From an uncultured Flavobacteriales bacterium (GTDB lineage Bacteria; Bacteroidota; Bacteroidia; Flavobacteriales_D; Sanyastnellaceae): a DNA stretch of 64,000 nucleotides. Positions 1 to 64,000 of this stretch are shown piece after piece. The position numbers were made by a program, and so were the translations under genes. Below the pieces are notes generated by a model. The model saw nothing but the letters and a program-made list of their open reading frames with translations. It was not told the origin of the DNA and made no database searches. Numbering within the stretch: the stretch's first letter is position 1; the number at the start of each line of letters is the position of its first letter. The stretch covers positions 1 to 64,000 of the forward strand of contig CALLLH010000023.1 of assembly GCA_938082505.1 (NCBI GenBank), written 5' to 3'.

Positions 1-143
1 GAAAGGATGTAATCCTCGGAAAGAGGCGATGAACCCCCTGATTTTTGGAACACATAGTTGTTGTTTCAGAACACGCCGGTCGTATCTTGTTCTGGCTTGA
101 CAAAAGCACTTTCTCACGCGGTTTCGGCCGTGATATGCTCACA

Positions 144-170
144 AGGGCCCCGCTGCGTCGCGGGGCCTTT
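144..170 (+). terminator. Intrinsic terminator-like hairpin
   Basis: An 8-bp GC-only stem (GGCCCCGC at 146-153 pairing with GCGGGGCC at 160-167) with a 6-base loop is followed by TTT and more T-rich sequence. It lies before the TatA-like gene and would end transcription entering from the left. Bases 1-140 hold no gene I can identify; a reading frame ending in a stop at 30-32 could be the tail of an upstream gene. Confidence 0.6.
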
Positions 171-222
171 GCCTTTCATGCCCGCCCCTTTTCCATCGGT
201 GCGGGGACGCCGGGCAGTCGGC

Positions 223-230
223 TACCTTTG
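223..230 (+). promoter_or_regulatory. Bacteroidota -7 box TACCTTTG
   Basis: TACCTTTG matches the Bacteroidota sigma-factor -7 consensus TAnnTTTG exactly and ends only 7 bases before the start codon at 238, so a transcript from it would have almost no leader. No clear TTG -33 element is seen at the usual distance, so this is a motif match only. Confidence 0.45.
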
Positions 231-237
231 ACGCTCC

Positions 238-621
238 ATGGGCACGACGGAAATCGTCTTCATCCTGCTGATTTACCTGCTCCTCTTCGGGACGAAGGGG
301 CTGCCCTCCATGGCGCAGTCCGCGGGCAAGTTCATGCGGCAGGTCCGCGACGCCCAGCAGGACATCCAGCGCGAGATCCTCAGTGGAACGGACGACCTGC
401 GCAAGGGCGCAGCCGCCTTCCGCGATCCCGTCGGCGCCGCCACCAAGGGCTTCGAGGACGCGATGAAGGCCCCGTCGGGCACCCCCCGCTCTTCCACGGG
501 CACTGCTGCGGGCACCTCCACCGGCACCCCGGCCGACGGCGTGCCGCCCGAGGGCGACGGTGGCGTTGACGGCGATGGGCCGATCGCGGAAGACACTGCT
601 GACGCCAAGCCCGACGCCTGA
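238..621 (+). CDS. TatA/TatB-type twin-arginine translocase protein
   Basis: 127 aa. Residues about 4-20 form one hydrophobic helix, followed by a short FGTKGLP hinge, an amphipathic helix (about 24-45) and a low-complexity Gly/Thr/Ala/Asp-rich tail. This is the TatA/Hcf106 layout: a single-pass inner-membrane protein that builds the pore or receptor for folded twin-arginine substrates. TatA and TatB cannot be separated from sequence alone, and no tatC lies in the window. The stop codon is followed directly by the antiporter ATG, so the two genes are probably co-transcribed. The start is supported by the -7 box just upstream. Confidence 0.85.
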   Translation: MGTTEIVFILLIYLLLFGTKGLPSMAQSAGKFMRQVRDAQQDIQREILSGTDDLRKGAAAFRDPVGAATKGFEDAMKAPSGTPRSSTGTAAGTSTGTPADGVPPEGDGGVDGDGPIAEDTADAKPDA

Positions 622-1605
622 ATGGAGTTCCTCGCCGACATCCCGGCCCTGCTGGCGCTCGTCCTGGGCCTCGTGTTCCTCGTGGGCGGCGGCGAGCTGC
701 TCGTCCGCGGTGCGGCCGCCCTCGCCCTGAAAGCCAACATCCCCCCGCTCATCATCGGCCTGACCGTCGTGAGCATGGGCACCTCCGCCCCGGAACTGTT
801 CGCCTCGGTACAGGCAGCATTGGATGGCCATCCCGGACTGGCGGTAGGCAATGTGTTGGGGTCCAATGTGGCCAACCTCGCCCTCATCCTCGGACTGACC
901 GCCCTCGTGCGGCCCGTCACCGTGGACCGCATGGCCCTCCGACTTGACATCCCGCTCATGCTCGGAGTGAGCCTGCTTTTCGTCGCGGTGGCATCCGATC
1001 TGGAGATGACGCGCAATGAGGGGATCGGCGCCCTGATCGTGATGGGCCTCTTCATCGGAAACCTGCTCTGGCGCGCGCGCCGTCAGCAGGACCAGGACGC
1101 AGACGACGGAGAAGTCCAGGAAGCCGCCCAATGGGCAGAATGGTCTCCACTTGCCCTTGTCGGGGTACTCGCCGTCGGCACGACTGGACTGTATTTCGGT
1201 TCGGAGGCCTTCGTTCACGGCGCGAGCAGGGTGGCCCTTGATTTCGGGGTCAGCGACCACGTCGTCGGCCTGACCATCGTCGCCTTTGGCACCAGTGTGC
1301 CGGAACTCGTCGCCTCTGGCATCGCCGCCCTGCGGGGCCAATCCGACCTGGCCGTGGGCAACGTCGTGGGCAGCAACCTCTTCAACCTGCTCCTCGTCCT
1401 CGGCACCACCGCCACCATCGCACCGCTGCCCATGGGCCCCGAGGTGCTGTCCTGGGACATCTGGTGGGTCCTCGGGACCGCCGCCGCCGTCATCCCCCTC
1501 GCCCTGCTCGGCGGGCTCCGGACACCCCGCCTCGGGCGCTGGCAGGGTGGCCTCTTCGTCCTCGCCTACCTCGTCTACATCGGCACCACGTGGACGGGCC
1601 TCTGA
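622..1605 (+). CDS. CaCA-family calcium/sodium antiporter (YrbG-like)
   Basis: 327 aa inner-membrane exchanger with about ten hydrophobic segments. The two inverted alpha-repeats are clear: GTSAPELFAS followed by AVGNVLGSN in the first half (near residue 50), and GTSVPELVAS followed by AVGNVVGSN in the second (near residue 225). The Glu in each repeat is the conserved ion ligand of the Na+/Ca2+ exchanger superfamily. A charged loop rich in Gln and Asp near residue 155 separates the halves. It starts on the base after the TatA-like stop codon. The exported ion is inferred from the family, not from this sequence. Confidence 0.92.
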   Translation: MEFLADIPALLALVLGLVFLVGGGELLVRGAAALALKANIPPLIIGLTVVSMGTSAPELFASVQAALDGHPGLAVGNVLGSNVANLALILGLTALVRPVTVDRMALRLDIPLMLGVSLLFVAVASDLEMTRNEGIGALIVMGLFIGNLLWRARRQQDQDADDGEVQEAAQWAEWSPLALVGVLAVGTTGLYFGSEAFVHGASRVALDFGVSDHVVGLTIVAFGTSVPELVASGIAALRGQSDLAVGNVVGSNLFNLLLVLGTTATIAPLPMGPEVLSWDIWWVLGTAAAVIPLALLGGLRTPRLGRWQGGLFVLAYLVYIGTTWTGL

Positions 1606-1675
1606 CCGTCCTCTCGGACGGCGCGTGAGCAGTGAAAACAGTCCAGCGTCGAATCAAAGACGACGTGCAGTAGTT

Positions 1676-1697
1676 AAACTTGACAACTGTCAAGTTT
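1676..1697 (+). promoter_or_regulatory. Perfect palindromic operator upstream of TetR gene
   Basis: Two 10-base arms, AAACTTGACA and TGTCAAGTTT, are exact reverse complements separated by AC. The centre lies about 54 bp before the TetR ATG at 1741. Symmetry and length fit a TetR-family dimer site. The site also contains TTGAC, and a GTTTTG box follows at once, so a bound repressor would cover the likely promoter of the whole cassette. Confidence 0.75.
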
Positions 1698-1740
1698 TGA
1701 TGCAGGTTTGAAACACTGGAACCCGACTGCAGATTCCTCC

Positions 1741-2394
1741 ATGACCGTGATTGAAAAAAGACCATCCCAAAAGGGGGCCTTGGCCAGAAACAAGATCCTG
1801 CAGGCCGCTGTCGACCTGTTCGCCTCTCGGGGACATGACGGAGCCAGCATTCGAGACATCGAACAACGAGCCGGCGTCAACCGAGGGCTCATCACTTACC
1901 ATTTCGGAACCAAGGATGACCTCTGGAAGGCGGCCATCGACCACGCGTTTCAGCCCTATTTCGACGAACTGCAATCGATGGCCGGCATGTTGCGCGGCCT
2001 TGATCCGGAAACGCGCCAACGACGGATCATCGGGGGTTTCATCCGCGCCTCCGCTGCACGTCCCTTCATAAATCAGCTGATGATCCAGGAGAATTATGAG
2101 CCGTCGTGGCGGTCAGACTGGATTGTGGAACGCTTCCTGATTCCTGCGGCGCAATTGAACCGGGAACTCGGAGGAGGTGACCCATGGATGATTGCCTTTG
2201 AATCGAACCCGCACATCCGCTACATCCTGCTCGGGGCGTGCGCCATGCCCTTCTCACTCTCGTTGGAAGCTCAGGCACTCTTCGGAGTCGACGTCCATGG
2301 CCAGGAATTCATCGACCGCCACATCGAAACGGTCCTGAAAATGATCCAGGCCGTGCGCATTGAACCCCATTCTTCGCCCAAGAACCATGTATGA
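1741..2394 (+). CDS. TetR-family transcriptional regulator
   Basis: 217 aa from ATG 1741; an in-frame TTG at 1708 would add 11 residues and lies closer to the operator. Residues about 15-65 form the TetR N-terminal helix-turn-helix (ARNKILQAAVDLFASRG, then the recognition region around VNRGLITYHFGTKDDL). The rest is a helical ligand-binding domain that I cannot assign to a known inducer. It overlaps the next gene by 8 bp and leads a cassette with an aromatic hydroxylase and an FAH-type hydrolase, so an aromatic compound is a reasonable inducer (inference). The palindrome at 1676-1697 suggests autoregulation. Confidence 0.93.
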   Translation: MTVIEKRPSQKGALARNKILQAAVDLFASRGHDGASIRDIEQRAGVNRGLITYHFGTKDDLWKAAIDHAFQPYFDELQSMAGMLRGLDPETRQRRIIGGFIRASAARPFINQLMIQENYEPSWRSDWIVERFLIPAAQLNRELGGGDPWMIAFESNPHIRYILLGACAMPFSLSLEAQALFGVDVHGQEFIDRHIETVLKMIQAVRIEPHSSPKNHV

Positions 2395-2869
2395 AGCCTA
2401 TCCCGAGACCATCGAAGGACTGACGCTCGTCCAGGTGCTGCTCACCGTGGTCGCTTTCGAATTCTTCGGTCCGATCAAACGCGATACGGACGCCACCCAC
2501 CTGTTCAATCCCGAGTGGGTGGGACACGCCAGATTCCACCTCGTATGGCAGCTGGGCATGATGTTCTTCGCCGGCGGCGTGACATTGTGGCTCATCTGGT
2601 GGACCGATCCACTCAGGCCGGTGCACCTCTACCTCGCTTCCGCACTGTTGGCCGCAAACCTCTTGGGATTCTGGGCCGCGGTGGCCCTGGTCAAGTGGTA
2701 CAAGGGCATCATCTGGGTACCACTCGTCCACATCAAGATTCTCGGCGTGGATGAAAACGTGTTCGTGTTCAGCGTGCTCAGTCTGATCTTCCTCATTGCG
2801 TTGGCGGTCCTCATGTTCCATGTCGGACCTCAATGTGCCCCCGACATCCTGACGGCGACCCTGCGATGA
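2387..2869 (+). CDS. Small four-helix membrane protein, aromatic cassette
   Basis: 160 aa from ATG 2387, overlapping the TetR gene by 8 bp. Four hydrophobic segments are visible (about 12-28, 57-75, 87-105 and 127-150), so it sits in the inner membrane. The first loop carries DATHLFNPEWVGHARFH, a His/Asn/Arg-rich motif reminiscent of DUF6640-type proteins; that assignment is from memory and tentative. No catalytic motif of a known enzyme is seen. Its position between a regulator and an aromatic hydroxylase suggests substrate uptake, tolerance or a membrane-bound accessory step. Confidence 0.7.
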   Translation: MYEAYPETIEGLTLVQVLLTVVAFEFFGPIKRDTDATHLFNPEWVGHARFHLVWQLGMMFFAGGVTLWLIWWTDPLRPVHLYLASALLAANLLGFWAAVALVKWYKGIIWVPLVHIKILGVDENVFVFSVLSLIFLIALAVLMFHVGPQCAPDILTATLR

Positions 2870-4599
2870 AGCCCAGCCCGGTCAAGACCGACATCCTCAT
2901 TTCAGGCGCGGGTCCCTCGGGGCTGGTCAGCGCACTCCTGCTCGCACGCTTGGGCATTCGAAGCACCATCATCGAGCGGAAGGCCAAGACCGATGAGCAC
3001 CCGAAAGCGCACGAACTCAATGCACGGTCCGTGGAGATATTGCGGGAAATCGGCATTTCCCAAGAGGACCTCAATCGTGAAGCCTCGCCGCTTGAAGACG
3101 GCTCGCGCATCCTCTTCTGTCGCACCATGCAGGAGGAGTTCGGCCGGATTGACTTGCTCGAGGACCCCCGGCGCCGGGCGAAATATGAAGCGCACCTCCG
3201 GGAGACCCTACCCTATTTCAATCTGTCGCAGAGCGAATTCGAAAAGATCCTTGTCGACCGCGCTGCCGCATCGGAATGCGTGGACCTTCGGTTCGGACAC
3301 ACCTGGGACGCCCTCGTCACAAACACCACCGACAGGACGGTCAGCAGGATCGTGGACGGCACGACCGGAGACAGGTATGAGGTCGAATCGCGCTATCTCC
3401 TCGGCTGCGACGGCGCAGGCAGCCCCATCCGGAAAGCACTGGGCATCGACCTGGAAGGCCCGTCGGAGTTGTCCAGTTTCGTGAACGCCTTCTTCAAGTA
3501 CAACCTGCGTGAACACGTCGCCGCTCCTGCAAAGCTGTATTGGATCGCCCACCCTGAATACGCCGGCTCCTTCATCGCGCACCACATCGAGAAACGGTGG
3601 GTCTACGTCGTGCCGTTCTATCGCAAATGGGAGTCGCTGGCGACCTTCACACCGGAATTCTTCAAGGAGCGCATCCAAGGCGCGCTGGGTGTGGAGCTGC
3701 CGGACCTCGAAATCGAATCGATCAGCCCATGGCGCATGACCGCCCAGGTCGCTCGGAAATACACTGATGGCCGGGCATACCTGCTCGGGGACGCCGCGCA
3801 CCGTTTCCCCCCAACAGGTGGCTTGGGCATGAACACGGGAATCGCAGACGCGCACAACCTCGCCTGGAAGATCGCATCCGTATTGCAGGGGAAGGCTGAT
3901 TCCACCCTGCTCGAGACCTATGAAACGGAGCGCCGGCCCATTGCGGTGAAGAATTGTGCGGAGAGCCGAGAGAATTCGGAAAACATCATGGAAGTCTTCT
4001 CGCTGCTCGGGCTCGATCTGGACGGCATGGAGAAACTGGCCCAGGCGAAGTACCGATTGCGCTTCCTGCCTGCGAAACTGCGCGATGCGCTGACCTCCGT
4101 ACCCAAGGGAATGGCCGACCGCAAACTCCGCCGCGTGTTCACCGATGCCGGTCTCAGGGCCAAGGTCGATGCCACCGTATCCCGGCAGATCGGACATTTC
4201 GACCGGCTCGGTCTCGACATCGGCTACACATACGAAGCTGGCGCCATCATCGATGATGGTTCACAAGTGGACATCGCGGACGATGACGTTTCGGATTACA
4301 TACCGTCCACGCGCCCCGGGGCAAGGCTGCCCCATTGCTGGGTCGACACATCCGAAGGCCGAAAGTCCTCACACGACTTTCTGGCCTATGATCGCTTCAC
4401 CCTGTTCGCCGATGCCGGAAGAATCCAGGCTGACGCCGCCATTTCGGAGACTGCCCTGCACCACATCGACACCTCCTCCTGGACCTTCATCCCGAAAGGC
4501 TGGCCGGCTGCACTGCTCGTGCGCCCCGATGGCCATGTAGCCTGGCGCGGCGATGCCTGGGACCCCCGCTATGTGGACGAGGTGGCGCATCACAAATAG
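2866..4599 (+). CDS. FAD-dependent aromatic hydroxylase (PheA/TfdB/MhpA type)
   Basis: 577 aa from ATG 2866, which overlaps the upstream stop by 4 bp (ATGA); an in-frame ATG at 2833 is less likely. Class A flavoprotein monooxygenase features occur in order: GAGPSGLVSALLLARLG Rossmann motif (about 14-30), a DG motif in LLGCDGAGSPIRKALG (near 185), and a GD motif in YLLGDAAHRFPPTGGLGMN (near 310). A C-terminal thioredoxin-like extension of about 150 residues matches the phenol/pentachlorophenol hydroxylase branch. The expected reaction is NAD(P)H- and O2-dependent ring hydroxylation of a phenolic or aryl-acid substrate; the exact substrate cannot be read from sequence. Confidence 0.9.
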   Translation: MKPSPVKTDILISGAGPSGLVSALLLARLGIRSTIIERKAKTDEHPKAHELNARSVEILREIGISQEDLNREASPLEDGSRILFCRTMQEEFGRIDLLEDPRRRAKYEAHLRETLPYFNLSQSEFEKILVDRAAASECVDLRFGHTWDALVTNTTDRTVSRIVDGTTGDRYEVESRYLLGCDGAGSPIRKALGIDLEGPSELSSFVNAFFKYNLREHVAAPAKLYWIAHPEYAGSFIAHHIEKRWVYVVPFYRKWESLATFTPEFFKERIQGALGVELPDLEIESISPWRMTAQVARKYTDGRAYLLGDAAHRFPPTGGLGMNTGIADAHNLAWKIASVLQGKADSTLLETYETERRPIAVKNCAESRENSENIMEVFSLLGLDLDGMEKLAQAKYRLRFLPAKLRDALTSVPKGMADRKLRRVFTDAGLRAKVDATVSRQIGHFDRLGLDIGYTYEAGAIIDDGSQVDIADDDVSDYIPSTRPGARLPHCWVDTSEGRKSSHDFLAYDRFTLFADAGRIQADAAISETALHHIDTSSWTFIPKGWPAALLVRPDGHVAWRGDAWDPRYVDEVAHHK

Positions 4600-4607
4600 A
4601 AAGAACC

Positions 4608-5567
4608 ATGGGAATCAACATCTGCCGATACCGCCACGACAACACCCTTGGTTGGGGAGTCGTTCAGGGAAACACCATCCATCATGTAGGTGGGTATGAC
4701 ACGCTTGAGGCGTTTCTGATGCACGGAAAGGCCGATGCGTTCCATCTCGACACAAGCGGTGCCGGAATCGACATGGGCGCTGTGGAGCTGCTGTCGCCGG
4801 TCACGCCACCCTGCTCCATCGTCTGCCAGGGCCTCAACTATGATGACCACCGCAAGGAATCCGGAGTTTCCACGCGGTCGCGCCCCCCCTTCAACATGAT
4901 GTTCACGAAGGCTTCATCCTCGTTGAACAACCCCCATGGCGACATCGTGCGACCCGAGGGCGTCCAGCTCCTCGACTATGAACTTGAGCTCGGACTCATC
5001 ATCGGGCGCGAGATCAAGGGACCAATCGACTTGACGGAAGAGGCCGCCGCAGACCACATCGCCGGCATCGTCATGACCAACGATGTGTCGGCCCGGGACG
5101 TGCAGATCCCCCAACAGCAGTGGTTCAAGGGAAAGAGTTTCCGGACGTTCTGCCCTGTGGGGCCCTTCATCCATCTCTTCGCCCCCGGCGAATTCGACCG
5201 GCTGAGGGACATCGACATCCGCCTCGAGGTGAACGGAAGGGTGCGCCAGGAGGCCAACACCCGCCAGCTCCTCTTCCAGCCCTCCGAGACCCTCCATGAA
5301 TTGTCCGGCATCATGGACCTGCATCCCGGCGATCTCATCATGACCGGCACCCCCGGCGGGGTGGCCTTGAATGTGCCTCCCGCATCCGTACAGCGCCTCA
5401 TGCGGTTCGTGCTGGGCGAGCGATTGCTCATGAAGATGTTCCTGAAGAATCAGAGGACACAACCGCATTACCTCCAGGACGGCGATGTCATCACCTCCAC
5501 CATGCGCAGCCCGGATGGCACCATCGACCTGGGCATCATGCGGCAACGCGTGGTTGCCGGAACTTGA
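4608..5567 (+). CDS. Fumarylacetoacetate hydrolase (FAH) family protein
   Basis: 319 aa. The C-terminal FAH fold is clear: a metal-site stretch DYELELGLIIG near residue 125, the segment around MTNDVSARDVQ (near 160), the KSFRTFCPVGPFI segment, and the signature DLIMTGTPGGVAL near 245. Members hydrolyse C-C bonds in acylpyruvates or isomerise and decarboxylate ring-cleavage products, using Mg2+ or Mn2+. It follows the hydroxylase by 8 bp, which fits late steps of aromatic catabolism. No extradiol or intradiol dioxygenase is present to link the two, so the pathway must be completed elsewhere or the substrate is not a classic catechol. Confidence 0.9.
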   Translation: MGINICRYRHDNTLGWGVVQGNTIHHVGGYDTLEAFLMHGKADAFHLDTSGAGIDMGAVELLSPVTPPCSIVCQGLNYDDHRKESGVSTRSRPPFNMMFTKASSSLNNPHGDIVRPEGVQLLDYELELGLIIGREIKGPIDLTEEAAADHIAGIVMTNDVSARDVQIPQQQWFKGKSFRTFCPVGPFIHLFAPGEFDRLRDIDIRLEVNGRVRQEANTRQLLFQPSETLHELSGIMDLHPGDLIMTGTPGGVALNVPPASVQRLMRFVLGERLLMKMFLKNQRTQPHYLQDGDVITSTMRSPDGTIDLGIMRQRVVAGT

Positions 5568-5583
5568 AACAACCAAGCAGTCC

Positions 5584-5787
5584 ATGCGCAGCATGAACCA
5601 TCAAACAGGAAACGAGGAACCGGGACGCACCGCAGGCGGGCCTCTCCATGGTGCTCGGGACTTTCGGATGCGTACCCGATACAGGTCTCGGAGACCGTTC
5701 TTTCTCCTGCTGCTTGCTTTCCTTGCGCAGCTTTCGGTGATCGCCCGGTACCGGATCCGACCCATGAGGCATCGTCGCGCGCCATGA
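5584..5787 (+). CDS. Doubtful small ORF between FAH and alkB genes
   Basis: A 67-residue frame spans most of the 216-bp gap and overlaps the alkB start by 4 bp (ATGA). It has a basic N-terminus and one hydrophobic stretch, FFLLLLAFLAQLSVIA. Composition is Arg-rich and I recognise no family. It may be chance in GC-rich DNA; I list it because the overlap and the membrane-like segment are unusual for noise. No terminator or promoter is evident in this gap. Confidence 0.2.
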   Translation: MRSMNHQTGNEEPGRTAGGPLHGARDFRMRTRYRSRRPFFLLLLAFLAQLSVIARYRIRPMRHRRAP

Positions 5788-6347
5788 ACACACCTTTTAC
5801 CGTCCTCTCGTCCGGTGCCGCACGCTGCCGACATTGGCCCGGACTCCTCGAGTCGGAGTCCCTCGACGCCTGGGTGGACCGCATCCCGTGGCAGCAGAAC
5901 CGCATCACCGTCTACGGCAAGACCTACGACGAACCCCGCCTCACTGCGTGGTTCGGACCGGCCTACCAGTACAGCTCCATCGACTGGCCCGCCGCCCAGA
6001 TCCCGGTTGAACTGAAGGCGCTCAATCAACTTATTTCAAGTGAGTTGGAATGTCGGGAATTTGACGCGGTGTTGTGCAACCTGTACCGCGATGGGCAGGA
6101 CGCCATGGGCTGGCACAGGGACAACGAACCCGAAATCGACCCCGCCGTCATCGCCTCCGTCAGCTTCGGGGCGGCCCGCGATTTCAAGGTGCGGCACCGC
6201 GACACCAAGGAGGGCTGGACGGTCTCCCTGGGGCACGGCGACCTGCTCGCGATGGAGCACCTGCAGGCCGATTTCGACCACGCCATTCCGAGGCGGGCGC
6301 GGGTCGATGCCCCGCGATTGAACCTCACCTTACGCCACTTCCGCTGA
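5784..6347 (+). CDS. alkB: AlkB-type 2-oxoglutarate/Fe(II) DNA dealkylase
   Basis: 187 aa, the size of compact AlkB homologues. The iron-binding triad H111, D113 and H166 lies in MGWHRDNEP and FDHAIPR, and the 2-oxoglutarate-binding arginines are R178 and R184 in PRLNLTLRHFR. Y101 in the CNLYRDGQD segment also matches the family. The enzyme oxidatively removes methyl groups such as 1-methyladenine and 3-methylcytosine from DNA or RNA. The sequence resembles the ALKBH2/3-like branch common in Bacteroidota. It is not clearly in an operon with its neighbours. Confidence 0.9.
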   Translation: MNTPFTVLSSGAARCRHWPGLLESESLDAWVDRIPWQQNRITVYGKTYDEPRLTAWFGPAYQYSSIDWPAAQIPVELKALNQLISSELECREFDAVLCNLYRDGQDAMGWHRDNEPEIDPAVIASVSFGAARDFKVRHRDTKEGWTVSLGHGDLLAMEHLQADFDHAIPRRARVDAPRLNLTLRHFR

Positions 6348-6396
6348 GGCCGTTCCAGCAAGCGGTCAGGCCAAAGCCGAACCTTAACTTGCAACC

Positions 6397-7212
6397 ATGT
6401 CCGTCCACGCCTCCGCGAAGCGCATCACGACGCAGGTGCTCCAGGAAATGAAGCACAACGGCGAGAAGATCGCCATGCTCACCGCCTACGATTACTCCAT
6501 GGCCCGCATCGTCGACGGCGCCGGGGTCGACGTCATCCTCGTCGGCGACAGTGCCTCCAACGTGATGGCCGGCCACGAGACCACCTTGCCGATCACGCTG
6601 GATCAGATGATCTACCACGCCGCCGGCGTCATCCGGGCCGCCAAGAAAGCACTGGTCGTGGTCGACCTCCCCTTCGGCACCTACCAGGGCAACTCCAAGG
6701 AGGCGTTGAACAGCGCCATCCGCATCATGAAGGAAAGCGGCGCCCACGCCGTCAAACTCGAAGGTGGCGCCGAGGTCCGCGAGAGCATCGAGCGCATCCT
6801 CACCGCCGGCATCCCCGTCATGGGACACCTGGGCCTGACCCCGCAGAGCATCTACAAGTTCGGCACCTACACCGTCCGCGCGAAGGAGGAGGCGGAGGCG
6901 GAGGAGTTGAAGGCCAATGCGAAACTGCTCGAGGAAATCGGCTGCTTCAGCCTCGTGCTCGAAAAGGTCCCCGCCAAGCTGGCCACCGCCGTGAGCGAGA
7001 GCCTCCACATCCCGACCATCGGCATCGGTGCCGGCGTCGGGTGCGACGGCCAGGTGCTCGTCCTGCCGGACATGCTCGGCATCACCCAGGATTTCTCGCC
7101 ACGCTTCCTGCGCCGCTACCTCGACATGGGCCAGCAGATGCACGACGCCATCGGCCAGTACGTGTCCGACGTGCGGGCAAAGGACTTTCCCAACGAAAAC
7201 GAGCAGTACTGA
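6397..7212 (+). CDS. panB: 3-methyl-2-oxobutanoate hydroxymethyltransferase
   Basis: 271 aa, normal for PanB. It transfers a hydroxymethyl group from 5,10-methylenetetrahydrofolate to alpha-ketoisovalerate to make ketopantoate, the first step of pantothenate and CoA synthesis. Visible signatures are [18 protein letters not shown] (near 28), [15 protein letters not shown] with the Mg2+-binding Asp, the KLEGGAEV segment and [14 protein letters not shown] near 210. A TAACTTGC box at 6385-6392 lies 4 bp before the ATG. The stop overlaps a possible start of the pseudouridine synthase (TGATG). Confidence 0.97.
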
Positions 7213-7268
7213 TGGGCCAGGACCACAGTGGTTCACCTTTTACCCACAAACCGAAAGTGCCCATCGTG

Positions 7269-8003
7269 ATGAGCACCCCCGACAACCTGGAGGTGCTCTA
7301 TGAGGACAACCACCTCATTGCGGTCAACAAGCGCTCGAGCGACATCGTCCAGGGCGACATCACGAACGACCGCACGCTGGACAACGTCATCCGCGCCTAC
7401 CTGCGTGTGAAATACAACAAGCCCGGTGAGGCCTGGCTCGGCACCATCCACCGCATCGACCGCCCAGTGAGTGGTGTCATTCTGTACGCCAAGACGTCCA
7501 AGTGCCTGAGCCGCATGATGAAGGCGTTCAAGCACCGCGAAGTCGCGAAGACATACTGGACCGTGGTCAAGGGGGCTCCACCCGAGCAGCAAGGGCACAT
7601 CATCAATTACCTGAGGAAGAACGAGGAGCGCAACAAAAGCTACGCTTACGACACACCGGGAAAGGACCGCAAGGAGTCCGAACTCAAGTACTACCTGCTC
7701 GGCAAGGGCGACCACTACCACTTTGTGGAAGTCCACCCCAAGACAGGCCGCCACCATCAGATTCGGGTGACGATGTCTTCACTCGGATGCCCCATCAAGG
7801 GCGACATCAAATACGGCGCCCGGCGCACCAACGACAACGCCTCCATCCACCTGCACGCACGCCGCATCGAGTTTGTCCATCCGACCCGACGCGAGGTGAT
7901 CCGCATCATCGCTCCTCCGCCGGAGGACAACCTGTGGGACAAGATGCTCGAACTGGATGAAAAGGTCTGTCAAAGCGGCGCCGACCCGCGCCCCGGTCAG
8001 TAA
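7269..8003 (+). CDS. RluA-family 23S rRNA/tRNA pseudouridine synthase
   Basis: 244 aa from ATG 7269; an in-frame ATG at 7212 that overlaps the panB stop would add 19 residues and cannot be excluded. The catalytic motif is HRIDRPVSGVILYAKT, where Asp is the nucleophile that turns uridine into pseudouridine. The substrate-binding EVHPKTGRHHQIRV segment and the KTYWTVVKG strand are also typical. There is no S4 domain, so it is the short RluA/TruC-like class. The target RNA position cannot be told from sequence. Confidence 0.93.
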   Translation: MSTPDNLEVLYEDNHLIAVNKRSSDIVQGDITNDRTLDNVIRAYLRVKYNKPGEAWLGTIHRIDRPVSGVILYAKTSKCLSRMMKAFKHREVAKTYWTVVKGAPPEQQGHIINYLRKNEERNKSYAYDTPGKDRKESELKYYLLGKGDHYHFVEVHPKTGRHHQIRVTMSSLGCPIKGDIKYGARRTNDNASIHLHARRIEFVHPTRREVIRIIAPPPEDNLWDKMLELDEKVCQSGADPRPGQ

Positions 8004-8008
8004 ATTCG
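8001..8008 (+). promoter_or_regulatory. Possible -7 box TAAATTCG before trxB
   Basis: TAAATTCG differs from TAnnTTTG by one base and ends 7 bp before the trxB ATG. It overlaps the stop codon of the upstream gene. No -33 element is seen. The same spacing recurs at several genes in this window. Confidence 0.3.
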
Positions 8009-8015
8009 CCCTCCC

Positions 8016-8969
8016 ATGGAAGCCAAGGAACACGTCAAATGCCTGATCATCGGATCGGGGCCCGCAGGATACACCGCCGCCATCTACGCCGCCCGCGCGG
8101 ACATGAAGCCCGTCCTCTATCAGGGCATGCAGCCCGGAGGCCAGCTCACCGAAACGACCGATGTCGACAATTTCCCGGGATATCCGGAGGGCATCAACGG
8201 GACGGCCATGATGGTCGACCTGGAGAACCAGGCCAAGCGGTTCGAGACTGACATCCGCAACGGATGGGTCACCGCGGTCGACTTCAGTGGAGAAAAGAAG
8301 CTCGTCGAAATCGAGGATGGAAAGCATGTGGTCAGCGCCGACAGCGTGATCATCTCGACGGGTGCCTCCGCCAAATGGCTCGGAATCGAGAGCGAGACTC
8401 GGCTTCGCCTCAATGGCGGCGGCGTATCGGCTTGCGCGGTCTGTGACGGCTTCTTCTACCGCGGCCAGGAGGTCGCCGTGGTCGGTGCCGGAGACAGCGC
8501 GTGTGAAGAGGCCAGTTACCTCGCCAAGCTGTGCACCAAGGTCCACATGCTGATCCGCCGCGATGAAATGCGCGCATCCAAAGTGATGCAGCACCGCGTC
8601 ATGGGCATGGACAACATCGAAATCCACTGGAATACGGAAACGGTCGAAATCCTCGGTGCCGAGCAGGTCGAAGGCGCCAAGGTGCTCAACAACAAGACCG
8701 GTGAAGAGTCCATCCTTCCCGTTACGGGGTTCTTCCTCGCCATAGGACACAAGCCGAACACCGACATCTTCGCCGGACAGGTCGAACTCGACGAAGAAGG
8801 CTATATCGTAGCGGCCAAGCCCGGGTCATCCTACACCAACGTGGACGGCGTATTCTGGAGCGGCGACGCCTGTGACAAAACGTACCGCCAGGCCATTACA
8901 GCCGCCGGCACCGGCTGCATCGCGGCCCTCGATGCCGAGCGCTACCTCGCGGCAAAGGGCATCCATTGA
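8016..8969 (+). CDS. trxB: Thioredoxin-disulfide reductase
   Basis: 317 aa, the standard low-molecular-weight type. An N-terminal FAD Rossmann motif GSGPAGYTAAIYAARA (about 12-27), the redox-active CAVC pair in SACAVCDGFF (near 140), the NADPH motif VVGAGDSACEEASYLA and a C-terminal FAD motif (GVFWSGDACDKTYRQ) occur in the right order. It passes electrons from NADPH to thioredoxin in the cytoplasm. The start codon follows the pseudouridine synthase stop by 12 bp. Confidence 0.97.
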   Translation: MEAKEHVKCLIIGSGPAGYTAAIYAARADMKPVLYQGMQPGGQLTETTDVDNFPGYPEGINGTAMMVDLENQAKRFETDIRNGWVTAVDFSGEKKLVEIEDGKHVVSADSVIISTGASAKWLGIESETRLRLNGGGVSACAVCDGFFYRGQEVAVVGAGDSACEEASYLAKLCTKVHMLIRRDEMRASKVMQHRVMGMDNIEIHWNTETVEILGAEQVEGAKVLNNKTGEESILPVTGFFLAIGHKPNTDIFAGQVELDEEGYIVAAKPGSSYTNVDGVFWSGDACDKTYRQAITAAGTGCIAALDAERYLAAKGIH

Positions 8970-9784
8970 TCGGGTTGGCCCCCCTCATTCCTACCCTCCG
9001 GGCCGGCATGTTGCTGTCCGGCACACTGGTGTTGTGGGCCTGTTCAGAATCCTCGGTGCCCACCGCTGCTGCACCGGCAATGAGCCCCGCCGAAGACAGC
9101 GCCCAAGTCAATCTCGCGGACAGCCTCCCCGCGTGGTCCCGTGAAGAATTGCTGGGCCTGTTCGATCCTTCAGAACACCCCGATTTCGATCGGATTCCCA
9201 ATGATTGGACGGACAAGGATGGCATCTTCCTTCGACGGGAAGTCCTCGAGGCCTACGATCAGATGCGCACGGCAGCCGCCCTTGACGGCATTGACCTCTT
9301 GATCCGCAGCGCCACCCGAAACTTCGACTACCAGAGGGGCATTTGGGAACGCAAATGGGAACGCCCACAATACATGGGATGGCAGGACGTAGACAAGGCC
9401 CGCGATATCCTAACCTACAGCGCCATGCCCGGCGCTTCCCGCCACCATTGGGGCACGGACATCGACCTCAACTCCTTCGAAAACGACTGGTTCACCGCCG
9501 ACGAAGGCGCCGCGGTCTATGCTTGGTTGAACGCGCATGCCGGCACGTATGGCTTCCACCAAGTCTACGACGACAAGGCCACCGGCCGCACCGGATACGA
9601 GCTCGAACGCTGGCACTGGTCCTACCTGCCCATCGCCGGCCCCATGCTGACCGCCTACAACCGGGTCGTGGCCTCAACCGACCTGACGTCAGCACCCTTC
9701 AGCGGCGCCGGCACAGCCGATAGCCTCGCTGTCCTCCGCGACTTCGTCAATGGCCTGGCCTTGCCCATCGGTACCGAACGATAG
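8966..9784 (+). CDS. VanY-like D-alanyl-D-alanine carboxypeptidase lipoprotein
   Basis: 272 aa from TTG 8966, which overlaps the trxB stop; ATG 9008 is the alternative. The N-terminus ends in LVLWAC, a lipobox, so the protein is likely lipid-anchored. The LAS/M15B zinc site is present: SRHHWGTDIDL gives H160 and D167, and RWHWSY gives H217. The enzyme would trim the terminal D-Ala from peptidoglycan stem peptides in the periplasm. The TTG start supplies the arginine expected before the signal helix, which ATG 9008 would lose; that is why I keep the longer form. Confidence 0.87.
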   Translation: MIGLAPLIPTLRAGMLLSGTLVLWACSESSVPTAAAPAMSPAEDSAQVNLADSLPAWSREELLGLFDPSEHPDFDRIPNDWTDKDGIFLRREVLEAYDQMRTAAALDGIDLLIRSATRNFDYQRGIWERKWERPQYMGWQDVDKARDILTYSAMPGASRHHWGTDIDLNSFENDWFTADEGAAVYAWLNAHAGTYGFHQVYDDKATGRTGYELERWHWSYLPIAGPMLTAYNRVVASTDLTSAPFSGAGTADSLAVLRDFVNGLALPIGTER

Positions 9785-9796
9785 ACCGACAGAAGG

Positions 9797-10960
9797 TCAA
9801 CCGAGCACGGAGCGGTAGGCCTCCACGATCTGCCTTCCCACGGAGGCCATCGAAAACCGCTCCTGAGCATGGCGTGCAATGGCTTCAGCGTCCGCCAGCG
9901 TTCCCGACCGCTTCCTTTCAGCCATGGTGAGAATGGCGGTCTTCAGCGCCGTTTCATCTTCTGAATCTATCAGCAGTCCCAGCGCCTCCTGCCGCCCGAG
10001 GTGCTCCCCTACCCCCCCAACTGCCGTGGCAATCACCGGCATCCCGGTGCTCCATGCCTCAAGCAGGACGCAAGGCAGATTTTCGTAGCGGCTGAACAGC
10101 ACGAACGCATCCGAACGCCTCATCGCATGAGCGACCTGTTCGGATGTGGCGGGGCCCTCGAACGAGATGCGATCGGACATCCCGAGTTCGGCAACCAACG
10201 CCCTGTATTCGGGGATTTCGGCGCCTCCCACACCGGCACCACCATGGCACGTGAGGCAGAGGTCAGCACCAGCTTCCACGGCTGCGGCCACCGCGCGGAG
10301 CATCCCTCGGATGTTCTTGTGGTCGTCCACCATCGAGCTGACATGGAGCAGGCGCAATGGCCCCTCCTTCTCTCTGGGTGCAGCCGGTGGATGAAAAATA
10401 TCCTCAACCGCATTGGGCACGACACGCTGCTGCACTTCGGGTGCTTGATCCGCCATCGCCCGACCGAGGTGTTCCGATACAGGAAGGTGCAATGCGGCAG
10501 CATTCAAGGCTTTGCGCACCAACCGCTCCTCTTTGGGACGGAAGTTCCGACCAAGCTCGGAATGGTAAGCGGTCCAATTCTCCGAGATGACCAGGGGAAT
10601 GCCCAAGGCATCCCGAAGTTCCACCGCCGGCAATGCCGCCTCCGCCGCATTGTGCAGATGCAGGATATCCGGCCGGAATCCCTCCCGCTGAAGCCGCTCT
10701 CCAAGGCGGATGTAGGCCCGTTCCATCCGCCACCTCCGGGGAGGCCGGTCCGGCACATAGGCAACCAAGGTGCGGCCCGCATGCCCATCGATCCGGTCGA
10801 GGATTTCCCTGCGCTTCAATCTGCGACAGGGATCCGGCCAAGCGTGCAGAACAATGCCCTCCACCTCTTCTGGGAGGGATTGGATGTGGCGCTGCACGAA
10901 GTTCCCCAATTGAGGGTGTATCCGATTCGGATACCAGCTGGCCAGATGCAACACACGCAT
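9797..10960 (-). CDS. Family 4 glycosyltransferase
   Basis: 387 aa starting with MRVLHLASWYPN at 10960; an open frame extends 41 residues upstream but the GT-B N-terminus fits the shorter form. The GT4 fold shows the N-terminal strand, the PLVISENWTAYHSELGR region, and the C-terminal donor-binding segment FVLFSRYENLPCVLLEAWSTGMPVIATAVGG written here in parts: SRYENLPCVLLEAWS and GMPVIATAVGG near 320-345. It probably adds a sugar from a nucleotide donor to a lipid-linked or surface polysaccharide acceptor. No other polysaccharide genes lie next to it, so the product is unknown. It diverges from the repeat-protein gene. Confidence 0.9.
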   Translation of the reverse strand: MRVLHLASWYPNRIHPQLGNFVQRHIQSLPEEVEGIVLHAWPDPCRRLKRREILDRIDGHAGRTLVAYVPDRPPRRWRMERAYIRLGERLQREGFRPDILHLHNAAEAALPAVELRDALGIPLVISENWTAYHSELGRNFRPKEERLVRKALNAAALHLPVSEHLGRAMADQAPEVQQRVVPNAVEDIFHPPAAPREKEGPLRLLHVSSMVDDHKNIRGMLRAVAAAVEAGADLCLTCHGGAGVGGAEIPEYRALVAELGMSDRISFEGPATSEQVAHAMRRSDAFVLFSRYENLPCVLLEAWSTGMPVIATAVGGVGEHLGRQEALGLLIDSEDETALKTAILTMAERKRSGTLADAEAIARHAQERFSMASVGRQIVEAYRSVLG

Positions 10961-11071
10961 GAATGCAAGATGGCCCTGCTTTGCGGGTTCCCGAACAAAT
11001 TCGTAAACGGTATAAACTCTATATAAAACAACTCGGATATTTAAAACTCCGGACCAAACCAAATCAACACC

Positions 11072-12931
11072 GTGCCCTTTCAACGGTTGCCCCTCCTATT
11101 GATCACGCTGATCACGAATCTGCTCGCTGTCGCCCAGGTACCATTCGGGCTGCCCGAAATGCTCGAGCTGACCGCTGCACCAGCCCTCAATCAGACGGGA
11201 ACCGTGGATTTCTCCATTGAAATCGACACTGTCGCCGTGGACATTGGCCTTCTCTCGGATGAAGACCTCACGGGATTCAACACGTACCGCCTGTATGTAA
11301 CCACCTCAGAATCAACGGACCAGATCTCCGCCATCTACGGCAACATCGACGAGCCCAGCTTGCTGACCTCCACGGGCAGCATCTTCCAATCCCACCCCAT
11401 TGGCAACATCACATCAGACGGAATCAATCCGGAAGTCTGGGACCTCTTCCCTTCCAACGAATTCGACAGCTATGTCACCATTGGCCTCGAATTTCCTGCG
11501 AACACAGCCGAAGGCGAGGGCTCCATCTCCATCCTCGAATCCTCCACAATGCCATGGACCGAAGCCTTCGAACCTGGAGACGCAAGCTGGAGCAATGGAT
11601 TTGCATTGAACGACATCACGGGGGGCAGCTGGTACACGTTGCCCAACTTCAACAACGGCATTGCGGGTGATGACCTGCGCGTTCTGATCGCCCAGATCAC
11701 CACCGATGGCGTCCTTTCCGGAAACCTGCACGCCCAGATTTTTCTCGAGGGAGACAACCTCAATGGAACCGTCTACATCGACCTCCCCATCCCCATTGCC
11801 GGCTGCATGGACAGCCTTGCATGCAACTACCAGCCCGGCGCCACATTGCCAGGCGACCCCTGCTCCTACGCGCTGCCGGGTTTGGACTGTACTGGAGCAT
11901 GTCTGAACGACTTTGACTTGGACGGCATTTGCGATGGCGATGAAGTCGAGGGGTGCACCTACGCTTCCGCTTGCAATTTCGACCCTGAAGCCACCGAGGA
12001 AGATGGCTCCTGCACATTTCCCGGGCCCGGACTCGATTGCCAGGGTCAATGCCTGATCGATCTCGATGGGGATGACATCTGCGACCAGGATGACCCCTGC
12101 GTCGGCACCGTTGATGCCTGTGGCGTTTGCAATGGTCCTGGCGCCATCCAGGAATGCGGTTGCACGCCCTTGCCTGACGGAGACTGCGACTGCGTAGGCA
12201 ATGTCCTCGATGCCATCGGCGTCTGCGGTGGAGATTGCACAGCAGACAGCGATGGCGATGGCGTGTGCGATTCGGCAGAAATCGAAGGATGCACCGACGG
12301 CGAAGCTTGCAATTTCAATGTGGCAGCCACGGAGGAGAATGGCACCTGCACTTACCCGCAGGACGGCCTCGACTGCGCAGGGAATTGCCTCGAGGATGCC
12401 GATGGAGATGGCGTCTGTGACGACCAAGAAATTTCAGGATGCACCGAGTCCTCAGCCTGCAACTTCGCCCCTGCTGCCACGGACGACGACGGCTCCTGCC
12501 TCGTTCCGGATGACTGCAGTACTTGCGAGGGGTCGGAACTGCTTGACTTCGACTCCGACGACGACGGCGTCTGCGATGGCGATGAAATCGACGGCTGCAC
12601 CGACCCCGATGCGCCCAATTTCAATCCTGCAGCCACCGAGGACGATGGCACCTGCAAAGTATTCGGGTGCACCGATATGAATGCCGGGAATTATGACCCC
12701 TCAGCCACTGACGAGGACGGCAGTTGCCAACACCTCTGCACCGGCATCGCAGGATGCGCGTATCCGGATGCGGAGAATTTCAATCCGGAAGCCCTCTGCG
12801 ACAACGGCACCTGCACCTTCGATTGCGGTGATCCCGGCTCCTGCATCTTCGACCAGGATGACAACGGATACATAGGGTCCTATGACCTCATCTTTTTCCT
12901 GACTTACATCGGTCTCCCCTGCGCCGAATAG
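11072..12931 (+). CDS. Secreted Cys/Asp-rich repeat protein with terminal EF-hand-like motif
   Basis: 619 aa from a GTG codon. The signal peptide (LLLITLITNLLAVA, then QV) is clear. Residues about 25-240 form a non-repetitive domain; about 244-580 carry seven copies of a motif like GCTDxxACNFxPxATxxDGSC, interleaved with thrombospondin-3-like DxDxDGxCD calcium-binding stretches. Cysteines are spaced as if for disulfides, so the protein is exported. The end, DQDDNGYIGSYDLIFFLTYIG, resembles a dockerin or EF-hand unit. Unlike many such Bacteroidota proteins it has no type IX sorting domain that I can see. Role unknown; adhesion or a surface structure is a guess from architecture. Confidence 0.85.
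   Translation: MPFQRLPLLLITLITNLLAVAQVPFGLPEMLELTAAPALNQTGTVDFSIEIDTVAVDIGLLSDEDLTGFNTYRLYVTTSESTDQISAIYGNIDEPSLLTSTGSIFQSHPIGNITSDGINPEVWDLFPSNEFDSYVTIGLEFPANTAEGEGSISILESSTMPWTEAFEPGDASWSNGFALNDITGGSWYTLPNFNNGIAGDDLRVLIAQITTDGVLSGNLHAQIFLEGDNLNGTVYIDLPIPIAGCMDSLACNYQPGATLPGDPCSYALPGLDCTGACLNDFDLDGICDGDEVEGCTYASACNFDPEATEEDGSCTFPGPGLDCQGQCLIDLDGDDICDQDDPCVGTVDACGVCNGPGAIQECGCTPLPDGDCDCVGNVLDAIGVCGGDCTADSDGDGVCDSAEIEGCTDGEACNFNVAATEENGTCTYPQDGLDCAGNCLEDADGDGVCDDQEISGCTESSACNFAPAATDDDGSCLVPDDCSTCEGSELLDFDSDDDGVCDGDEIDGCTDPDAPNFNPAATEDDGTCKVFGCTDMNAGNYDPSATDEDGSCQHLCTGIAGCAYPDAENFNPEALCDNGTCTFDCGDPGSCIFDQDDNGYIGSYDLIFFLTYIGLPCAE
11801..12814 (+). repeat. Seven-copy DGSC-type coding repeat
   Basis: Protein-level repeats inside the secreted protein. 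Seven units start with GC and end with DGSC or a variant (GDPC, NGTC, DGTC); the last three are packed closely while the first four are spaced by 30-100 residues of DxDGxCD linker. DNA copies have diverged, so this is an old protein repeat, not a recent tandem duplication or a CRISPR array. Confidence 0.8.
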
Positions 12932-12959
12932 GAATATTTGAGCGAGGTCGAGCTTCCGC

Positions 12960-12989
12960 TTGGCGACATCGACAACAGCACTATCTTTG
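12960..12989 (+). promoter_or_regulatory. tRNA-His promoter (TTG-N-TATCTTTG)
   Basis: TATCTTTG at 12982-12989 is an exact TAnnTTTG -7 box. TTGG at 12960-12963 lies 18 bp upstream, within the accepted spacing for the -33 element of the Bacteroidota housekeeping sigma factor. The tRNA begins 11 bp after the box. Confidence 0.65.
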
Positions 12990-13000
12990 CCCGCCCGCAC

Positions 13001-13078
13001 GGTGGCTATAGCTCAGTTGGTTAGAGCGCTTGATTGTGGTTCAAGAGGTCGTCGGTTCGATCCCGATTAGCCACCCCA
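13001..13078 (+). tRNA. tRNA-His (anticodon GTG)
   Basis: The full cloverleaf can be drawn. Acceptor strands GTGGCTA (13002-13008) and TAGCCAC (13068-13074) pair perfectly; G at 13001 is the extra G-1 specific to tRNA-His and faces discriminator C73 at 13075. The D arm is GCTC/GAGC, the anticodon stem CTTGA/TCAAG holds the loop TTGTGGT with anticodon GTG, and the T arm contains GTTCGATC. CCA is encoded at 13076-13078. Confidence 0.97.
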
Positions 13079-13082
13079 CCCG

Positions 13083-13112
13083 AACGCCTGGTCCCATGGA
13101 CCGGGCGTTTTT
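13083..13112 (+). terminator. Intrinsic terminator of tRNA-His
   Basis: Stem from AACGCCTGGTCC to GGACCGGGCGTT (one T-G wobble) with a CAT loop, followed by a run of T. It starts 5 bp after the tRNA CCA end and separates the tRNA from the converging bshB1 gene. Confidence 0.85.
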
Positions 13113-13128
13113 CATGGCCCACAATGCC

Positions 13129-13890
13129 TTAAATCAAGGCATCCAAATCATTCAAACCCAGTGGGGATTGGGACTCGAACCCCTCTCCGGAGACCACACC
13201 GATGTAACGCCCCATGGTGATGTCCCGACCGCGGACCACCGCCATGAATTCAGGCGTGCTGATGGGCGTCGCCAGATCAGAAGCGCTGGGAATCCGAACG
13301 CCCCCTTCAGCCGTTCCGGGAATGTGGAATTGGGAGGCATAGCAGGCAATCGCCGCATACTTGCGCTCCTCGGCTCCCGTGATGTCGACCACAATGGAAG
13401 GCTCTCGGAAGCGATCCTGGATGTAGTGGAGAATCTGCCTTGGACGGTGGGGCCCCTGTGGGGCACCGTCCTTCGATAGCGTCTCGATCCGAGCCAATCC
13501 GGACAGGAAGCAGGCTCTGTGGACCAGCTCGGCGGCCCTGCCATGATCCGTGTGGCGGTCATGGAGTGCATTGGCCAGCACCGTAGTCGGCCGATGACGC
13601 CGGATGGCCCCGATCAGGACCATGATGGCCTTCTCCTCATCCTCGGGCAGGCCATCCTTCATGGCCAGGTTCTCCCTGACCACCAGCCCCAGTATCTGGG
13701 CGGAAGCCGCAGCCTCTGTTGCACGCAGTTCGGCCGATCCCCTCGTGCCCAACTCTCCGCGCGTCAAATCCACGATGCCCGTGCGCTTGCCCTGAAGGGC
13801 TGCCTTCACGAGTGTACCACCGGCACTCAGCTCCACATCATCGGGATGGGCGCCGAAAGCGAGGATGTCCAAGGGTGCCTGATCCGCCAT
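13129..13890 (-). CDS. bshB1: Bacillithiol biosynthesis deacetylase BshB1
   Basis: 253 aa zinc-dependent LmbE/PIG-L deacetylase. It removes the acetyl group from GlcNAc-malate, the second step of bacillithiol synthesis. The metal motif AHPDDVELSAGGT (about 14-26) and the TRGELGTRGSAELRATEAA segment are characteristic of BshB1 rather than of other LmbE enzymes; the second-half HxDH-type motif is seen as NALHDRHTDHGRAAELVHRA. BshA and BshC are not in the window. Bacillithiol is the main low-molecular-weight thiol in many Bacteroidota, which fits the thiol peroxidase gene next door. Confidence 0.94.
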   Translation of the reverse strand: MADQAPLDILAFGAHPDDVELSAGGTLVKAALQGKRTGIVDLTRGELGTRGSAELRATEAAASAQILGLVVRENLAMKDGLPEDEEKAIMVLIGAIRRHRPTTVLANALHDRHTDHGRAAELVHRACFLSGLARIETLSKDGAPQGPHRPRQILHYIQDRFREPSIVVDITGAEERKYAAIACYASQFHIPGTAEGGVRIPSASDLATPISTPEFMAVVRGRDITMGRYIGVVSGEGFESQSPLGLNDLDALI

Positions 13891-13913
13891 GGGACCAATT
13901 TCGGCTTCAGATT

Positions 13914-14519
13914 TTATTTGCCCGAAGCAAATGCGGTGATTTCGTCACCGAGGGGGTCGGCTCCCGACTTGAGAGAGGCGATGAGCCGGCCGTCACCATC
14001 CACGAGGAACTTGTGGAAGTTCCACGCCACCTTGTGGTCTCCCACGCCATTGTTGTCGGCATTGCACAGCCAAGTGTAGACGGGATGTTGGTCGTCCCCT
14101 TTGACGTCCACCTTTTCCATCATCTGGAAGGTGACCCCGTAATTCTTCGAGCAGAACTCACCGATTTCCCCTGCCGTACCCGGCTCTTGTCTCCCAAACT
14201 GGTTGCAAGGGAACCCAAGGATCACGAAATCTTCTCCGCCATGCTGGTCGAACAGGGACTGCAGCTTTTTGTATTGAGGCGTGTAGCCACATTTGCTGGC
14301 CGTATTCACGATGAGCACCCGCTTCCCTGCCAGTTGAGCGAAGTCAAACAACTCACCGTCGAGGGTGTTGGCGGAAAGGGCATGGAAATCCTGTGGGGAC
14401 ATGGTCGAGTCGTATCGGTTGTCGACACCTCCGAAGATGGCGCCTTTGTATGTGTTGAATGCAAACAGACCGCCCACGGTCAGGAGGGCGAGGAAAAGGA
14501 ACATGGCTTTTTGCTTCAT
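13914..14519 (-). CDS. Glutathione peroxidase-family thiol peroxidase, membrane-anchored
   Basis: 201 aa from ATG 14519 (a second ATG at 14525 would add two residues). An N-terminal helix (AMFLFLALLTVGGLFAF) is a signal anchor, so the enzyme likely acts in the periplasm. The catalytic tetrad is present: C77 in NTASKCGYT, Q107 in FPCNQFG, W166 and N167 in AWNFHKF. Cys, not selenocysteine, is the peroxidatic residue, and C123 or C105 may resolve it. It reduces peroxides with a thioredoxin-type or thiol donor. It sits next to bshB1 in the same orientation, 23 bp apart. Confidence 0.92.
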   Translation of the reverse strand: MKQKAMFLFLALLTVGGLFAFNTYKGAIFGGVDNRYDSTMSPQDFHALSANTLDGELFDFAQLAGKRVLIVNTASKCGYTPQYKKLQSLFDQHGGEDFVILGFPCNQFGRQEPGTAGEIGEFCSKNYGVTFQMMEKVDVKGDDQHPVYTWLCNADNNGVGDHKVAWNFHKFLVDGDGRLIASLKSGADPLGDEITAFASGK

Positions 14520-14566
14520 GGTCATGGAACAGCGGAATGGACCGCAAGTTCGACGAAGCTGACCAC

Positions 14567-14596
14567 AAAAGCGAAACGCCCCGCTTCCACGGGGCG
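14567..14596 (-). terminator. Minus-strand terminator-like hairpin in gpx leader
   Basis: CGCCCCG (14577-14583) pairs with CGGGGCG (14590-14596) around a 6-base loop. On the minus strand the hairpin is followed by a T-rich stretch (TTTCGCTTTT); on the plus strand it is not. No minus-strand gene lies to its right, so it may be an attenuator in the peroxidase leader or end a short RNA starting near 14750. The rest of the gap 14597-14824 holds no gene I can identify. Confidence 0.4.
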
Positions 14597-14824
14597 CTTC
14601 TGGCAATTGGAAAAAACCTTCTCAAGGACGGATATCATCCTTGCAGGTCTGACTCCATGGCCTAGAACGTGTCGGGTACGAAAAAGGTTTCAAGAATCTC
14701 CGGCCCTCTTGCCCGGGACGTCATAGAATACCGGAAAATGACATTCCATACCGTACTTTAATCGGCCCATGCCGAAGACCTCCATTTGAACCCAAAGGCA
14801 ATCGGCGTTGTTCTCCCTTCATCC

Positions 14825-16378
14825 ATGTCGCAAGAGCTTCCTTCCCTTGATGCCGCCGTTATTGGTTCCGGCTTTGCCGGACTCGCCGCAGCGGCAACGC
14901 TGGCCAAGCAGGGACTGGATGTTGCCGTCTTCGAGCAACACGACATACCGGGCGGACGCGCACGCAGGTTCGACGTGGAAGGTTTCCGTTTCGACATGGG
15001 CCCGAGCTGGTATTGGATGCCCGACGTCTTCGATCGATTCTTTGCGCACTTCAACCGCCGGGTGGACGAATTCTACGATCTGGTAAGGTTGGACCCCTCC
15101 TACCGGGTGGAGTTTAAAGCGGGGCCATTCGACGTCCCAGCCGGCATCCCGGCCTTGGCTGCGGCCTTCGAGGCGATTGAACCCGGGGCGGGAGCCGCTT
15201 TGGAGTCTTTCTTGGCTGAGGCCAAGGTCAAATACGACATCGGCATGGGGCGCTTCGTGAACAAGCCGGCCCATTCCATGATGGAATTCGCCCGTCTCGA
15301 CATCCTGCGCGATGCCCCCCGCCTGCAGCTGCTCCGCAGTTTCAGTGATCATGTGCGCAAGCATTTCAAGGATCCACGCCTCATCCAACTCATGGAGTTC
15401 CCTGTGCTCTTCCTGGGTTCCAAGCCACAGACCACACCCGCGCTCTACAGCCTGATGAACTACGCGGACACAGCATTGGGCACCTGGTATCCGATGGGCG
15501 GCATGCACGGCATCGTAGAAGCCATGGTGCAGGTGGCGAAGGACCAAGGCGTGACTTTCCACTGTGGTAAATCCGTTCAGGGCATTTTGGAAGAGGACGG
15601 TCAAACGGCTGGAATCCAGGTCGACGGGAAGAAAATCGCGGCCCGTTATGTCGTGGCGGCCTGCGACTACCACCATGCCGAGCAACACCTGCTCCCGAAG
15701 CCATTCCGTCGGTATGACGCGCGCTACTGGGACAGAAGGGCCATGTCGCCGAGTTCGCTGCTGTTCTATCTCGGCATCGACCGCCGATTGCCAGGACTGA
15801 AGCACCATACCCTCTTCTTCGACACCCCTTTCGACGCGCATGCAGAAGAGATTTACGACACACCGGACTGGCCGGCAGACCCGCTCTTCTACGTCTGCGC
15901 GCCCAGCGTCACGGATTCGAGTGTCGCACCGCAGGGCTGTGAGAACCTCTTCCTTCTCGTGCCCATAGCACCGGGCTTGGATCCGGATGAAGCGGCATGT
16001 GCCCGCATTTTCGACCAGATCATGGACCGCCTCGAACGAAGATTGGACGTCCCGGTTCGGAATCACATCGTCTACAAGCGCCAGTATGCCCACCGCGAGT
16101 TCATTGAAGACTACAACGCCTTCAAAGGCAATGCCTATGGCTTGGCCAACACGCTGACTCAAACTGCTTTCCTGAAGCCGAAGCTCAAATCAAAACTGCC
16201 CGGAACTTATTTCGCAGGACAATTGACCACACCTGGCCCGGGCGTTCCTCCGAGCATCATCAGTGGACAGGTCGCAGCCGGTGAAATCCTGAAGTCGATG
16301 GGATTGCCAGGCCCTCCGGAATCGGTCGCCATCGAACAACCCGCAGCCCTGGAGACTTATCCCACCGTCACAGCATGA
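14825..16378 (+). CDS. crtI: Phytoene desaturase CrtI
   Basis: 517 aa from ATG 14825; an in-frame TTG at 14786 is less likely. An FAD Rossmann motif AVIGSGFAGLAAAATLAKQG starts near residue 10, followed by GGRARRFDVEGFRFDMGPSW, and the carotenoid-oxidoreductase C-terminal signature around GPGVPPSIISGQVAAGEI. The enzyme introduces the double bonds that turn colourless phytoene into lycopene, at the membrane. It is the first gene of an eight-gene carotenoid operon and overlaps crtB by 4 bp. The other desaturase in the operon (18358) is CrtD-like, so this one takes the CrtI role. Confidence 0.94.
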   Translation: MSQELPSLDAAVIGSGFAGLAAAATLAKQGLDVAVFEQHDIPGGRARRFDVEGFRFDMGPSWYWMPDVFDRFFAHFNRRVDEFYDLVRLDPSYRVEFKAGPFDVPAGIPALAAAFEAIEPGAGAALESFLAEAKVKYDIGMGRFVNKPAHSMMEFARLDILRDAPRLQLLRSFSDHVRKHFKDPRLIQLMEFPVLFLGSKPQTTPALYSLMNYADTALGTWYPMGGMHGIVEAMVQVAKDQGVTFHCGKSVQGILEEDGQTAGIQVDGKKIAARYVVAACDYHHAEQHLLPKPFRRYDARYWDRRAMSPSSLLFYLGIDRRLPGLKHHTLFFDTPFDAHAEEIYDTPDWPADPLFYVCAPSVTDSSVAPQGCENLFLLVPIAPGLDPDEAACARIFDQIMDRLERRLDVPVRNHIVYKRQYAHREFIEDYNAFKGNAYGLANTLTQTAFLKPKLKSKLPGTYFAGQLTTPGPGVPPSIISGQVAAGEILKSMGLPGPPESVAIEQPAALETYPTVTA

Positions 16379-17310
16379 ATGCCCGTCCCCCCATACTCGA
16401 TGCAGAGGCACCCACCGCGCAATGCCGCCCCGTGGGAACCGGTGCGACCGTAACCCATGGACTCCTCGATACGGGAAAACCCCTTTTTGACCTCGTTTCG
16501 CAGCAGTGCAGTGCACTGACAACCAAAGCGTACAGCACCTCGTTCAGCCTGGGGATCCGGCTCCTCGCTCCGGAACTCCAAACCCCCATCCATGCGGTGT
16601 ATGGCTTCGTCCGGTTCGCTGACGAAATCGTGGACACGTTCCACGACTTCGACAAGGTCACCCTTTTCGACCGTTTCAAGGCGGATACATACCGGGCCCT
16701 CTCGGAACGCATCTCCTTGAACCCCATCCTCAACAGTTTCCAATGGGCCTTCCATGCGTATGAAATGGACATGGCCCACGTCGACAAGTTCTTGGAATCC
16801 ATGGAACGAGACCTGGACCAGACGGCCTATGACCGGGAAGGATACGAGGACTATATCGTGGGGTCGGCGGAGGTCGTGGGGCTGATGTGCCTCTCCGTTT
16901 TCGTCCAGGGTGACCGCAAGCAGTATGCTGCCCTGCTGCCGCATGCGCGCAGCCTGGGAGCCGCATTCCAAAAAATCAACTTCCTCCGTGACCTCAAGGC
17001 CGACTGGTCCGGTCTCGGGCGAACGTATTTCCCCGGTCTGGACCTCGACGCTTTCGACTCGGATGCCAAGACGGCCATAGAATCTGAAATCCACAGGGAC
17101 TTCGCCCATGCCTACCAGGGGATCATTCAGCTCCCTCGATCCTCGAGACTCGGGGTCTACATGGCGTACATCTATTACACACGCCTGTTTCGCAAAATCC
17201 AACGGCTGCCCCATTCCAGGATCATGGAGGACCGCATCCGGATACCGAACCGCCAAAAAGCCATGCTGTTGATGGGCTCCTACGTCCGCCATCAGTTCAA
17301 CCTGCTGTAA
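16375..17310 (+). CDS. crtB: Phytoene synthase CrtB
   Basis: 311 aa. It condenses two geranylgeranyl diphosphates into phytoene. Both Asp-rich substrate motifs are visible: FVRFADEIVD (near 75-85) and NFLRDLKADW (near 202-211), with the YSTSFSLGIR segment near 45. The core normally starts at LFDLVSQQCSALTTKAYSTSF, so about 35 residues form an N-terminal extension; ATG 16375 is preferred because it overlaps the crtI stop (ATGA). No crtE (GGPP synthase) is present in the window. Confidence 0.94.
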   Translation: MNARPPILDAEAPTAQCRPVGTGATVTHGLLDTGKPLFDLVSQQCSALTTKAYSTSFSLGIRLLAPELQTPIHAVYGFVRFADEIVDTFHDFDKVTLFDRFKADTYRALSERISLNPILNSFQWAFHAYEMDMAHVDKFLESMERDLDQTAYDREGYEDYIVGSAEVVGLMCLSVFVQGDRKQYAALLPHARSLGAAFQKINFLRDLKADWSGLGRTYFPGLDLDAFDSDAKTAIESEIHRDFAHAYQGIIQLPRSSRLGVYMAYIYYTRLFRKIQRLPHSRIMEDRIRIPNRQKAMLLMGSYVRHQFNLL

Positions 17311-17312
17311 TC

Positions 17313-17846
17313 ATGGGCCATACCGGATGCAGCCAACGGATGGCCGTCCTGATCCCTGCCATCCTGTTCAGCTTTCCGCTCCTCATGCGAGGACAACCGT
17401 GCCACGAACTGTTGCCCCTGAGGGCCATGTTCATGGACCACGGCACCTTTGAACAAGCTGAAGCGAGCGAGCTACGCGCCCTCGACGCCCTGCAGACCTG
17501 TCCTGCGGATTGCCGGCCCGTCGTGGAAGCACACCGTTGGGCCTCCCACGCACGCACGGCCGATTTCGGACTCAACATGATGGGCCGCTGGCAGCGTTTC
17601 AATCTCGCCGTGGCAAAATTGGACAGCCTCGTTTCCGCCCATCCAGACATGGACGTCCTGCGGGCCCATCGGCTGAGCGTCACGGGAAAAGCCCCTCGAT
17701 TCCTGGGAGCCGACACCCATTGGATGATGGACGCCGAGGCCACCGTTGCGGTAGCAAACACGGACTTTTGGGCGGAAAGCCCGCAATTTTCAGAATGGAT
17801 GTCCGAATTGGCCCTTGGCATCCTCGAACTGACAAGCAGGGAATGA
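17313..17846 (+). CDS. Unknown secreted protein inside the carotenoid operon
   Basis: 177 aa. The N-terminus has a signal-peptide-like stretch (AVLIPAILFSFPLLMRG), after which the chain would be periplasmic, starting near QPCHELLPL. The remainder is mostly helical with Trp/His/Met-rich segments such as MMGRWQRF and THWMMDAEA, and three Cys. I recognise no family. It begins 2 bp after crtB, and its stop overlaps the idi start (ATGA), so it must be co-translated with pigment enzymes. It could serve carotenoid handling or membrane placement; that is inference from position only. Confidence 0.75.
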   Translation: MGHTGCSQRMAVLIPAILFSFPLLMRGQPCHELLPLRAMFMDHGTFEQAEASELRALDALQTCPADCRPVVEAHRWASHARTADFGLNMMGRWQRFNLAVAKLDSLVSAHPDMDVLRAHRLSVTGKAPRFLGADTHWMMDAEATVAVANTDFWAESPQFSEWMSELALGILELTSRE

Positions 17847-18361
17847 TGGAGGAACACGTCGTATTGGTCAACACACTGGACCAGGACCAGGGCACCATGG
17901 AAAAGATGGAGGCCCACAAGGTGGGAAGACTGCACCGGGCATTCAGCGTTTTCATCCTGAACAGCCGGGGGGAACTGCTCCTTCAGCAGCGCGCCCATCA
18001 CAAATACCACAGCGGTGGCCTCTGGACGAACACGTGCTGCAGCCACCCGCGGAATGGCGAGGCCATACTGGATGCCGGCAACCGCCGGCTTCAGGAGGAA
18101 ATGGGGATGCAGTGCCAATTGTCCAAGGGATTCGATTTCATCTACCGCTCAGAACTTGAAGGCGGTTTGATCGAGCACGAATTCGACCATGTCCTGTTCG
18201 GGATCAGTGATCTGGACCCACTTCCGAATCCGGATGAAGTCGCCGGCATTCGCTATGTCGACTTTGCCACCCTCCGCGCAGAAATGGCCGCGGAGCCGGA
18301 GCGCTTCACCACCTGGTTCCGGATCTGCTTCGAACGCGCTGCCGATCACCTCGGAAAGTGA
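17843..18361 (+). CDS. idi: Isopentenyl-diphosphate delta-isomerase, type 1
   Basis: 172 aa NUDIX-fold enzyme that converts IPP to DMAPP. TNTCCSHPRNGE carries the catalytic Cys and metal-binding His; RRLQEEMGM holds the NUDIX-like Glu residues, and EHEFDHVLFG the later acidic site. Two ATG codons (17843 and 17846) are possible; the first overlaps the upstream stop in ATGA fashion. The gene supplies DMAPP for the carotenoid operon around it; IPP itself is made by the pathway ending in IspH, encoded at 26838-28094. Confidence 0.95.
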   Translation: MMEEHVVLVNTLDQDQGTMEKMEAHKVGRLHRAFSVFILNSRGELLLQQRAHHKYHSGGLWTNTCCSHPRNGEAILDAGNRRLQEEMGMQCQLSKGFDFIYRSELEGGLIEHEFDHVLFGISDLDPLPNPDEVAGIRYVDFATLRAEMAAEPERFTTWFRICFERAADHLGK

Positions 18362-19833
18362 GCACGGTCGCGGTCATAGGGGCTGGCATCGGTGGATTGG
18401 CCACAGCCGTGCGCGCCGCCGCCGAAGGGCGCAACGTCGCCCTCTTCGAAGCCGCCCATGAAGTCGGCGGCAAACTGCGCCAGCTCGAACTGGGTGGCTA
18501 TCGATTCGATCTTGGCCCCAGCCTGTTCACCTGGCCGGACCTGTTGGTCGAAACCCTTCAGCAGGCCGGCAGACACGCCGCTCCCTTCTCGTTCTCCAAA
18601 CTCGACCGGTCGTGCCATTATTTCTGGCCTGACGGCACGCGCTTCACCGCTTGGAGCGACCCGGAAACCCTCTCCAAGGAGATCGCGCGGGCCTTCCACG
18701 TCGACCCCGGCCCGGCCATGGACCACCTCGAGCGCAGTGCTGAAGGATTCGAAGCCACACGGGGGCTGTTTCTGGAGCAGAGCCTGCATGAGGCCACAAG
18801 CTGGACCCCTGCCAAGACAGCCCGCCATTTGCGCAAGGCCTGGCAGGGTCGCCGGGCGTTGCCCCTCACCCAAACACTCGACCGCTGGAATGCCCGACCG
18901 GGACACGACAAACTCCGCCAACTCTTCAATCGGTACGCCACATACAACGGCAGTGACCCTTACAGGGCCCCCGCCATGCTTCACGTCATCCCCCACCTCG
19001 AATTCGGGATGGGGACCTTCGCTCCAGACGGCGGCATGCACGCCATCGTGGATGCCCTGTACCAAACCGCACTCAATCTCGGAGTGAAATTCCACCTGAA
19101 CACACCCGTGGAACGCATCCTGACCGAAGGAAAAAAGGTCAAGGGAGTCCGCACTGCCTCCGGCCAGGAATACAGCGCGGATGTGGTCGTCTCCGGGGCG
19201 GACGTCACCCCCACCTACCGTCGATTGCTGCCGGAACACAAAGCACCCGAGCGCATTCTGTCCGCAGAGCCATCCACCTCGGGCGTCATCTTCTATTGGG
19301 GGGTGCGTCACCCCGCTCCGGACCTTCACCTGCACAACATCCTCTGGGCGGAAGACTACCGCGCCGAATTCGATGCCCTCTTCAAGTCGAAGACCATCGC
19401 GGCCGACCCCACCGTGTACATCAACATCGGAAGCCGCACCTCTCCGGAGGATGCCCCAGAAGGATGCGGCAATTGGTTTGTCATGGTCAATGCCCCGGCG
19501 GGTTGGCAACCCCATGACCTGGCAGACCTGCGCAGCACCGTCATGGACAAGATCCTCCGCATGACCGGAATCGATGTCACCGCCCACCTCGAATGTGAAC
19601 ATGTGCTGACTCCTCAGGACATCGCCTCTCGCACGGGCAGCCACCGCGGCGCCCTCTATGGACCGGCGAGCAACAGGCCTACGAGTGCCTTCCTCCGTCA
19701 CCGCAACCGCGATCGGCGCATCCGAGGTTTGTACTTTGTCGGAGGCAGTGTGCACCCCGGAGGTGGCATTCCGCTGTGCCTGCTTGGAGCCCGCATTACT
19801 CAAGAACTGATGGAACACCATGACCCCTGTTGA
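18358..19833 (+). CDS. crtD: CrtD-like carotenoid 3,4-desaturase
   Basis: 491 aa starting at GTG 18358, which overlaps the idi stop by 4 bp. It has the CrtI-family FAD motif AVIGAGIGGLATAVRAAAEG at the N-terminus, GGKLRQLELGGYRFDLGPSL, and the C-terminal GGSVHPGGGIPLCLLGAR signature. Two desaturases in one operon, with a CruF hydratase next, point to CrtD: it would introduce the 3',4' double bond at the 1'-hydroxylated psi end of the carotenoid. CrtD and a second CrtI cannot be told apart with certainty by eye. Confidence 0.83.
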   Translation: MSTVAVIGAGIGGLATAVRAAAEGRNVALFEAAHEVGGKLRQLELGGYRFDLGPSLFTWPDLLVETLQQAGRHAAPFSFSKLDRSCHYFWPDGTRFTAWSDPETLSKEIARAFHVDPGPAMDHLERSAEGFEATRGLFLEQSLHEATSWTPAKTARHLRKAWQGRRALPLTQTLDRWNARPGHDKLRQLFNRYATYNGSDPYRAPAMLHVIPHLEFGMGTFAPDGGMHAIVDALYQTALNLGVKFHLNTPVERILTEGKKVKGVRTASGQEYSADVVVSGADVTPTYRRLLPEHKAPERILSAEPSTSGVIFYWGVRHPAPDLHLHNILWAEDYRAEFDALFKSKTIAADPTVYINIGSRTSPEDAPEGCGNWFVMVNAPAGWQPHDLADLRSTVMDKILRMTGIDVTAHLECEHVLTPQDIASRTGSHRGALYGPASNRPTSAFLRHRNRDRRIRGLYFVGGSVHPGGGIPLCLLGARITQELMEHHDPC

Positions 19834-20503
19834 ACACGGTGCATTCGGAATCCGAGGTGCTGCGGGATCCCTCCCCTTGTGGATGGGGCTGTTGACGGTT
19901 GTCCATGCAGTCGGGCTTGCCGGAGTGGTCTTTCTCGATGCCCAGCGCATACTCGACCTGACCGTGGTGAATCTGCTGATCACGTCCTTCGTCGTGCTCG
20001 GATTCGGACATACCGATGACGCCTGGCGTTGGGCCCTGACCGCCTATCTGACCTACGCTGTGGAAGTCGTCGGGGTGCAGACCGGATTTCCCTTTGGTGA
20101 ATACGCCTATGGTACGCGGCTCGGTCCGCACCTCTATGACACCCCGCCCATGATCGGGGTGCTGTGGCTCATGACACTGATGGGCAGCATGTACTGGGCC
20201 GGTCGATGGGCCCCGGACCGGGAGGACCGCAACCAAGGCGTCCTGCGGGCCGCCATCGCGGCTACCCTCATGGTGGCCTTTGACATCGTCCTCGAACCCG
20301 TGGCCATCCGCACCGAATTCTGGAACTGGGCCGACGACACCATCCCCTACCGCAACTATGCGAGTTGGTGGGTCATCGCTTTTGCCCTCGCCTGGACGTG
20401 GCGCAAGGCCCATACCTTTCGAACCAACCGCGCTGCAGGCTTGTTGCTGATCATACAAACCGCCTTCTTCATCGGACTCTCCCTGTTGCCATGGAAATCC
20501 TGA
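19820..20503 (+). CDS. cruF: Carotenoid 1,2-hydratase CruF
   Basis: 227 aa, seven hydrophobic segments, inner membrane. The DUF422/CruF signature is clear: VQTGFPFGEYAYG near residue 93 and FDIVLEPVAIRTEFWNW near 155. CruF adds water to the 1',2' double bond of the psi end of gamma-carotene-type carotenoids, giving a 1'-hydroxyl. It overlaps the desaturase by 14 bp and crtZ by 13 bp, so expression is tightly coupled. Together with CrtD, CrtZ and the cyclase, it predicts a saproxanthin-like end product. Confidence 0.9.
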   Translation: MTPVEHGAFGIRGAAGSLPLWMGLLTVVHAVGLAGVVFLDAQRILDLTVVNLLITSFVVLGFGHTDDAWRWALTAYLTYAVEVVGVQTGFPFGEYAYGTRLGPHLYDTPPMIGVLWLMTLMGSMYWAGRWAPDREDRNQGVLRAAIAATLMVAFDIVLEPVAIRTEFWNWADDTIPYRNYASWWVIAFALAWTWRKAHTFRTNRAAGLLLIIQTAFFIGLSLLPWKS

Positions 20504-20973
20504 CCGCTTCCCTCATCATACTGGCCACCTTCTGTGTCATGGAAGGCGTGGCGTGGGCAGCCCACAAACACCTGATGCACGGTGCCATGTGGTATTTCCA
20601 CCGCGACCACCATCAGCACGAACCCGGCTTCTTCGAAAAGAACGATGCCTTCTTCCTGATTTTCGCCGTGCCCAGCGCCTGGTGCTTCATCACGGGCAGC
20701 ATTGCGGGCGACTTCCGCTTCTGGATCGGCACGGGCATTGCCGCTTACGGGCTCTGTTATTTCCTGGTCCACGACGTCTTCATCCACCGTCGATTCAATT
20801 GGTTCCGAAACGCCAAACACCCCTATTTCGCTGCGATCCGCAAGGCGCACAAGGTCCACCACAAGCACCTGGGAAAGGAGGACGGCGAATGCTTCGGCAT
20901 GCTGTGGGTGCCCCTGCGGTATTTCCGCGAAGCGCGCAAAGCCCAGGCTGCCCGTACCTTGAGCAAGGGATGA
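20491..20973 (+). CDS. crtZ: Beta-carotene 3-hydroxylase CrtZ
   Basis: 160 aa from ATG 20491. It is a di-iron membrane hydroxylase with the conserved His clusters HKHLMHG, HRDHHQH, HDVFIHRR and HKVHHKH between four hydrophobic helices. It hydroxylates carbon 3 of the beta-ionone ring with O2. The start lies inside the cruF gene and its stop overlaps the cyclase ATG (ATGA). Confidence 0.95.
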   Translation: MEILTASLIILATFCVMEGVAWAAHKHLMHGAMWYFHRDHHQHEPGFFEKNDAFFLIFAVPSAWCFITGSIAGDFRFWIGTGIAAYGLCYFLVHDVFIHRRFNWFRNAKHPYFAAIRKAHKVHHKHLGKEDGECFGMLWVPLRYFREARKAQAARTLSKG

Positions 20974-21749
20974 ATCCACACTACCTCTACCTCACGGTTG
21001 ACCTCGCGGTCATTGCAGTGCCACTGGCGTTCAGCTTCGACCGAAAAGTGAGATTCTCCCGCTTCTGGCCGGCCCTCTTTCCGGCCATCGGCATCATGAT
21101 GGCCCTCTTCATTCCTTGGGACATCGCCTTCACCGAGCACGGCATCTGGGGATTCAATGAAGACTACCTGAGCGGCATTTGGATCGGCGGCATTCCACTC
21201 GAAGAGTGGCTCTTTTTCATTTGCATCCCATACGCGTGTGTCTTCACTTATGAGTCGCTGAAGCACTACATCCCCGTGGCCCCCATGCGGGCGTTGGCCA
21301 TTCCAGCCACCGCGCTGCTCGCTGTGGCTTCGGCTTCTCTGGCCCTCTCGATGCCGGGACGGTATTACATCGCCGTCACCGCCGGACTCACCGCGATTTT
21401 CTGCGCGGGCCTCGCCATTGCCGCAGCCCGAAAGACGACCTTCAAGGAGTGGAACCACCGACTGTGGTTCGCCTATCTGCCTTTGGTCATCCCCCTGATT
21501 CTGTCCAACGGCGTGCTCACCGGACTCCGTTTCTGGCAGTACCCGTGGATGAACCGCAATGTCCGGGAAATCAGCGACCAGATCGTCTGGTACAACAACG
21601 ACCACAACCTCCAACTCCGCATCTTCTCCATGCCGGTGGACGACCTGTTCTACGGCTTCCTGATGATCGCGATGACCATCATCGCCTACGAACTCATCGC
21701 CCGCCGCCTGGGACTCATCACCGGCGCACCGCCTGAAGCTCAGCCGTAA
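20970..21749 (+). CDS. crtYcd: Lycopene beta-cyclase, CrtYc-CrtYd fusion type
   Basis: 259 aa integral membrane protein, about seven helices. It matches the fused heterodimeric-type cyclase of Bacteroidota: the first half carries GGIPLEEWLFFICIPYACVF and the second half SMPVDDLFYGFLM, each with the acidic PxEE/PxDD-type motif of the two CrtYc and CrtYd domains. It closes beta rings on lycopene without net redox change. It is the last gene of the pigment operon and its 3' end overlaps the converging nuclease-like gene by 32 bp, so no separate terminator is visible. Confidence 0.9.
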   Translation: MNPHYLYLTVDLAVIAVPLAFSFDRKVRFSRFWPALFPAIGIMMALFIPWDIAFTEHGIWGFNEDYLSGIWIGGIPLEEWLFFICIPYACVFTYESLKHYIPVAPMRALAIPATALLAVASASLALSMPGRYYIAVTAGLTAIFCAGLAIAAARKTTFKEWNHRLWFAYLPLVIPLILSNGVLTGLRFWQYPWMNRNVREISDQIVWYNNDHNLQLRIFSMPVDDLFYGFLMIAMTIIAYELIARRLGLITGAPPEAQP

Positions 21750-22863
21750 CGTAGCGGTGGTCGCTCAAGCCCGTCCCTCCCGTTCTGTGGGACCTGACGG
21801 ACCAATGCTCACCCACGAGCACATGGTCGATGCGAATTCCCGGCAAGGCCCCCTGCCAAGTGCCATCCATCGTGAGGAACCGGGCGTCATGGCTGTCGCG
21901 CAACGTCTTCCGGCACCGCGAGAGGGTCCACCCCGTCGGGGTGTCGTTGAAGTCCCCACACAGGAGAACCGGATGTGGACTCGATTCCACGGCTGCCATC
22001 ACCTGTGACACCTGCTCCACGCGTTCTACAAAGGCGGACCTCATCCGACCCCAAATGCGTTCCCGCCCTTCGGCGTCCGGCATGCCCTCCTGCAAAGCGG
22101 CATAGTCCTCCTGTTCGAAACGAAGACTGGAGAAATGGACATTGAAAATGCGCACCGTATCGTCCTGCCACAGCACATCCGTGATGGCGCACACGTTGTT
22201 GTTGCGCGTTCCGAATGCAATGGATGACCGACCGACAATGGGCCAACGCGACCAGGTCGCCACACCGAATTTCCTGTCCTGCTTGCTCCGCACAAAGACG
22301 ACGTGACTGTACGCGGGAGCACCATTGCCCATGGCCAAATTCAATGGCTGCACCACAGGAAAATCCGCCTTGTCCATCAGTTCGAAATACTCTTGAAGGC
22401 AGAGTACATCCGGAGTCTCATCCCCGATGGCGCCAATGATGTCCCTGCGTATGCCATTGCGGCCGCTCTCACCATTGCCCCCCAGCCAACCATAGTAGTC
22501 GAAGAGCCGAACATTCCAGGACATCACGCGGAATTCCGGCCCACCGGCATCCTCCATTCCACAGCCGGCACAACCCCAGGTCGCGCGCAACAGAGGGCCA
22601 GACCACAACAGCAGCGCCACCATCGCGACCATGGCTTTCCAGCGGCGTCTGCGCAACGCCGTCGCGGCCCCCAACAACAAAAAGACCGCCCCAACAGGAA
22701 AGGCCAGCCCGGCCAAAGCGGGAATCGCGGATACATCGGGAGGCACATGCACCGCCAGCTGGGCGGCAAAGACGGCCACAAAACCGGCCCACCCCAGCAA
22801 CATGCCCAACCGCCCTTTCTTTCGCTTCCTAGCGCGTCCCTTTCCCCGAGCCTGACCTCCCAT
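21718..22863 (-). CDS. Endonuclease/exonuclease/phosphatase-family membrane protein
   Basis: 381 aa. The first about 100 residues have a very basic start followed by three hydrophobic segments. The EEP domain then shows RVMSWNVRLFDYYGW, CLQEYFEL with the catalytic Glu, LCGDFNDTP and GLSDHRYVTAEL with the final Asp-His pair. Many Bacteroidota carry this membrane-tethered EEP protein next to rhomboid genes; whether it cuts nucleic acid or a phospho-lipid is unknown. The start lies 3 bp after the stop of the upstream rhomboid gene. Confidence 0.88.
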   Translation of the reverse strand: MGGQARGKGRARKRKKGRLGMLLGWAGFVAVFAAQLAVHVPPDVSAIPALAGLAFPVGAVFLLLGAATALRRRRWKAMVAMVALLLWSGPLLRATWGCAGCGMEDAGGPEFRVMSWNVRLFDYYGWLGGNGESGRNGIRRDIIGAIGDETPDVLCLQEYFELMDKADFPVVQPLNLAMGNGAPAYSHVVFVRSKQDRKFGVATWSRWPIVGRSSIAFGTRNNNVCAITDVLWQDDTVRIFNVHFSSLRFEQEDYAALQEGMPDAEGRERIWGRMRSAFVERVEQVSQVMAAVESSPHPVLLCGDFNDTPTGWTLSRCRKTLRDSHDARFLTMDGTWQGALPGIRIDHVLVGEHWSVRSHRTGGTGLSDHRYVTAELQAVRR

Positions 22864-22866
22864 CCG

Positions 22867-23823
22867 TCAGACTTCTCCACCGTGACGAAACAGAAAATCC
22901 TTCTCTTCCTTCGTCAATTGGTCGTATCCCACCTTGGAGATTTTGTCCAGGATGCGGTCGATGCGCTCCTGACGTGCCTTCCTCTCGGCGTTGAATTCCT
23001 CGTCGGTCTGGGCCCTGCGGGTCCTTCCTTCCTTGTCCAAGCTCCGATGTATGGCGTACAATCCGCCCTTCCTCTTCTTCCGCCCCCATTTTCTCTGGGG
23101 CTTTCCCGTTGCTGAACTTCTTGAGAACAAGGTCGCCAGCGCATCCAACAGCCGCTCGATCGGGGCGCCGTAGTCCCGTCCGGACTTCATCCCCTGCATG
23201 TACAGCAGGCCATAGGCGGCACCACCAAGGTGACCAAGATGTCCTCCTACATTGGCCCCCCTGGACAGGGCGGCATAATCGAGCAGCACGTAGGCCAGGG
23301 CAACCCACTTCAGCTTGACCGGTCCGAGAATGAACAACCGGATTGTCAGGTCCGGCAGATAGACCGCCGTAGCCACCATCAGGGCCATCACCGCTGCGGA
23401 GGCGCCCAGCGCATAACCTCCAGCGCCGCCGAATCCGGGCACCAGGTTCAGCAAGAGAAAGTAGACCAACCATCCGGACAGGCCTCCCATCAGATAGGTG
23501 CTCAGGGTTCGACGATCTCCGAAATAACTGTGGAACATCCCTCCCATCCACCACAGGATGAGCAGGTTCATGACCAGGTGCCAAATGCCGAGGTGCACGA
23601 ACATATGCGTGACGATGCTCCATGGACGGAACACCAACCGCGCCGGATCCGCCGTCGTCGCGAGGCCGAATGCCCCTCCCGGGTTGGGAATGTGGATGCC
23701 CAGCTTCTCCAACAGCCCCAGTGTCGCCAACAGGACGAAGACGCCGAGGTTCACCAGAATGAGCCGAACCACCATACCCCCGGTGTTCCATCGCATTCGA
23801 ATCTCGTCAATCATACTGCTCAT
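22867..23823 (-). CDS. Rhomboid-family intramembrane protease (first of two)
   Basis: 318 aa with six to seven hydrophobic segments. The catalytic dyad is present: Ser in ALGASAAVM (near 145) and His in GGHLGHLGGAAYG (near 205), with the HMFVHLGIWHLVMNLLIL loop-helix of rhomboids. A cytoplasmic basic tail of about 100 residues follows the membrane part and ends in a region rich in Lys/Glu (NAERKARQERIDRILDKI). It cleaves helices of membrane proteins; substrates are unknown. It lies 33 bp downstream of the second rhomboid gene, in an operon reading mutL-rhomboid-rhomboid-EEP. Confidence 0.92.
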   Translation of the reverse strand: MSSMIDEIRMRWNTGGMVVRLILVNLGVFVLLATLGLLEKLGIHIPNPGGAFGLATTADPARLVFRPWSIVTHMFVHLGIWHLVMNLLILWWMGGMFHSYFGDRRTLSTYLMGGLSGWLVYFLLLNLVPGFGGAGGYALGASAAVMALMVATAVYLPDLTIRLFILGPVKLKWVALAYVLLDYAALSRGANVGGHLGHLGGAAYGLLYMQGMKSGRDYGAPIERLLDALATLFSRSSATGKPQRKWGRKKRKGGLYAIHRSLDKEGRTRRAQTDEEFNAERKARQERIDRILDKISKVGYDQLTKEEKDFLFRHGGEV

Positions 23824-23856
23824 GTCCTGGGCCTCTCGCCTTCAACGCGGATTTAC

Positions 23857-24540
23857 TCAGTAAAATACATCCCGGTCCCGCGCCCACTTCTTCAACAGGA
23901 GGTAACCGAAGAACATGCCACCGAGGTGGGCAAAATGGGCCACGTTGTCCCCCTCACTGTTCTGCAAGGCCATGTACAACTCAATCGCGCCATACCCCAT
24001 CACAAAATACCGTGCCTTGATGGGCACGGGGGGAAACAACAACTGCAACCGCGTTTCAGGGAACAGCATACCGAATCCGAGCAGAAGACCGAATACAGCT
24101 CCAGAAGCCCCAACCACCGGCACGTACATGTTCTTCGCTACATTCTGCAATTCCGAATACCCTGAGCCAGGATAGAGTTCCTGCACGTTCGGGAACCAAC
24201 TGCCGTATCGGGTGAAGAGGCCATAGCCCACCACGAGTTCATGCAGAGCAAATGCACCGAGTCCACAAATCAGATAGTAATTGAGAAAGCGCTTCGGACC
24301 CCACACCCGCTCCAACTGCGAACCGAACATGTACAGAGCGAACATATTGAAGAAGATGTGCCCCAAGCTCGCATGCATGAACATGTGGGTTACAATCTGC
24401 CATGGCTGGAATTGAGGGGCACTGGGATAGTAACCGGCCAGCGATTTCTGGAGCTCAGGCGCAACCATGTGGGTCACCACATAGAAAATGACGTTGATGA
24501 TCAACAGATTGCGGACGACCGGCGTGGCTTGACTGAACAT
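23857..24540 (-). CDS. Rhomboid-family intramembrane protease (second of two)
   Basis: 227 aa from ATG 24540. Six transmembrane segments; catalytic Ser in VVGASGAVFGLLLGF (near 124) and His in VAHFAHLGGMFFGY (near 201), plus HMFMHASLGHIFFNMFALY near 50-68. It lacks the long basic tail of its neighbour, so the pair is diverged, not a recent duplication. The start follows the mutL stop by 10 bp. An exact TACCTTTG box lies 42 bp upstream, but inside the mutL coding region. Confidence 0.93.
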   Translation of the reverse strand: MFSQATPVVRNLLIINVIFYVVTHMVAPELQKSLAGYYPSAPQFQPWQIVTHMFMHASLGHIFFNMFALYMFGSQLERVWGPKRFLNYYLICGLGAFALHELVVGYGLFTRYGSWFPNVQELYPGSGYSELQNVAKNMYVPVVGASGAVFGLLLGFGMLFPETRLQLLFPPVPIKARYFVMGYGAIELYMALQNSEGDNVAHFAHLGGMFFGYLLLKKWARDRDVFY

Positions 24541-24550
24541 ATGGGGATTT

Positions 24551-26482
24551 TCAACGGAACCTCGAGGCCACCGCTTCTCGGTCAAAGGTAGCGATGGTCG
24601 GTCGCCCCCATGGGTCGCGGTCAGGCTCCTGACACGCAAACAGCCCATCGACGACATCCAACATTTCAGTCCGGGTCAGGGTCCGACCGGAAGGCACGGC
24701 AGCTCCCCGTGCCACACCTGCCATGGCGCGACTGGCCCTCATTTCTGCATCCACCGCTCCGGCATCACGCAACTCCTGCAACACGGCATCCACCAGCATC
24801 TGTGGATCACCATCGGCCGCCTCGGATGGCAGCCCCAGGACCTTGACCTTCCCCCCACCCATCGGCTCGAGGTTAAACCCGAGTTGGGACAATGCCGGCA
24901 TGGCATCCTCCAACAACGCCGCATCGGCCTGCCCCACTTCCAATATTTCAGGAAACAACAATTGCTGGGCATGCCCCCCCATCAACTGCTGGGCCATCCC
25001 AGAGAAGCGCTCGTATAGAATGCGGGTGTGGGCGCGGTGCTGATCCACGAGCACGAGTCCACTGCGGGTGGCCGTCACAATCCACCCTCCGTACAACTGA
25101 AACAAGGGGCGCTGCTCATCAAATCCGGTCCCCGTGGATGGACCCGCTTCAATCTGTTGGCCGGGCACCTCTGAAAAAACCATGCGCGCCTTGTCAGAGC
25201 CTTCCTCCTCAACTGCCCGATCTCCCGACTCGAAGAACCTCCGCGTTGCCGCGATGCGGTCCCGGCCTGGCGCCATTGCGCCTCCCCGAACACCGGACCC
25301 TTGGCCTCCTGACCATGGTCTGCTTTGGCCACCATCACCGCTTTTGCCGGATGGGCCATACTCGAGAAAAGGATTGTAGTCTGGGTTCAATTGGATCCTG
25401 GGCTCCTCCACTTCCTGTCCCGGCTTGGGCGGCGCGATATCGAATGCGGTCTCGGTGTCAAAATCGAGGGAAGGCGCAACATGAAAACGGCCTAACGCCC
25501 TTTTCACGGCAGCGTGCAGGATGGCGACAATGGCCCGGTCCTCCTGAAACTTGGCCTCCACCTTGGTCGGGTGGATGTTGACATCCACTCGGGAGGGGTC
25601 AACCTGCAAGAACAGGACGTACAATGGGAATTGACCCGGCGTCAGCAACCCCTCCATGGCCCTCATTACGGCACCATGGAAGGCCCCGTGGCGAATGAAC
25701 CGCCCATTGACGAATAGGAACTGCTCCCCGCGCGTGCGCCGGGCGAATTCAGGCTTGCCCACGAATCCACGCAATCCCACCACATCCGTCTGCTCTTCCA
25801 CGGGAACGAGCCTTTCGTCGTACCGGCCGCCAAAAATGCGCACGATGCGATGTCGCAAAGCCCCGGCTGGCAGTTCAAACAGTTCGGAGCCATTGTGCCG
25901 CAATACAAAGGAGAGCTCCGGATGAGCCAAGGCGAGGCGCTGGAATTCGTCGATGCAATGCCGGAGCTCTACCTGGTCACTCTTCAGGAAATTTCGACGG
26001 GCCGGCACATTGTAGAACAAGCGTTTCACCGTCATACGGGTCCCCGGTTCACACGTCACGGGCTCGGTCCCCAAATGCTCTCCACCCTCCATGACAACTT
26101 CGGTTCCTGTCGGATCCCCTTCGCGACGGGTGCGCAATTCAACCCTGGCAATGGAGGCCACGCTCGAGAGGGCCTCCCCCCGAAACCCCATGGTCGCAAG
26201 GGAAAGCAAATCATCCGCAGAGCGCAATTTCGACGTCGCATGACGACCGAAGCACGCCTCGGCATCCACGGCCCCCATGCCACTGCCATCGTCGGACACC
26301 GCAATTCGGTTCCTTCCGGCGTCCTTGAGGTCCACCACCACCTTGGTCGCACCGGCATCCAGCGCATTCTCCATCAACTCCTTGACTACGGAAGCAGGTC
26401 GCTGGACCACCTCACCCGCAGCGATCTGGTTCGCCACGTGGTCCGGCAGTTGTTCAATCACGGATTCAGTTGCAGTCTTCAT
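24551..26482 (-). CDS. mutL: DNA mismatch repair protein MutL
   Basis: 643 aa. The N-terminal GHKL ATPase shows IAAGEVVQRPASVVKELMEN (about 17-36), DDGSGM (near 59), RHATSK and GFRGEAL; the C-terminal dimerisation domain begins near residue 440. MutL links MutS mismatch recognition to strand incision. In the C-terminal part I do not see a DQHAAHERI-type endonuclease motif as such, but LVDQHRAHTRILYERF is its counterpart (DQHxAx2Rx2YE-like), so an intrinsic nuclease remains possible. It overlaps the small upstream gene by 4 bp. Confidence 0.96.
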   Translation of the reverse strand: MKTATESVIEQLPDHVANQIAAGEVVQRPASVVKELMENALDAGATKVVVDLKDAGRNRIAVSDDGSGMGAVDAEACFGRHATSKLRSADDLLSLATMGFRGEALSSVASIARVELRTRREGDPTGTEVVMEGGEHLGTEPVTCEPGTRMTVKRLFYNVPARRNFLKSDQVELRHCIDEFQRLALAHPELSFVLRHNGSELFELPAGALRHRIVRIFGGRYDERLVPVEEQTDVVGLRGFVGKPEFARRTRGEQFLFVNGRFIRHGAFHGAVMRAMEGLLTPGQFPLYVLFLQVDPSRVDVNIHPTKVEAKFQEDRAIVAILHAAVKRALGRFHVAPSLDFDTETAFDIAPPKPGQEVEEPRIQLNPDYNPFLEYGPSGKSGDGGQSRPWSGGQGSGVRGGAMAPGRDRIAATRRFFESGDRAVEEEGSDKARMVFSEVPGQQIEAGPSTGTGFDEQRPLFQLYGGWIVTATRSGLVLVDQHRAHTRILYERFSGMAQQLMGGHAQQLLFPEILEVGQADAALLEDAMPALSQLGFNLEPMGGGKVKVLGLPSEAADGDPQMLVDAVLQELRDAGAVDAEMRASRAMAGVARGAAVPSGRTLTRTEMLDVVDGLFACQEPDRDPWGRPTIATFDREAVASRFR

Positions 26483-26778
26483 GGTGCGGGGATCATCAGG
26501 TGTTCCCGGGCAAAATCAGTCGTCTCCACCCAGAGCAGTCCACGCCATGCCGCATAGAACAGCAAGGCCAGAATGACGACGCTCCTCACCATGGCGCGCC
26601 GGCGGGCACGCTGGGTCGACCGGACGCGCTCGAGACGGGGAAGGCCGGGGCCGGCACCTTGACGAAAACGCATTTTTCGCGGAGCGGCGTCGGTCCCGCC
26701 ATGGACCTCAGCCTCAAGTGCTTCTTTCCTTTCCTTCCAACGCAGAGCCCGCGCATCCACGTGGGATGAACGGAACAT
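26479..26778 (-). CDS. Small basic single-pass membrane protein upstream of mutL
   Basis: 99 aa from ATG 26778 (an open frame extends 20 residues further up, but MFRSSHVDARALRWKERKEA is a natural start). The first two thirds are charged; residues about 67-83 (VRSVVILALLFYAAWRG) form one helix near the C-terminus. A small protein before mutL is common in Flavobacteria and is sometimes mislabelled as riboflavin synthase subunit; nothing in the sequence supports that name. Function unknown. Confidence 0.6.
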   Translation of the reverse strand: MFRSSHVDARALRWKERKEALEAEVHGGTDAAPRKMRFRQGAGPGLPRLERVRSTQRARRRAMVRSVVILALLFYAAWRGLLWVETTDFAREHLMIPAP

Positions 26779-26837
26779 GTAGCTCCGTGGCGTTTGTCGC
26801 ACGTTCCGAAAAGGACTGGGCAGTCGAGGGGCTTTCA

Positions 26838-28094
26838 TCAGGCACCCAAAGTTGCCTGCTCTTTGGCAAAAAGCCGCAACACATCATCCACAGCGCGTCC
26901 ACCACCGCACCGTTCAAGAATCTGTTGGAGGACGCGGTCAACCGCACTATCAGGACAGGAAGCGCCCGACGTCAACAGCACGGTGGGCACCTCGCCCCGC
27001 AACACGGATGGCCACCAATCCTCTGTCTTACAATGGGTTCCGGACTTCATATCGAAGTGACCGAGGTGGCCATCCGCCCCAAATTCATCCGCCCCCCTGA
27101 TGAACCAAGTGGGAACGACTTCCTCACACAATTCCACCAGATGACTGGTGTTGCTCGAATTGTATCCCCCCACCACTACGGCAAAGTCCGCCGAATCCCG
27201 GGCCAAGTCCAATGCGGCCGCCGTCGCCGTCTGGTTGTCGAGGGTGGCGTAGCACAGGGTATCCCGGGTGTTCGCGAACCGCTCATCGGAACCACCATCG
27301 CGCAACATCAAGGCCGCCTTGAGGTGGTCGGCAATCGCCTGGGTGTCACTCGCGAGCATCGTCGTCTGGTTGACCACCCCGAACCGCTGGAGGTCCTGCG
27401 GCACCTCGAACCCGGGGGAGGTCCTTCCCGGGAACACTTCCTCGAAATCGCGCCAGTCCCGCTCCCCGCGCACAAAGGCCGCGAGCACTTCAGCTTCGGC
27501 CATGTCCCTGATGACCATGGAGCGCGCATGGGCGCTGCTGTGGCTGAACGTGGCCCGGGTCTCCTCATGGCTCGGCTTCCCGTGGATCACGACCGTGTAG
27601 TCCTTCTCGCCGAGCTGTGCGGCGCGCTTCCAGACTTTCTCCACGAATGGACAAGTGGTGTTGTAGCGCTGGATGTCCACCCCGATGGCCTCCAGCTTCG
27701 CCTCGATCTCCAGCGTCGTGCCGAAAGCCGGCACGATCACCACATCCTCGGGCTTCAATGCATCCAATGGAGTGAGCACACGGCCTTCGGTGTCCATCAG
27801 AAATCCAATGCCCTGCGATTCAAGATCCGCGTTGACCTCAGGATTGTGGATCATTTGACTGAGCAACCACAAGCGCTTGCCTTCATTCTCACTGACCGCT
27901 TTGTAGGCAATCTCAATGGCATTCTCCACACCGAAACAGAAACCGAAATGGCGCGGCAGGATGAGGCGCACCGAGCCGAAATCCAACAGGCTCGGCTGCA
28001 GGTCACGCTTTCTGGGATCCGCGGTCTTGCGAATGGCCTTGACCTTGCCGATAACCGGCGAGCGATAGAACTCCGGAATGTCGAACGTCCGCAT
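26838..28094 (-). CDS. ispH: 4-hydroxy-3-methylbut-2-enyl diphosphate reductase
   Basis: 418 aa, the long form rather than the about 310-aa E. coli form. It makes IPP and DMAPP in the last step of the non-mevalonate pathway using a [4Fe-4S] cluster. The three cluster Cys are in HFGFCFGVENA (C53), NTTCPFVEK and TSGASCPDSAV; the diphosphate-binding His residues are in QMIHNPEV and HGKPSHEET. The N-terminal 40 residues and an insert between the second and third Cys account for the extra length. It supplies precursors for the carotenoid operon 5 kb away, though it is not in it. Confidence 0.95.
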   Translation of the reverse strand: MRTFDIPEFYRSPVIGKVKAIRKTADPRKRDLQPSLLDFGSVRLILPRHFGFCFGVENAIEIAYKAVSENEGKRLWLLSQMIHNPEVNADLESQGIGFLMDTEGRVLTPLDALKPEDVVIVPAFGTTLEIEAKLEAIGVDIQRYNTTCPFVEKVWKRAAQLGEKDYTVVIHGKPSHEETRATFSHSSAHARSMVIRDMAEAEVLAAFVRGERDWRDFEEVFPGRTSPGFEVPQDLQRFGVVNQTTMLASDTQAIADHLKAALMLRDGGSDERFANTRDTLCYATLDNQTATAAALDLARDSADFAVVVGGYNSSNTSHLVELCEEVVPTWFIRGADEFGADGHLGHFDMKSGTHCKTEDWWPSVLRGEVPTVLLTSGASCPDSAVDRVLQQILERCGGGRAVDDVLRLFAKEQATLGA

Positions 28095-28191
28095 GCCACG
28101 AAAGTACAGGGCAACCCTGTGCCGTGTTCAACTCCCGCAAAAACCGCTTGACCTGCAACCCTGCCGACAGGATGACCGTATCCCGGTCACG

Positions 28192-28833
28192 ATGCGTTCA
28201 CGACCTGCCTTTTGCCGGATGGTGTTGACCACCCTCCTCGCCTCCGGCTCCCTCACGGGATGGGGCCAGGGCGTGTTCTCCGTGCCGGGCAGCCCGGGCT
28301 GGACACAGCAGTTGACGCGCGAGGCCAAGGAAGGCGCGAGGCTGACGCTCTCCATCCTGCCGACCATCGAGAGTGCCACGGTACGGAAGGGGTATGAAGT
28401 TCTGCTCCATCAGGACAACCTCCTCTGGTCCAACATCCGCCCGAAAGGCAACCGTCCCATCACCTTCAAGCTGCCTCCGGATCATCTGTACACTTTGGAA
28501 GTACACCATGATGCAGCATACCGGAAGGTGATCCAGTTCGACACCGACGGACTCGATCAGTTCATTGCGCTGGAATGCGCCATCGACCTGATGCTCAAAC
28601 CCGAATTGGACAGCCTGACTTTTGAGGACGAATTGATCCTCAGCACCCCCCTTTCCGTGGTTTGGTTCGATCCAAAACGCAACCTCTTTCGCCACGATGC
28701 GTATCTCCATGGAGATGGCATCGAGCGGTTACGCAGTCACTTGGCACTGCGCGATCCATCCTGGCACGATCCTCCCTTGAAGGGGGCGTGTACTAAGCCA
28801 CCTGATGACGATGCTGCGGGTCAGCAACGATGA
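28192..28833 (+). CDS. Unknown secreted protein
   Basis: 213 aa from ATG 28192. A signal peptide is visible (MVLTTLLASGSLTGWGQG). The mature part holds beta-rich segments such as YEVLLHQDNLLWSN and ITFKLPPDHLYTLEVHHD, which suggest a small beta-sandwich like those binding peptide or sugar at the cell surface. The C-terminal about 40 residues are polar and low in order. No family recognised. It diverges from ispH and is followed by a good terminator. Confidence 0.7.
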   Translation: MRSRPAFCRMVLTTLLASGSLTGWGQGVFSVPGSPGWTQQLTREAKEGARLTLSILPTIESATVRKGYEVLLHQDNLLWSNIRPKGNRPITFKLPPDHLYTLEVHHDAAYRKVIQFDTDGLDQFIALECAIDLMLKPELDSLTFEDELILSTPLSVVWFDPKRNLFRHDAYLHGDGIERLRSHLALRDPSWHDPPLKGACTKPPDDDAAGQQR

Positions 28834-28847
28834 GGTTGATGTGGTGA

Positions 28848-28882
28848 GAAGGGGCTTCCGAAAGGGGCCCCTTCACTTTTTT
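28848..28882 (+). terminator. Intrinsic terminator
   Basis: GAAGGGGC (28848-28855) pairs with GCCCCTTC (28867-28874), followed by A and a seven-base T run. It serves the plus-strand gene ending at 28833; the minus strand has no matching T run. It reaches the stop codon of the converging gene. Confidence 0.8.
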
Positions 28883-29358
28883 CAGTTTTCCTGCAGCCCT
28901 TGGATCCTGCGCAGGACAAATGCTGCTCTCCGATCCAAGGCACCCCGGGTCGGTTCCGCCTTGCCCCAACCACGCGGGAAGCAGCGCCTTTGCCCTTTGA
29001 ATTCCGCCCAGGCCTCTGCCTTGATGTGGCACAGGAACTCATCGGGCGCGTCCATCCACCCCGAAGCCTCCTTGCCCTCAAATGCCACGCGGATGTCGGG
29101 ATGGGCCTGCAACCAGCGCACCAGCAGAATGTCCACCACCTCCTGGATCTCATCACAGGTCCGGCCATGAACCTCCCTGCGCAGGGCCTTTTCGGCCCAC
29201 CGGTCCATGCTGCGGACCTGCTCCACGGAGGAAACGGGCAAAAGCGGATCGAAAGGAGGCGGGTCACATGGACCTCCAGCCCACACTGCGGACGGCAGTA
29301 TCCATCCGCACAACAGGACCACCCTGGCCAACATCTTGTTTCTTGCCCTCCGCCTCAT
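28882..29358 (-). CDS. Unknown secreted protein, Cys-containing
   Basis: 158 aa. The N-terminus MRRRARNKMLARVVLLCGWILPSAVWA is a classic signal peptide ending AWA/GG. The mature part has four Cys (CDPPPF, RTCDEIQ, FLCHIKA, RRCFPRG), probably as disulfides, and a helical middle. Its start overlaps the stop of the saccharopine-dehydrogenase-like gene by 4 bp, so the two are co-transcribed. No family recognised and no functional link to that enzyme is evident. Confidence 0.72.
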   Translation of the reverse strand: MRRRARNKMLARVVLLCGWILPSAVWAGGPCDPPPFDPLLPVSSVEQVRSMDRWAEKALRREVHGRTCDEIQEVVDILLVRWLQAHPDIRVAFEGKEASGWMDAPDEFLCHIKAEAWAEFKGQRRCFPRGWGKAEPTRGALDRRAAFVLRRIQGLQEN

Positions 29359-30704
29359 TCCGGATCATCCTGTTCCTGAAATTCAATGCCCTCCGCGGCA
29401 AGACCTTCAAGCAAGGGGCCATAGAGGTCCGCGTAAGTTGGCAGTACGACACCGGTTCCGCTCCAATCGCTCCGCATCCACAACCGGGCGGCGAGGGCAA
29501 GGGGCAATCCCACGGTGAGGGACATGGCCGTATGCGTATCGTCCTCTCCGATGTACATGAGGGAAGCCGTCTTGACCCGAGCCTCACCATCTGCCGTGCG
29601 GTAGCGGAACCGGTGCCACATCACAATCATATCGAGGTCGTTGGCTCCGAGTGCCCACTTGCTTTCGAGACGATGCTGCAGGATCTCACATGGCGATCCT
29701 TGAAGGACCTCCAACGGTTCATCCCCGAACAAACCCAGCCATTCCAACAGATCGAGCGACCGCTCCCCAGCCCCGGTAGTCTTGGCCACCGCCGAGCGGA
29801 CCGCATCTGCATCCGCATCCCCACGGACCCCACCGGCAAAACCGGCCGTAAACGCCCGCCAAGTGGTCCCTGGGGGCAAAGAGAGCTGCGCATCATCCCG
29901 GTTCATGCCCAGTGCGAAGAGGGCATCCCACCCTCCGCAGAAACCATCACCGCGCAACGTTCCCCGAACCAAGGTGTCGATGCCTTCGAGTCCATAGATC
30001 CGCTCATAAGCCAATGAATCGCGGTTGGCATAACCCTCGAACCGGCCGACACCGGGAACATCCACCTGCGTGACTTCCTTGAACAGCCTGTGGGGCGGAA
30101 GGACGCGGTTGAGTCCGTTTTTCCTGAAAGTTGCAGACCCTCCTTGTCCCGCCAACACCACATTGCGCGGATTCCAGGTGAATTTGTAATGCCATGGATT
30201 GTCATCGCTCTCGGGCGCCACAAGGCCTCCGGTATAGCTCTCGAAGCTATGGAGCGTATGGCCCTGCGCCTTCAATTCATCGATGACCTGCATGGCGCTG
30301 AGGTGGTCGATTCCAGGATCAAGTCCGAGCTCATTCACGATGGCAATGCCCGCTTCCCGGGCCTCATCATCCATGGCCGCGATTTCCGGGGACAGATAAC
30401 TGGGTGTGATGAGGGTGGTCCGCGTCGCGATGGCATCGCGGGCCACTTGAGGATGCAAAAATGCAGGCAACATGCTGATCACGAGGTCAGCTGACGCAAT
30501 CTCGGCCCGCCGCGCCTCCGGGTTTCCTGCGTCCAGCGCAAAAGTGCTGGCCGAAGGATGCCCTCCCGCTTTGCGCTCTGCCAGCTCCGGGTCCAGGTCT
30601 CCGATTCTAACCACAAAGTCCTCACGTACGGAATGATCCAACAGGTGGCGGATGAGAGAGGAGCTCGATCGTCCTGCTCCGAGGATAAGAACACATTTCG
30701 GCAT
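29355..30704 (-). CDS. Saccharopine dehydrogenase-like reductase
   Basis: 449 aa. The N-terminal Rossmann motif LILGAGRSSSSLIRHLLDHS, an acidic residue ending the second strand (RIGDLDPEL), and the saccharopine dehydrogenase C-terminal domain with ELGLDPGIDHLSAMQVIDEL and SYTGGLVAPESDDNPWHYKF are clear. Members interconvert saccharopine with glutamate and aminoadipate semialdehyde (lysine degradation or synthesis) using NAD(P). In Bacteroidota this form usually belongs to lysine catabolism (family knowledge; not shown here). It diverges from the lipoprotein cluster. Confidence 0.9.
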   Translation of the reverse strand: MPKCVLILGAGRSSSSLIRHLLDHSVREDFVVRIGDLDPELAERKAGGHPSASTFALDAGNPEARRAEIASADLVISMLPAFLHPQVARDAIATRTTLITPSYLSPEIAAMDDEAREAGIAIVNELGLDPGIDHLSAMQVIDELKAQGHTLHSFESYTGGLVAPESDDNPWHYKFTWNPRNVVLAGQGGSATFRKNGLNRVLPPHRLFKEVTQVDVPGVGRFEGYANRDSLAYERIYGLEGIDTLVRGTLRGDGFCGGWDALFALGMNRDDAQLSLPPGTTWRAFTAGFAGGVRGDADADAVRSAVAKTTGAGERSLDLLEWLGLFGDEPLEVLQGSPCEILQHRLESKWALGANDLDMIVMWHRFRYRTADGEARVKTASLMYIGEDDTHTAMSLTVGLPLALAARLWMRSDWSGTGVVLPTYADLYGPLLEGLAAEGIEFQEQDDPE

Positions 30705-30765
30705 GCAGCGAATTTCGCAGAATGCCTACGGTTGCCCACTGTGCACCGCAAGACTGGCACGGGAC

Positions 30766-30798
30766 TTGTCCACATCGCTCATAAGGCTTGTATTTTCG
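30766..30798 (+). promoter_or_regulatory. Promoter of the lipoprotein cluster
   Basis: TTG at 30766-30768 and TATTTTCG at 30791-30798 are 22 bp apart; the second differs from TAnnTTTG by one base. The start codon of the first lipoprotein lies 34 bp after the box. It lies in the intergenic region between two divergent genes. Confidence 0.5.
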
Positions 30799-30832
30799 AC
30801 TCCGGTCGATTGCCCCACAAACCACCGCCCCC

Positions 30833-32191
30833 ATGCGCAACCTCTTGTTCCCCCTTTTCATGGCCACCCTCCTGTTCGCGGGGTGCAGTGGTCCGCGCGC
30901 CCTGACCAAGCGCGGCCTGGAACTGCAGGCAGCGGGCATGGGCAAACAGGCCGCAGAGATGTACTACCTGGCCCTCCGGAAAAAACCGGGCTCCGTGGAC
31001 GCCATGGTCGGTCTGCGCTCCACGGGACAGGGCGTGGTGGACGGGTGGATCGGCGAATTCCAGCGTGCTTCCATGGATGGCCGGCGGGGAGATGCCCTCG
31101 AACTCTATGACGATATGGTCGCCTACCAGGCCAAGATTGCCAAGGTCAATGTGGACCTGCTCATCCCCTCCAGCATCATCAGCGACTACGAGGACCACCT
31201 CGATGAACACCTCGTGGAACTCGATGAAGAGGGACACCGGCAGTTGGAGGCAGAAGAGTTCGAGGCCGCGTCAGCCACCTTCAGCGAAATTCTGAGGCTG
31301 GATCCGGATTACGGAGACGCACGCACCCTGCTGACGGTCGCCCAGGCCGAGCCCGAATACCGGGAAGGCAGCACACAACTTTCTGAAGAGCATTACAGGG
31401 CTGCACACGCTGCTTTCATGCGGGCACTCTCATTCGATCCCGAATACAAGGACGCCAAACAGCGCGCGGAGTCCGCGTTGGAAGAAGGGAAGTTCAACGT
31501 CGCCATCCTGACCTTCGAAGCGGGACGCCGCCATGGGGATGTCGCACTCGAACTTCGGAGCGGCATACAGAATGGGCTCATCCAGTCCCAGGACCCCTTC
31601 ATCGGAATCGTGGACCGCTCCCAGCGCGAAGAGATCATCGCGGAGCAAGAACTGTCCATTTCAGGCATTTCGGACGAACAGGTCGAGGTCGGCGGGTTGG
31701 CTGGAGCCAGGGCCATGTTGAGCGGAGCCATCCTCATGTACACGATGGAATCGAGCACCCCCATCAGCACACCACGTTCGGGATTCCGGAAATATTTCCG
31801 GGAAGTCAAGGACGATGAAGGCAACACGAAAAAAGTAGCGGCCTATGCCCCTGCGCCCTATGTGCTGCACTCCCAACGCCGCGAGGTCATCATCAAATAC
31901 GAACTCAAGCTCGTGAGCACGGAAACGAGTGAAATCCTCTTCTCCAAGGTGGACGAAGTCCGCAGCGTGGATGAAGTGGAATTCGCCACGAGCCAGGTCA
32001 ATGCGGGGTCCCTTTACCCCGCCAGGGCCAACGGGGAAGTCAACCGAAGCGGAAAATCCGAGATGAACAGACTCCTCGGAGCCCGCCGTGAACTCATGGC
32101 AGAATCTGCGCTGCGCAACCAGGTGGTGCAGGAAGCCGCGCGGCGCGGCATCCGGAAGGTGGAATCCTTTTTGGCCTCCCACATCGAATGA
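30833..32191 (+). CDS. TPR-containing outer-membrane lipoprotein, CsgG-like
   Basis: 452 aa with lipobox LLFAGC. Residues about 20-230 hold helical TPR-like pairs (ALTKRGLELQAAGMGKQAAEMYYLALRKKPG and later EILRLDPDYGDARTLL, ALSFDPEYKDAKQR, given here in pieces). The middle (about 265-320) resembles the CsgG/LpoB fold, with DPFIGIVDRSQREEI and an ARAMLSGAIL strand. The start at 30833 is preceded by a good promoter. It overlaps the next gene by 4 bp. It probably sits on the inner leaflet of the outer membrane; CsgG-like assembly or an envelope-stress role are the main possibilities. Confidence 0.8.
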   Translation: MRNLLFPLFMATLLFAGCSGPRALTKRGLELQAAGMGKQAAEMYYLALRKKPGSVDAMVGLRSTGQGVVDGWIGEFQRASMDGRRGDALELYDDMVAYQAKIAKVNVDLLIPSSIISDYEDHLDEHLVELDEEGHRQLEAEEFEAASATFSEILRLDPDYGDARTLLTVAQAEPEYREGSTQLSEEHYRAAHAAFMRALSFDPEYKDAKQRAESALEEGKFNVAILTFEAGRRHGDVALELRSGIQNGLIQSQDPFIGIVDRSQREEIIAEQELSISGISDEQVEVGGLAGARAMLSGAILMYTMESSTPISTPRSGFRKYFREVKDDEGNTKKVAAYAPAPYVLHSQRREVIIKYELKLVSTETSEILFSKVDEVRSVDEVEFATSQVNAGSLYPARANGEVNRSGKSEMNRLLGARRELMAESALRNQVVQEAARRGIRKVESFLASHIE

Positions 32192-33573
32192 AGTTGGGAC
32201 GCACCATAGCCTTTGGCATGATCAGTCTGGTCCTGGCCATGACCCTGCACGGCTGTTCGGGTTCGAGGGGAACGGAAAGCACCCCGCCCCCATCTTGGAT
32301 GCTCGCGCGCCCCTTGTCCGGGACGCATTACATCGGCATCGGCAGTGCAGCCAAGACCGGCACACCGGGTGAGGGGTTGCAGAACGCCAAGAAGCAAGCC
32401 TCCGCCGATCTCGCAGCGGAAATCGCAGTGCGGGTCGAAAGCGCCTCCATCCTGGAAAGCGCTGAGCAGAACGGCACCCTGCAGGAACGGTTTTCCAGCA
32501 CCATTTCAAGCCGGGCCGAAGAACGCATCACCGGCTTTGAAGTGGCCGGAGTCTGGGAAGATGAGGCCACGGTCCATGTCTTCTACCGGCTGAACAAGGC
32601 CAAACATGCCGCCGAACGCCAGGCCCGCCGGGAATCCGCAATCCGTGCCGCCGTCTCTGAGTACGATGCCGGAAGGGCGGCCCTCGATGAGGGGCTGTTG
32701 CTCATGGCGATCGCCCAATACAGCCGTGGCATCATGGCCTTGGAGGAATTCTGGAACGAAGTCAACCGGGCCACCATCGATGGCATGGAAGTGACCGTCG
32801 AATCCCACCTCATCGCCGCGATCCGCAGCACCCTGCAGTCCATCATCCTGACCCCCGCCGTCGAGGAAATCACACTCAATGCCAGCGGGGCATTCAAATT
32901 TCCGCTGGGCGTGGAGGCCACCATCCATGGCGTCGGCGCTACAGGTGCTCCCCTCCAATACCGCTACCACAATGGCACCTACCGAAAATCCGGCACGGAA
33001 TTCACCGATGAGGAGGGCATGGTGGTCGTGTTGGTCAGCGGCGTGGATGACCCACGACCGGACCGGAACCTCGAAATCACCGTCAACCTCGAGCGAATGT
33101 GGAGCCAGGGAGAAGTGGACCCCGCCGTGGTCGAGCTGGTGGGCACCCCGGTTGCCCGGACACTGACCCTCCCCATCGTCCTCGACATGCCGCGCATATT
33201 TGTGGGGATTGCGCCCTCCTCCAACCTTTCCGCGGAATTGCATGATGCCCCCCTGCAAGCCCTGCGGGCGGCCCTGCTCTCTGCAGGCTTCCTCGTCATG
33301 GAAGATGCGGGAGCCGCCGATTTCACCGTGGAATTCGACCTCCGCTCGGAACACCGCGCTCCTTCGGGCAGCTTCGAGGGCTTTCACACGGCCTTTGTGG
33401 AGGGCGCAATCAAAGTGCGCAATCAAGCCGGACGCATGACACAGGAAATCCTGCTGGATCGGAGCAAGGGCGTACAGATGAATCCCGACGCCGCCCTTCG
33501 ACTGGCCCTGTCCAACACCGCCGAATCCATTGAAAGGAGCATCGGTGAAAAAGTCACGGATGCCATTCGATAG
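32188..33573 (+). CDS. LPP20-family lipoprotein with long C-terminal domain
   Basis: 461 aa with lipobox TLHGCSGS. Residues about 35-140 fit the LPP20/signal-peptide-associated domain: PSWMLARP, HYIGIGSAAKT, a helix rich in Ala and Gln (QNAKKQASADLAAEIAVRV) and a strand ending VHVFYRL. The C-terminal half has beta-rich repeats and a stretch (ELHDAPLQALRAALLSAGF ... DFTVEFDL) like the CsgG-type nucleation domains. It overlaps the first lipoprotein gene by 4 bp. Likely partner of it at the outer membrane. Confidence 0.8.
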   Translation: MKLGRTIAFGMISLVLAMTLHGCSGSRGTESTPPPSWMLARPLSGTHYIGIGSAAKTGTPGEGLQNAKKQASADLAAEIAVRVESASILESAEQNGTLQERFSSTISSRAEERITGFEVAGVWEDEATVHVFYRLNKAKHAAERQARRESAIRAAVSEYDAGRAALDEGLLLMAIAQYSRGIMALEEFWNEVNRATIDGMEVTVESHLIAAIRSTLQSIILTPAVEEITLNASGAFKFPLGVEATIHGVGATGAPLQYRYHNGTYRKSGTEFTDEEGMVVVLVSGVDDPRPDRNLEITVNLERMWSQGEVDPAVVELVGTPVARTLTLPIVLDMPRIFVGIAPSSNLSAELHDAPLQALRAALLSAGFLVMEDAGAADFTVEFDLRSEHRAPSGSFEGFHTAFVEGAIKVRNQAGRMTQEILLDRSKGVQMNPDAALRLALSNTAESIERSIGEKVTDAIR

Positions 33574-33630
33574 CCATGTTGGCACGATATTCGCCTATTA
33601 CCCTTTCGAAACACACAAACCCCATTTCAA

Positions 33631-34203
33631 ATGACCCGCATTACCCCCTTTGCTTTGGCGGGCCTGTTCCTAGGCCTGACCGCCGTGACCACCGGTTGCA
33701 AGAAGAACAAGGAAGTCGCCAAGCCCAAGGGCGAAGTTGAAATCGTCGAATTCTGTACCGGAGACGAGTACGAAAGCGACAGCAAGAACTTCCGCTCCAG
33801 CGGCACCGGCGAAAGCCAGGACCGTGAAATCGCCAAGAAGAAAGCGCGTTCCAACGCCTCCACCCGCCTGGCTCAGACCGTCAGCGCCACCGTGAAGGCC
33901 GTCACGGACAACTACGTGTCCAGCACGGAATTCAACAACCGCGAGGAAGCCACAGAGTCCTTCAACGAATTGTCGCGCATCGTCGTCGATCAGGAATTGA
34001 GGGGCGCCATCGCCATCTGCGAGAAATTGACCCAGCGTGAGAACGGCATCTACGTCGCTTACGTCGCCCTGGAGCTCAGCGGTGAGAAGGTCGCTTCGAA
34101 ATACAACGAGAAAATTTCCGAGGACGAGCGCATCAAGGCCGAATACAACTACGAGCGTTTCAAGGAAACCTGGCAGGAGGAAATGGACAAGCTCCGCAAC
34201 TGA
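33631..34203 (+). CDS. Small LPP20-like lipoprotein
   Basis: 190 aa with lipobox AVTTGC. Like its upstream neighbour it has a helix of the type EIAKKKARSNASTRLAQTV followed by a strand GIYVAYVALEL, which is the LPP20 core, and ends in a charged helix (ERFKETWQEEMDKLRN). 57 bp separate it from the second lipoprotein, and a terminator follows, so it closes a three-gene cluster. Two LPP20-type proteins plus one CsgG-like protein suggest one envelope complex (inference). Confidence 0.78.
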   Translation: MTRITPFALAGLFLGLTAVTTGCKKNKEVAKPKGEVEIVEFCTGDEYESDSKNFRSSGTGESQDREIAKKKARSNASTRLAQTVSATVKAVTDNYVSSTEFNNREEATESFNELSRIVVDQELRGAIAICEKLTQRENGIYVAYVALELSGEKVASKYNEKISEDERIKAEYNYERFKETWQEEMDKLRN

Positions 34204-34228
34204 TGCCATCCTTCCAACAGGACTTCAA

Positions 34229-34258
34229 GAAAAAGGCGCCCCCCAAGGCGCCTTTTTT
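34229..34258. terminator. Bidirectional intrinsic terminator
   Basis: GGCGCC (34235-34240) pairs with GGCGCC (34247-34252), flanked by A5 on the left and T6 on the right, so it can stop transcription on both strands. It lies between the plus-strand lipoprotein and the minus-strand amidotransferase, and reaches the latter's stop codon. Confidence 0.88.
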
Positions 34259-34842
34259 CATTTGAGGTCCTCGAGCCAAGCGGCCAGCATCGACCGGCCC
34301 TCCGGCGTCAAGACACTCTCAGGATGGAACTGCACGGCATGAAGGGGCAAGGTCCTGTGACGCAGGGCCAACGGGATGGACGGGTCTTCCTGAACCTCTG
34401 CCGTGACGGACCAGCAGTCCGGAAGGAACCCGAGGTCCGCACACCAACTGTGGTAATGCCCCACTTCGAAATGCGCACCCACACCGGCCAGGAGAGGGTC
34501 GGGTGCGCAACGCCGCGCTATGGAGGTCAATCCGTGTCGCACCGTTTCCATCCGGCGCAACCGCCCCCCACTCCATTCCACGAGGGCCTGCAAACCGAGA
34601 CACACCCCCAGGATGGGGAAGCGGGGCGCCCAAGCCTGCACCAGCGGCATCAATCCCTCCGATTCAGAAGGAAGCCCGGGGCCGGGAGACAGAACGATGC
34701 CATCAAAGGACGCGGCATCGGGGATGGTCCATTCAGACGCCTGACGCACCTCCACCCTCGCCCCGCACCGGCCGAGGTCGTGGGCCAGGTTCCAGGTAAA
34801 AGAGTCCCGGTTGTCCACCAGAAGGATGCGCGGCGCATTCAT
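34258..34842 (-). CDS. Glutamine amidotransferase, anthranilate/aminodeoxychorismate synthase component II
   Basis: 194 aa class I amidotransferase. The nucleophile C81 is in LGVCLGLQALVEW, the His/Glu partners in VQFHPESVLTPEG (near 170), and LSPGPGLPSE matches the TrpG/PabA oxyanion loop. It releases ammonia from glutamine for a chorismate-using partner that makes anthranilate or aminodeoxychorismate. No component I is nearby, so trpG and pabA cannot be separated; in many bacteria one protein serves both. Confidence 0.9.
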   Translation of the reverse strand: MNAPRILLVDNRDSFTWNLAHDLGRCGARVEVRQASEWTIPDAASFDGIVLSPGPGLPSESEGLMPLVQAWAPRFPILGVCLGLQALVEWSGGRLRRMETVRHGLTSIARRCAPDPLLAGVGAHFEVGHYHSWCADLGFLPDCWSVTAEVQEDPSIPLALRHRTLPLHAVQFHPESVLTPEGRSMLAAWLEDLK

Positions 34843-34879
34843 GCTGCAAATGTTCGTCTAAGCATGCGATACTTGCACC

Positions 34880-35230
34880 ATGTCTAAACCCATCGCCAGC
34901 TACAGTCCCTACCGACGTCACGGTGACTCCGTCTATTGCAGCGGACAGATTCCCCTCATCCCCGAGACGGGAGCGCTGCTGCACGGCACCATCACCGAAG
35001 AAGTCCACCAGGCCATCGACAACCTGTCCGCAGTGCTCGCGGATGCAGGTTCCGGGCTGGAACGGGTGGTCAAGACGACCGTATTCCTCATCGATCCCCG
35101 GGACTACGCAGAAATGGACGCCGCATACCGGTCCCGCTTCTCCGACCCGCTGCCCGCCAGGGAAGCCGTGTTCGTGGCCGGACTGCCGAAACAAGCGCGC
35201 GTGGAAATCAGTGCCGTCGCCTGCGATTGA
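34880..35230 (+). CDS. ridA: RidA-family reactive intermediate deaminase
   Basis: 116 aa, the normal size. SGQIPLIPETG near 21-31, the AIDNLSAVLADAGSGLERVVKTTVFL helix-strand unit, and the conserved catalytic Arg in KQARVEISAVA near 107 are all present. RidA hydrolyses 2-aminoacrylate and related imines, protecting PLP enzymes. The gene starts 37 bp from the divergent amidotransferase gene and probably shares a promoter region with it. Confidence 0.92.
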   Translation: MSKPIASYSPYRRHGDSVYCSGQIPLIPETGALLHGTITEEVHQAIDNLSAVLADAGSGLERVVKTTVFLIDPRDYAEMDAAYRSRFSDPLPAREAVFVAGLPKQARVEISAVACD

Positions 35231-35265
35231 ACCGCACATCCCCAAGACTGTTCTCCATCCAAGCC

Positions 35266-35433
35266 ATGGAAATCCTCCAGAAAATCCTGTACTACGCCAA
35301 CCCGCTGAACCTCTTCCGGAAGAGTGAGGGCGAAGGCGTAAACCTCCGGGTCATGCACGGCATCAACAAGGTCTCCATGACCCTGTTCATGCTCTGCCTC
35401 ATTTACATGCTCATCCGCAGCTTGACCCGCTAA
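35266..35433 (+). CDS. Small conserved single-pass membrane protein (DUF6728-like)
   Basis: 55 aa. The first half is polar (NPLNLFRKSEGEGVNLRVMHG) and the second is one helix (LFMLCLIYMLIRSL) ending with Arg. The NLRxMHGIN motif recalls a small conserved Bacteroidota protein that I know as DUF6728; the family number is from memory. It follows ridA by 35 bp and converges on the large lptD gene. Function unknown. Confidence 0.7.
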   Translation: MEILQKILYYANPLNLFRKSEGEGVNLRVMHGINKVSMTLFMLCLIYMLIRSLTR

Positions 35434-35444
35434 GCAATTCCAGA

Positions 35445-38400
35445 TCAGCGAATCAACCCCTCGCCCTGGAAGCGCTTCTCCAATTTGACATCCCGCAGCA
35501 TCGAGGACTTCACCGCGAGCCTCAACTGCAGACTCTGCTGGAACCCGAATGGCACCCATCGTGCCGTGAATTCCCAGCAATGCAGGTCCCAGGTGAGGTT
35601 GACCTGTGTATTGGTGAACTCGCCTGCCGTAAAATCATAACCCGACCCGACCGTGATGCGCCAGTCCTCGAAGAGGGTCACATCACCATTGAATGTCAGG
35701 TTCTGCGTCAGGATGGTCGTGTCGGCCTGCAGATCACTGCGCCAATTGCGCTGCAACCGCATCGTGTAACCCGCCCGTAAATTCCAAGGCACCTCACCTT
35801 GGCTGGTCCAATTGCCATTGACCGAGGCGTTCGCCCGCTTCAAACGGAGCGGCGCACCCCCTTCCTCCCAGAGGAAACGGTCGATCCGTGCACCCGTGCT
35901 GTCCCGGTCGTACATGCTGTGCGCAAAGCCCACATTGACGGGGAATCGCCCCGCAATCGTCGTGAAACCCGAACCGGACAGGTCACTCCACCTCAAGGAG
36001 TCCGCCTGCAGGTTGTGGCTCGCCCGCAAGGACAGGTTGTCGATCAAACGGACTTTGCGGACCTCCCCTTCCCTGTCGCGCACTTTGGCTTCGAGGTTGT
36101 TGTTCAACGTGAAATTCAGGGCCCCTTGTGCATTGAGCTCTGCCGGGGTGTAGAGCCCGGGCGCGAGTGGATCGTACACTTCGAGGATGCTCCCATCCAG
36201 CCCGACCACCGAATCCCGCTGGCTGAATGCCGGGTTGTAGCTGAAGCCGACTTGCGGCGTGATGACATGGCGGATGGCCCTCAGCCGACCCGCACCCCGA
36301 TTCTGGAAAGTTCCGTAGAACTTGGTATTCGCGCTGACGCCCATACGCCAATCACCATCGGCATAGAAACCGGGAATGGTGTCGGTGATCACACTGTCGG
36401 GAACATCAGGGCTCACCGCCTTGTCCAGGGCAGAGAAATTCCAATATCCGTTGTAGGAGACATTGGGCGTGAAACTCAGAAAGCCCGCCTTGACCTGGGT
36501 GGAAGCCGTCGCCGTGTGCTTCACACCGCCTTCTGCACGCTCGAACAGGCCCGCCAACCCCTCGTCGAACAGCGTACTGTCCATTCCCGAGATGCGCTGC
36601 TCGGACTTCAAGGCATACGTGACGCCGATGCGGTCATACCACCCTTTCTTGATGGCGCCGGGCCTGAGCAACCGGGAAATGGGCAGTTCGAATCGGCTGA
36701 CATTCAGACCGATGGATGGAACAATCAAATCGACCCTTCCCGTGCTGCTGTTCTGGTTGTGACGCGCCGTGGCCGTCAGGCTCACCGGCTTGCCCGGCAA
36801 CGACGCATTGTAATTGATGCTTGAGGAAAATGTATTGGCCAGGTAATCTTCCTGCGTGCTGTTCAATTGAGACCTGAAGTTCCCGCTGGACCCGAAGTTG
36901 ACGTTGGCATTGAAACGCCCGTTCGGACGGGCCTTCGAATCCTGGCTGTGACTCCACCGGACAAAGAACTCGGTGCGCCGCGTGGCTCCAGGGTCTCCGG
37001 CTGTACCGCCCGAAACGATGCTCGATCGGGATATGTTGAAGTTGCCGTTGAAACGATAGCGATAACGGTACTGCGTCCCACCGGCCAGGCGCCATGTACC
37101 CCGGCTGTACAGGTCGCCCTGGATGCGGGCATCCCAATGGTCGCCCAGCGGCTCGTACCAGCCCAGGTCCTTGATGAAGAACCCCAACTCCCTGCCATTT
37201 CCGAAACTCGGAAAAATGAGCCCCCGGCTGCGCTCCTGCTTTTGGGGAAACCAGAAGAACGGAAGGCCGATGGGCAATGGCACCTTGCGCACCTTCACGA
37301 ACATGGGACCGCTCACCACCTTCTTGTCCGGGACCAGAAGACCGCGGGTCAGGTGGAAATGAAAGTGGGGCCGTTCTGCATCACAGGTCGTGAATTTCCC
37401 TCCGCGCAGAAAGATGCGTCCGTCCGGGAATCGCTTGGCGCGGTCAGCGTGGAAAGTCAACTCACCCTCCTTTGTGATGGCCCTGCGGCTCAATCCCTTG
37501 CGGGTGTCAAGGTTGTACCTCAAGGCATCCTGGGTGAAGGTCTTTCCATCCTGTGTGAAGGCCGGCCTTCCCATCAGCGCCCCCGTGCTGTCGGGCACCC
37601 CTTCCGCCTCGATTTCCCGGTCGGCGGCCAGGTAGTCCACCCGGGCCGCTTCGAGCAGAATGCCCGCCGTTTCCACCTTCGCATTGCCGCACAGGGCAAC
37701 ACGCTCTTCCCTCACCGCGAATACAATGCTGTCTGTTGCCTGATAGGCAATGGGGTCCGGGCCGTCGGGCCTCAAAGAATCCGCAGGTGCCTGCCAAGGT
37801 GAGCGCTCCAATCGGGGCGCGGGTGCTTGGCCTGGGCCTGCAGGGCGGGCCGAATCAGGACGCCAACGCAAGGTGAACCCGGGCAATGAGGCGGCATCCG
37901 CAGCCCCCTCGATCGGGGCTGCCGACAAACTCGCCAAATCTGCAAAGTCTCCCGCAGGTGCCGAAAGCAATGTGATGGTGGACAGTCCAGAGGAGTCCAA
38001 CCTCATCCGGATCTCAGAACAAGCCGCCCTGTTGGCCTGCGGCAACGGCAGCGGCAAACTGTCCTCGACGGCACGCTGCACCGCAGCACTGTCCGGATCG
38101 GCGAAATACAGCGTCCGCCCGTTGCCGAGCATCACCACCTCGTGCAGCGCTCCATCCAGGAACAGCCCGTCGAGGTCCCGTCCTGCGATCTGATGATGGA
38201 ACGCCCCCTCTGCTGGACTGGCGACGAATGCACGCCCCCTCACTTCCAGCCGGTCCGCCTCCCCGTCCCGCAGGAACAGGCGGATCGAATCGCCGGTCAG
38301 CTGATCCTGCCCACTCCAGAGAACCGGTTGTCCGAAGAGGTCCACACGGCCCGCTGCTTCTGTCCAGGCCAGCCAATCAGCCGCCCCCGTCAAACCCTCG

Positions 38401-39491
38401 CTGTGCAGGGCCGCTCCGGATTGCGCCACAAGCGACCGCATGCCTGCCGAATCGGTGGCGATCTCCAACACCGGGCCCTGGACGAGCAAGCGCCCCTCCC
38501 CTTCATTGAGCCAGGCCGAGGCCATTCCCTGCAATGCGACCCTGCCCGATGCTCCTGTGGATCCACGTTGGAATGCCACGGAATCCCCCTTCATCCGATA
38601 AGTGGACGCAGTATCGCCAAGCACGACTTGCCCGGTGGCAATCCCCAAGGAATCGGAAAGCGCAAGGCTGTCCCCCCGGACCACGAGGTCCCCATCGCGG
38701 AACACGGCTGGAACGGCATCGTCCCCTTTGAACCACCCTCCGCCCGAAGGCAGGTCCCATTCACCCCTTGCACAATCCACACCTCCGCCGGGATGCCTCA
38801 CCGTAGCCGCTACGGGAAAACGCAGGAGCCTCAGGTCCGGTGCGTACCCGATGCGATCGGACGTGGCGACCAACGTGTCCACCTCCATCCGGACGTCTCC
38901 GACGAATTCCATCCGACGGGCTTCACCATCAAATCGCCCTGCACGACTGGTGATGCGCTCCCCTGTGGTGGTCACCGTCCCGCCCCCATCAAACCGTGCG
39001 ATCCCATTTCTGAAACCGTAAAGGACCTTTGGGGTGACGAGGGTTCTGACCCCATCAGCACCGGAGCGGTCGACCAACCGAACCAGGTCACCGGTCATGA
39101 TTCCGAATCCACTGTCGGGGAGCAGCACGAGGTCATCGCCCGTCAGGGTCACCGGACCATCGGTGACGGTGACTTCGCCCATGACCCTGAAGCGGCCGTC
39201 ACTGTACCTCCAGGCGCTGTCGCACCGCACTTCGGCACCATCCACAGAAAGGCGTACATCACCGAGGAGGCGCTGGCCATCGACGACGGAAGGATCCCGG
39301 GTGATCTCATCCGCCGCCTCAATCCGGACCTCCACCTGCTGCCCCCAGAGCATTTGGGGCAGGCAGAACAGGACGACCCCAAGACAGGAACGCACAAGAA
39401 AACCAGTCAAGGCAGCGTTGGACACGTTGGGGACAACGCGGATTTCGCCGTTTCGGTATTCGTCTTCGATTGCCAACAAGGCGCGGCGCAA
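35445..39491 (-). CDS. lptD: Fused OstA-like / LptD outer-membrane LPS assembly protein
   Basis: 1348 aa, far longer than usual LptD. A signal peptide (LGVVLFCLPQMLWG) precedes residues about 50-530, which form repeated OstA/LptA-like strands (QRLLGDVRLSVDGAEVRCDS, MGEVTVTDGPVTLTGDDLVL). A Pro/Ala-rich linker follows, and a second OstA-like unit begins near 582 (IAYQATDSIVFAVREERVAL), then the LptD barrel with GLIFPSFGNGRELGFFIKDL, many aromatic-ended strands and a C-terminal strand ending near WVPFGFQQSLQLRLAVKS. The barrel inserts LPS in the outer leaflet. An alternative GTG start at 39425 would shorten the N-terminus by 22 residues. It diverges from the amidase gene. Confidence 0.87.
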   Translation of the reverse strand: MRRALLAIEDEYRNGEIRVVPNVSNAALTGFLVRSCLGVVLFCLPQMLWGQQVEVRIEAADEITRDPSVVDGQRLLGDVRLSVDGAEVRCDSAWRYSDGRFRVMGEVTVTDGPVTLTGDDLVLLPDSGFGIMTGDLVRLVDRSGADGVRTLVTPKVLYGFRNGIARFDGGGTVTTTGERITSRAGRFDGEARRMEFVGDVRMEVDTLVATSDRIGYAPDLRLLRFPVAATVRHPGGGVDCARGEWDLPSGGGWFKGDDAVPAVFRDGDLVVRGDSLALSDSLGIATGQVVLGDTASTYRMKGDSVAFQRGSTGASGRVALQGMASAWLNEGEGRLLVQGPVLEIATDSAGMRSLVAQSGAALHSEGLTGAADWLAWTEAAGRVDLFGQPVLWSGQDQLTGDSIRLFLRDGEADRLEVRGRAFVASPAEGAFHHQIAGRDLDGLFLDGALHEVVMLGNGRTLYFADPDSAAVQRAVEDSLPLPLPQANRAACSEIRMRLDSSGLSTITLLSAPAGDFADLASLSAAPIEGAADAASLPGFTLRWRPDSARPAGPGQAPAPRLERSPWQAPADSLRPDGPDPIAYQATDSIVFAVREERVALCGNAKVETAGILLEAARVDYLAADREIEAEGVPDSTGALMGRPAFTQDGKTFTQDALRYNLDTRKGLSRRAITKEGELTFHADRAKRFPDGRIFLRGGKFTTCDAERPHFHFHLTRGLLVPDKKVVSGPMFVKVRKVPLPIGLPFFWFPQKQERSRGLIFPSFGNGRELGFFIKDLGWYEPLGDHWDARIQGDLYSRGTWRLAGGTQYRYRYRFNGNFNISRSSIVSGGTAGDPGATRRTEFFVRWSHSQDSKARPNGRFNANVNFGSSGNFRSQLNSTQEDYLANTFSSSINYNASLPGKPVSLTATARHNQNSSTGRVDLIVPSIGLNVSRFELPISRLLRPGAIKKGWYDRIGVTYALKSEQRISGMDSTLFDEGLAGLFERAEGGVKHTATASTQVKAGFLSFTPNVSYNGYWNFSALDKAVSPDVPDSVITDTIPGFYADGDWRMGVSANTKFYGTFQNRGAGRLRAIRHVITPQVGFSYNPAFSQRDSVVGLDGSILEVYDPLAPGLYTPAELNAQGALNFTLNNNLEAKVRDREGEVRKVRLIDNLSLRASHNLQADSLRWSDLSGSGFTTIAGRFPVNVGFAHSMYDRDSTGARIDRFLWEEGGAPLRLKRANASVNGNWTSQGEVPWNLRAGYTMRLQRNWRSDLQADTTILTQNLTFNGDVTLFEDWRITVGSGYDFTAGEFTNTQVNLTWDLHCWEFTARWVPFGFQQSLQLRLAVKSSMLRDVKLEKRFQGEGLIR

Positions 39492-39522
39492 ATTCAGTGC
39501 GGCGGGGACCGCGAATGCCCGT

Positions 39523-39530
39523 CAAAGCTA
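39523..39530 (-). promoter_or_regulatory. lptD -7 box TAGCTTTG
   Basis: On the minus strand TAGCTTTG matches TAnnTTTG exactly and ends 31 bp before the ATG at 39491. No clean TTG -33 element is seen. On the opposite strand TAGTTTTC (39533-39540) is a one-mismatch box for the amidase gene, 9 bp before its ATG. Confidence 0.5.
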
Positions 39531-39549
39531 GATAGTTTTCACCCTGAAG

Positions 39550-40788
39550 ATGCGCACCCCTGACTCCACTTCCCCAACGCCCCTGCTGGCCCCGCCCTGC
39601 GGGCAGGCACGCCGGTACTGGATGCGATGGAAGGCCCTTGCAGCCTGCGCCCTGTTTGTCCTCGCTTCCAGTGCATTCCGCCCTCCCTTGGAGCCCGCCA
39701 TGACCGTGGTGATCGACGCCGGACACGGAGGAAAGGATCCGGGGAACCTCGGGACGGGCCGATACAGGACCGTAGAAAAAGACATCACGCTCGCCGTGGC
39801 CCTGAAGACCGCGGCCTACATCGAGGAGCGCGTTCCCGACGTCAAGGTCATCATGACCCGGACCGGGGACACCTACCCGACGCTGCCCGAACGCGTGGCC
39901 ATGGCCAACGAGAACCAAGCGGACCTGCTGCTTTCCATCCACTGTGACAGCTTCAGCAAACCCGCGGCATTCGGCAGCTCGACTTTTGTCATGGGACTCG
40001 AAAAAAGCGAGGCCAGCCTGAGGGTGGCACAGAAGGAAAACGCCGTCCTTTTCGAAGAGGACAAGGCTGCGGCATCGGGCTTCGACCCCAATGACCCGGA
40101 CACCTTCATCGCCCTCGCCCTGCGCCAGGAGATCTACCTCGACAGGAGCCTGGAGCTCGCAGACCTCATCCAGCAACAATTCCGAGAGCGCGTAGGCCGC
40201 AAGGACCGGGGTGTACGGCAGGCAAACTACTACGTCACCACCTATGCCAACATGCCCAGCGTATTGGTGGAGCTGGGGTTCCTGACCAATCCTACCGAAG
40301 AAGATTTCCTCCGATCGGAGCAGGGCCAGGATTTCATGGCCAGTGCCCTGTTCAGGGCGTTCCGGAGTTATGCAGACCACTGGTTCAACCTCGAATCCGC
40401 AGTCCAGTCCCAAACAGGGAATCCGATACAGGAAGAGCCCCAGCCGATGGAAGGGCACACCCAGGATTCCACGGAGTCCTCCACCCCGGGCTGGTTCGAC
40501 ACCATCGAATCAGATTGCGCTGGCTCCCCTTGTTTTGCCGTGCAGGCTGCGAGCTCGCGACGGGGAGGCCCGCTCGAGGATGTGACAGGAACGGTCATCC
40601 CCCATGTCACAACGGAAAAGAAAGGCGGCGTGCATAAGTACCGGGTGGGCTCATCCCCCTCCTACGCGGTGGCTTGCCGGATGCGCGATACCTTGCGGTT
40701 GAATGGATTTCCAGACGCGTTCGTGGTCGCCTTCGATGGAAATCAGCGCATACCGCTGGAGGAGGCCCTGAAACGACGACGGAATTGA
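39550..40788 (+). CDS. N-acetylmuramoyl-L-alanine amidase with SPOR-like tail
   Basis: 412 aa. A membrane-targeting segment (KALAACALFVLASSAF) precedes the Amidase_3 domain: VVIDAGHGGKDPGNLG near 53-69 (first zinc His), the KDITLAVALKTA helix (zinc Glu region), LLLSIHCDSFSK near 138 (second zinc His) and SVLVELGFLTNPTEE near 241 (catalytic Glu). It cuts the amide bond between MurNAc and the stem peptide. The last about 80 residues look like a SPOR-type fold (HKYRVGSSPSYAVACRMRD), which would direct it to the septum. The next gene, mlaD-like, starts 19 bp later. Confidence 0.92.
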   Translation: MRTPDSTSPTPLLAPPCGQARRYWMRWKALAACALFVLASSAFRPPLEPAMTVVIDAGHGGKDPGNLGTGRYRTVEKDITLAVALKTAAYIEERVPDVKVIMTRTGDTYPTLPERVAMANENQADLLLSIHCDSFSKPAAFGSSTFVMGLEKSEASLRVAQKENAVLFEEDKAAASGFDPNDPDTFIALALRQEIYLDRSLELADLIQQQFRERVGRKDRGVRQANYYVTTYANMPSVLVELGFLTNPTEEDFLRSEQGQDFMASALFRAFRSYADHWFNLESAVQSQTGNPIQEEPQPMEGHTQDSTESSTPGWFDTIESDCAGSPCFAVQAASSRRGGPLEDVTGTVIPHVTTEKKGGVHKYRVGSSPSYAVACRMRDTLRLNGFPDAFVVAFDGNQRIPLEEALKRRRN

Positions 40789-40807
40789 AGCCGTTCAATA
40801 AGTAGGG

Positions 40808-41854
40808 ATGCAGAAAGGCAGGGAAATCAAGATTGGTGTGCTCATCCTCCTCGGGGGTGCGCTGCTGGTATTGGGCGTCAATTACCTGAAAGGGTTCAAC
40901 CCCTGGGGTGGCGGAAGGGCCTTTCACGCGGTCTATGAGAACATCGACGGCTTGGCGGTCTCCAATCCCGTGGTGATCAATGGGTTCAAGGTGGGACAGG
41001 TTTCCTCCATCGAATTCGATGGCCGGGGCAACGGATCCCTCCTCGTGACCTTCCTGATCGAGCAGGAAAAACTGCACATCACCAGAAATTCCACAGCCAA
41101 GATTGTCTCCAATGACCTGTTCGGCACGAAGGCCATCGAACTGATCGGCGGCAGGAGCAATGAACTCGCCGCTCCAGGCGACACCCTGATTTCTGACATT
41201 GAAATCGGCATTACCGAAGCGGTGAGGCAGGAGCTGCTGCCCTTGCGACAGAAGACGGACCAGCTCATCGCCGGAGTCGACGACATCCTGATCAACCTCC
41301 AGTCCGTTTTCCAGGACAGCGCCACACAAGGCCTGCCCAAGGCTTTTGAAAGCATCCAGCGCACGATGGAGAACCTCGAGAGTACGTCGAAGACCCTCGA
41401 CCTTACGGTGGATGAAAACCGAACCGCCCTCAAGGGCATCATCAGCAACATGGAGGAGTTGACGGGGTTTGCGAATTCCCAGCAGGGCGCCTTGTCGAAC
41501 GCGCTGGCCAACTTCAGCCAGATGAGCGATTCCCTGGCGGACCTGCAACTGTCCTCCACCCTGCGCAAGGCGGATGCCTGCATCACCGAATTGAACCGAC
41601 TGCTCGAAGGACTGAACAACGGCAAAGGCACCATAGGCCAGCTGCTCCAGGACGACACCCTGCACAACGGACTGCTCGCCACCAACCGGGAAGTCCAGCA
41701 TTTGATCAACGACCTGTATCTGAACCCCCAGCGCTACGTCCGGGTGTCCGTCTTCGGACGCAAGGAGAATCGGAAGCTCAGCGAAAGGGAACTCGAGCGC
41801 CTGCAACGGCTCATCCAGGAGGAACTCGACGAACGCACCGAAGCGGGAGATTAA
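40808..41854 (+). CDS. MlaD/Mce-family lipid transport protein
   Basis: 348 aa. One N-terminal helix (IGVLILLGGALLVLGVNYL) anchors it in the inner membrane; the MCE domain follows with FHAVYENIDGLAVSNPVVIN, GFKVGQVSSIEF and the strand LFGTKAIELIGG. The rest (about 150-348) is a long alpha-helical coiled segment that could span the periplasm. MlaD-type proteins carry phospholipids between membranes. The Mla ATPase and permease genes are not in the window. It stands between an amidase and two Fe-S proteins, as often in Flavobacteriia as I recall. Confidence 0.9.
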   Translation: MQKGREIKIGVLILLGGALLVLGVNYLKGFNPWGGGRAFHAVYENIDGLAVSNPVVINGFKVGQVSSIEFDGRGNGSLLVTFLIEQEKLHITRNSTAKIVSNDLFGTKAIELIGGRSNELAAPGDTLISDIEIGITEAVRQELLPLRQKTDQLIAGVDDILINLQSVFQDSATQGLPKAFESIQRTMENLESTSKTLDLTVDENRTALKGIISNMEELTGFANSQQGALSNALANFSQMSDSLADLQLSSTLRKADACITELNRLLEGLNNGKGTIGQLLQDDTLHNGLLATNREVQHLINDLYLNPQRYVRVSVFGRKENRKLSERELERLQRLIQEELDERTEAGD

Positions 41855-41874
41855 CAGACGGCACCCTGCACCCC

Positions 41875-43227
41875 ATGGACCACCTGATCGGACAACTGGT
41901 ATTCCTCGCGCTGCTCATCACGGCAGGCACGCTCTTCGGGCGGCGCATCCGCCAAATCAGCAGGAACATCAAACTCGGGCAGGACGTGGACCGCTCGGAC
42001 CGTCCCGGAGAACGCTGGGCCACCATGGCCCGGGTCGCAATGGGTCAATCCAAGATGGTGGTGCGCCCCGTAGCCGGCCTTATGCACATCGTCATCTACG
42101 CAGGCTTCATCCTCATCAACATCGAGGTGCTCGAGATCCTCATCGACGGTCTGTTCGGAACCCATCGGGTCTTCGCCCCCTACCTGGGTGGCGTGTACGA
42201 CATCCTGATCGGATGCTTCGAATGGCTCGCGCTGGGTGTGCTGGTCGCCTGTGTGGTCTTCCTCGTTCGGCGCAATGTGCTGCCAATCGCCCGATTCCGA
42301 AGTCCAGAGATGCAGGGATGGCCGAAAAACGACGCGAACATCATCCTCGTGGTCGAGGTGCTCCTCATGTTCGCCTTTCTTTCCATGAATGCAGCGGACG
42401 GCATTGCCCAAGCCAGGGGGCTCGAGCATTACGTCAACGCAGGCTCCTTCCCGGTAAGTCAGCATTTGCAACCCCTCTACGCCGGCTTCTCGGATGGCGG
42501 AGTCGTCCTGATTGAGCGCGGCGCCTGGTGGTTCCATATCGCAGGAATCCTGTCCTTCCTCGTTTACGTGCCGTACAGCAAGCACTTCCACATCTTCCTC
42601 GCCTTCCCCAACACCTACTACAGCGACCTCACTCCGGCCGGTCGGTTGGACAACATGGCCGCGGTAAAGAAAGAAGTCGACCTGATGATGTCCGGGGATC
42701 CGTTCGCCGCACCTGCCGAACCGGAGGGCGCGGTGCCCATCGAGCCTCCGAAATTCGGGGCAAAGGACGCCCAGGACCTCACCTGGAAGCAGTTGATGGA
42801 AGCCTACAGCTGCACCGAGTGCGGCCGCTGCACATCCGCCTGCCCGGCCAATGCGACCGGCAAGCTGCTCAGCCCGCGCAAGATCATGATGGACACCCGC
42901 GACCGCATCGAGGAGATCGGCCAGGCCTTGGATGCCGCCGGTGGAACCTGGGGCGATGGCGACGGCAAGGCGCTGTTGGGAGACTACATCACCGAAGAGG
43001 AGCTGTGGGCCTGCACGAGCTGTCAGGCTTGCGTGGAAGCCTGCCCGATCAACATCAGTCCCATGGGCATCATCCTGGACATGCGCCGAAGCCTCATCAT
43101 GGAGGACTCCAAGGCCCCCGAAGCCATCACGGCCATGTTCAACAACGTGGAGAACAACGGTGCTCCCTGGGCTTTTCCTGCCGCAGACCGCGGCAAATGG
43201 ACCGAGGAACTTTCCGCCGAATCCTGA
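41875..43227 (+). CDS. Membrane-bound Fe-S oxidoreductase (NarI-like plus HdrC-like)
   Basis: 450 aa. The first about 270 residues have four to five hydrophobic segments with conserved His (MHIVIYAGFIL, WWFHIAGILSFL, KHFHIFLAF), resembling a haem b membrane unit of the NarI/FdnI type. Residues about 310-420 carry two [4Fe-4S] motifs, CTECGRCTSACP and CTSCQACVEACP. The next gene encodes the HdrB-like partner. The pair resembles heterodisulfide reductase subunits HdrC and HdrB and may move electrons between a quinone pool and a cytoplasmic donor; substrate unknown. The start is 20 bp after the MlaD stop. Confidence 0.85.
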   Translation: MDHLIGQLVFLALLITAGTLFGRRIRQISRNIKLGQDVDRSDRPGERWATMARVAMGQSKMVVRPVAGLMHIVIYAGFILINIEVLEILIDGLFGTHRVFAPYLGGVYDILIGCFEWLALGVLVACVVFLVRRNVLPIARFRSPEMQGWPKNDANIILVVEVLLMFAFLSMNAADGIAQARGLEHYVNAGSFPVSQHLQPLYAGFSDGGVVLIERGAWWFHIAGILSFLVYVPYSKHFHIFLAFPNTYYSDLTPAGRLDNMAAVKKEVDLMMSGDPFAAPAEPEGAVPIEPPKFGAKDAQDLTWKQLMEAYSCTECGRCTSACPANATGKLLSPRKIMMDTRDRIEEIGQALDAAGGTWGDGDGKALLGDYITEEELWACTSCQACVEACPINISPMGIILDMRRSLIMEDSKAPEAITAMFNNVENNGAPWAFPAADRGKWTEELSAES

Positions 43228-43237
43228 GACGACCATC

Positions 43238-44029
43238 ATGGCATTGACCGTACCTACCCTCGCCGAAATGACCGCCCGCGGAGAGACCCCTGAAATCCTC
43301 TTCTGGGTGGGGTGCGCCGGCAGCTTCGATGACCGGGCCAAGCGCATCACCAAGGCCATTGCCCGCATACTCCACGCTGCCGATGTCCCCTTCGCTGTTC
43401 TCGGATCGGAGGAGAGCTGCACCGGTGACCCCGCCAAACGCGCAGGCAATGAGTTCCTCTTCCAGATGCAGGCCGCCCAGAACATCGCTGTGCTGAACGG
43501 ATATGGCGTGAAGCGCATCGTCACCGGTTGCCCGCATTGCTTCAACACCCTCAAGAACGAGTATCCTGAACTGGGAGGTGAATACGAAGTGCTGCACCAC
43601 ACCCAATTCATACAGCAACTCATCTCCGAAGGGCGCCTCAAGGTCGCCGACGGCCAACCGTTCAAAGGCCGGCGGATCACCTTTCACGACCCCTGCTATC
43701 TCGGCAGGGGCAACGGCGAATACGCAGCACCGAGGGCCGCACTGCAAGCCCTCGATGCCGACCTCGTCGAGATGCGCCGCTGCAAGAAAAATGGCCTCTG
43801 TTGCGGAGCAGGCGGTGCCCAGATGTTCAAGGATGCAGAAAAGGGGAACCGCGAAGTCAACCATGAAAGGACCGACGATGTGCTGTCCACCGGAGCCAAG
43901 GTTGTCGCTACGGGTTGCCCTTTCTGCAACACCATGATGACCGATGGCATCAAGAATGCCAACCGCGAGGGGGACATCGAAGTCAAGGACATCGCTGAAC
44001 TCATTGCAGAGGCTGCCGATTTGCTCTGA
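43238..44029 (+). CDS. CCG-domain HdrB-like protein
   Basis: 263 aa from ATG 43238. Two CCG units are present: FWVGCAGSFDDR with TGCPHCFNTLKNEYP, and HDPCYLGRGN with NGLCCGAGGAQMF and ATGCPFCNTMM. Such cysteines bind an unusual [4Fe-4S] or zinc site in heterodisulfide reductase subunit B and in glycolate or lactate oxidase-type proteins. The protein is cytoplasmic, 10 bp after the membrane subunit, so the two are one complex. Partner substrate (thiol, quinol or acyl donor) cannot be stated. Confidence 0.87.
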   Translation: MALTVPTLAEMTARGETPEILFWVGCAGSFDDRAKRITKAIARILHAADVPFAVLGSEESCTGDPAKRAGNEFLFQMQAAQNIAVLNGYGVKRIVTGCPHCFNTLKNEYPELGGEYEVLHHTQFIQQLISEGRLKVADGQPFKGRRITFHDPCYLGRGNGEYAAPRAALQALDADLVEMRRCKKNGLCCGAGGAQMFKDAEKGNREVNHERTDDVLSTGAKVVATGCPFCNTMMTDGIKNANREGDIEVKDIAELIAEAADLL

Positions 44030-44088
44030 AATCCGCACTACCCTACCCCATTTGAACGGCGGCTATCTTGCCCCCCAAATCCTACGAT

Positions 44089-44835
44089 ATGGCCCTACTT
44101 GAAGGCAAAATCGCCCTGATCACCGGCGCCTCTCGCGGCATCGGCAAATCCATCGCCCAGCGCTTCGTTCAGGAAGGCGCCACCGTGGCATTCACCTACC
44201 GCAGCAGCGACGAGAAGGCCCGGGCGCTCGAAGCAGAACTGACCGCCGCCGGCGGCACGGCCCGGGGATTCAAATCCGACGCGGGCTCACTGGCGGAGAG
44301 TGAGGAACTGGTCGCCAAGGTCGTAGAGGCCTTCGGGACGGTCGACGTCCTCATCAACAATGCCGGCATCACCCGTGACACCTTGCTGATGCGCATGTCG
44401 GAAGACCAGTGGGACGAGATCATGCAGGTCAACCTAAAGAGCTGCTTCAACCTGACGAAGGCCGTCCTGCGCACCATGCTCAAGGCCCGTTCCGGAAGCA
44501 TCATCAACATGTCGAGCGTCGTCGGAATCCAAGGCAATGCAGGACAGGCCAACTACGCCGCATCCAAGGCGGGCATCCTCGGTTTCACCAAAAGCGTGGC
44601 CCTCGAGCTCGGCAGCCGCAACATCCGCTGCAATGCCATCGCTCCCGGTTTCATCGAGACCGAGATGACAGGCGCATTGGACGAGGCCACCGTCCAGGGG
44701 TGGCGCGATGCCATACCGCTGAAGCGGGGCGGAAGTCCTGAGGATGTCGCCGACGCTTGCGTCTTTCTCGGTTCCGATATGAGCGCCTACATCACGGGCC
44801 AAACGCTGTCCGTGGACGGCGGCATGCGGATGTAA
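44089..44835 (+). CDS. fabG: 3-oxoacyl-[acyl-carrier-protein] reductase FabG
   Basis: 248 aa, classic SDR. NAD(P)-binding ITGASRGIGKSIAQRF, NNAG motif in INNAGITRDTLLMRM, the Ser in IINMSSVVGIQGNAGQ, and YAASKAG with the catalytic Tyr-Lys pair. It reduces beta-ketoacyl-ACP in fatty acid elongation. TATCTTGC lies 18 bp before the ATG and may be a -7 box. Confidence 0.95.
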   Translation: MALLEGKIALITGASRGIGKSIAQRFVQEGATVAFTYRSSDEKARALEAELTAAGGTARGFKSDAGSLAESEELVAKVVEAFGTVDVLINNAGITRDTLLMRMSEDQWDEIMQVNLKSCFNLTKAVLRTMLKARSGSIINMSSVVGIQGNAGQANYAASKAGILGFTKSVALELGSRNIRCNAIAPGFIETEMTGALDEATVQGWRDAIPLKRGGSPEDVADACVFLGSDMSAYITGQTLSVDGGMRM

Positions 44836-44840
44836 CTTCG
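44833..44840 (+). promoter_or_regulatory. Possible -7 box TAACTTCG before VWA gene
   Basis: One mismatch to TAnnTTTG, overlapping the fabG stop and ending 6 bp before the VWA-protein ATG. No -33 element is found. Confidence 0.3.
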
Positions 44841-44846
44841 CGCCCC

Positions 44847-46946
44847 ATGCGCGACGTCCTCCTCGATGCCCCTTTACCGCAGGTCGCGCTGGCCCTGACC
44901 CTCGTGGTCGCGGCGGCCGCGTTGCTTTACCGTATCGACAAGGGCAACCGTCACCTGCACGGAGGCCTGCGCGCTGGACTGGGCATCCTCCGTGCGCTCA
45001 CCCTTTGCATCCTGGTCCTGCTCCTCTTCCGTCCGGTCCTGCGCATAGAAGAAAGCCAGACGAGGCAACCCGCATTGATTGTCCTGCAGGACCAATCCCG
45101 CTCCATCGGCGCCGACCATGCAGCATGGAACGACACGCTCGGCTCGTGGCTCGGCACCTTGCCCTCGGATGAAGGAAACCCGGGCAACAACATCCACCTC
45201 TACGGATTCGGCGCAGACATCGTCCCGCTCCAATCCGCGCAAGCCCTGGAGTTCGACGATCCCACCACCGATTTATCCTCCGCCCTGCAGACCATCCAAG
45301 GCCAATGGGCCGGTGCCCCTGTCGGTGCGGTCATTGTCGCCACGGACGGCAGATTCAACCGGGGCCGCAACCCGGAAGCACTGAGCGGCAGAATTCCCGC
45401 CCCCCTGCATTTCGTCACGTTGGGCGACACCAGCCTGCGCAAGGACGTGCGCATCCTTCGCCTGCTCCACAATGACGTGGCGGGCCTCGGCAACCAGTTC
45501 CCCATCGAAGTGGAATTGGGCGCCCAAGGGTACCGCGGAAACGCTGAGGTCCGCATTGTCGGCCCCGGCGTCAGCATGGCGGAGCAGGTCAATTTCGACG
45601 GCAGTGGTGCCCCCCAATCGGTGCGCTTCATCTTGGCAGCGAAGAACCCCGGAATACAACGCTACCGAATCTCCCTGAGCGCCGTGGAAGGGGAAGACAA
45701 TACGGAGAACAACCGCCGCACGGCCGTGGTGGACATCATCGAAGGACGCAAGCGCATCCTGTTGGCTGGACCCGCTCCCCACCCGGATCAGGGAGCCTGG
45801 GCCAATGCCCTCTCCGGCAACATCAACTACGAGGTCGTGCTCCACGACCTCAAGGCATTGCCTCCCCTCGATGAGGAACCCGGTTGGGACGCCGCCTTCC
45901 TTTTTTCCTTCGACCCCGGAGATGCTGCCGCAGCGGGCGCCTACGTCAGCATGCAAAGCCAAGGCATTCCGGTGGGCGTCATCCTGGACCCCATGGCCTC
46001 GTTCGGCAGCCTGGCCGGGCTCGGCATGGGCCTCGGGCTGAACACGGTGAGGCAGGGCCTGACAGCCGATCCACGGGGTGGTTTGAATCCCGCTTTCCCG
46101 CATTTCCGTCTGGCCGAGGGCATGGAGGAATGGCTTGCCGAAGTGCCTCCACTCAGGGCGCCCTTCGGAGAAGCGGAATGGGGCCCCGCCCACACGCCAC
46201 TGTTGTTTCAACGCATCGGCGGCATCCTGACCGACGACCCGTTGCTGACCGTCACCCAAACGCCAGAAGGACGCGGCATGGTGCTCTTCGGTGAAGGCAG
46301 TTGGCGCTGGAGACAGGTGGGCTACCTGCGATCGGGGTCGCATGACCTGTTCGATGACCTGGTGGGCAAACTGGCACAATTCCTGACTTCCGACCCCGGT
46401 GTGGACCGGTTCAGGGTCGAAGCACCCCGCATCCTGAACGAGGACCAACGGTTGCAAATGCAGGCCAGGGCCTACGACGCCACGCTGCAACCTTTCGAAG
46501 GCGCGGACATCGCGCTCGAACTCTCCGACAGTGCAGGAACCCGATTCAATTACAGATTCTCCACCGCTCCTGCCGGAGGGTACACCCTCGACGCCGGCCG
46601 ATGGCCCGAAGGGACCTACAACTGGCGTGCACGAACGGACATCGGCGGCACCGCATTCGAGCGAAGCGGCATCGTCGAAGTGCGGGCCATGGAACTGGAA
46701 AGAAATGGCCGACCGGCCCAGCACGCCACCCTGCGTAGGATGGCCTTGGCGGGCAGTGGCATCGCCGTATCCCCGAATGACCTGGAGCAACTGACCCGCA
46801 CCATGACGGCATCCGGCAGGTTCACACCGGAACGCACCTGGTCCGAGCGCCTGCAGGACATCATCCAATGGAAAACCCTCGCCTGGATCCTGCTTGCCCT
46901 GTTGGGCGCGGAGTGGGTCGTGAGGCGCTGGGCCGGCACATATTGA
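44847..46946 (+). CDS. Large membrane protein with VWA-type domain
   Basis: 699 aa. Two helices at the N-terminus (about 10-30 and 45-63) and one at the C-terminus (WILLALLGAEWVVRRW) flank a large extracytoplasmic part. Residues about 75-215 form a von Willebrand A domain with a MIDAS pattern LQDQSRSIG (DxSxS) and VATDGRFNRG. Later beta-rich repeats look like glutamine-amidotransferase-like or BatA/BatD-type modules. In Bacteroidota such proteins support envelope integrity or oxidative-stress (Bat) complexes. Start at 44847 follows fabG by 11 bp; longer in-frame starts run into fabG. Confidence 0.82.
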   Translation: MRDVLLDAPLPQVALALTLVVAAAALLYRIDKGNRHLHGGLRAGLGILRALTLCILVLLLFRPVLRIEESQTRQPALIVLQDQSRSIGADHAAWNDTLGSWLGTLPSDEGNPGNNIHLYGFGADIVPLQSAQALEFDDPTTDLSSALQTIQGQWAGAPVGAVIVATDGRFNRGRNPEALSGRIPAPLHFVTLGDTSLRKDVRILRLLHNDVAGLGNQFPIEVELGAQGYRGNAEVRIVGPGVSMAEQVNFDGSGAPQSVRFILAAKNPGIQRYRISLSAVEGEDNTENNRRTAVVDIIEGRKRILLAGPAPHPDQGAWANALSGNINYEVVLHDLKALPPLDEEPGWDAAFLFSFDPGDAAAAGAYVSMQSQGIPVGVILDPMASFGSLAGLGMGLGLNTVRQGLTADPRGGLNPAFPHFRLAEGMEEWLAEVPPLRAPFGEAEWGPAHTPLLFQRIGGILTDDPLLTVTQTPEGRGMVLFGEGSWRWRQVGYLRSGSHDLFDDLVGKLAQFLTSDPGVDRFRVEAPRILNEDQRLQMQARAYDATLQPFEGADIALELSDSAGTRFNYRFSTAPAGGYTLDAGRWPEGTYNWRARTDIGGTAFERSGIVEVRAMELERNGRPAQHATLRRMALAGSGIAVSPNDLEQLTRTMTASGRFTPERTWSERLQDIIQWKTLAWILLALLGAEWVVRRWAGTY

Positions 46947-46972
46947 CCGCCGTGCGAACGCGGGTTCACCCG

Positions 46973-46980
46973 TAGCTTCG
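46973..46980 (+). promoter_or_regulatory. Possible -7 box TAGCTTCG before prohibitin gene
   Basis: One mismatch to TAnnTTTG, located in the short gap after the VWA gene and ending 5 bp before the ATG at 46986. A TTG is 27 bp upstream, beyond the normal range. Confidence 0.35.
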
Positions 46981-46985
46981 CAGCC

Positions 46986-47810
46986 ATGGATACTTCCTCC
47001 CGCCCACTCAAACTTGTCGCCCTCGTTTCGGGCCTTTTCGTTGCCCTGCTCGTCAGCTGGTCTTCCTTCACATTCACCATACCATCAGGCCATGCCGGCC
47101 TCATATTCAGGACCTTCTCAGGTGGCATCGACCCCACCGAAGCCCCGATCGGCCAAGGCTTCCATTTCAAGGCTCCCTGGGACCGCATTTCGGTCTACGA
47201 AGTGCGCCAGAAAGAAGTCCAGCAGAAACTTGACCTCCTGTCGTCAAATCTGCTCAAGATTCAATTGGACATGACGGTATTCCATGAGCCGGTCATCGAA
47301 GACCTGGGCTTGTTGGAACTGGAAAGGGGCCGCGGCTATGAAGAAATGGTCATCATTCCGTCGATGCGTTCCGTATCCCGGGAAATCTTTGCGAAATACC
47401 TGCCCGAGGAAATCAACACTTCCAAAAGGGAGGAGATCCAGAATGGAATCGAGGAGCGTCTGCGCGAGAAACTCGCCGCCAACTACATACAGCTGAACGA
47501 CGTCCTCATCCGCAACATCCGCCTGCCCCAGACCCTGGAAGAGGCCATCGAACGGAAACTTCAGCAGGAACAGGAGTCCCTGGAATATGAATTCCGCCTG
47601 GAAAAGGAAACCAAGGAAGCCGAGCGCAAGCGGATCGAGGCCAAAGGCATCCGCGATTTCCAGGAAATCGTTTCAGAGGGCATCTCGGATGAGCTGCTGC
47701 GTTGGAAGGGCATCGAAGCCACCCAGAAACTGGCGGAGAGTCCGAATTCAAAGGTCGTCGTCGTGGGCGGCGGCAAGGATGGTCTGCCCATCATCCTGGG
47801 AAACAACTGA
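46986..47810 (+). CDS. Prohibitin-family SPFH protein
   Basis: 274 aa. One N-terminal membrane segment (LVALVSGLFVALLVSW), then the SPFH/prohibitin domain: SGHAGLIFRTFSGGIDP, RQKEVQQKLDLLSSN, EEMVIIPSMRSVSREIF, and a helical C-terminal part (QQEQESLEYEFRLEKETKEAERKRI in pieces) ending in KVVVVGGGKDGLPIILGN. These proteins form large membrane rings; in bacteria they are linked to FtsH proteolysis and membrane organisation. FtsH is encoded 5 kb to the right but not in the same operon. Confidence 0.93.
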   Translation: MDTSSRPLKLVALVSGLFVALLVSWSSFTFTIPSGHAGLIFRTFSGGIDPTEAPIGQGFHFKAPWDRISVYEVRQKEVQQKLDLLSSNLLKIQLDMTVFHEPVIEDLGLLELERGRGYEEMVIIPSMRSVSREIFAKYLPEEINTSKREEIQNGIEERLREKLAANYIQLNDVLIRNIRLPQTLEEAIERKLQQEQESLEYEFRLEKETKEAERKRIEAKGIRDFQEIVSEGISDELLRWKGIEATQKLAESPNSKVVVVGGGKDGLPIILGNN

Positions 47811-47835
47811 ACGGTTTCCTCACACGATCCAACAT

Positions 47836-47865
47836 GAAAAAGGCCCACATGAGCGGGCCTTTTTC
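47836..47865. terminator. Bidirectional intrinsic terminator
   Basis: GGCCC (47842-47846) pairs with GGGCC (47855-47859), with A5 before and T5 after, so the hairpin plus T run works on both strands. It separates the plus-strand prohibitin and the minus-strand rpmB. Confidence 0.85.
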
Positions 47866-47886
47866 ATTCGAGGAACGGAACGGGCT

Positions 47887-48129
47887 TCAAGCCTCCGTCC
47901 AGGTCCCCTTCTCCTTCGCCTTGGCGATGGCTCCAAGAACACCCAATCGGTTGATGTTGCGGATACCGGAAGCGCTGATGCGCAAGGTCACCCAACGGTC
48001 CTCCTCGGGCACATAAAATCGCTTCTTGAACAGGTTCGGGTAGAAACGACGCTTGGTGCGGCGGTTCGAGTGGGAAACGTTGTTTCCGACCATCACCTTC
48101 TTTCCGGTCAACTGGCAAATGCGGCTCAT
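47887..48129 (-). CDS. rpmB: Large ribosomal subunit protein bL28
   Basis: 80 aa from ATG 48129. [21 protein letters not shown] is the standard bL28 start, [15 protein letters not shown] follows, and [15 protein letters not shown] is the C-terminal signature. In the genomes I recall from this phylum, rpmB is followed by rpmG (L33) and a short DUF4295 gene; here a terminator comes straight after, so those genes are elsewhere. The leader (48130-48179) has a small hairpin at 48161-48175 of unknown role. Confidence 0.95.
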
Positions 48130-48179
48130 GGGACTCCTGTTCCGAAGTGGTTTGATGTAACCCGAATTTTTCGGGAGTG

Positions 48180-48210
48180 CAAAGGTGCGGTTTTCAGAGT
48201 GAATCCGCAA
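48180..48210 (-). promoter_or_regulatory. Promoter for rpmB within the 3' end of cinA
   Basis: On the minus strand a TTG at 48210-48208 and CACCTTTG at 48187-48180 lie 20 bp apart; the latter has one mismatch to TAnnTTTG. The box overlaps the start of the short gap after cinA. It gives rpmB a 50-nt leader. Confidence 0.45.
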
Positions 48211-49495
48211 CCCCTGCCGCCGCTTTTGATGTCTTGGACGCTATCCTGCCGGTCTCCAGCGCCAATTGGCAGGCTGCCCGAATGCTCATGGCGATGTTGC
48301 GCGAGCGGTCCCGACCGAAACTGTGCGCCGCACTTTGGGTGCCTGAAGGCCCTGCACAAGCCATGTGTACGGTCCCTACCGGTTTGTCTTCAGTTCCGCC
48401 TTCCGGCCCCGCAATTCCAGTGATGGCGATTGCATAGTCCGCGCCGAAACGCTGTCGGACCCCTTCGGCCATCGCTCGGGCCACCTCCGCTGAAACGGCC
48501 CCATGCCGGGCAATGAGCTCCGGCTTGACCCCCAACATCTCAGTCTTGGCTGCATTGGAATAGGACTGCACACCACCGAGGAAATACGCACTGGCCCCGG
48601 GACTGGCCACGATCAGGGCTCCAAGCCCACCTCCCGTGCAACTCTCCCCCACCGCAAGCGTCCAGCCTTGGCTTTTCCACAGGTGGGCCAGCTCCTCCTC
48701 CACCCTCAATCCATCCTCCGACACCACCCATTCGGCAATCCGCCTCAAGATTTGCGCATGGGCCTCATCCAATTGGGCGACCGCTGCACCCTCTGCTGTC
48801 AGGCGCATGCGCACACTACCGGGACTCGGCAAATAGGCCAGTTTGATTCCCTGGGTTTCCCAGAATGTTTCGAGGTCCTCAATACGGGCCGCCAGTTGGC
48901 TCTCTCCGGCCCCCATGGTCAGCAGCGAGCGGTGCACACGCTGGGGCCGCCTTCCCGTGGAGGTCAACCGCTGCCTCATGGCGGGCAACACCCCGCTTTC
49001 CATGATGTGCTCCATTTCATAGGGCACCCCCGGCATGGAAACGGTCACACCCCCGTCCCGCTCGAACCACATGCCACTGGCCGTTCCCAGCGCATTGTCG
49101 AGCGGCGTGCAGGCCTCGGGCAACAGCGCCTGGTCCCGGTTTACCTGCAGCACCTCACGGCCCCGGCGCTGAAACCAGGCCACGATGCGCTCCTCGATGG
49201 CGGAATGGCGCACGAGGCGGGTCTTGAAATGACGACACAGGACGTGCTTGGTGATGTCGTCCCGGGTCGGGCCAAGGCCTCCGGTCAACAACACCAATTC
49301 CGCGCGGGACTCCGCGTCTGCAAGGGCCTCAAGGATGGCCTCCTCGTCGTCCGAAACGACCACACAACGGTTGACGCGCCACCCCTCATTCTCGAGGAGA
49401 CGGCCCATCCAGGCGGCATTGGTATTGACCGTCTGTCCAATCAGCAATTCATCGCCAATGGACAGGACCTCCACCAACAACCGCCTGGATGCCAT
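48194..49495 (-). CDS. cinA: CinA-family protein: ADP-ribose pyrophosphatase / NMN amidohydrolase
   Basis: 433 aa two-domain protein. The N-terminal molybdopterin-binding-like domain (about 1-175) has [20 protein letters not shown] and [15 protein letters not shown]; the C-terminal amidohydrolase (PncC) domain begins near 270 with [20 protein letters not shown] and ends with [12 protein letters not shown] near 378. It handles by-products of NAD metabolism (ADP-ribose, NMN). Its stop lies 64 bp before the rpmB start. Confidence 0.94.
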
Positions 49496-49501
49496 CTGCG
49501 A

Positions 49502-51418
49502 TCAGCGGATGGACAGACGCTCGATGCTGCGCGCACCGGAGCCACTGACCTCCACGGTGTAGATGCCAGGGGTCAGGTCAGACACATCCAACCGGGCCAA
49601 TTTGCCCTGGATGCGCGTCTGGCGGACCAGACGGCCGCCCATGTCGCGGATGCGAACCTCAGCACCGAGCAACAGATCGTCGAGGACGATCTCCACCACG
49701 GCATCTGCAGGATTCGGGAAGAGTCCGAAGCCCACCTCGTCGATTTCACCCACATTGACGTAATCCTCAATCTCCACTTCGGCACAATCATCCAGGTCCT
49801 CCACGTTGATGGCGAGCGCGATGATGTCATTGATGTCAATGGGATCCTCGTCCCCGCGAACGTGCAATCCGGGCTCGAAGTCGCTTTGATAGGTCAGGTT
49901 GAGCTGTCCCCCTTGAATGCGCTGGGGAATACAAGGGAATACGCTCTCGATCAGGTCGAAGTCGAGGTCGGGCGTCACATCGCACGCCGTCTCCGAATTC
50001 CAGGTCTCCCCGAGGTCGGTGGAGTGGACCACATAGCAGTGCCGGTAATTCTGTACACCCGTGCTGAAATTCTCCATCAACGCGCTGTAGGCCACCACGA
50101 TGGTATTGGACTCGACGACCTGACCGGCAGAAGGCTGTGAACTGATGCTCACGAAATAACCAGCGATGTCGTCTTCAAAATCGAGGGTGCCGCTCTCATC
50201 GATGTCGTAGGCGTAGGCGATGGTCACACTGGTGTCCGGCCCCATGTCGTTGCGCCAGTACTCCAGACCGTTGGTGTAGGGATAGTAACTCGTGGTGCCG
50301 TCCGTAGTGTCGCTGTCGGCGTAGTACATGGCGCCAAAGAAGACGTGCACGCCGCCCCCGTCATCCACAAGAACGTCGCCCGCGCGGTCGGAGTTCAGGA
50401 ACATCGCGTTGCCATTGGCATCCACGGCATCAGCGATGGCGGTGTCGAGCAACGCGCCGGAATCCACGATGTAGTTGTCGACCGGGAAATCGATCACGGT
50501 CTCGTAGGTCCACGTCTCTCCGTTGTCCTCGGAAATCATGACGAACGTGTCGTAGAAACCGTTGAAGCAAGCAAACGCCACCGTTGCACCATCGGAGTGG
50601 ATCGCATAGGAGTCCGCAACCATGCCTGCGGGGAAGCTCGAAGTGTCGAGTTCGGCGAAAGTCTGCATGTCCCAGTTGGCGCCACCATCCGTGGACCGCA
50701 TGTAGACCAGGGCACCGTCCTGGCCATTGTAGAGCACGCCCCCATTGCCCACCGGGGCGGTGATGCAAATGGCGTGGATGGAGTTGCCATCGGGTCCGCC
50801 CACCGAAGCGCGCGGCCACAGGTGCCAGATATCGGAACCGGTCTCCTCATCCTGCAAGGCGGGCAATGTGGAAGTCACCCACGCACCGCTGCCGATGGCA
50901 TCCCGGGTGGTGAATGTGAGCCCCCCCGTGCTGGCATGACTCAGGGCAAATTCACTGCCATTGGCCAGGTGCCCCAATGAAGGCCATCCGATGCGGACGT
51001 CCTCGATGCGGTCGTAGGGAATCTCTCCCCAATCGGCTTCGACATCCGGATTCTTGTGGTTGTAACCCGTACCGCGGTCACTGAAGGGAGAAGTCTCCAA
51101 AGACTGGATCCAACCAGCACTGACTCCACCACTGGAGCTCACCACACGGTCGTCCACCGCGTAGTTGGACTGGAGGTCGTACTGGGTGTAGCCGATCACC
51201 TGTCGTTGGATGACCATCTCCCGCAATTGGAGGTGGTCGATGTCGCCGACATTCTGCGACGTCAAGGGCTGATACGGAATGATCTCCTCTCCCGTCATGT
51301 TCGTCGTGGGAACGGGAGCCTGCACTTGATGGGCAGCGTCGAGGCGTTGGAAACTCTGGGCCTGCACGGCCGTGAATGCCGCACACAGCGCGGCCAGCGT
51401 AAGGGTTGCGATTCGCAT
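49502..51418 (-). CDS. Type IX-secreted protein with BNR-like repeats
   Basis: 638 aa. A signal peptide (ATLTLAALCAAFTAVQA) precedes a long beta-propeller-like region holding three Asp-box-like motifs: STDGGANWDM, SEDNGETWTYE and STDLGETWNSE. The last about 75 residues are a type IX sorting domain, with FGLFPNPADAVVEI, a middle VRIRDMGGRLVRQ and LTPGIYTVEV, ending with RLSIR. It is exported across the outer membrane and bound to, or released from, the surface. The Asp boxes resemble sialidase/BNR folds but no catalytic Arg triad or Tyr could be identified. It ends 6 bp before cinA. Confidence 0.9.
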   Translation of the reverse strand: MRIATLTLAALCAAFTAVQAQSFQRLDAAHQVQAPVPTTNMTGEEIIPYQPLTSQNVGDIDHLQLREMVIQRQVIGYTQYDLQSNYAVDDRVVSSSGGVSAGWIQSLETSPFSDRGTGYNHKNPDVEADWGEIPYDRIEDVRIGWPSLGHLANGSEFALSHASTGGLTFTTRDAIGSGAWVTSTLPALQDEETGSDIWHLWPRASVGGPDGNSIHAICITAPVGNGGVLYNGQDGALVYMRSTDGGANWDMQTFAELDTSSFPAGMVADSYAIHSDGATVAFACFNGFYDTFVMISEDNGETWTYETVIDFPVDNYIVDSGALLDTAIADAVDANGNAMFLNSDRAGDVLVDDGGGVHVFFGAMYYADSDTTDGTTSYYPYTNGLEYWRNDMGPDTSVTIAYAYDIDESGTLDFEDDIAGYFVSISSQPSAGQVVESNTIVVAYSALMENFSTGVQNYRHCYVVHSTDLGETWNSETACDVTPDLDFDLIESVFPCIPQRIQGGQLNLTYQSDFEPGLHVRGDEDPIDINDIIALAINVEDLDDCAEVEIEDYVNVGEIDEVGFGLFPNPADAVVEIVLDDLLLGAEVRIRDMGGRLVRQTRIQGKLARLDVSDLTPGIYTVEVSGSGARSIERLSIR

Positions 51419-51474
51419 GGTTGGTTCAGGTTGCTTAGGGACAATTCCCTGCTGAATGGCGGAAGTTAAGACAC

Positions 51475-52131
51475 TTAACGCAACCGGGCCAACACCGTCG
51501 AACGCGCCACCACACGGTCGCCCGGCTCGACCAAAATTTCCGAATCCAACGGCAAATAGAGATCAATCCTCGAACCAAACAGGATGAAGCCGCATTCCTG
51601 GGCATGCTCAATCGACTGCCCTTCTTCCACGAACCAACGGATGCGCCGGGCCACAGCCCCTGCTATCTGACGCCACACGACCAAACCATGAGGCGTCCGC
51701 TGACCGAAGGTGGTCCGCTCATTCAACACGGAAGACTTGGGATGCCAGGCCACGAGGTATTCGCCTGCATGGTACTTGAAATACTCCAGGTCGCCCCCAA
51801 TCGGCGCCCACTGGGCGTGCACGTCAAAAATGCTCAGGAATACACACACCTTGATGGCCCTCCCACCAATGACCTCGGGTTCATCGACCTCCTCGACCAA
51901 TACCACCTTGCCATCGCTCACCGACGTCACCTCATTGGGTGCCGCATTGAAGGGCCGCGGGGGAATCCTGAAGAACCACAAGACCAGACAGCACAGCACC
52001 ATCAGGGCACCACCGACCAACACCTCCGCCCACGTTGGAATCGAGGGGATCCGATGCACCAGGAGCATGACGATGACAACAACAGCAAAGAAGACAAGGA
52101 TGACGCGGTAGCCCGCCGGGTGGATATACAT
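51475..52131 (-). CDS. psd: Phosphatidylserine decarboxylase (short Psd type)
   Basis: 218 aa from ATG 52131 (MYIHPAGYRVILVFF). One or two helices at the N-terminus precede the enzyme core, with VFLSIFDVHAQWAPIGG near 97 and HPKSSVLNERT. The self-cleaving Gly-Ser site is CGFILFGSRIDLYLP near 185: the Ser becomes the pyruvoyl group. It makes phosphatidylethanolamine. It follows cdsA by 10 bp, so both phospholipid steps are co-transcribed. Confidence 0.93.
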   Translation of the reverse strand: MYIHPAGYRVILVFFAVVVIVMLLVHRIPSIPTWAEVLVGGALMVLCCLVLWFFRIPPRPFNAAPNEVTSVSDGKVVLVEEVDEPEVIGGRAIKVCVFLSIFDVHAQWAPIGGDLEYFKYHAGEYLVAWHPKSSVLNERTTFGQRTPHGLVVWRQIAGAVARRIRWFVEEGQSIEHAQECGFILFGSRIDLYLPLDSEILVEPGDRVVARSTVLARLR

Positions 52132-52141
52132 GGCGCGAAAA

Positions 52142-52804
52142 TCAGAAAACCTGCAACAGCAAGGCTGCAATCGGTGCAGAAATAAAATGGGAATCGAACC
52201 GGTCGAGGACCCCCCCATGTCCCGGGAGGACGGCACCCGAATCCTTGATGCCCGCCTTCCGTTTCAATGCACTTTCAAGCAGGTCACCCAAAGGACCGAA
52301 AACCGAAACCACGGCACCCAGAACGGCCCATTGTCCGGAGGACAGGCCTGCCCATGCTTGGGCATGCCCCATGACGCCCAACGCCAAGGCCATGGTAGCC
52401 GCGGCTCCGCCAGCCCACCCCTCCCAGGTTTTGCCCGGCGAAATGGAGGGGGCCAGCTTGTGGCGGCCAAAGAGCCGGCCGAAGATGTAGGCCGCCGTGT
52501 CGTTGGTCCACAACAAGAGGAACCAACCCAGAGGCAACATGGGATGATAGGAGCCATCGTTCCACCCGATCCCGAACAGGCCTGCCACCGGCAGGGCAAC
52601 CATGAAGGTGCTCCGGAGCACGATCGCCGGAGTCGACAGATTAGGCCAGGCTGCCTTGAGGGCATCCCTCCCTTCTTGCCAACCCACGCAGAACAGAACG
52701 AACAGCAGCACCGACCAGGTCCACAGACCGCCGAGGATGGCCGCCAGAATCGCCGACACCAATACCGCACCCGTAGCGGAACGGATGAAAAATTCACTCC
52801 GCAT
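52142..52804 (-). CDS. cdsA: Phosphatidate cytidylyltransferase
   Basis: 220 aa from ATG 52804, whose first bases overlap the stop of the DUF2007 gene (TGATG). It is an inner-membrane enzyme with six or more helices. The signature pattern S-A-L-K-R-K-A-G-I-K-D-S-G ... LPGHGGVLDRFDS near 180-208 fits the CDP-alcohol cytidylyltransferase family, as does SISPGKTWEGW near 133. It makes CDP-diacylglycerol, upstream of phosphatidylserine and its decarboxylation by Psd next door. Confidence 0.96.
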   Translation of the reverse strand: MRSEFFIRSATGAVLVSAILAAILGGLWTWSVLLFVLFCVGWQEGRDALKAAWPNLSTPAIVLRSTFMVALPVAGLFGIGWNDGSYHPMLPLGWFLLLWTNDTAAYIFGRLFGRHKLAPSISPGKTWEGWAGGAAATMALALGVMGHAQAWAGLSSGQWAVLGAVVSVFGPLGDLLESALKRKAGIKDSGAVLPGHGGVLDRFDSHFISAPIAALLLQVF

Positions 52805-53010
52805 CAAGACGCCCCTGGGGCCAACCCGAGCACTTCCCGGGCACGCTCCACGTGTTCCGACGGCACCCATACACCGAGTTCACCAAAACCGTAACTGCTG
52901 TCCCGCTGATTCAGGACGACTGCAGGAATTCCCGCGCCCTCCAGGGTATTCCGCATCAATTCAGCACGAAAAGCCTGAGATTCAACCAGAATTCGGGTCC
53001 ATCCTTCCAT
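52804..53010 (-). CDS. DUF2007-type small protein
   Basis: 68 aa. The pattern LVESQAFRAELMRNTLEGAGIPAVVLNQRD, split here as VESQAFRAELMRNTL and GIPAVVLNQRD, and VWVPSEHVERAREVL matches the putative signal-transducing DUF2007 fold. Cytoplasmic. It begins directly after the ftsH stop and its stop overlaps cdsA, so it is translationally coupled between them. Role unknown. Confidence 0.85.
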   Translation of the reverse strand: MEGWTRILVESQAFRAELMRNTLEGAGIPAVVLNQRDSSYGFGELGVWVPSEHVERAREVLGLAPGAS

Positions 53011-55062
53011 TCAGGCCGCGTTCTCGTCCGCATCAGAAGCGGTTTCCGCTCCCGCGGATTCGTCAGCTCCACCAGTCGGCTCACCGGAAACATCCGGTTC
53101 TCCGGCTGGCTCTGCACCAGCCTCTTCTTCCACCTCCACGGATTGGGCACCGACTTGAACCCCATCCAAAACTTTGGACTCCCATTGGCGTTCACCGAGC
53201 AGTTCCACGAGATCCTCCTTGAAGAGGACCTCCCGCTCCAACAGCCGCTCTGCGAGGGCGGCCAATTTGTCCTTGTGCAATTCGAGAATTTCACGGGCCT
53301 TGGCATAGGCCCGCTCGATGATGGCACCCGACTCCTCATCAATCACCCGAGCGGTTTCCTCACTGTAGGGCTTGGTGAAGGTCGCCTCCGCCCTGGGGTC
53401 GTAAAAACTCCGGTTGCCGATGCGCTTGTTGAGTCCGTAGACGCTGACCATGGCATAGGCTTGCTTGGTGACTTTCTCGAGGTCGCTCAAGGCCCCCGTC
53501 GAAATCTTGCCGAAGGTCAGTTCTTCCGCTGCACGCCCCCCAAGGGCAGCGCACATCTCGTCGAAGATCTGCTCGGTGGTGGTGATGTGGCGTTCCTCCG
53601 GCAGGTACCAGGCGGCACCCAGCGACTGGCCACGGGGCACAATGGTCACCTTGACGAGGGGCGAAGCATGCTCGAGCATCCAGCTGACGGTGGCGTGACC
53701 TGCCTCGTGGAACGCAATGGTCCGCTTCTCCCCAACCGTGATGAGTTTGTTCTTCTTCTCGAGCCCTCCAACCACGCGGTCCACGGCATTCAGAAAATCC
53801 TGCTTGCCGACTTTTCCCGCGTCTCGCCTTGCGGCAATCAGGGCGGCCTCATTGCAGATGTTCGCAATGTCGGCTCCGCTGAATCCAGGGGTCTGGCGCG
53901 CGAGGAAGTCCACGTCAATCGTTTCGTCTTTCTTCAACGGACGGAGGTGCACCTTGAAAATGGCCTCCCGCTCCTTCAAATCGGGCATGTCCACATAAAT
54001 CTGTCGGTCGAAACGGCCCGCCCGCATCAAGGCACTGTCGAGGATGTCGGCGCGGTTCGTCGCCGCAAGGATGATGACACCGCTGTTCGTGCCGAAACCA
54101 TCCATCTCGGTAAGCAGCTGATTCAAGGTGTTCTCCCGCTCGTCATTGGACCCGATGCTCGCGTTTTTCCCACGGGCACGTCCCACGGCATCGATCTCAT
54201 CGATGAAGACGATGCAGGGGCTCTTGTCCTTGGCCTGCTTGAAGAGGTCGCGCACCCGGCTCGCCCCCACCCCGACAAACATCTCCACGAAGTCGGAGCC
54301 GCTCAAAGAGAAGAAAGGCACCTGTGCCTCGCCCGCGACAGCCTTTGCAAGGAGGGTCTTGCCCGTCCCCGGTGGGCCCACCAACAGGGCGCCTTTAGGA
54401 ATCTTCGCGCCCAGGTCCGTGTACTTCTGCGGATTCTTGAGGAACTCCACAATCTCGGCCAACTCCTCCTTGGCCCCTTCCAGTCCCGCTACGTCCTTGA
54501 AATTGATCTGGGTGGAGTTTTCCTTGTCGAACAGCTGGGCTTTCGATTTGCCGATGTTGAAAATCTGCCCACCGGCCCCTCCTCCGCCACCGAGACGGCG
54601 CATCAGGACCATCCACACCCCCACCATGACGGCGAGGACGATGATGTAGAAGACCAGCTGTTGTCCCCATTCATTGGGCCGCTCGTATCGGACCTCCACT
54701 GCGTCATCGGCCGATAGCTGATCCAACCGGTCAATGTTCTTTTCGGAAGGCGGAATCTCGACCATCAGATCAGCGCCCTTGAACAAGCCCCCTCCCAATG
54801 GACTTTGGGGGCTGTCCTTCATGATGGAGTCACGGGCAGCATCCGTATACCAGGCCTCTGCCATCATGCCGTTGTGGCTGATCCTGCTGATTTCACCACG
54901 CTCGGCCTTGCCGACCAATTCCTGAAAGCCCACGGTACCCGAACCTCCACCGGCTCCACCCGAGAGAATCATGGCGATCAGCAAGGCCCCTATGCCCGCA
55001 TACACCCAATAGAAATTGAAGTTTGGCCGTGCCTGCTTCTTGTCGTTCTGTTGCTCTTCCAT
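53011..55062 (-). CDS. ftsH: ATP-dependent zinc metalloprotease FtsH
   Basis: 683 aa. Two helices (about 20-38 and 136-156) bracket a periplasmic part. The AAA+ module has Walker A GPPGTGKT (229-236), Walker B IVFIDEID near 284-291, SRH-type [19 protein letters not shown], and the zinc protease motif HEAGH (452-456). The last about 50 residues are acidic and rich in Ala/Glu/Asp, longer than usual. It degrades membrane and cytoplasmic proteins, including unassembled complexes. Transcription runs ftsH-DUF2007-cdsA-psd. Confidence 0.97.
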
Positions 55063-55253
55063 GCTCTATCTCAACCGAGGGCGCTCCATTTCTGTTCGCT
55101 TCAAACGCAAGAACATCCACAGGCCAAAGCGAAACTACGAAGGAGGGCGCAGGTGGCGCCTTGGAATCATCCAACGGGAGGGAAAATTCACAATTGCCAA
55201 CCGCTCATAAGGCTGCCACCCATTTCTTAATTTGGAGGCGAATCAAACTGCCT

Positions 55254-56849
55254 GTGTGGACTTCCGTCACCATCCATCCCCGACACCAGCTGACCCCCCG
55301 ATCGGTAGAGGTCGCGGTATTGCCGAGGGTGGGAGAAATCGAATTTTCCGCCGGGCAGTTCGTCGTGCTCGAGTTGAATCTGGGTTCCCAGGTCAAGCGG
55401 AGCGCATTCTCCATCGTCCGACAGGAAGGCAAAGGGGTCATCCTCGGGGTCAAGCAAAACGGAGACTGGGGCATCTCCGCTTTCCTGAACCAGCTTGAGA
55501 AGCCCGTCAAGGCGAGCATGGCTGGCCCTTTTGGTGCCTTCACCCTCCTTCCAGACCGCCACAACCATGTCTTCATCACCGGGGGAAGCGGCATCACCCC
55601 GGTCCGGAGTCTGCTGGACAAGCTGTTTGACCAAGGCAACATTCCCACCATCATCTACGCCAATGCTGCGCCGGAGGAGGCCATGTACGGTGCCTCATTC
55701 CGCAAACTGGATGAACGGGGATACATCCGTCTGATTGAAGTCTTCGACAGGAAAATTGAAGCGGCCATCGGCGCCCACCAAAAGGAGGGCACGGCATACT
55801 ACGTATCGGGGCCACCGGGCTTGGTCAATGCTGCCCTTGACAATCTCAAGGCCTTGGGGATTGACGATGCGGCCATCACCACCGAGAAGTACGGATTGGA
55901 CATGGGTCAGATCTCCTCCAGTTCGCATGCATTCTACTGGAAGGGCTGGTGGAGTGGCAAACAAAAGGTCAGCGCCCTGCAGGGGATGAGCATGCTGCAC
56001 GCAGCGCGGCGTGAAGGAATCTCCATCCCCAGTGCCTGCGAGGTGGGGGTATGCGGGGCCTGTGAAGTCCACTTGAAATCCGGTCGGGTCCTCTGCGGAA
56101 TGAAGGAGGAAAGCGCTGGGGCCAACATCCTCTCGTGCATCAGCCAGCCCCTGGATGGACCGGCTCCTGTCATCCGTCCTGCGCGAAGGGGCCGCGCAGA
56201 AATCGTCAGCTTGGCCCTGGTCTGTGCTGCACTCTCCTTGGGCTTCTGGAATTTACCCCCCGGCAGTGGATGGAAGGCAAAAGGGGAAATGAACACGGGA
56301 CACGACGGCCTTGAATGCAATGCTTGCCACAAGGAAGCACCCGGTTCGATGCGACAGCAGTTGGGGCACAACGCCAAGACATTGTTGGGCATGCACGATG
56401 GCGATTGGGTGCCCGTCGGATTTTCCGTCGTGGACAACGCGGCATGCATGCAATGTCACGACAGACCCAATGACACGCACCCCGTATCCCGCTTTCTCGA
56501 ACCCCGTTTTGCCGACCAACGGAATTTGCTTTCCGTCCATGAATGCAATGGGTGCCACGGCGAGCACAATGGAGTGAGGGTCGCCAATACGGGAGCAGAA
56601 TTCTGCCAACAATGCCATGGCGACATGGAGGTCTCTTTCGACCCCATCACACCGAGCCACGCAGAATTGCTGGAAGCCGAATCTTGGGAAACCTGCATGC
56701 AATGCCACGATTTCCATGGAAACCACATCGCCGAAGTACCCCGGAATTTGAGGGACGCGATTGAATCAGAGGCCATCCTCCGGTATTTGGACGGGGGTGA
56801 AGATCCGTACAGCAGCACCAAAGAATACAACGCCGAATCAGCACCATGA
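55254..56849 (+). CDS. NAD(P)H reductase-[2Fe-2S]-membrane-pentahaem cytochrome c fusion
   Basis: 531 aa from GTG 55254; an upstream in-frame extension exists but no better start. Residues about 1-230 form a ferredoxin-NADP+ reductase-type module (FAD site near RSAFSIVR, NAD site FITGGSGITPVRSLL at 107-121, GPPGLVNAAL). The [2Fe-2S] domain has C262, C267, C270 (CX4CX2C) and C295. A basic RPARRGR then one helix (about 317-333) cross the membrane. After it come five CXXCH motifs: C355, C398, C431, C451 and C481. Haem sites must be periplasmic, the flavin domain cytoplasmic. I know no standard protein with this architecture. Overlaps the next gene by 4 bp. Confidence 0.85.
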   Translation: MWTSVTIHPRHQLTPRSVEVAVLPRVGEIEFSAGQFVVLELNLGSQVKRSAFSIVRQEGKGVILGVKQNGDWGISAFLNQLEKPVKASMAGPFGAFTLLPDRHNHVFITGGSGITPVRSLLDKLFDQGNIPTIIYANAAPEEAMYGASFRKLDERGYIRLIEVFDRKIEAAIGAHQKEGTAYYVSGPPGLVNAALDNLKALGIDDAAITTEKYGLDMGQISSSSHAFYWKGWWSGKQKVSALQGMSMLHAARREGISIPSACEVGVCGACEVHLKSGRVLCGMKEESAGANILSCISQPLDGPAPVIRPARRGRAEIVSLALVCAALSLGFWNLPPGSGWKAKGEMNTGHDGLECNACHKEAPGSMRQQLGHNAKTLLGMHDGDWVPVGFSVVDNAACMQCHDRPNDTHPVSRFLEPRFADQRNLLSVHECNGCHGEHNGVRVANTGAEFCQQCHGDMEVSFDPITPSHAELLEAESWETCMQCHDFHGNHIAEVPRNLRDAIESEAILRYLDGGEDPYSSTKEYNAESAP

Positions 56850-58012
56850 TCCGTTCGCTCAGCCTCTTACTCTCCATGATGCCCGGCATCGCCTTTGCCG
56901 CGTCCGGTGAGGGAGACACGACTTTGACCCTGAATGCGGAACTGCGTGTCCGTTCGGAATGGCGGGATGGATACAGACTGTCCTCAACTTCCGAAGCGGA
57001 AGGAGCATTGACCACAGTCCAGCGGAACAGGATCGGCATCAGCGGCTCTTGGAATCGCCTCTCATTCAAGGCCGAATTCCAGGATGTCCGGAATTATGGT
57101 CAGCCCGGAGGAAACACCCAGGGCAACGCAGGCGCAGCGGAAGCATGGGGAGCTTACCGTTTCAGTCCATCCCTGTCGGTCAAGGTCGGACGACAGATGG
57201 TCGACTTCGATGGAGGCCGGGTGATCGGTGCTGCCAATTGGGCGAATCCCGGACGTTTTCTGGATGGTATACGCCTCGATCGAAAGGGGAAATCCAGCCG
57301 GACGTCCATCCTCTACACTTGGGATGAGTTGGCGGAAACGTCGCGCTTCATTGCCCACCATGAATGGCGATTTGACCGCCACCGATTGAGCCTCTTCTCG
57401 TTCGACCAGAAAAGCAACACGGAATTCCAGGCATTCACAACCGGATTGACCGGTTACTGGGCCTTGGGCGATCAGGGGTCCATCCGGACGGAAACCCACC
57501 TTCAATGGCAGGAAGGAGCGGGTTCCGGACACCTCATCGCTTGCGAAGCCCAGCGCAAGGGAAAGGATGGCGGCGTCTGGAAGATCGGTGGCGACCTGTT
57601 GTCGGACAGCCGCAGCGGGCAGGCCTTTCAGCCCCTGCTGGGCACCAACCACAAATTCTACGGTTGGATGGACCATTTCTATGTCGGCGCGTCAACGGAT
57701 GGCCTGACCGACCTGCGTCTGACGAGACAGTTCCCGATCTATGCCAAGCGCCTGCAAGGAGGCGCCACCCTCCACCATTTCCGAACCTACGGCGGCGATG
57801 CCCTGCTGGGCAATGAGCTCGACCTCTGGTTGACCGGTCAGGAAAAGGAAGGCATACGCTGGTTTGCGGGATGGTCGTTGTTCGACCCCACCACCACCCA
57901 CATCGATCGCCAAGGCCACCTGCCTATCGAATCGTCCGGGGATGCAGCAGAACACCTGCAACAATGGGGCTGGGTTTCCATCCAAATCAACCCTTCAATC
58001 GTGCTGCGATGA
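56846..58012 (+). CDS. Outer-membrane beta-barrel (alginate-export/porin-like)
   Basis: 388 aa. A signal peptide (MIRSLSLLLSMMPGIAFA) is followed by alternating amphipathic strands to the end (SFKAEFQDVRNYGQ, AWGAYRFSPSLSVKVGRQM, SILYTWDELAE, RLSLFSFDQK, TGYWALGDQG), ending in WVSIQINPSIVLR. The pattern near GRQMVDFDGGRVIGAANW recalls alginate-export-type porins. It lies in a redox operon, so it might form a channel around, or beside, the cytochromes, as MtrB-type barrels do; this is inference. It starts within the last codons of the fusion gene (ATGA). Confidence 0.78.
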   Translation: MIRSLSLLLSMMPGIAFAASGEGDTTLTLNAELRVRSEWRDGYRLSSTSEAEGALTTVQRNRIGISGSWNRLSFKAEFQDVRNYGQPGGNTQGNAGAAEAWGAYRFSPSLSVKVGRQMVDFDGGRVIGAANWANPGRFLDGIRLDRKGKSSRTSILYTWDELAETSRFIAHHEWRFDRHRLSLFSFDQKSNTEFQAFTTGLTGYWALGDQGSIRTETHLQWQEGAGSGHLIACEAQRKGKDGGVWKIGGDLLSDSRSGQAFQPLLGTNHKFYGWMDHFYVGASTDGLTDLRLTRQFPIYAKRLQGGATLHHFRTYGGDALLGNELDLWLTGQEKEGIRWFAGWSLFDPTTTHIDRQGHLPIESSGDAAEHLQQWGWVSIQINPSIVLR

Positions 58013-58848
58013 ATTCCCCGTCACGACCTGTCCGCTTCTGGACCTTCACCATTCTGGGCGGGGCTGCCGTTCTGACCTACCTCTTCGCCTCGGCGCCCGT
58101 GCCACTCGATTCAGGCGAAAAAGAACGCATGACCATGTCAGCGCAGGAAGCCTTGTCGCTGCTCGCCCATGAAAACGACATGACCCGGACGCTCTTCACC
58201 AAAGCCATCGTCGGCAAGGGAAAACAGCAGGGGTTGGCGTTCAGTGAGGATTGGGCCGAGCAACACGTCATTGCCGGCCCGTTGCCGGCCCTGTTCCTGA
58301 GGGGCGTAGCCCTTCACCTGGCCGGAACTGACGTCCCATTGAGCCTGTTCCTCGGTTCAGATTTCCCGATTGAAGGGTCCAACCTCTTCACCGGAAAGCA
58401 AGCCGAGGCATTTGCGGCCATGCGCAGCGACTCCCTTCCGAAGCATTTTCAGGATCCCGGCTCCGGAAGCCAGGTGAGCATGTTTCCTGATTTCGCGAGT
58501 GCCGGGCCCTGCGTCAGTTGCCACAATGCGCACGAACAGTCTCCAAAAGTCGACTGGGAATTGGGCGACATCATGGGGGCGACCACGTGGTCCTACCCCC
58601 ATGATTCCGTCACCACCGATGGGTTCATGGCCATGCTCGGCGCATACCGGGCCGGCGTATCCGTTGTGTGGTCCCAATACCTCGAAGAACTCGAACAATT
58701 GGACCCCGCGTCCAAGCCAGCGATCGGACCAGCCTGGCCATCCACCGGCCTGTTCATTCCGGACTATGCCACCCTGCGGGATTCCATCGACGACCTATCC
58801 GGGCCTCATATCCTGTCCCGGCTCGCACAGCGCACCGCAGTCAGATGA
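58009..58848 (+). CDS. Membrane-anchored monohaem protein, Tll0287/DUF3365 type
   Basis: 279 aa. An N-terminal helix (FWTFTILGGAAVLTYLF) anchors it. The periplasmic part contains one haem c motif, CVSCH at 168-172, in the block ASAGPCVSCHNAHEQSPK followed by DWELGDIMGATTW. That block is the hallmark of the Tll0287-like (DUF3365) domain, seen in cyanobacterial cytochromes and in heme sensor proteins. No kinase or methyl-accepting domain follows, so it is not a full sensor. It likely shuttles or stores electrons. 4-bp overlaps on both sides. Confidence 0.82.
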   Translation: MNSPSRPVRFWTFTILGGAAVLTYLFASAPVPLDSGEKERMTMSAQEALSLLAHENDMTRTLFTKAIVGKGKQQGLAFSEDWAEQHVIAGPLPALFLRGVALHLAGTDVPLSLFLGSDFPIEGSNLFTGKQAEAFAAMRSDSLPKHFQDPGSGSQVSMFPDFASAGPCVSCHNAHEQSPKVDWELGDIMGATTWSYPHDSVTTDGFMAMLGAYRAGVSVVWSQYLEELEQLDPASKPAIGPAWPSTGLFIPDYATLRDSIDDLSGPHILSRLAQRTAVR

Positions 58849-59303
58849 GAAATTTATCGCGGTATCTCGCATGGGCGGCAGCGGGCATACTCATCCTCGG
58901 TTCGCTGCTCGGCCTGGACGAAAAGTCCTGGCTTGCCTTCCAATCTGAAGACACCTACCAGGTGACCACCGGCATCATCATCATGATGCTCGTCCTGTTT
59001 CAATGGGGGCTGACCTTGGGGCGTGTCATCTTCCAGCGCACAGGCAGCCAATGGGGCCGCTGGATCGACTGGCATCTCCGCGTCGCCATCCTGCTCCCGA
59101 TTGCCGTCCTGGCCCACAGCCTCACGCTGGGTTGGGGCCTGCTCGCCGCATTGCCCCTCTCGCTGCTCGGCGCGGCCCATTTCGGCTCCTTGATGAACGG
59201 GCATGACAAGATCAAGGAATACCTGCCTTACCACGTGGGCCTCTCAGCCTTGACACTTGCCCTCGCCCTCGTTCACACCTACACGGTGCTCATCTTCCGC
59301 TGA
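58845..59303 (+). CDS. Small dihaem cytochrome b-like membrane protein
   Basis: 152 aa, about four helices. Two helices each carry His pairs with 13 residues between: H77 and H91 (in WHLRVAILLPIAVLAHS) and H130 and H144 (in YHVGLSALTLALALVHT). The H-X13-H spacing occurs in cytochrome b of bc1 and in ferric-reductase-type proteins, where each pair gives one ligand to each of two haems. Hence it may carry electrons through the membrane. Haem binding is inferred from spacing; no flavin or NAD site is present. It overlaps the previous gene by 4 bp and its end faces rsfS, 3 bp apart. Confidence 0.75.
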   Translation: MRNLSRYLAWAAAGILILGSLLGLDEKSWLAFQSEDTYQVTTGIIIMMLVLFQWGLTLGRVIFQRTGSQWGRWIDWHLRVAILLPIAVLAHSLTLGWGLLAALPLSLLGAAHFGSLMNGHDKIKEYLPYHVGLSALTLALALVHTYTVLIFR

Positions 59304-59306
59304 TCC

Positions 59307-59780
59307 TCAGTACTCGGGGAAGTCCTCCGGGTCGGGGGCGCGGTCCTCAGGGTCGGGCAACCGCTGCTGTTGCGCATCTGCCCACAATTCCTCCAGGCTA
59401 TAATGGCCCCTCCAATCCTTGTGGAAAATATGGACCACAACGTCCGAGTAGTCGAGCAGGGCCCATTGGCCACCCCTCAACCCCTGCTTCGTCCAGGGAG
59501 ACTCATCATGGGCTTTTTCGGTGAATTCCTCCACGCTGCGCGCAATGGCCTCCACCTGCGTGTTCGATTGTCCCTCACAAATGATGAACCGCGCGGCCAC
59601 ACTGTTTTGAATGGTCCCGAAATCGACGATGCAAATGTCCTTTCCCTTGACCTCCTGTATCCCCTGCACAATGGCGGTAACCAGAGCATCAGTGGAGGGA
59701 CCGCCCGTGCGATCTGGGGCCTCCCGTGGGACAGTCGCGTAGGTTCGCGGATCGGGTTGTGCTTGCGGTTCTTCCACCAT
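59307..59780 (-). CDS. rsfS: Ribosomal silencing factor RsfS
   Basis: 157 aa. The RsfS core (about 28-140) shows ALVTAIVQGIQEVKGKDI, NSVAARFIICEGQSNTQVEA, GGQWALLDYSDVVVHIF and YSLEELWADA. It binds uL14 on the 50S subunit and blocks subunit joining when nutrients are short. N- and C-terminal tails are Pro/Asp-rich and beyond the usual fold. In many Bacteroidota I recall rsfS just upstream of ftsH; here a plus-strand redox operon lies between them. An ATTTTAG-like -7 element is only 5 bp before the ATG. Confidence 0.93.
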   Translation of the reverse strand: MVEEPQAQPDPRTYATVPREAPDRTGGPSTDALVTAIVQGIQEVKGKDICIVDFGTIQNSVAARFIICEGQSNTQVEAIARSVEEFTEKAHDESPWTKQGLRGGQWALLDYSDVVVHIFHKDWRGHYSLEELWADAQQQRLPDPEDRAPDPEDFPEY

Positions 59781-59797
59781 GCGCTAAAATAGCCCCC

Positions 59798-60622
59798 GTG
59801 GAGCACCCGCGCACTGCCATCATTGAACACCTCTCCCGAACCATGGGGGAGGATCCTGCCTCTTGCTCGTTCCCAGGCCGTTGGACCTTGTGTGAATGGC
59901 CGGAAACGGACAGTACGAATTCTGCTGCGTTGAAGGCCCTGCGCGCGGCACCGGGCGGCACCTTGGACCACGTGGCCATTACCGTGGACCGCCAAACGGC
60001 GGGACGGGGCCAACAACACCGCCCCTGGTCGCAGGAAGCGGGCCGGGACCTGGCCATGACCCTCATCCTGACCCGGGAATTGCCTTCCACAACCCCGTTC
60101 GCCCTGAACCTCGCCGTCAGTCTGGGTGTCCTCGAAGCCGTGGAAGCCACGATTCCAAGGGTCGGTGGCGAGGCCCTTCAAGTCAAATGGCCCAACGATA
60201 TTTTCTGGCGGGGCCACAAGGCAGGCGGCATTCTGATCGAGAACAGCTGGCGCGGCGCAGAATGGTCATCCGCTGTCATCGGCATTGGCATCAACCTGTC
60301 GGGACGGCCTCCCTATCCCAATGCGACACGGCTCCTTGCGGCAGAAGAGACCCCGGTTGACATGCTGGCCGCACTGCGCTTGGCCGTGTTGGACCGCATC
60401 GAAAAGAGACGCTCGCAGATGGGGCACCCGGAAGCCCTGTTGCAGCTGTTCCACCAGCGGCTCCATGGATGGGGACGGGCTCAACGCTGGCAGTTGGATG
60501 GGATGCCGGTTCGGGGCGTGCTCGAGTCGATCGATCTCGAAGGCAGGTTGTGCGTCTCCACGGACGGGAAGCAACACTGCTTTTCTCCAGGTGAGGTCGG
60601 ATGGTTGGGCTTGGAGCCGTAA
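59798..60622 (+). CDS. birA: Biotin-[acetyl-CoA carboxylase] ligase
   Basis: 274 aa from GTG 59798; ATG 59843 gives a 259-aa form. The catalytic region has WPETDSTNSAALKAL, TAGRGQQHRPW (the biotinyl-AMP loop, usually GRGRxGRxW), KWPNDIFWRGHKAGGILIE and SAVIGIGINLSG. No helix-turn-helix is present, so it is a ligase only, not a repressor. It attaches biotin to the carboxyl carrier protein. It diverges from rsfS, with only 17 bp between the two proposed starts. Confidence 0.93.
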   Translation: MEHPRTAIIEHLSRTMGEDPASCSFPGRWTLCEWPETDSTNSAALKALRAAPGGTLDHVAITVDRQTAGRGQQHRPWSQEAGRDLAMTLILTRELPSTTPFALNLAVSLGVLEAVEATIPRVGGEALQVKWPNDIFWRGHKAGGILIENSWRGAEWSSAVIGIGINLSGRPPYPNATRLLAAEETPVDMLAALRLAVLDRIEKRRSQMGHPEALLQLFHQRLHGWGRAQRWQLDGMPVRGVLESIDLEGRLCVSTDGKQHCFSPGEVGWLGLEP

Positions 60623-60648
60623 TTCTCCATCCCGGGAAGGCGTGATGC

Positions 60649-61056
60649 TCAGCTGCCGCCGAACTTGTCCTGAACGGCTCCCGCAATGTGCTGAAACAGG
60701 GCTTCGAGCGGCTTCTGGACCATCATCCGAAGAAAGGGGTTCAGGTCGGCCTCACACAGCACGGAGGCCCTGGAACCCGCTCCATCGGCTGTCACCTTCA
60801 AATCGAGATGAAATGGGAACGGGGCCCCACCACCCTGCAGCCGCAGCGTGTCTCGATCAAATTCCGCAGCAGTGCGCGTCAGCCGGATTTCGAGGCCGCC
60901 CTGGATTTTGAAGGCCACCTCGTCCTCGGAACCGGAGAATCCCCTCACCTTGTCTTGAGGCAACAACGGTTCCAGGTTCCGCAAATCGCAGAGGTGTGCC
61001 TTCAGGTCCTCAGCGGACAGCGACACTTCGACTTCACGGCTGCGGATCTCCGTCAT
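60649..61056 (-). CDS. SRPBCC/START-like small protein
   Basis: 135 aa. Residues resemble a START-type helix-grip fold: a first strand EIRSREVEVSLSAEDLKA, the helix-strand DLRNLEPLLPQ, DEVAFKIQGGLEIRLTR, and a long C-terminal helix (MVQKPLEALFQHIAGAVQ). It has no signal peptide. Such proteins bind lipids or aromatic molecules. It overlaps the pyrE stop by 4 bp and so shares the pyrE transcript. Function unknown. Confidence 0.8.
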   Translation of the reverse strand: MTEIRSREVEVSLSAEDLKAHLCDLRNLEPLLPQDKVRGFSGSEDEVAFKIQGGLEIRLTRTAAEFDRDTLRLQGGGAPFPFHLDLKVTADGAGSRASVLCEADLNPFLRMMVQKPLEALFQHIAGAVQDKFGGS

Positions 61057-61733
61057 TCAGCCATGCCCTCTTTGGATACTGTTTCCTCGAACCGTCGGCT
61101 CCATGCGGCGGCATCTTCCTTCCAGAGCATCAGCGTCTCGGCCTGCTTCTCCGTGAGGTAGTCCTTTTGGGCTGCTTCTGAAATCAAGGTCGGATAATCG
61201 CTCAGTGTCTCCAGGGAACAGCCAGCAGCAGCAAAATTGTCGGCCGCAAGGGTGAATCCATAGGTGAAAATGGCGACCATGCCCTTGACCTCAAGCCCCT
61301 CGGCCCGCAGGGCTTCCACTGCAGAAAGACTGGATTTTCCGGTACTGATGAGGTCTTCGATCACGACCACATTGTGGGCCTTGCCGAGGTCTCCCTCCAC
61401 CCTGTTCCCTTTTCCATGGCCCTTGGCCTCACCGCGCACATAGCAGAACGGCAATCCGAGTTCATGGGCCACGTAGGCCCCCCAGGCAATGCCTCCGGTC
61501 GCCACTCCGGCAATCATGTCCGGTTTCACATGCAAGGACTCCACAAGGGCACACATCTGTTGGCGGATGTGGGTTCGGACAGACGGATGACTCAACGCCA
61601 TGCGGTTGTCACAGTAGATCGGAGAACGCAATCCGGACGCCCAGGTGAAGGGATCTTCAGGGGCCAATTGAATCGCCTTGATACGCAACAGGGATTCTGC
61701 TACTTTCCGGCGCTCATCCAACGAAAGAGACAT
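61053..61733 (-). CDS. pyrE: Orotate phosphoribosyltransferase
   Basis: 226 aa from ATG 61733. FTWASGLRSPIYCDNR (near 26), IAGVATGGIAWGAYVAHEL, and the PRPP-binding VVVIEDLISTGKSSLSAVE near 123 are typical. It makes OMP from orotate and PRPP in pyrimidine synthesis. Its start codon overlaps that of the divergent NUDIX gene: both lie in the tetranucleotide CATG at 61731-61734, so promoters of each must lie in the other gene. Confidence 0.95.
   Translation of the reverse strand: MSLSLDERRKVAESLLRIKAIQLAPEDPFTWASGLRSPIYCDNRMALSHPSVRTHIRQQMCALVESLHVKPDMIAGVATGGIAWGAYVAHELGLPFCYVRGEAKGHGKGNRVEGDLGKAHNVVVIEDLISTGKSSLSAVEALRAEGLEVKGMVAIFTYGFTLAADNFAAAGCSLETLSDYPTLISEAAQKDYLTEKQAETLMLWKEDAAAWSRRFEETVSKEGMAE
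61678..61708 (+). promoter_or_regulatory. Candidate promoter of the NUDIX gene inside pyrE
   Basis: TTG at 61678-61680 and TACTTTCC at 61701-61708 are 20 bp apart. The second differs from TAnnTTTG at two positions. The ATG at 61732 lies 23 bp beyond. Because pyrE occupies this stretch on the other strand, the promoter would sit in coding DNA. Confidence 0.35.
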
Positions 61734-62346
61734 GGCACGAAGGTATGACGTGGATTGTGGTCCACGGCGGCTCACATTGGCCGAAATGAAGGTGGCGCCC
61801 GATGCGGAGGCACATGTCGTGGATTATGCGGTTGGGCCCATGCCCTCCGCACCGGAATGGCTCGCCGAGCGGGACCATGTCTGGCTGCGGTGCGCCAATC
61901 TCGAGGCGGCTTGGGCAGCCATGAGGGTGCACTCCCGGGATGTGGTTGCAGCCGGCGGACTGCTTTCCGATTCGAGAGGCGCCCTGCTGTGCATCCACAG
62001 ACTGGGACATTGGGACCTCCCCAAAGGCAAGGTTGAGCCTGGTGAGGACCTGCCCACTGCCGCCGCCCGTGAGGTCGAGGAAGAATGCGGTGTGCCCCGC
62101 CCTGAGGTCCTCGCCCCTTTTGCAATGACGCACCACCTCTATGGTGCCGATCTTCAATGGATGAAGGTGACCCATTGGTTCACGATGCGCCCCGGACCCG
62201 GTTCAGAGGACGTCACACCCATCCCGCAAACAGAGGAAGGGATCACGGAGGTGCGTTGGGCCTTGCCGGAGGAAGTGGCCGCATTGGAGCCTCGGGCCTA
62301 TGGCAACATCGCCCGGCTCATGAGCGCCTGGAGAGCCAATCGATGA
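61732..62346 (+). CDS. NUDIX hydrolase with N-terminal extension
   Basis: 204 aa from ATG 61732; ATG 61786 is an alternative, but residues before it (RRYDVDCGPRRLTL) match the N-terminal strands of this Bacteroidota family. The NUDIX box GKVEPGEDLPTAAAREVEEECGV, given here as GKVEPGEDLP plus AAAREVEEECGV, is complete near 103-125. WDLPKG precedes it. It hydrolyses a nucleoside-diphosphate-linked substrate; which one is unknown. Its 3' end overlaps the converging thioredoxin-like gene by 29 bp. Confidence 0.9.
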   Translation: MARRYDVDCGPRRLTLAEMKVAPDAEAHVVDYAVGPMPSAPEWLAERDHVWLRCANLEAAWAAMRVHSRDVVAAGGLLSDSRGALLCIHRLGHWDLPKGKVEPGEDLPTAAAREVEEECGVPRPEVLAPFAMTHHLYGADLQWMKVTHWFTMRPGPGSEDVTPIPQTEEGITEVRWALPEEVAALEPRAYGNIARLMSAWRANR

Positions 62347-63886
62347 GCGCGGGTCCCGGGAGGGGGGGCTCCTCCCGAACGGGCGACAGTTTAGGGCCGT
62401 GATGGCGCATCGCGGGCAGGGTGCGCAGTTCGAACGCCTCCGTCCATCGGATGTCTCCACCAGAATGCAGGAGGGTGTAAGGCATGCGTGACAATCCACC
62501 ATGGCGGGAAGCCACCTCACGCACCAACCGTTCGAACGCCAGCCAGTCCATGCCGGCATCGACCACGACCCACGTCAGGTCCCTGGACAACGATCCGCGG
62601 CGGTTCGTCTGCGCGTCCGCCAGCATCCGCTCCAGCACCTGCAACTGAACCAGTGTACTCGGCGCACCCGCATCGACCCACAGCCACAGAGCGGGCCCCG
62701 AGCCCACCACTTCCTCCATCGCCATGAGGTCCCCACTGCCCGCAAAGGCACGGAGTTGATCCGGCAAAGCCGATCGGGTCACAAACCGCTGCTTCAATCG
62801 TTGTGCTGAAGGGCCATACAGGTCATCCTCGGCACAATGTTCGAGCAGATCCACAACACCTTCCAGCAAGGGACGGTCAGGACTGAACCGCCTCGACGGT
62901 CGGCATCCCCAGGCGCCCTCCCCGACCTCAGACAGGAACCACGCCATGGTCTTGCGGTGATCCGGCACCCCCCAAAAAACGGCGGACGCCTCGGTCAGGC
63001 GCGCTAAATCGCCCGCGAGCAAGGCCGCTTCGAGCCGTTCAAGCGCATCCTCTGACAGCGCGTCATACACAGCGAATCGACCGATCCCAATGCGGAACAA
63101 CGTCACCGCAGCCGCATCGCAGGGATCGGGGGCTTCCATCGCAGTCCATTCCCCACGAAGCCGCGCCAACGTATCCGGACTCAACTCAGGCAAGACCTCC
63201 CAGCGGCGCACGTCGAGATAGGCGCGAACGGGACCGGGACAGCGGTCCAACAGGTCATCCGCAGCGCCGACGAATGAGGCCGTGTGGACAGCGCACAGGG
63301 AATCCATGTCCACCGGCCCGACAGGGCCCTCGCCGATTGGAGCCCCTACGGTTCCCCCCACCCGCTCTTTCGCATCCGAGGAAGTCGCTCCCCACAGCAT
63401 CGCTTGCTGCAACGCAGGTGCCAACCGTTCGCGGGTCTCGGACAACAGGGATTCGAACTTGGAAACCGCCACGGGCGACCACAGCGCTTCGGCATCATCC
63501 CCTGTCCACAATACGCCTCCAGGCCGCTGCGAAAAGGGAGCCCCTCCCTTCTCCGGAACCGCGAGAGCCGCAGCCCCGGGATCTCCTCCCCCCATGGGCA
63601 ACATCCATTGCACCCCTCCGCATTCAAGCAGCAGGAAATGGAGGCGGCCATCCTCCGGCCACGACAACCTGATGTCCCCTTCCATGCCCACCTGGCCCTC
63701 CTCGATCACGCTGTAGGTCCCCGTCAAGGGGTGCATTTCTCTCCACCGATACGGCCGGTTTTCCATGCCCGGCAGGGTAAATCCAACCACCTGCTGCGCT
63801 TCGACACCCAGGGCCAACGCAAACAACAGGCAGGTCAAGCCAACACCCCGCCTCAAGAGCACCATCGGAACACCCCTGAAGACCAT
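62318..63886 (-). CDS. Secreted thioredoxin-fold-like protein lacking CXXC
   Basis: 522 aa from ATG 63886, 4 bp after the coaD stop; ATG 63865 would be 7 residues shorter. A signal peptide (GVGLTCLLFALALGVEAQQ) precedes a first region of beta strands and a long helical middle. The last about 130 residues look like a TlpA/thioredoxin fold: WLWVDAGAPSTLVQLQVLERM stands where FWASWCPPC normally is, and FELRTLPAMRHHGPK where the cis-Pro strand lies. Both active-site cysteines are missing, so it cannot be a disulfide reductase. Role unknown, perhaps a binding or scaffold version. Confidence 0.75.
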   Translation of the reverse strand: MVFRGVPMVLLRRGVGLTCLLFALALGVEAQQVVGFTLPGMENRPYRWREMHPLTGTYSVIEEGQVGMEGDIRLSWPEDGRLHFLLLECGGVQWMLPMGGGDPGAAALAVPEKGGAPFSQRPGGVLWTGDDAEALWSPVAVSKFESLLSETRERLAPALQQAMLWGATSSDAKERVGGTVGAPIGEGPVGPVDMDSLCAVHTASFVGAADDLLDRCPGPVRAYLDVRRWEVLPELSPDTLARLRGEWTAMEAPDPCDAAAVTLFRIGIGRFAVYDALSEDALERLEAALLAGDLARLTEASAVFWGVPDHRKTMAWFLSEVGEGAWGCRPSRRFSPDRPLLEGVVDLLEHCAEDDLYGPSAQRLKQRFVTRSALPDQLRAFAGSGDLMAMEEVVGSGPALWLWVDAGAPSTLVQLQVLERMLADAQTNRRGSLSRDLTWVVVDAGMDWLAFERLVREVASRHGGLSRMPYTLLHSGGDIRWTEAFELRTLPAMRHHGPKLSPVREEPPLPGPALIDWLSRRS

Positions 63887-63890
63887 ACCG

Positions 63891-64000
63891 TCAAACCTCA
63901 ACCGCATCGGGAACGAAACGGCTGACATCGCCACCGTGGTGTGCGATGTCCCGCACGACGCTGCTCGAGATCGGCGCAAACTCAGGGTCCGTGAACAGGA
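63891..64000 (-). CDS. coaD: Phosphopantetheine adenylyltransferase, C-terminal part
   Basis: Only the last 36 residues are inside the window; the rest lies to the right. They read LFTDPEFAPISSSVVRDIAH then HGGDVSRFVPDAVEV and stop at 63891. ISSSxVR and GGDVSxFVP are the CoaD C-terminal signature, with the Ser-Ser-Ser-Val-Val-Arg stretch binding ATP. CoaD makes dephospho-CoA. Its stop lies 4 bp before the next gene's start, so the two share a transcript. coaD, NUDIX and pyrE are neighbours in other Bacteroidota that I recall. Confidence 0.9.
   Translation of the reverse strand, partial: LFTDPEFAPISSSVVRDIAHHGGDVSRFVPDAVEV

Follow-up and report, generated by a model that had tools for sequence, protein, structure and literature searches.

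A compact set of genes in a 64,000-nucleotide window (the whole stretch of DNA analysed; contig CALLLH010000023.1, positions 1 to 64,000, of the uncultured Flavobacteriales bacterium GCA_938082505.1, Sanyastnellaceae) appears to encode a transmembrane NAD(P)H:periplasmic-cytochrome oxidoreductase, a reading to which we assign a probability of about 0.62. Its observed basis is gene content, ligand conservation, linkage and a split form in Flammeovirga. The four plus-strand open reading frames described by the first-pass annotation were found at 55254-59303, with a 4-bp overlap at each of the three junctions (Table 1). The domain content claimed for the first three genes is likewise backed by Pfam matches, by a hydrophobic segment and by the CXXCH counts.

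Table 1. Features of the cassette and its borders (nucleotide positions in the window; residue numbers refer to the fusion protein)
Feature	Position	Strand	Fusion residues	Remarks
ftsH	53011..55062	-		left cassette border in the window's genus
Gene 1, fusion	55254..56849	+		531 aa, GTG start
FNR flavin/NAD(P)H module			~1-215	
C-terminal [2Fe-2S] ferredoxin			~225-300	C262, C267, C270, C295
Inner-membrane helix linking the reductase and pentahaem halves	56202..56258	+	~317-335	sole hydrophobic segment
Pentahaem c domain			~345-492	CXXCH at 355, 398, 431, 451, 481
Gene 2, Alginate_exp-type outer-membrane beta-barrel	56846..58012	+		388 aa, accessory
Gene 3, membrane-anchored monohaem c protein, DUF3365/Tll0287 (haem Cache)	58009..58848	+		279 aa
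Gene 4, small membrane protein	58845..59303	+		152 aa, two H-X13-H pairs
rsfS	59307..59780	-		right cassette border in the window's genus

The reductase half of the fusion has the arrangement of an FNR with a C-terminal [2Fe-2S] domain (PaaE/Hcr type), in which a FAD/NAD domain is followed by a plant-type ferredoxin. The Pfam families NAD_binding_1 (26.2 bits, cut-off 22) and Fer2 (42.5 bits, cut-off 21) pass their thresholds, and FAD_binding_6 matches weakly (13.4 bits, cut-off 21.1). The best NCBIfam match is PaaE, with a score of 75.6 against a cut-off of 420.8, which excludes PaaE itself. No NrfA family was found among the Pfam matches of the four proteins at E <= 1 or among the NCBIfam matches listed (25 of 34), and identification of the pentahaem half as an NrfA cytochrome c nitrite reductase was rejected for want of any such profile match. 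C262, C267 and C270 are invariant in 17/17 aligned fusion rows and C295 in 18/18, and all five CXXCH motifs are kept in 18/18, some aligned rows being partial (G277 lies on two contigs, G265 has an N-run in the fusion and G080 is cut). Together with the constant gene 3 CXXCH and gene 4 histidines described below, this conservation rules out a chance occurrence of the motifs. The helix is present in the 16 rows scanned. Six additional histidines of the pentahaem (350, 409, 438, 469, 488 and 491) are invariant in all 19 rows, Flammeovirga included; they would suffice for five bis-His haems, so that the pentahaem looks like a wire. The window's genome also gives two matches to PF01578, a family of c-haem assembly proteins. 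The fusion is a single open frame and is full length in 15 of the 17 other genomes that carry it; a contig end (G277) and the N-run (G265) truncate it in the remaining two. A frameshift or assembly join is thereby rejected.

The protein encoded by gene 4 contains H77/H91 and H130/H144. These four membrane histidines and their H-X13-H spacing are invariant in 19/19 rows, so the His pairs on which the first-pass annotation had relied are conserved; the four helices it had counted are probably five. A hydrophobic stretch of 40 residues, at positions 78-117, makes five helices more likely than four. Of the 19 full-length rows, however, 5 showed five segments in a 19-residue hydrophobicity scan and the rest showed three or four, and the structure model (pLDDT 59.5) covers the stretch with a single helix of 45 residues, for a total of four. 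Loop charges, averaged over 18 rows (L066 omitted) with the loops placed by hand, are 1.9/0.1, 1.2/2.7, 2.8/1.2, 0.1/0.1 and 2.4/1.7 (K+R/D+E per sequence, from the N-terminus) and would fit an N-in topology with five helices. Given five helices, the two His helices would be parallel, with H77/H130 on the inner and H91/H144 on the outer side, and the four histidines could serve as ligands for two b haems. Parallel His helices occur in NOX and in cytochrome b, and four membrane histidines in two pairs on such helices are the hallmark of FRD proteins. The Ferric_reduct family (PF01794) scores 11.6 bits against gene 4 of the window, below the curated cut-off of 28, and 11.0 bits against its Flammeovirga counterpart; 14 of 18 gene 4 members match it at E <= 1 (best E 1.9e-4). 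Gene 4 is therefore not claimed to be an FRD protein; it probably works like one and is remotely ferric-reductase/MsrQ-like. DUF4405 gives weak matches in 5 of 18 members (best E 0.18), and no PDB chain matched the gene 4 family profile.

A search of 299 genomes sampled from the order (E <= 1e-20) detected the fusion in 18, the window's own included, all of them from three genera within a single family. Gene 4 occurs in 19 of 114 family genomes, namely the 18 fusion carriers and G080, in which the contig starts within gene 4. Every one of the 17 other fusion genomes also has DUF3365 and gene 4, on one contig in 16 of them; in G277 the set is spread over two broken contigs. Overlaps or short gaps between the genes recur in the relatives. 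In the window's genus the cassette lies between ftsH and rsfS at every locus with a visible border, and in G143 and G049, from two other genera, it occupies a different chromosomal place. There, as in G089 of the window's genus, ftsH and rsfS are adjacent, with 31-170 bp between the matches. In G281 (64% complete) the barrel stands alone in the ftsH-rsfS gap and neither the fusion nor gene 4 was found. These empty and barrel-only gaps suggest that the core genes move together or are lost together and that the barrel can remain behind. Pairwise distances of the fusion, DUF3365 and gene 4 correlate with r 0.89-0.92, and those involving the barrel with r 0.74-0.82, values that shared descent alone would raise. 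Taken together, the sequences indicate that the fusion, DUF3365 and gene 4 are one system.

In larger draws, neither the gene 4 profile (296 genomes) nor the DUF3365 profile (296 genomes, and 395 in another draw) revealed another carrier of the set. In 395 phylum-level genomes the fusion gave two matches besides its own, both confined to the reductase part (27% identity). One of these (L067 in G384) was rejected as a sign of wider spread, since by eye it looks desaturase-like, with FNR and ferredoxin combined in a single frame; the other is L068 in G608. All these draws overlap, and each covers a small part of the phylum. A search of contigs from 84,980 species with the window protein, in which close relatives only were detectable, returned three Flavobacteriales (the MAGs MOX_bin5, UBA1995 and PL36313bin_11), which are probably G199, G160 and G265 and hence add no further evidence. 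Phyla beyond Bacteroidota were covered only through the plasmid collection. The case thus rests on one family and one plasmid.

That plasmid came from a protein search with the fusion against 72,556 plasmid records, in which 525 records gave matches, mostly to the reductase part only among the matches listed. One record covered at least 80% of the fusion, plasmid p1 of Flammeovirga kamogawensis (Cytophagales), where the gene order is hemA, globin, DUF3365, a 158-aa protein, ferredoxin-NADP reductase and cytochrome c3. Both H-X13-H pairs recur in the 158-aa protein, which aligns to the gene 4 profile with an hhalign probability of 98.6 and is 24% identical to gene 4. The reductase is 26% identical to fusion residues 24-300 and the cytochrome, a pentahaem, 42% identical to residues 322-529. 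DUF3365, at 46%, is the most alike of the four shared proteins. What is fused in one family is thus encoded by two neighbouring genes in a different order, a pattern that typically marks functional partners; the fusion is real and unites two proteins that also occur singly. With the genes side by side in three genera of the family and in Flammeovirga, the core appears to comprise DUF3365, the membrane protein, the reductase and the pentahaem. The low identities of the reductase and gene 4 leave room for these two to have been recruited apart. A PDB search with the Flammeovirga pentahaem returned nothing.

The barrel is accessory and lies outside this core, in a departure from the four-gene set of the first-pass annotation; the other three occur together in all 17 other fusion genomes. 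Gene 2 matches Alginate_exp at 26.6 bits (cut-off 25.2). A barrel adjoins the set in 13 of the 17 other genomes: 11 have it between the fusion and DUF3365, G265 has it as the last gene and G255 in divergent orientation. It is missing beside the set in three (G227, G160 and G098) and was not placed in G277; in G160 and G098 it lies at another site, and none turned up in G227 (78% complete) or G277 (60% complete). None is annotated in the Flammeovirga cluster. A barrel that is absent, moved or turned in relatives makes a periplasmic acceptor likelier than the outer-membrane or outside acceptor suggested in the first-pass annotation. Extracellular electron transfer, in which the barrel would let the pentahaem pass electrons outside, for example to ferric iron or humics, is accordingly judged unlikely. 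It would account for the frequent company of barrel and set, in the window operon as in most relatives, and for the weak similarity of the pentahaem half to the DmsE-type decahaem model (30.2 bits, cut-off 192.2). However, besides the uneven distribution of the barrel, including its solitary occurrence in G281, the inner membrane is where the pentahaem is anchored, and a paired-CXXCH family search of the window's own genome placed no other protein over the cut-off. In MtrAB a free periplasmic decahaem is inserted in its own barrel, the multihaem c protein and the barrel being encoded in one operon. The window operon shares the latter feature; unlike MtrAB, it has five haem motifs, an inner-membrane helix and a dispensable barrel of the Alginate_exp type, and an MtrAB-type porin-cytochrome was rejected on these grounds.

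The electron path claimed for the set remains the best reading of gene content and conservation, as an inferred path and with its end point shifted to the periplasm. The separate Flammeovirga pentahaem starts with a hydrophobic stretch that matches the helix retained in the fusion, which puts the reductase on the cytoplasmic and the c haems on the periplasmic side. The FNR/[2Fe-2S] half would oxidise NAD(P)H in the cytoplasm and pass electrons through FAD to [2Fe-2S]. From there they would enter gene 4, with its two putative stacked b haems, and leave through the outer haem to the pentahaem, which the fusion tethers beside the same membrane site in what we infer to be a complex. The pentahaem would then reduce the anchored DUF3365 haem, another periplasmic acceptor, or both, so that the chain would operate in the manner of MsrQ/Fre or NOX, extended by a relay of c haems. 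The cysteines and histidines that such a path requires are invariant, and the core set occurs together at different chromosomal addresses and on a plasmid; both observations argue for the oxidoreductase. The structure models (pLDDT 59.5 and 43.5) are too low in confidence for docking, haem geometry or fold search. Flow in the opposite direction, with periplasmic electrons entering via the DUF3365 and pentahaem haems to reduce NAD(P)+ or a cytoplasmic enzyme, is very unlikely in our estimate. FNR/ferredoxin modules can run both ways and direction is not readable from sequence; yet inward flow would need a low-potential periplasmic donor or energy input, and no such donor enzyme was recognised among the four genes or in the Flammeovirga cluster.

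The gene 3 protein belongs to the Tll0287-like (DUF3365) family (25.5 bits, cut-off 24.1), a match found at E <= 0.1 in 17/17 members, and has an N-terminal anchor, a single CXXCH at residue 168 that is kept in 18/18 aligned rows, and a conserved C-terminal extension. In the window and its 17 relatives (one partial) there is no cysteine beyond the CXXCH outside the N-terminal anchor region, and hence no axial Cys of the kind that marks the redox-type members (Tll0287, P. putida) as a subtype, not the family. The Flammeovirga protein has one additional cysteine, at a lipobox-like site. Gene 3 shares the haem signature CVxCHNxH...K.(D/N)W with a chemoreceptor and a cyclase and to this extent resembles sensor-type DUF3365 proteins. 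A PDB search with the DUF3365 profile returned nothing. In PMC12889525, tight NO binding was reported for the member without the axial Cys, and redox-protein behaviour for the stand-alone Cys-ligated member. Without the cysteine, without a signalling part and wired to NAD(P)H, gene 3 would fit neither of these classes cleanly. It could be a terminal enzyme or a carrier. In the former case, for which we would offer only low odds, a sensor-type haem Cache with an open haem position would reduce NO, peroxide, nitrite or a similar substrate in the periplasm, powered directly by NAD(P)H via a dedicated, quinone-bypassing membrane wire. A redox/NO signalling relay, in which DUF3365 senses and the other proteins merely set its redox state, would accord with the shared haem signature, with the missing axial Cys as in the NO-binding protein of PMC12889525, and with the globin gene beside DUF3365 in Flammeovirga, but is improbable, given that the Pfam search of the four proteins matched no kinase, HAMP, GGDEF or MCP family and that a globin search of 114 family genomes (many incomplete) gave no match, a result that also led us to reject the globin partner, which in Flammeovirga had suggested NO chemistry.

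Several known systems resemble parts of the proposed oxidoreductase. As described in PMC5676040, MsrQ/Fre/MsrP combines a cytoplasmic flavoprotein, a small membrane b-haem protein and a periplasmic acceptor, the three-part layout proposed here. Unlike Fre, the present flavoprotein also has [2Fe-2S] and is fused to a pentahaem; unlike MsrQ, gene 4 falls below the Ferric_reduct cut-off; and the acceptor is likely a cytochrome, the cassette containing no molybdoprotein. In NOX and ferric reductases (FRD plus FNR), according to the same paper, a FAD/NAD(P)H module feeds two membrane haems held by four histidines, and the present set likewise pairs such a module with four membrane histidines. It differs in its separate polypeptides, the added [2Fe-2S] and an outer acceptor that is a multihaem c protein. 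The DUF4405, FezC and PepSY-like membrane cytochromes, as presented in PMC11334425, have conserved histidines, as gene 4 does, and act in extracytosolic electron transfer; they are tied to flavinylated proteins or ferrosomes, and DUF4405 is described with six helices. In contrast to that group, no flavinylation domain is among the Pfam matches of the four proteins. Gene 3, which shares the strict CXXCH of DUF3365/Tll0287 haem Cache proteins, differs from known members in lacking both a signalling part and the axial Cys, in its conserved C-terminal extension and in being operon-linked to an NAD(P)H chain. The component types are thus known, while no description of their combination was found in the open-licence PMC literature, which does not prove the set to be undescribed.

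The fusion would span one membrane as a single chain, with FAD, [2Fe-2S] and five c haems distributed over the two sides, and gene 4 is a candidate for a very small dihaem b protein. To our knowledge, quinone-independent routes from NAD(P)H to haem proteins of the periplasm are few. If the proposed path is true, these bacteria would possess a compact, quinone-free route of this kind, and Flammeovirga kamogawensis strain YS10, which is listed as an isolate, makes the system testable.

Downstream of the cassette, a transporter-like gene, judged SulP-like by eye, was found in three genomes, all of genus g7 (loci L058, L059 and L061), with a small protein gene lying between the two. In two of these loci, L058 and L059, part of the small protein 3' of the cassette is acidic and GEE-rich. 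On the Flammeovirga plasmid (L081), the cassette is preceded by hemA and a single-domain globin; among 114 genomes of the window's family none gave a match to a globin. In L067, from a different family of the same class, an FNR module and a [2Fe-2S] ferredoxin share one frame with a protein that resembles, by eye, a fatty-acid desaturase.

Positions of the features in other loci
Locus	Positions	Feature
L058	9264-10938	small protein, transporter-like gene
L059	3262-4934	small protein, transporter-like gene
L061	2338-4661	small protein, transporter-like gene
L067	6877-8706	desaturase-like/FNR/ferredoxin protein
L081	4627-6374	hemA, globin
L089	7462-8610	lone barrel gene
L093	5226-6380	barrel relative

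Genome G068 (98% complete) has a relative of the barrel (L093, 35% identity); searches for the fusion and for gene 4 found neither of them there. In G281 (L089) a lone barrel gene, 55% identical to that of the window, is flanked by rsfS and ftsH, and the three redox genes are absent from the locus. This barrel-only gap may reflect partial loss, or else an older state with the barrel only.
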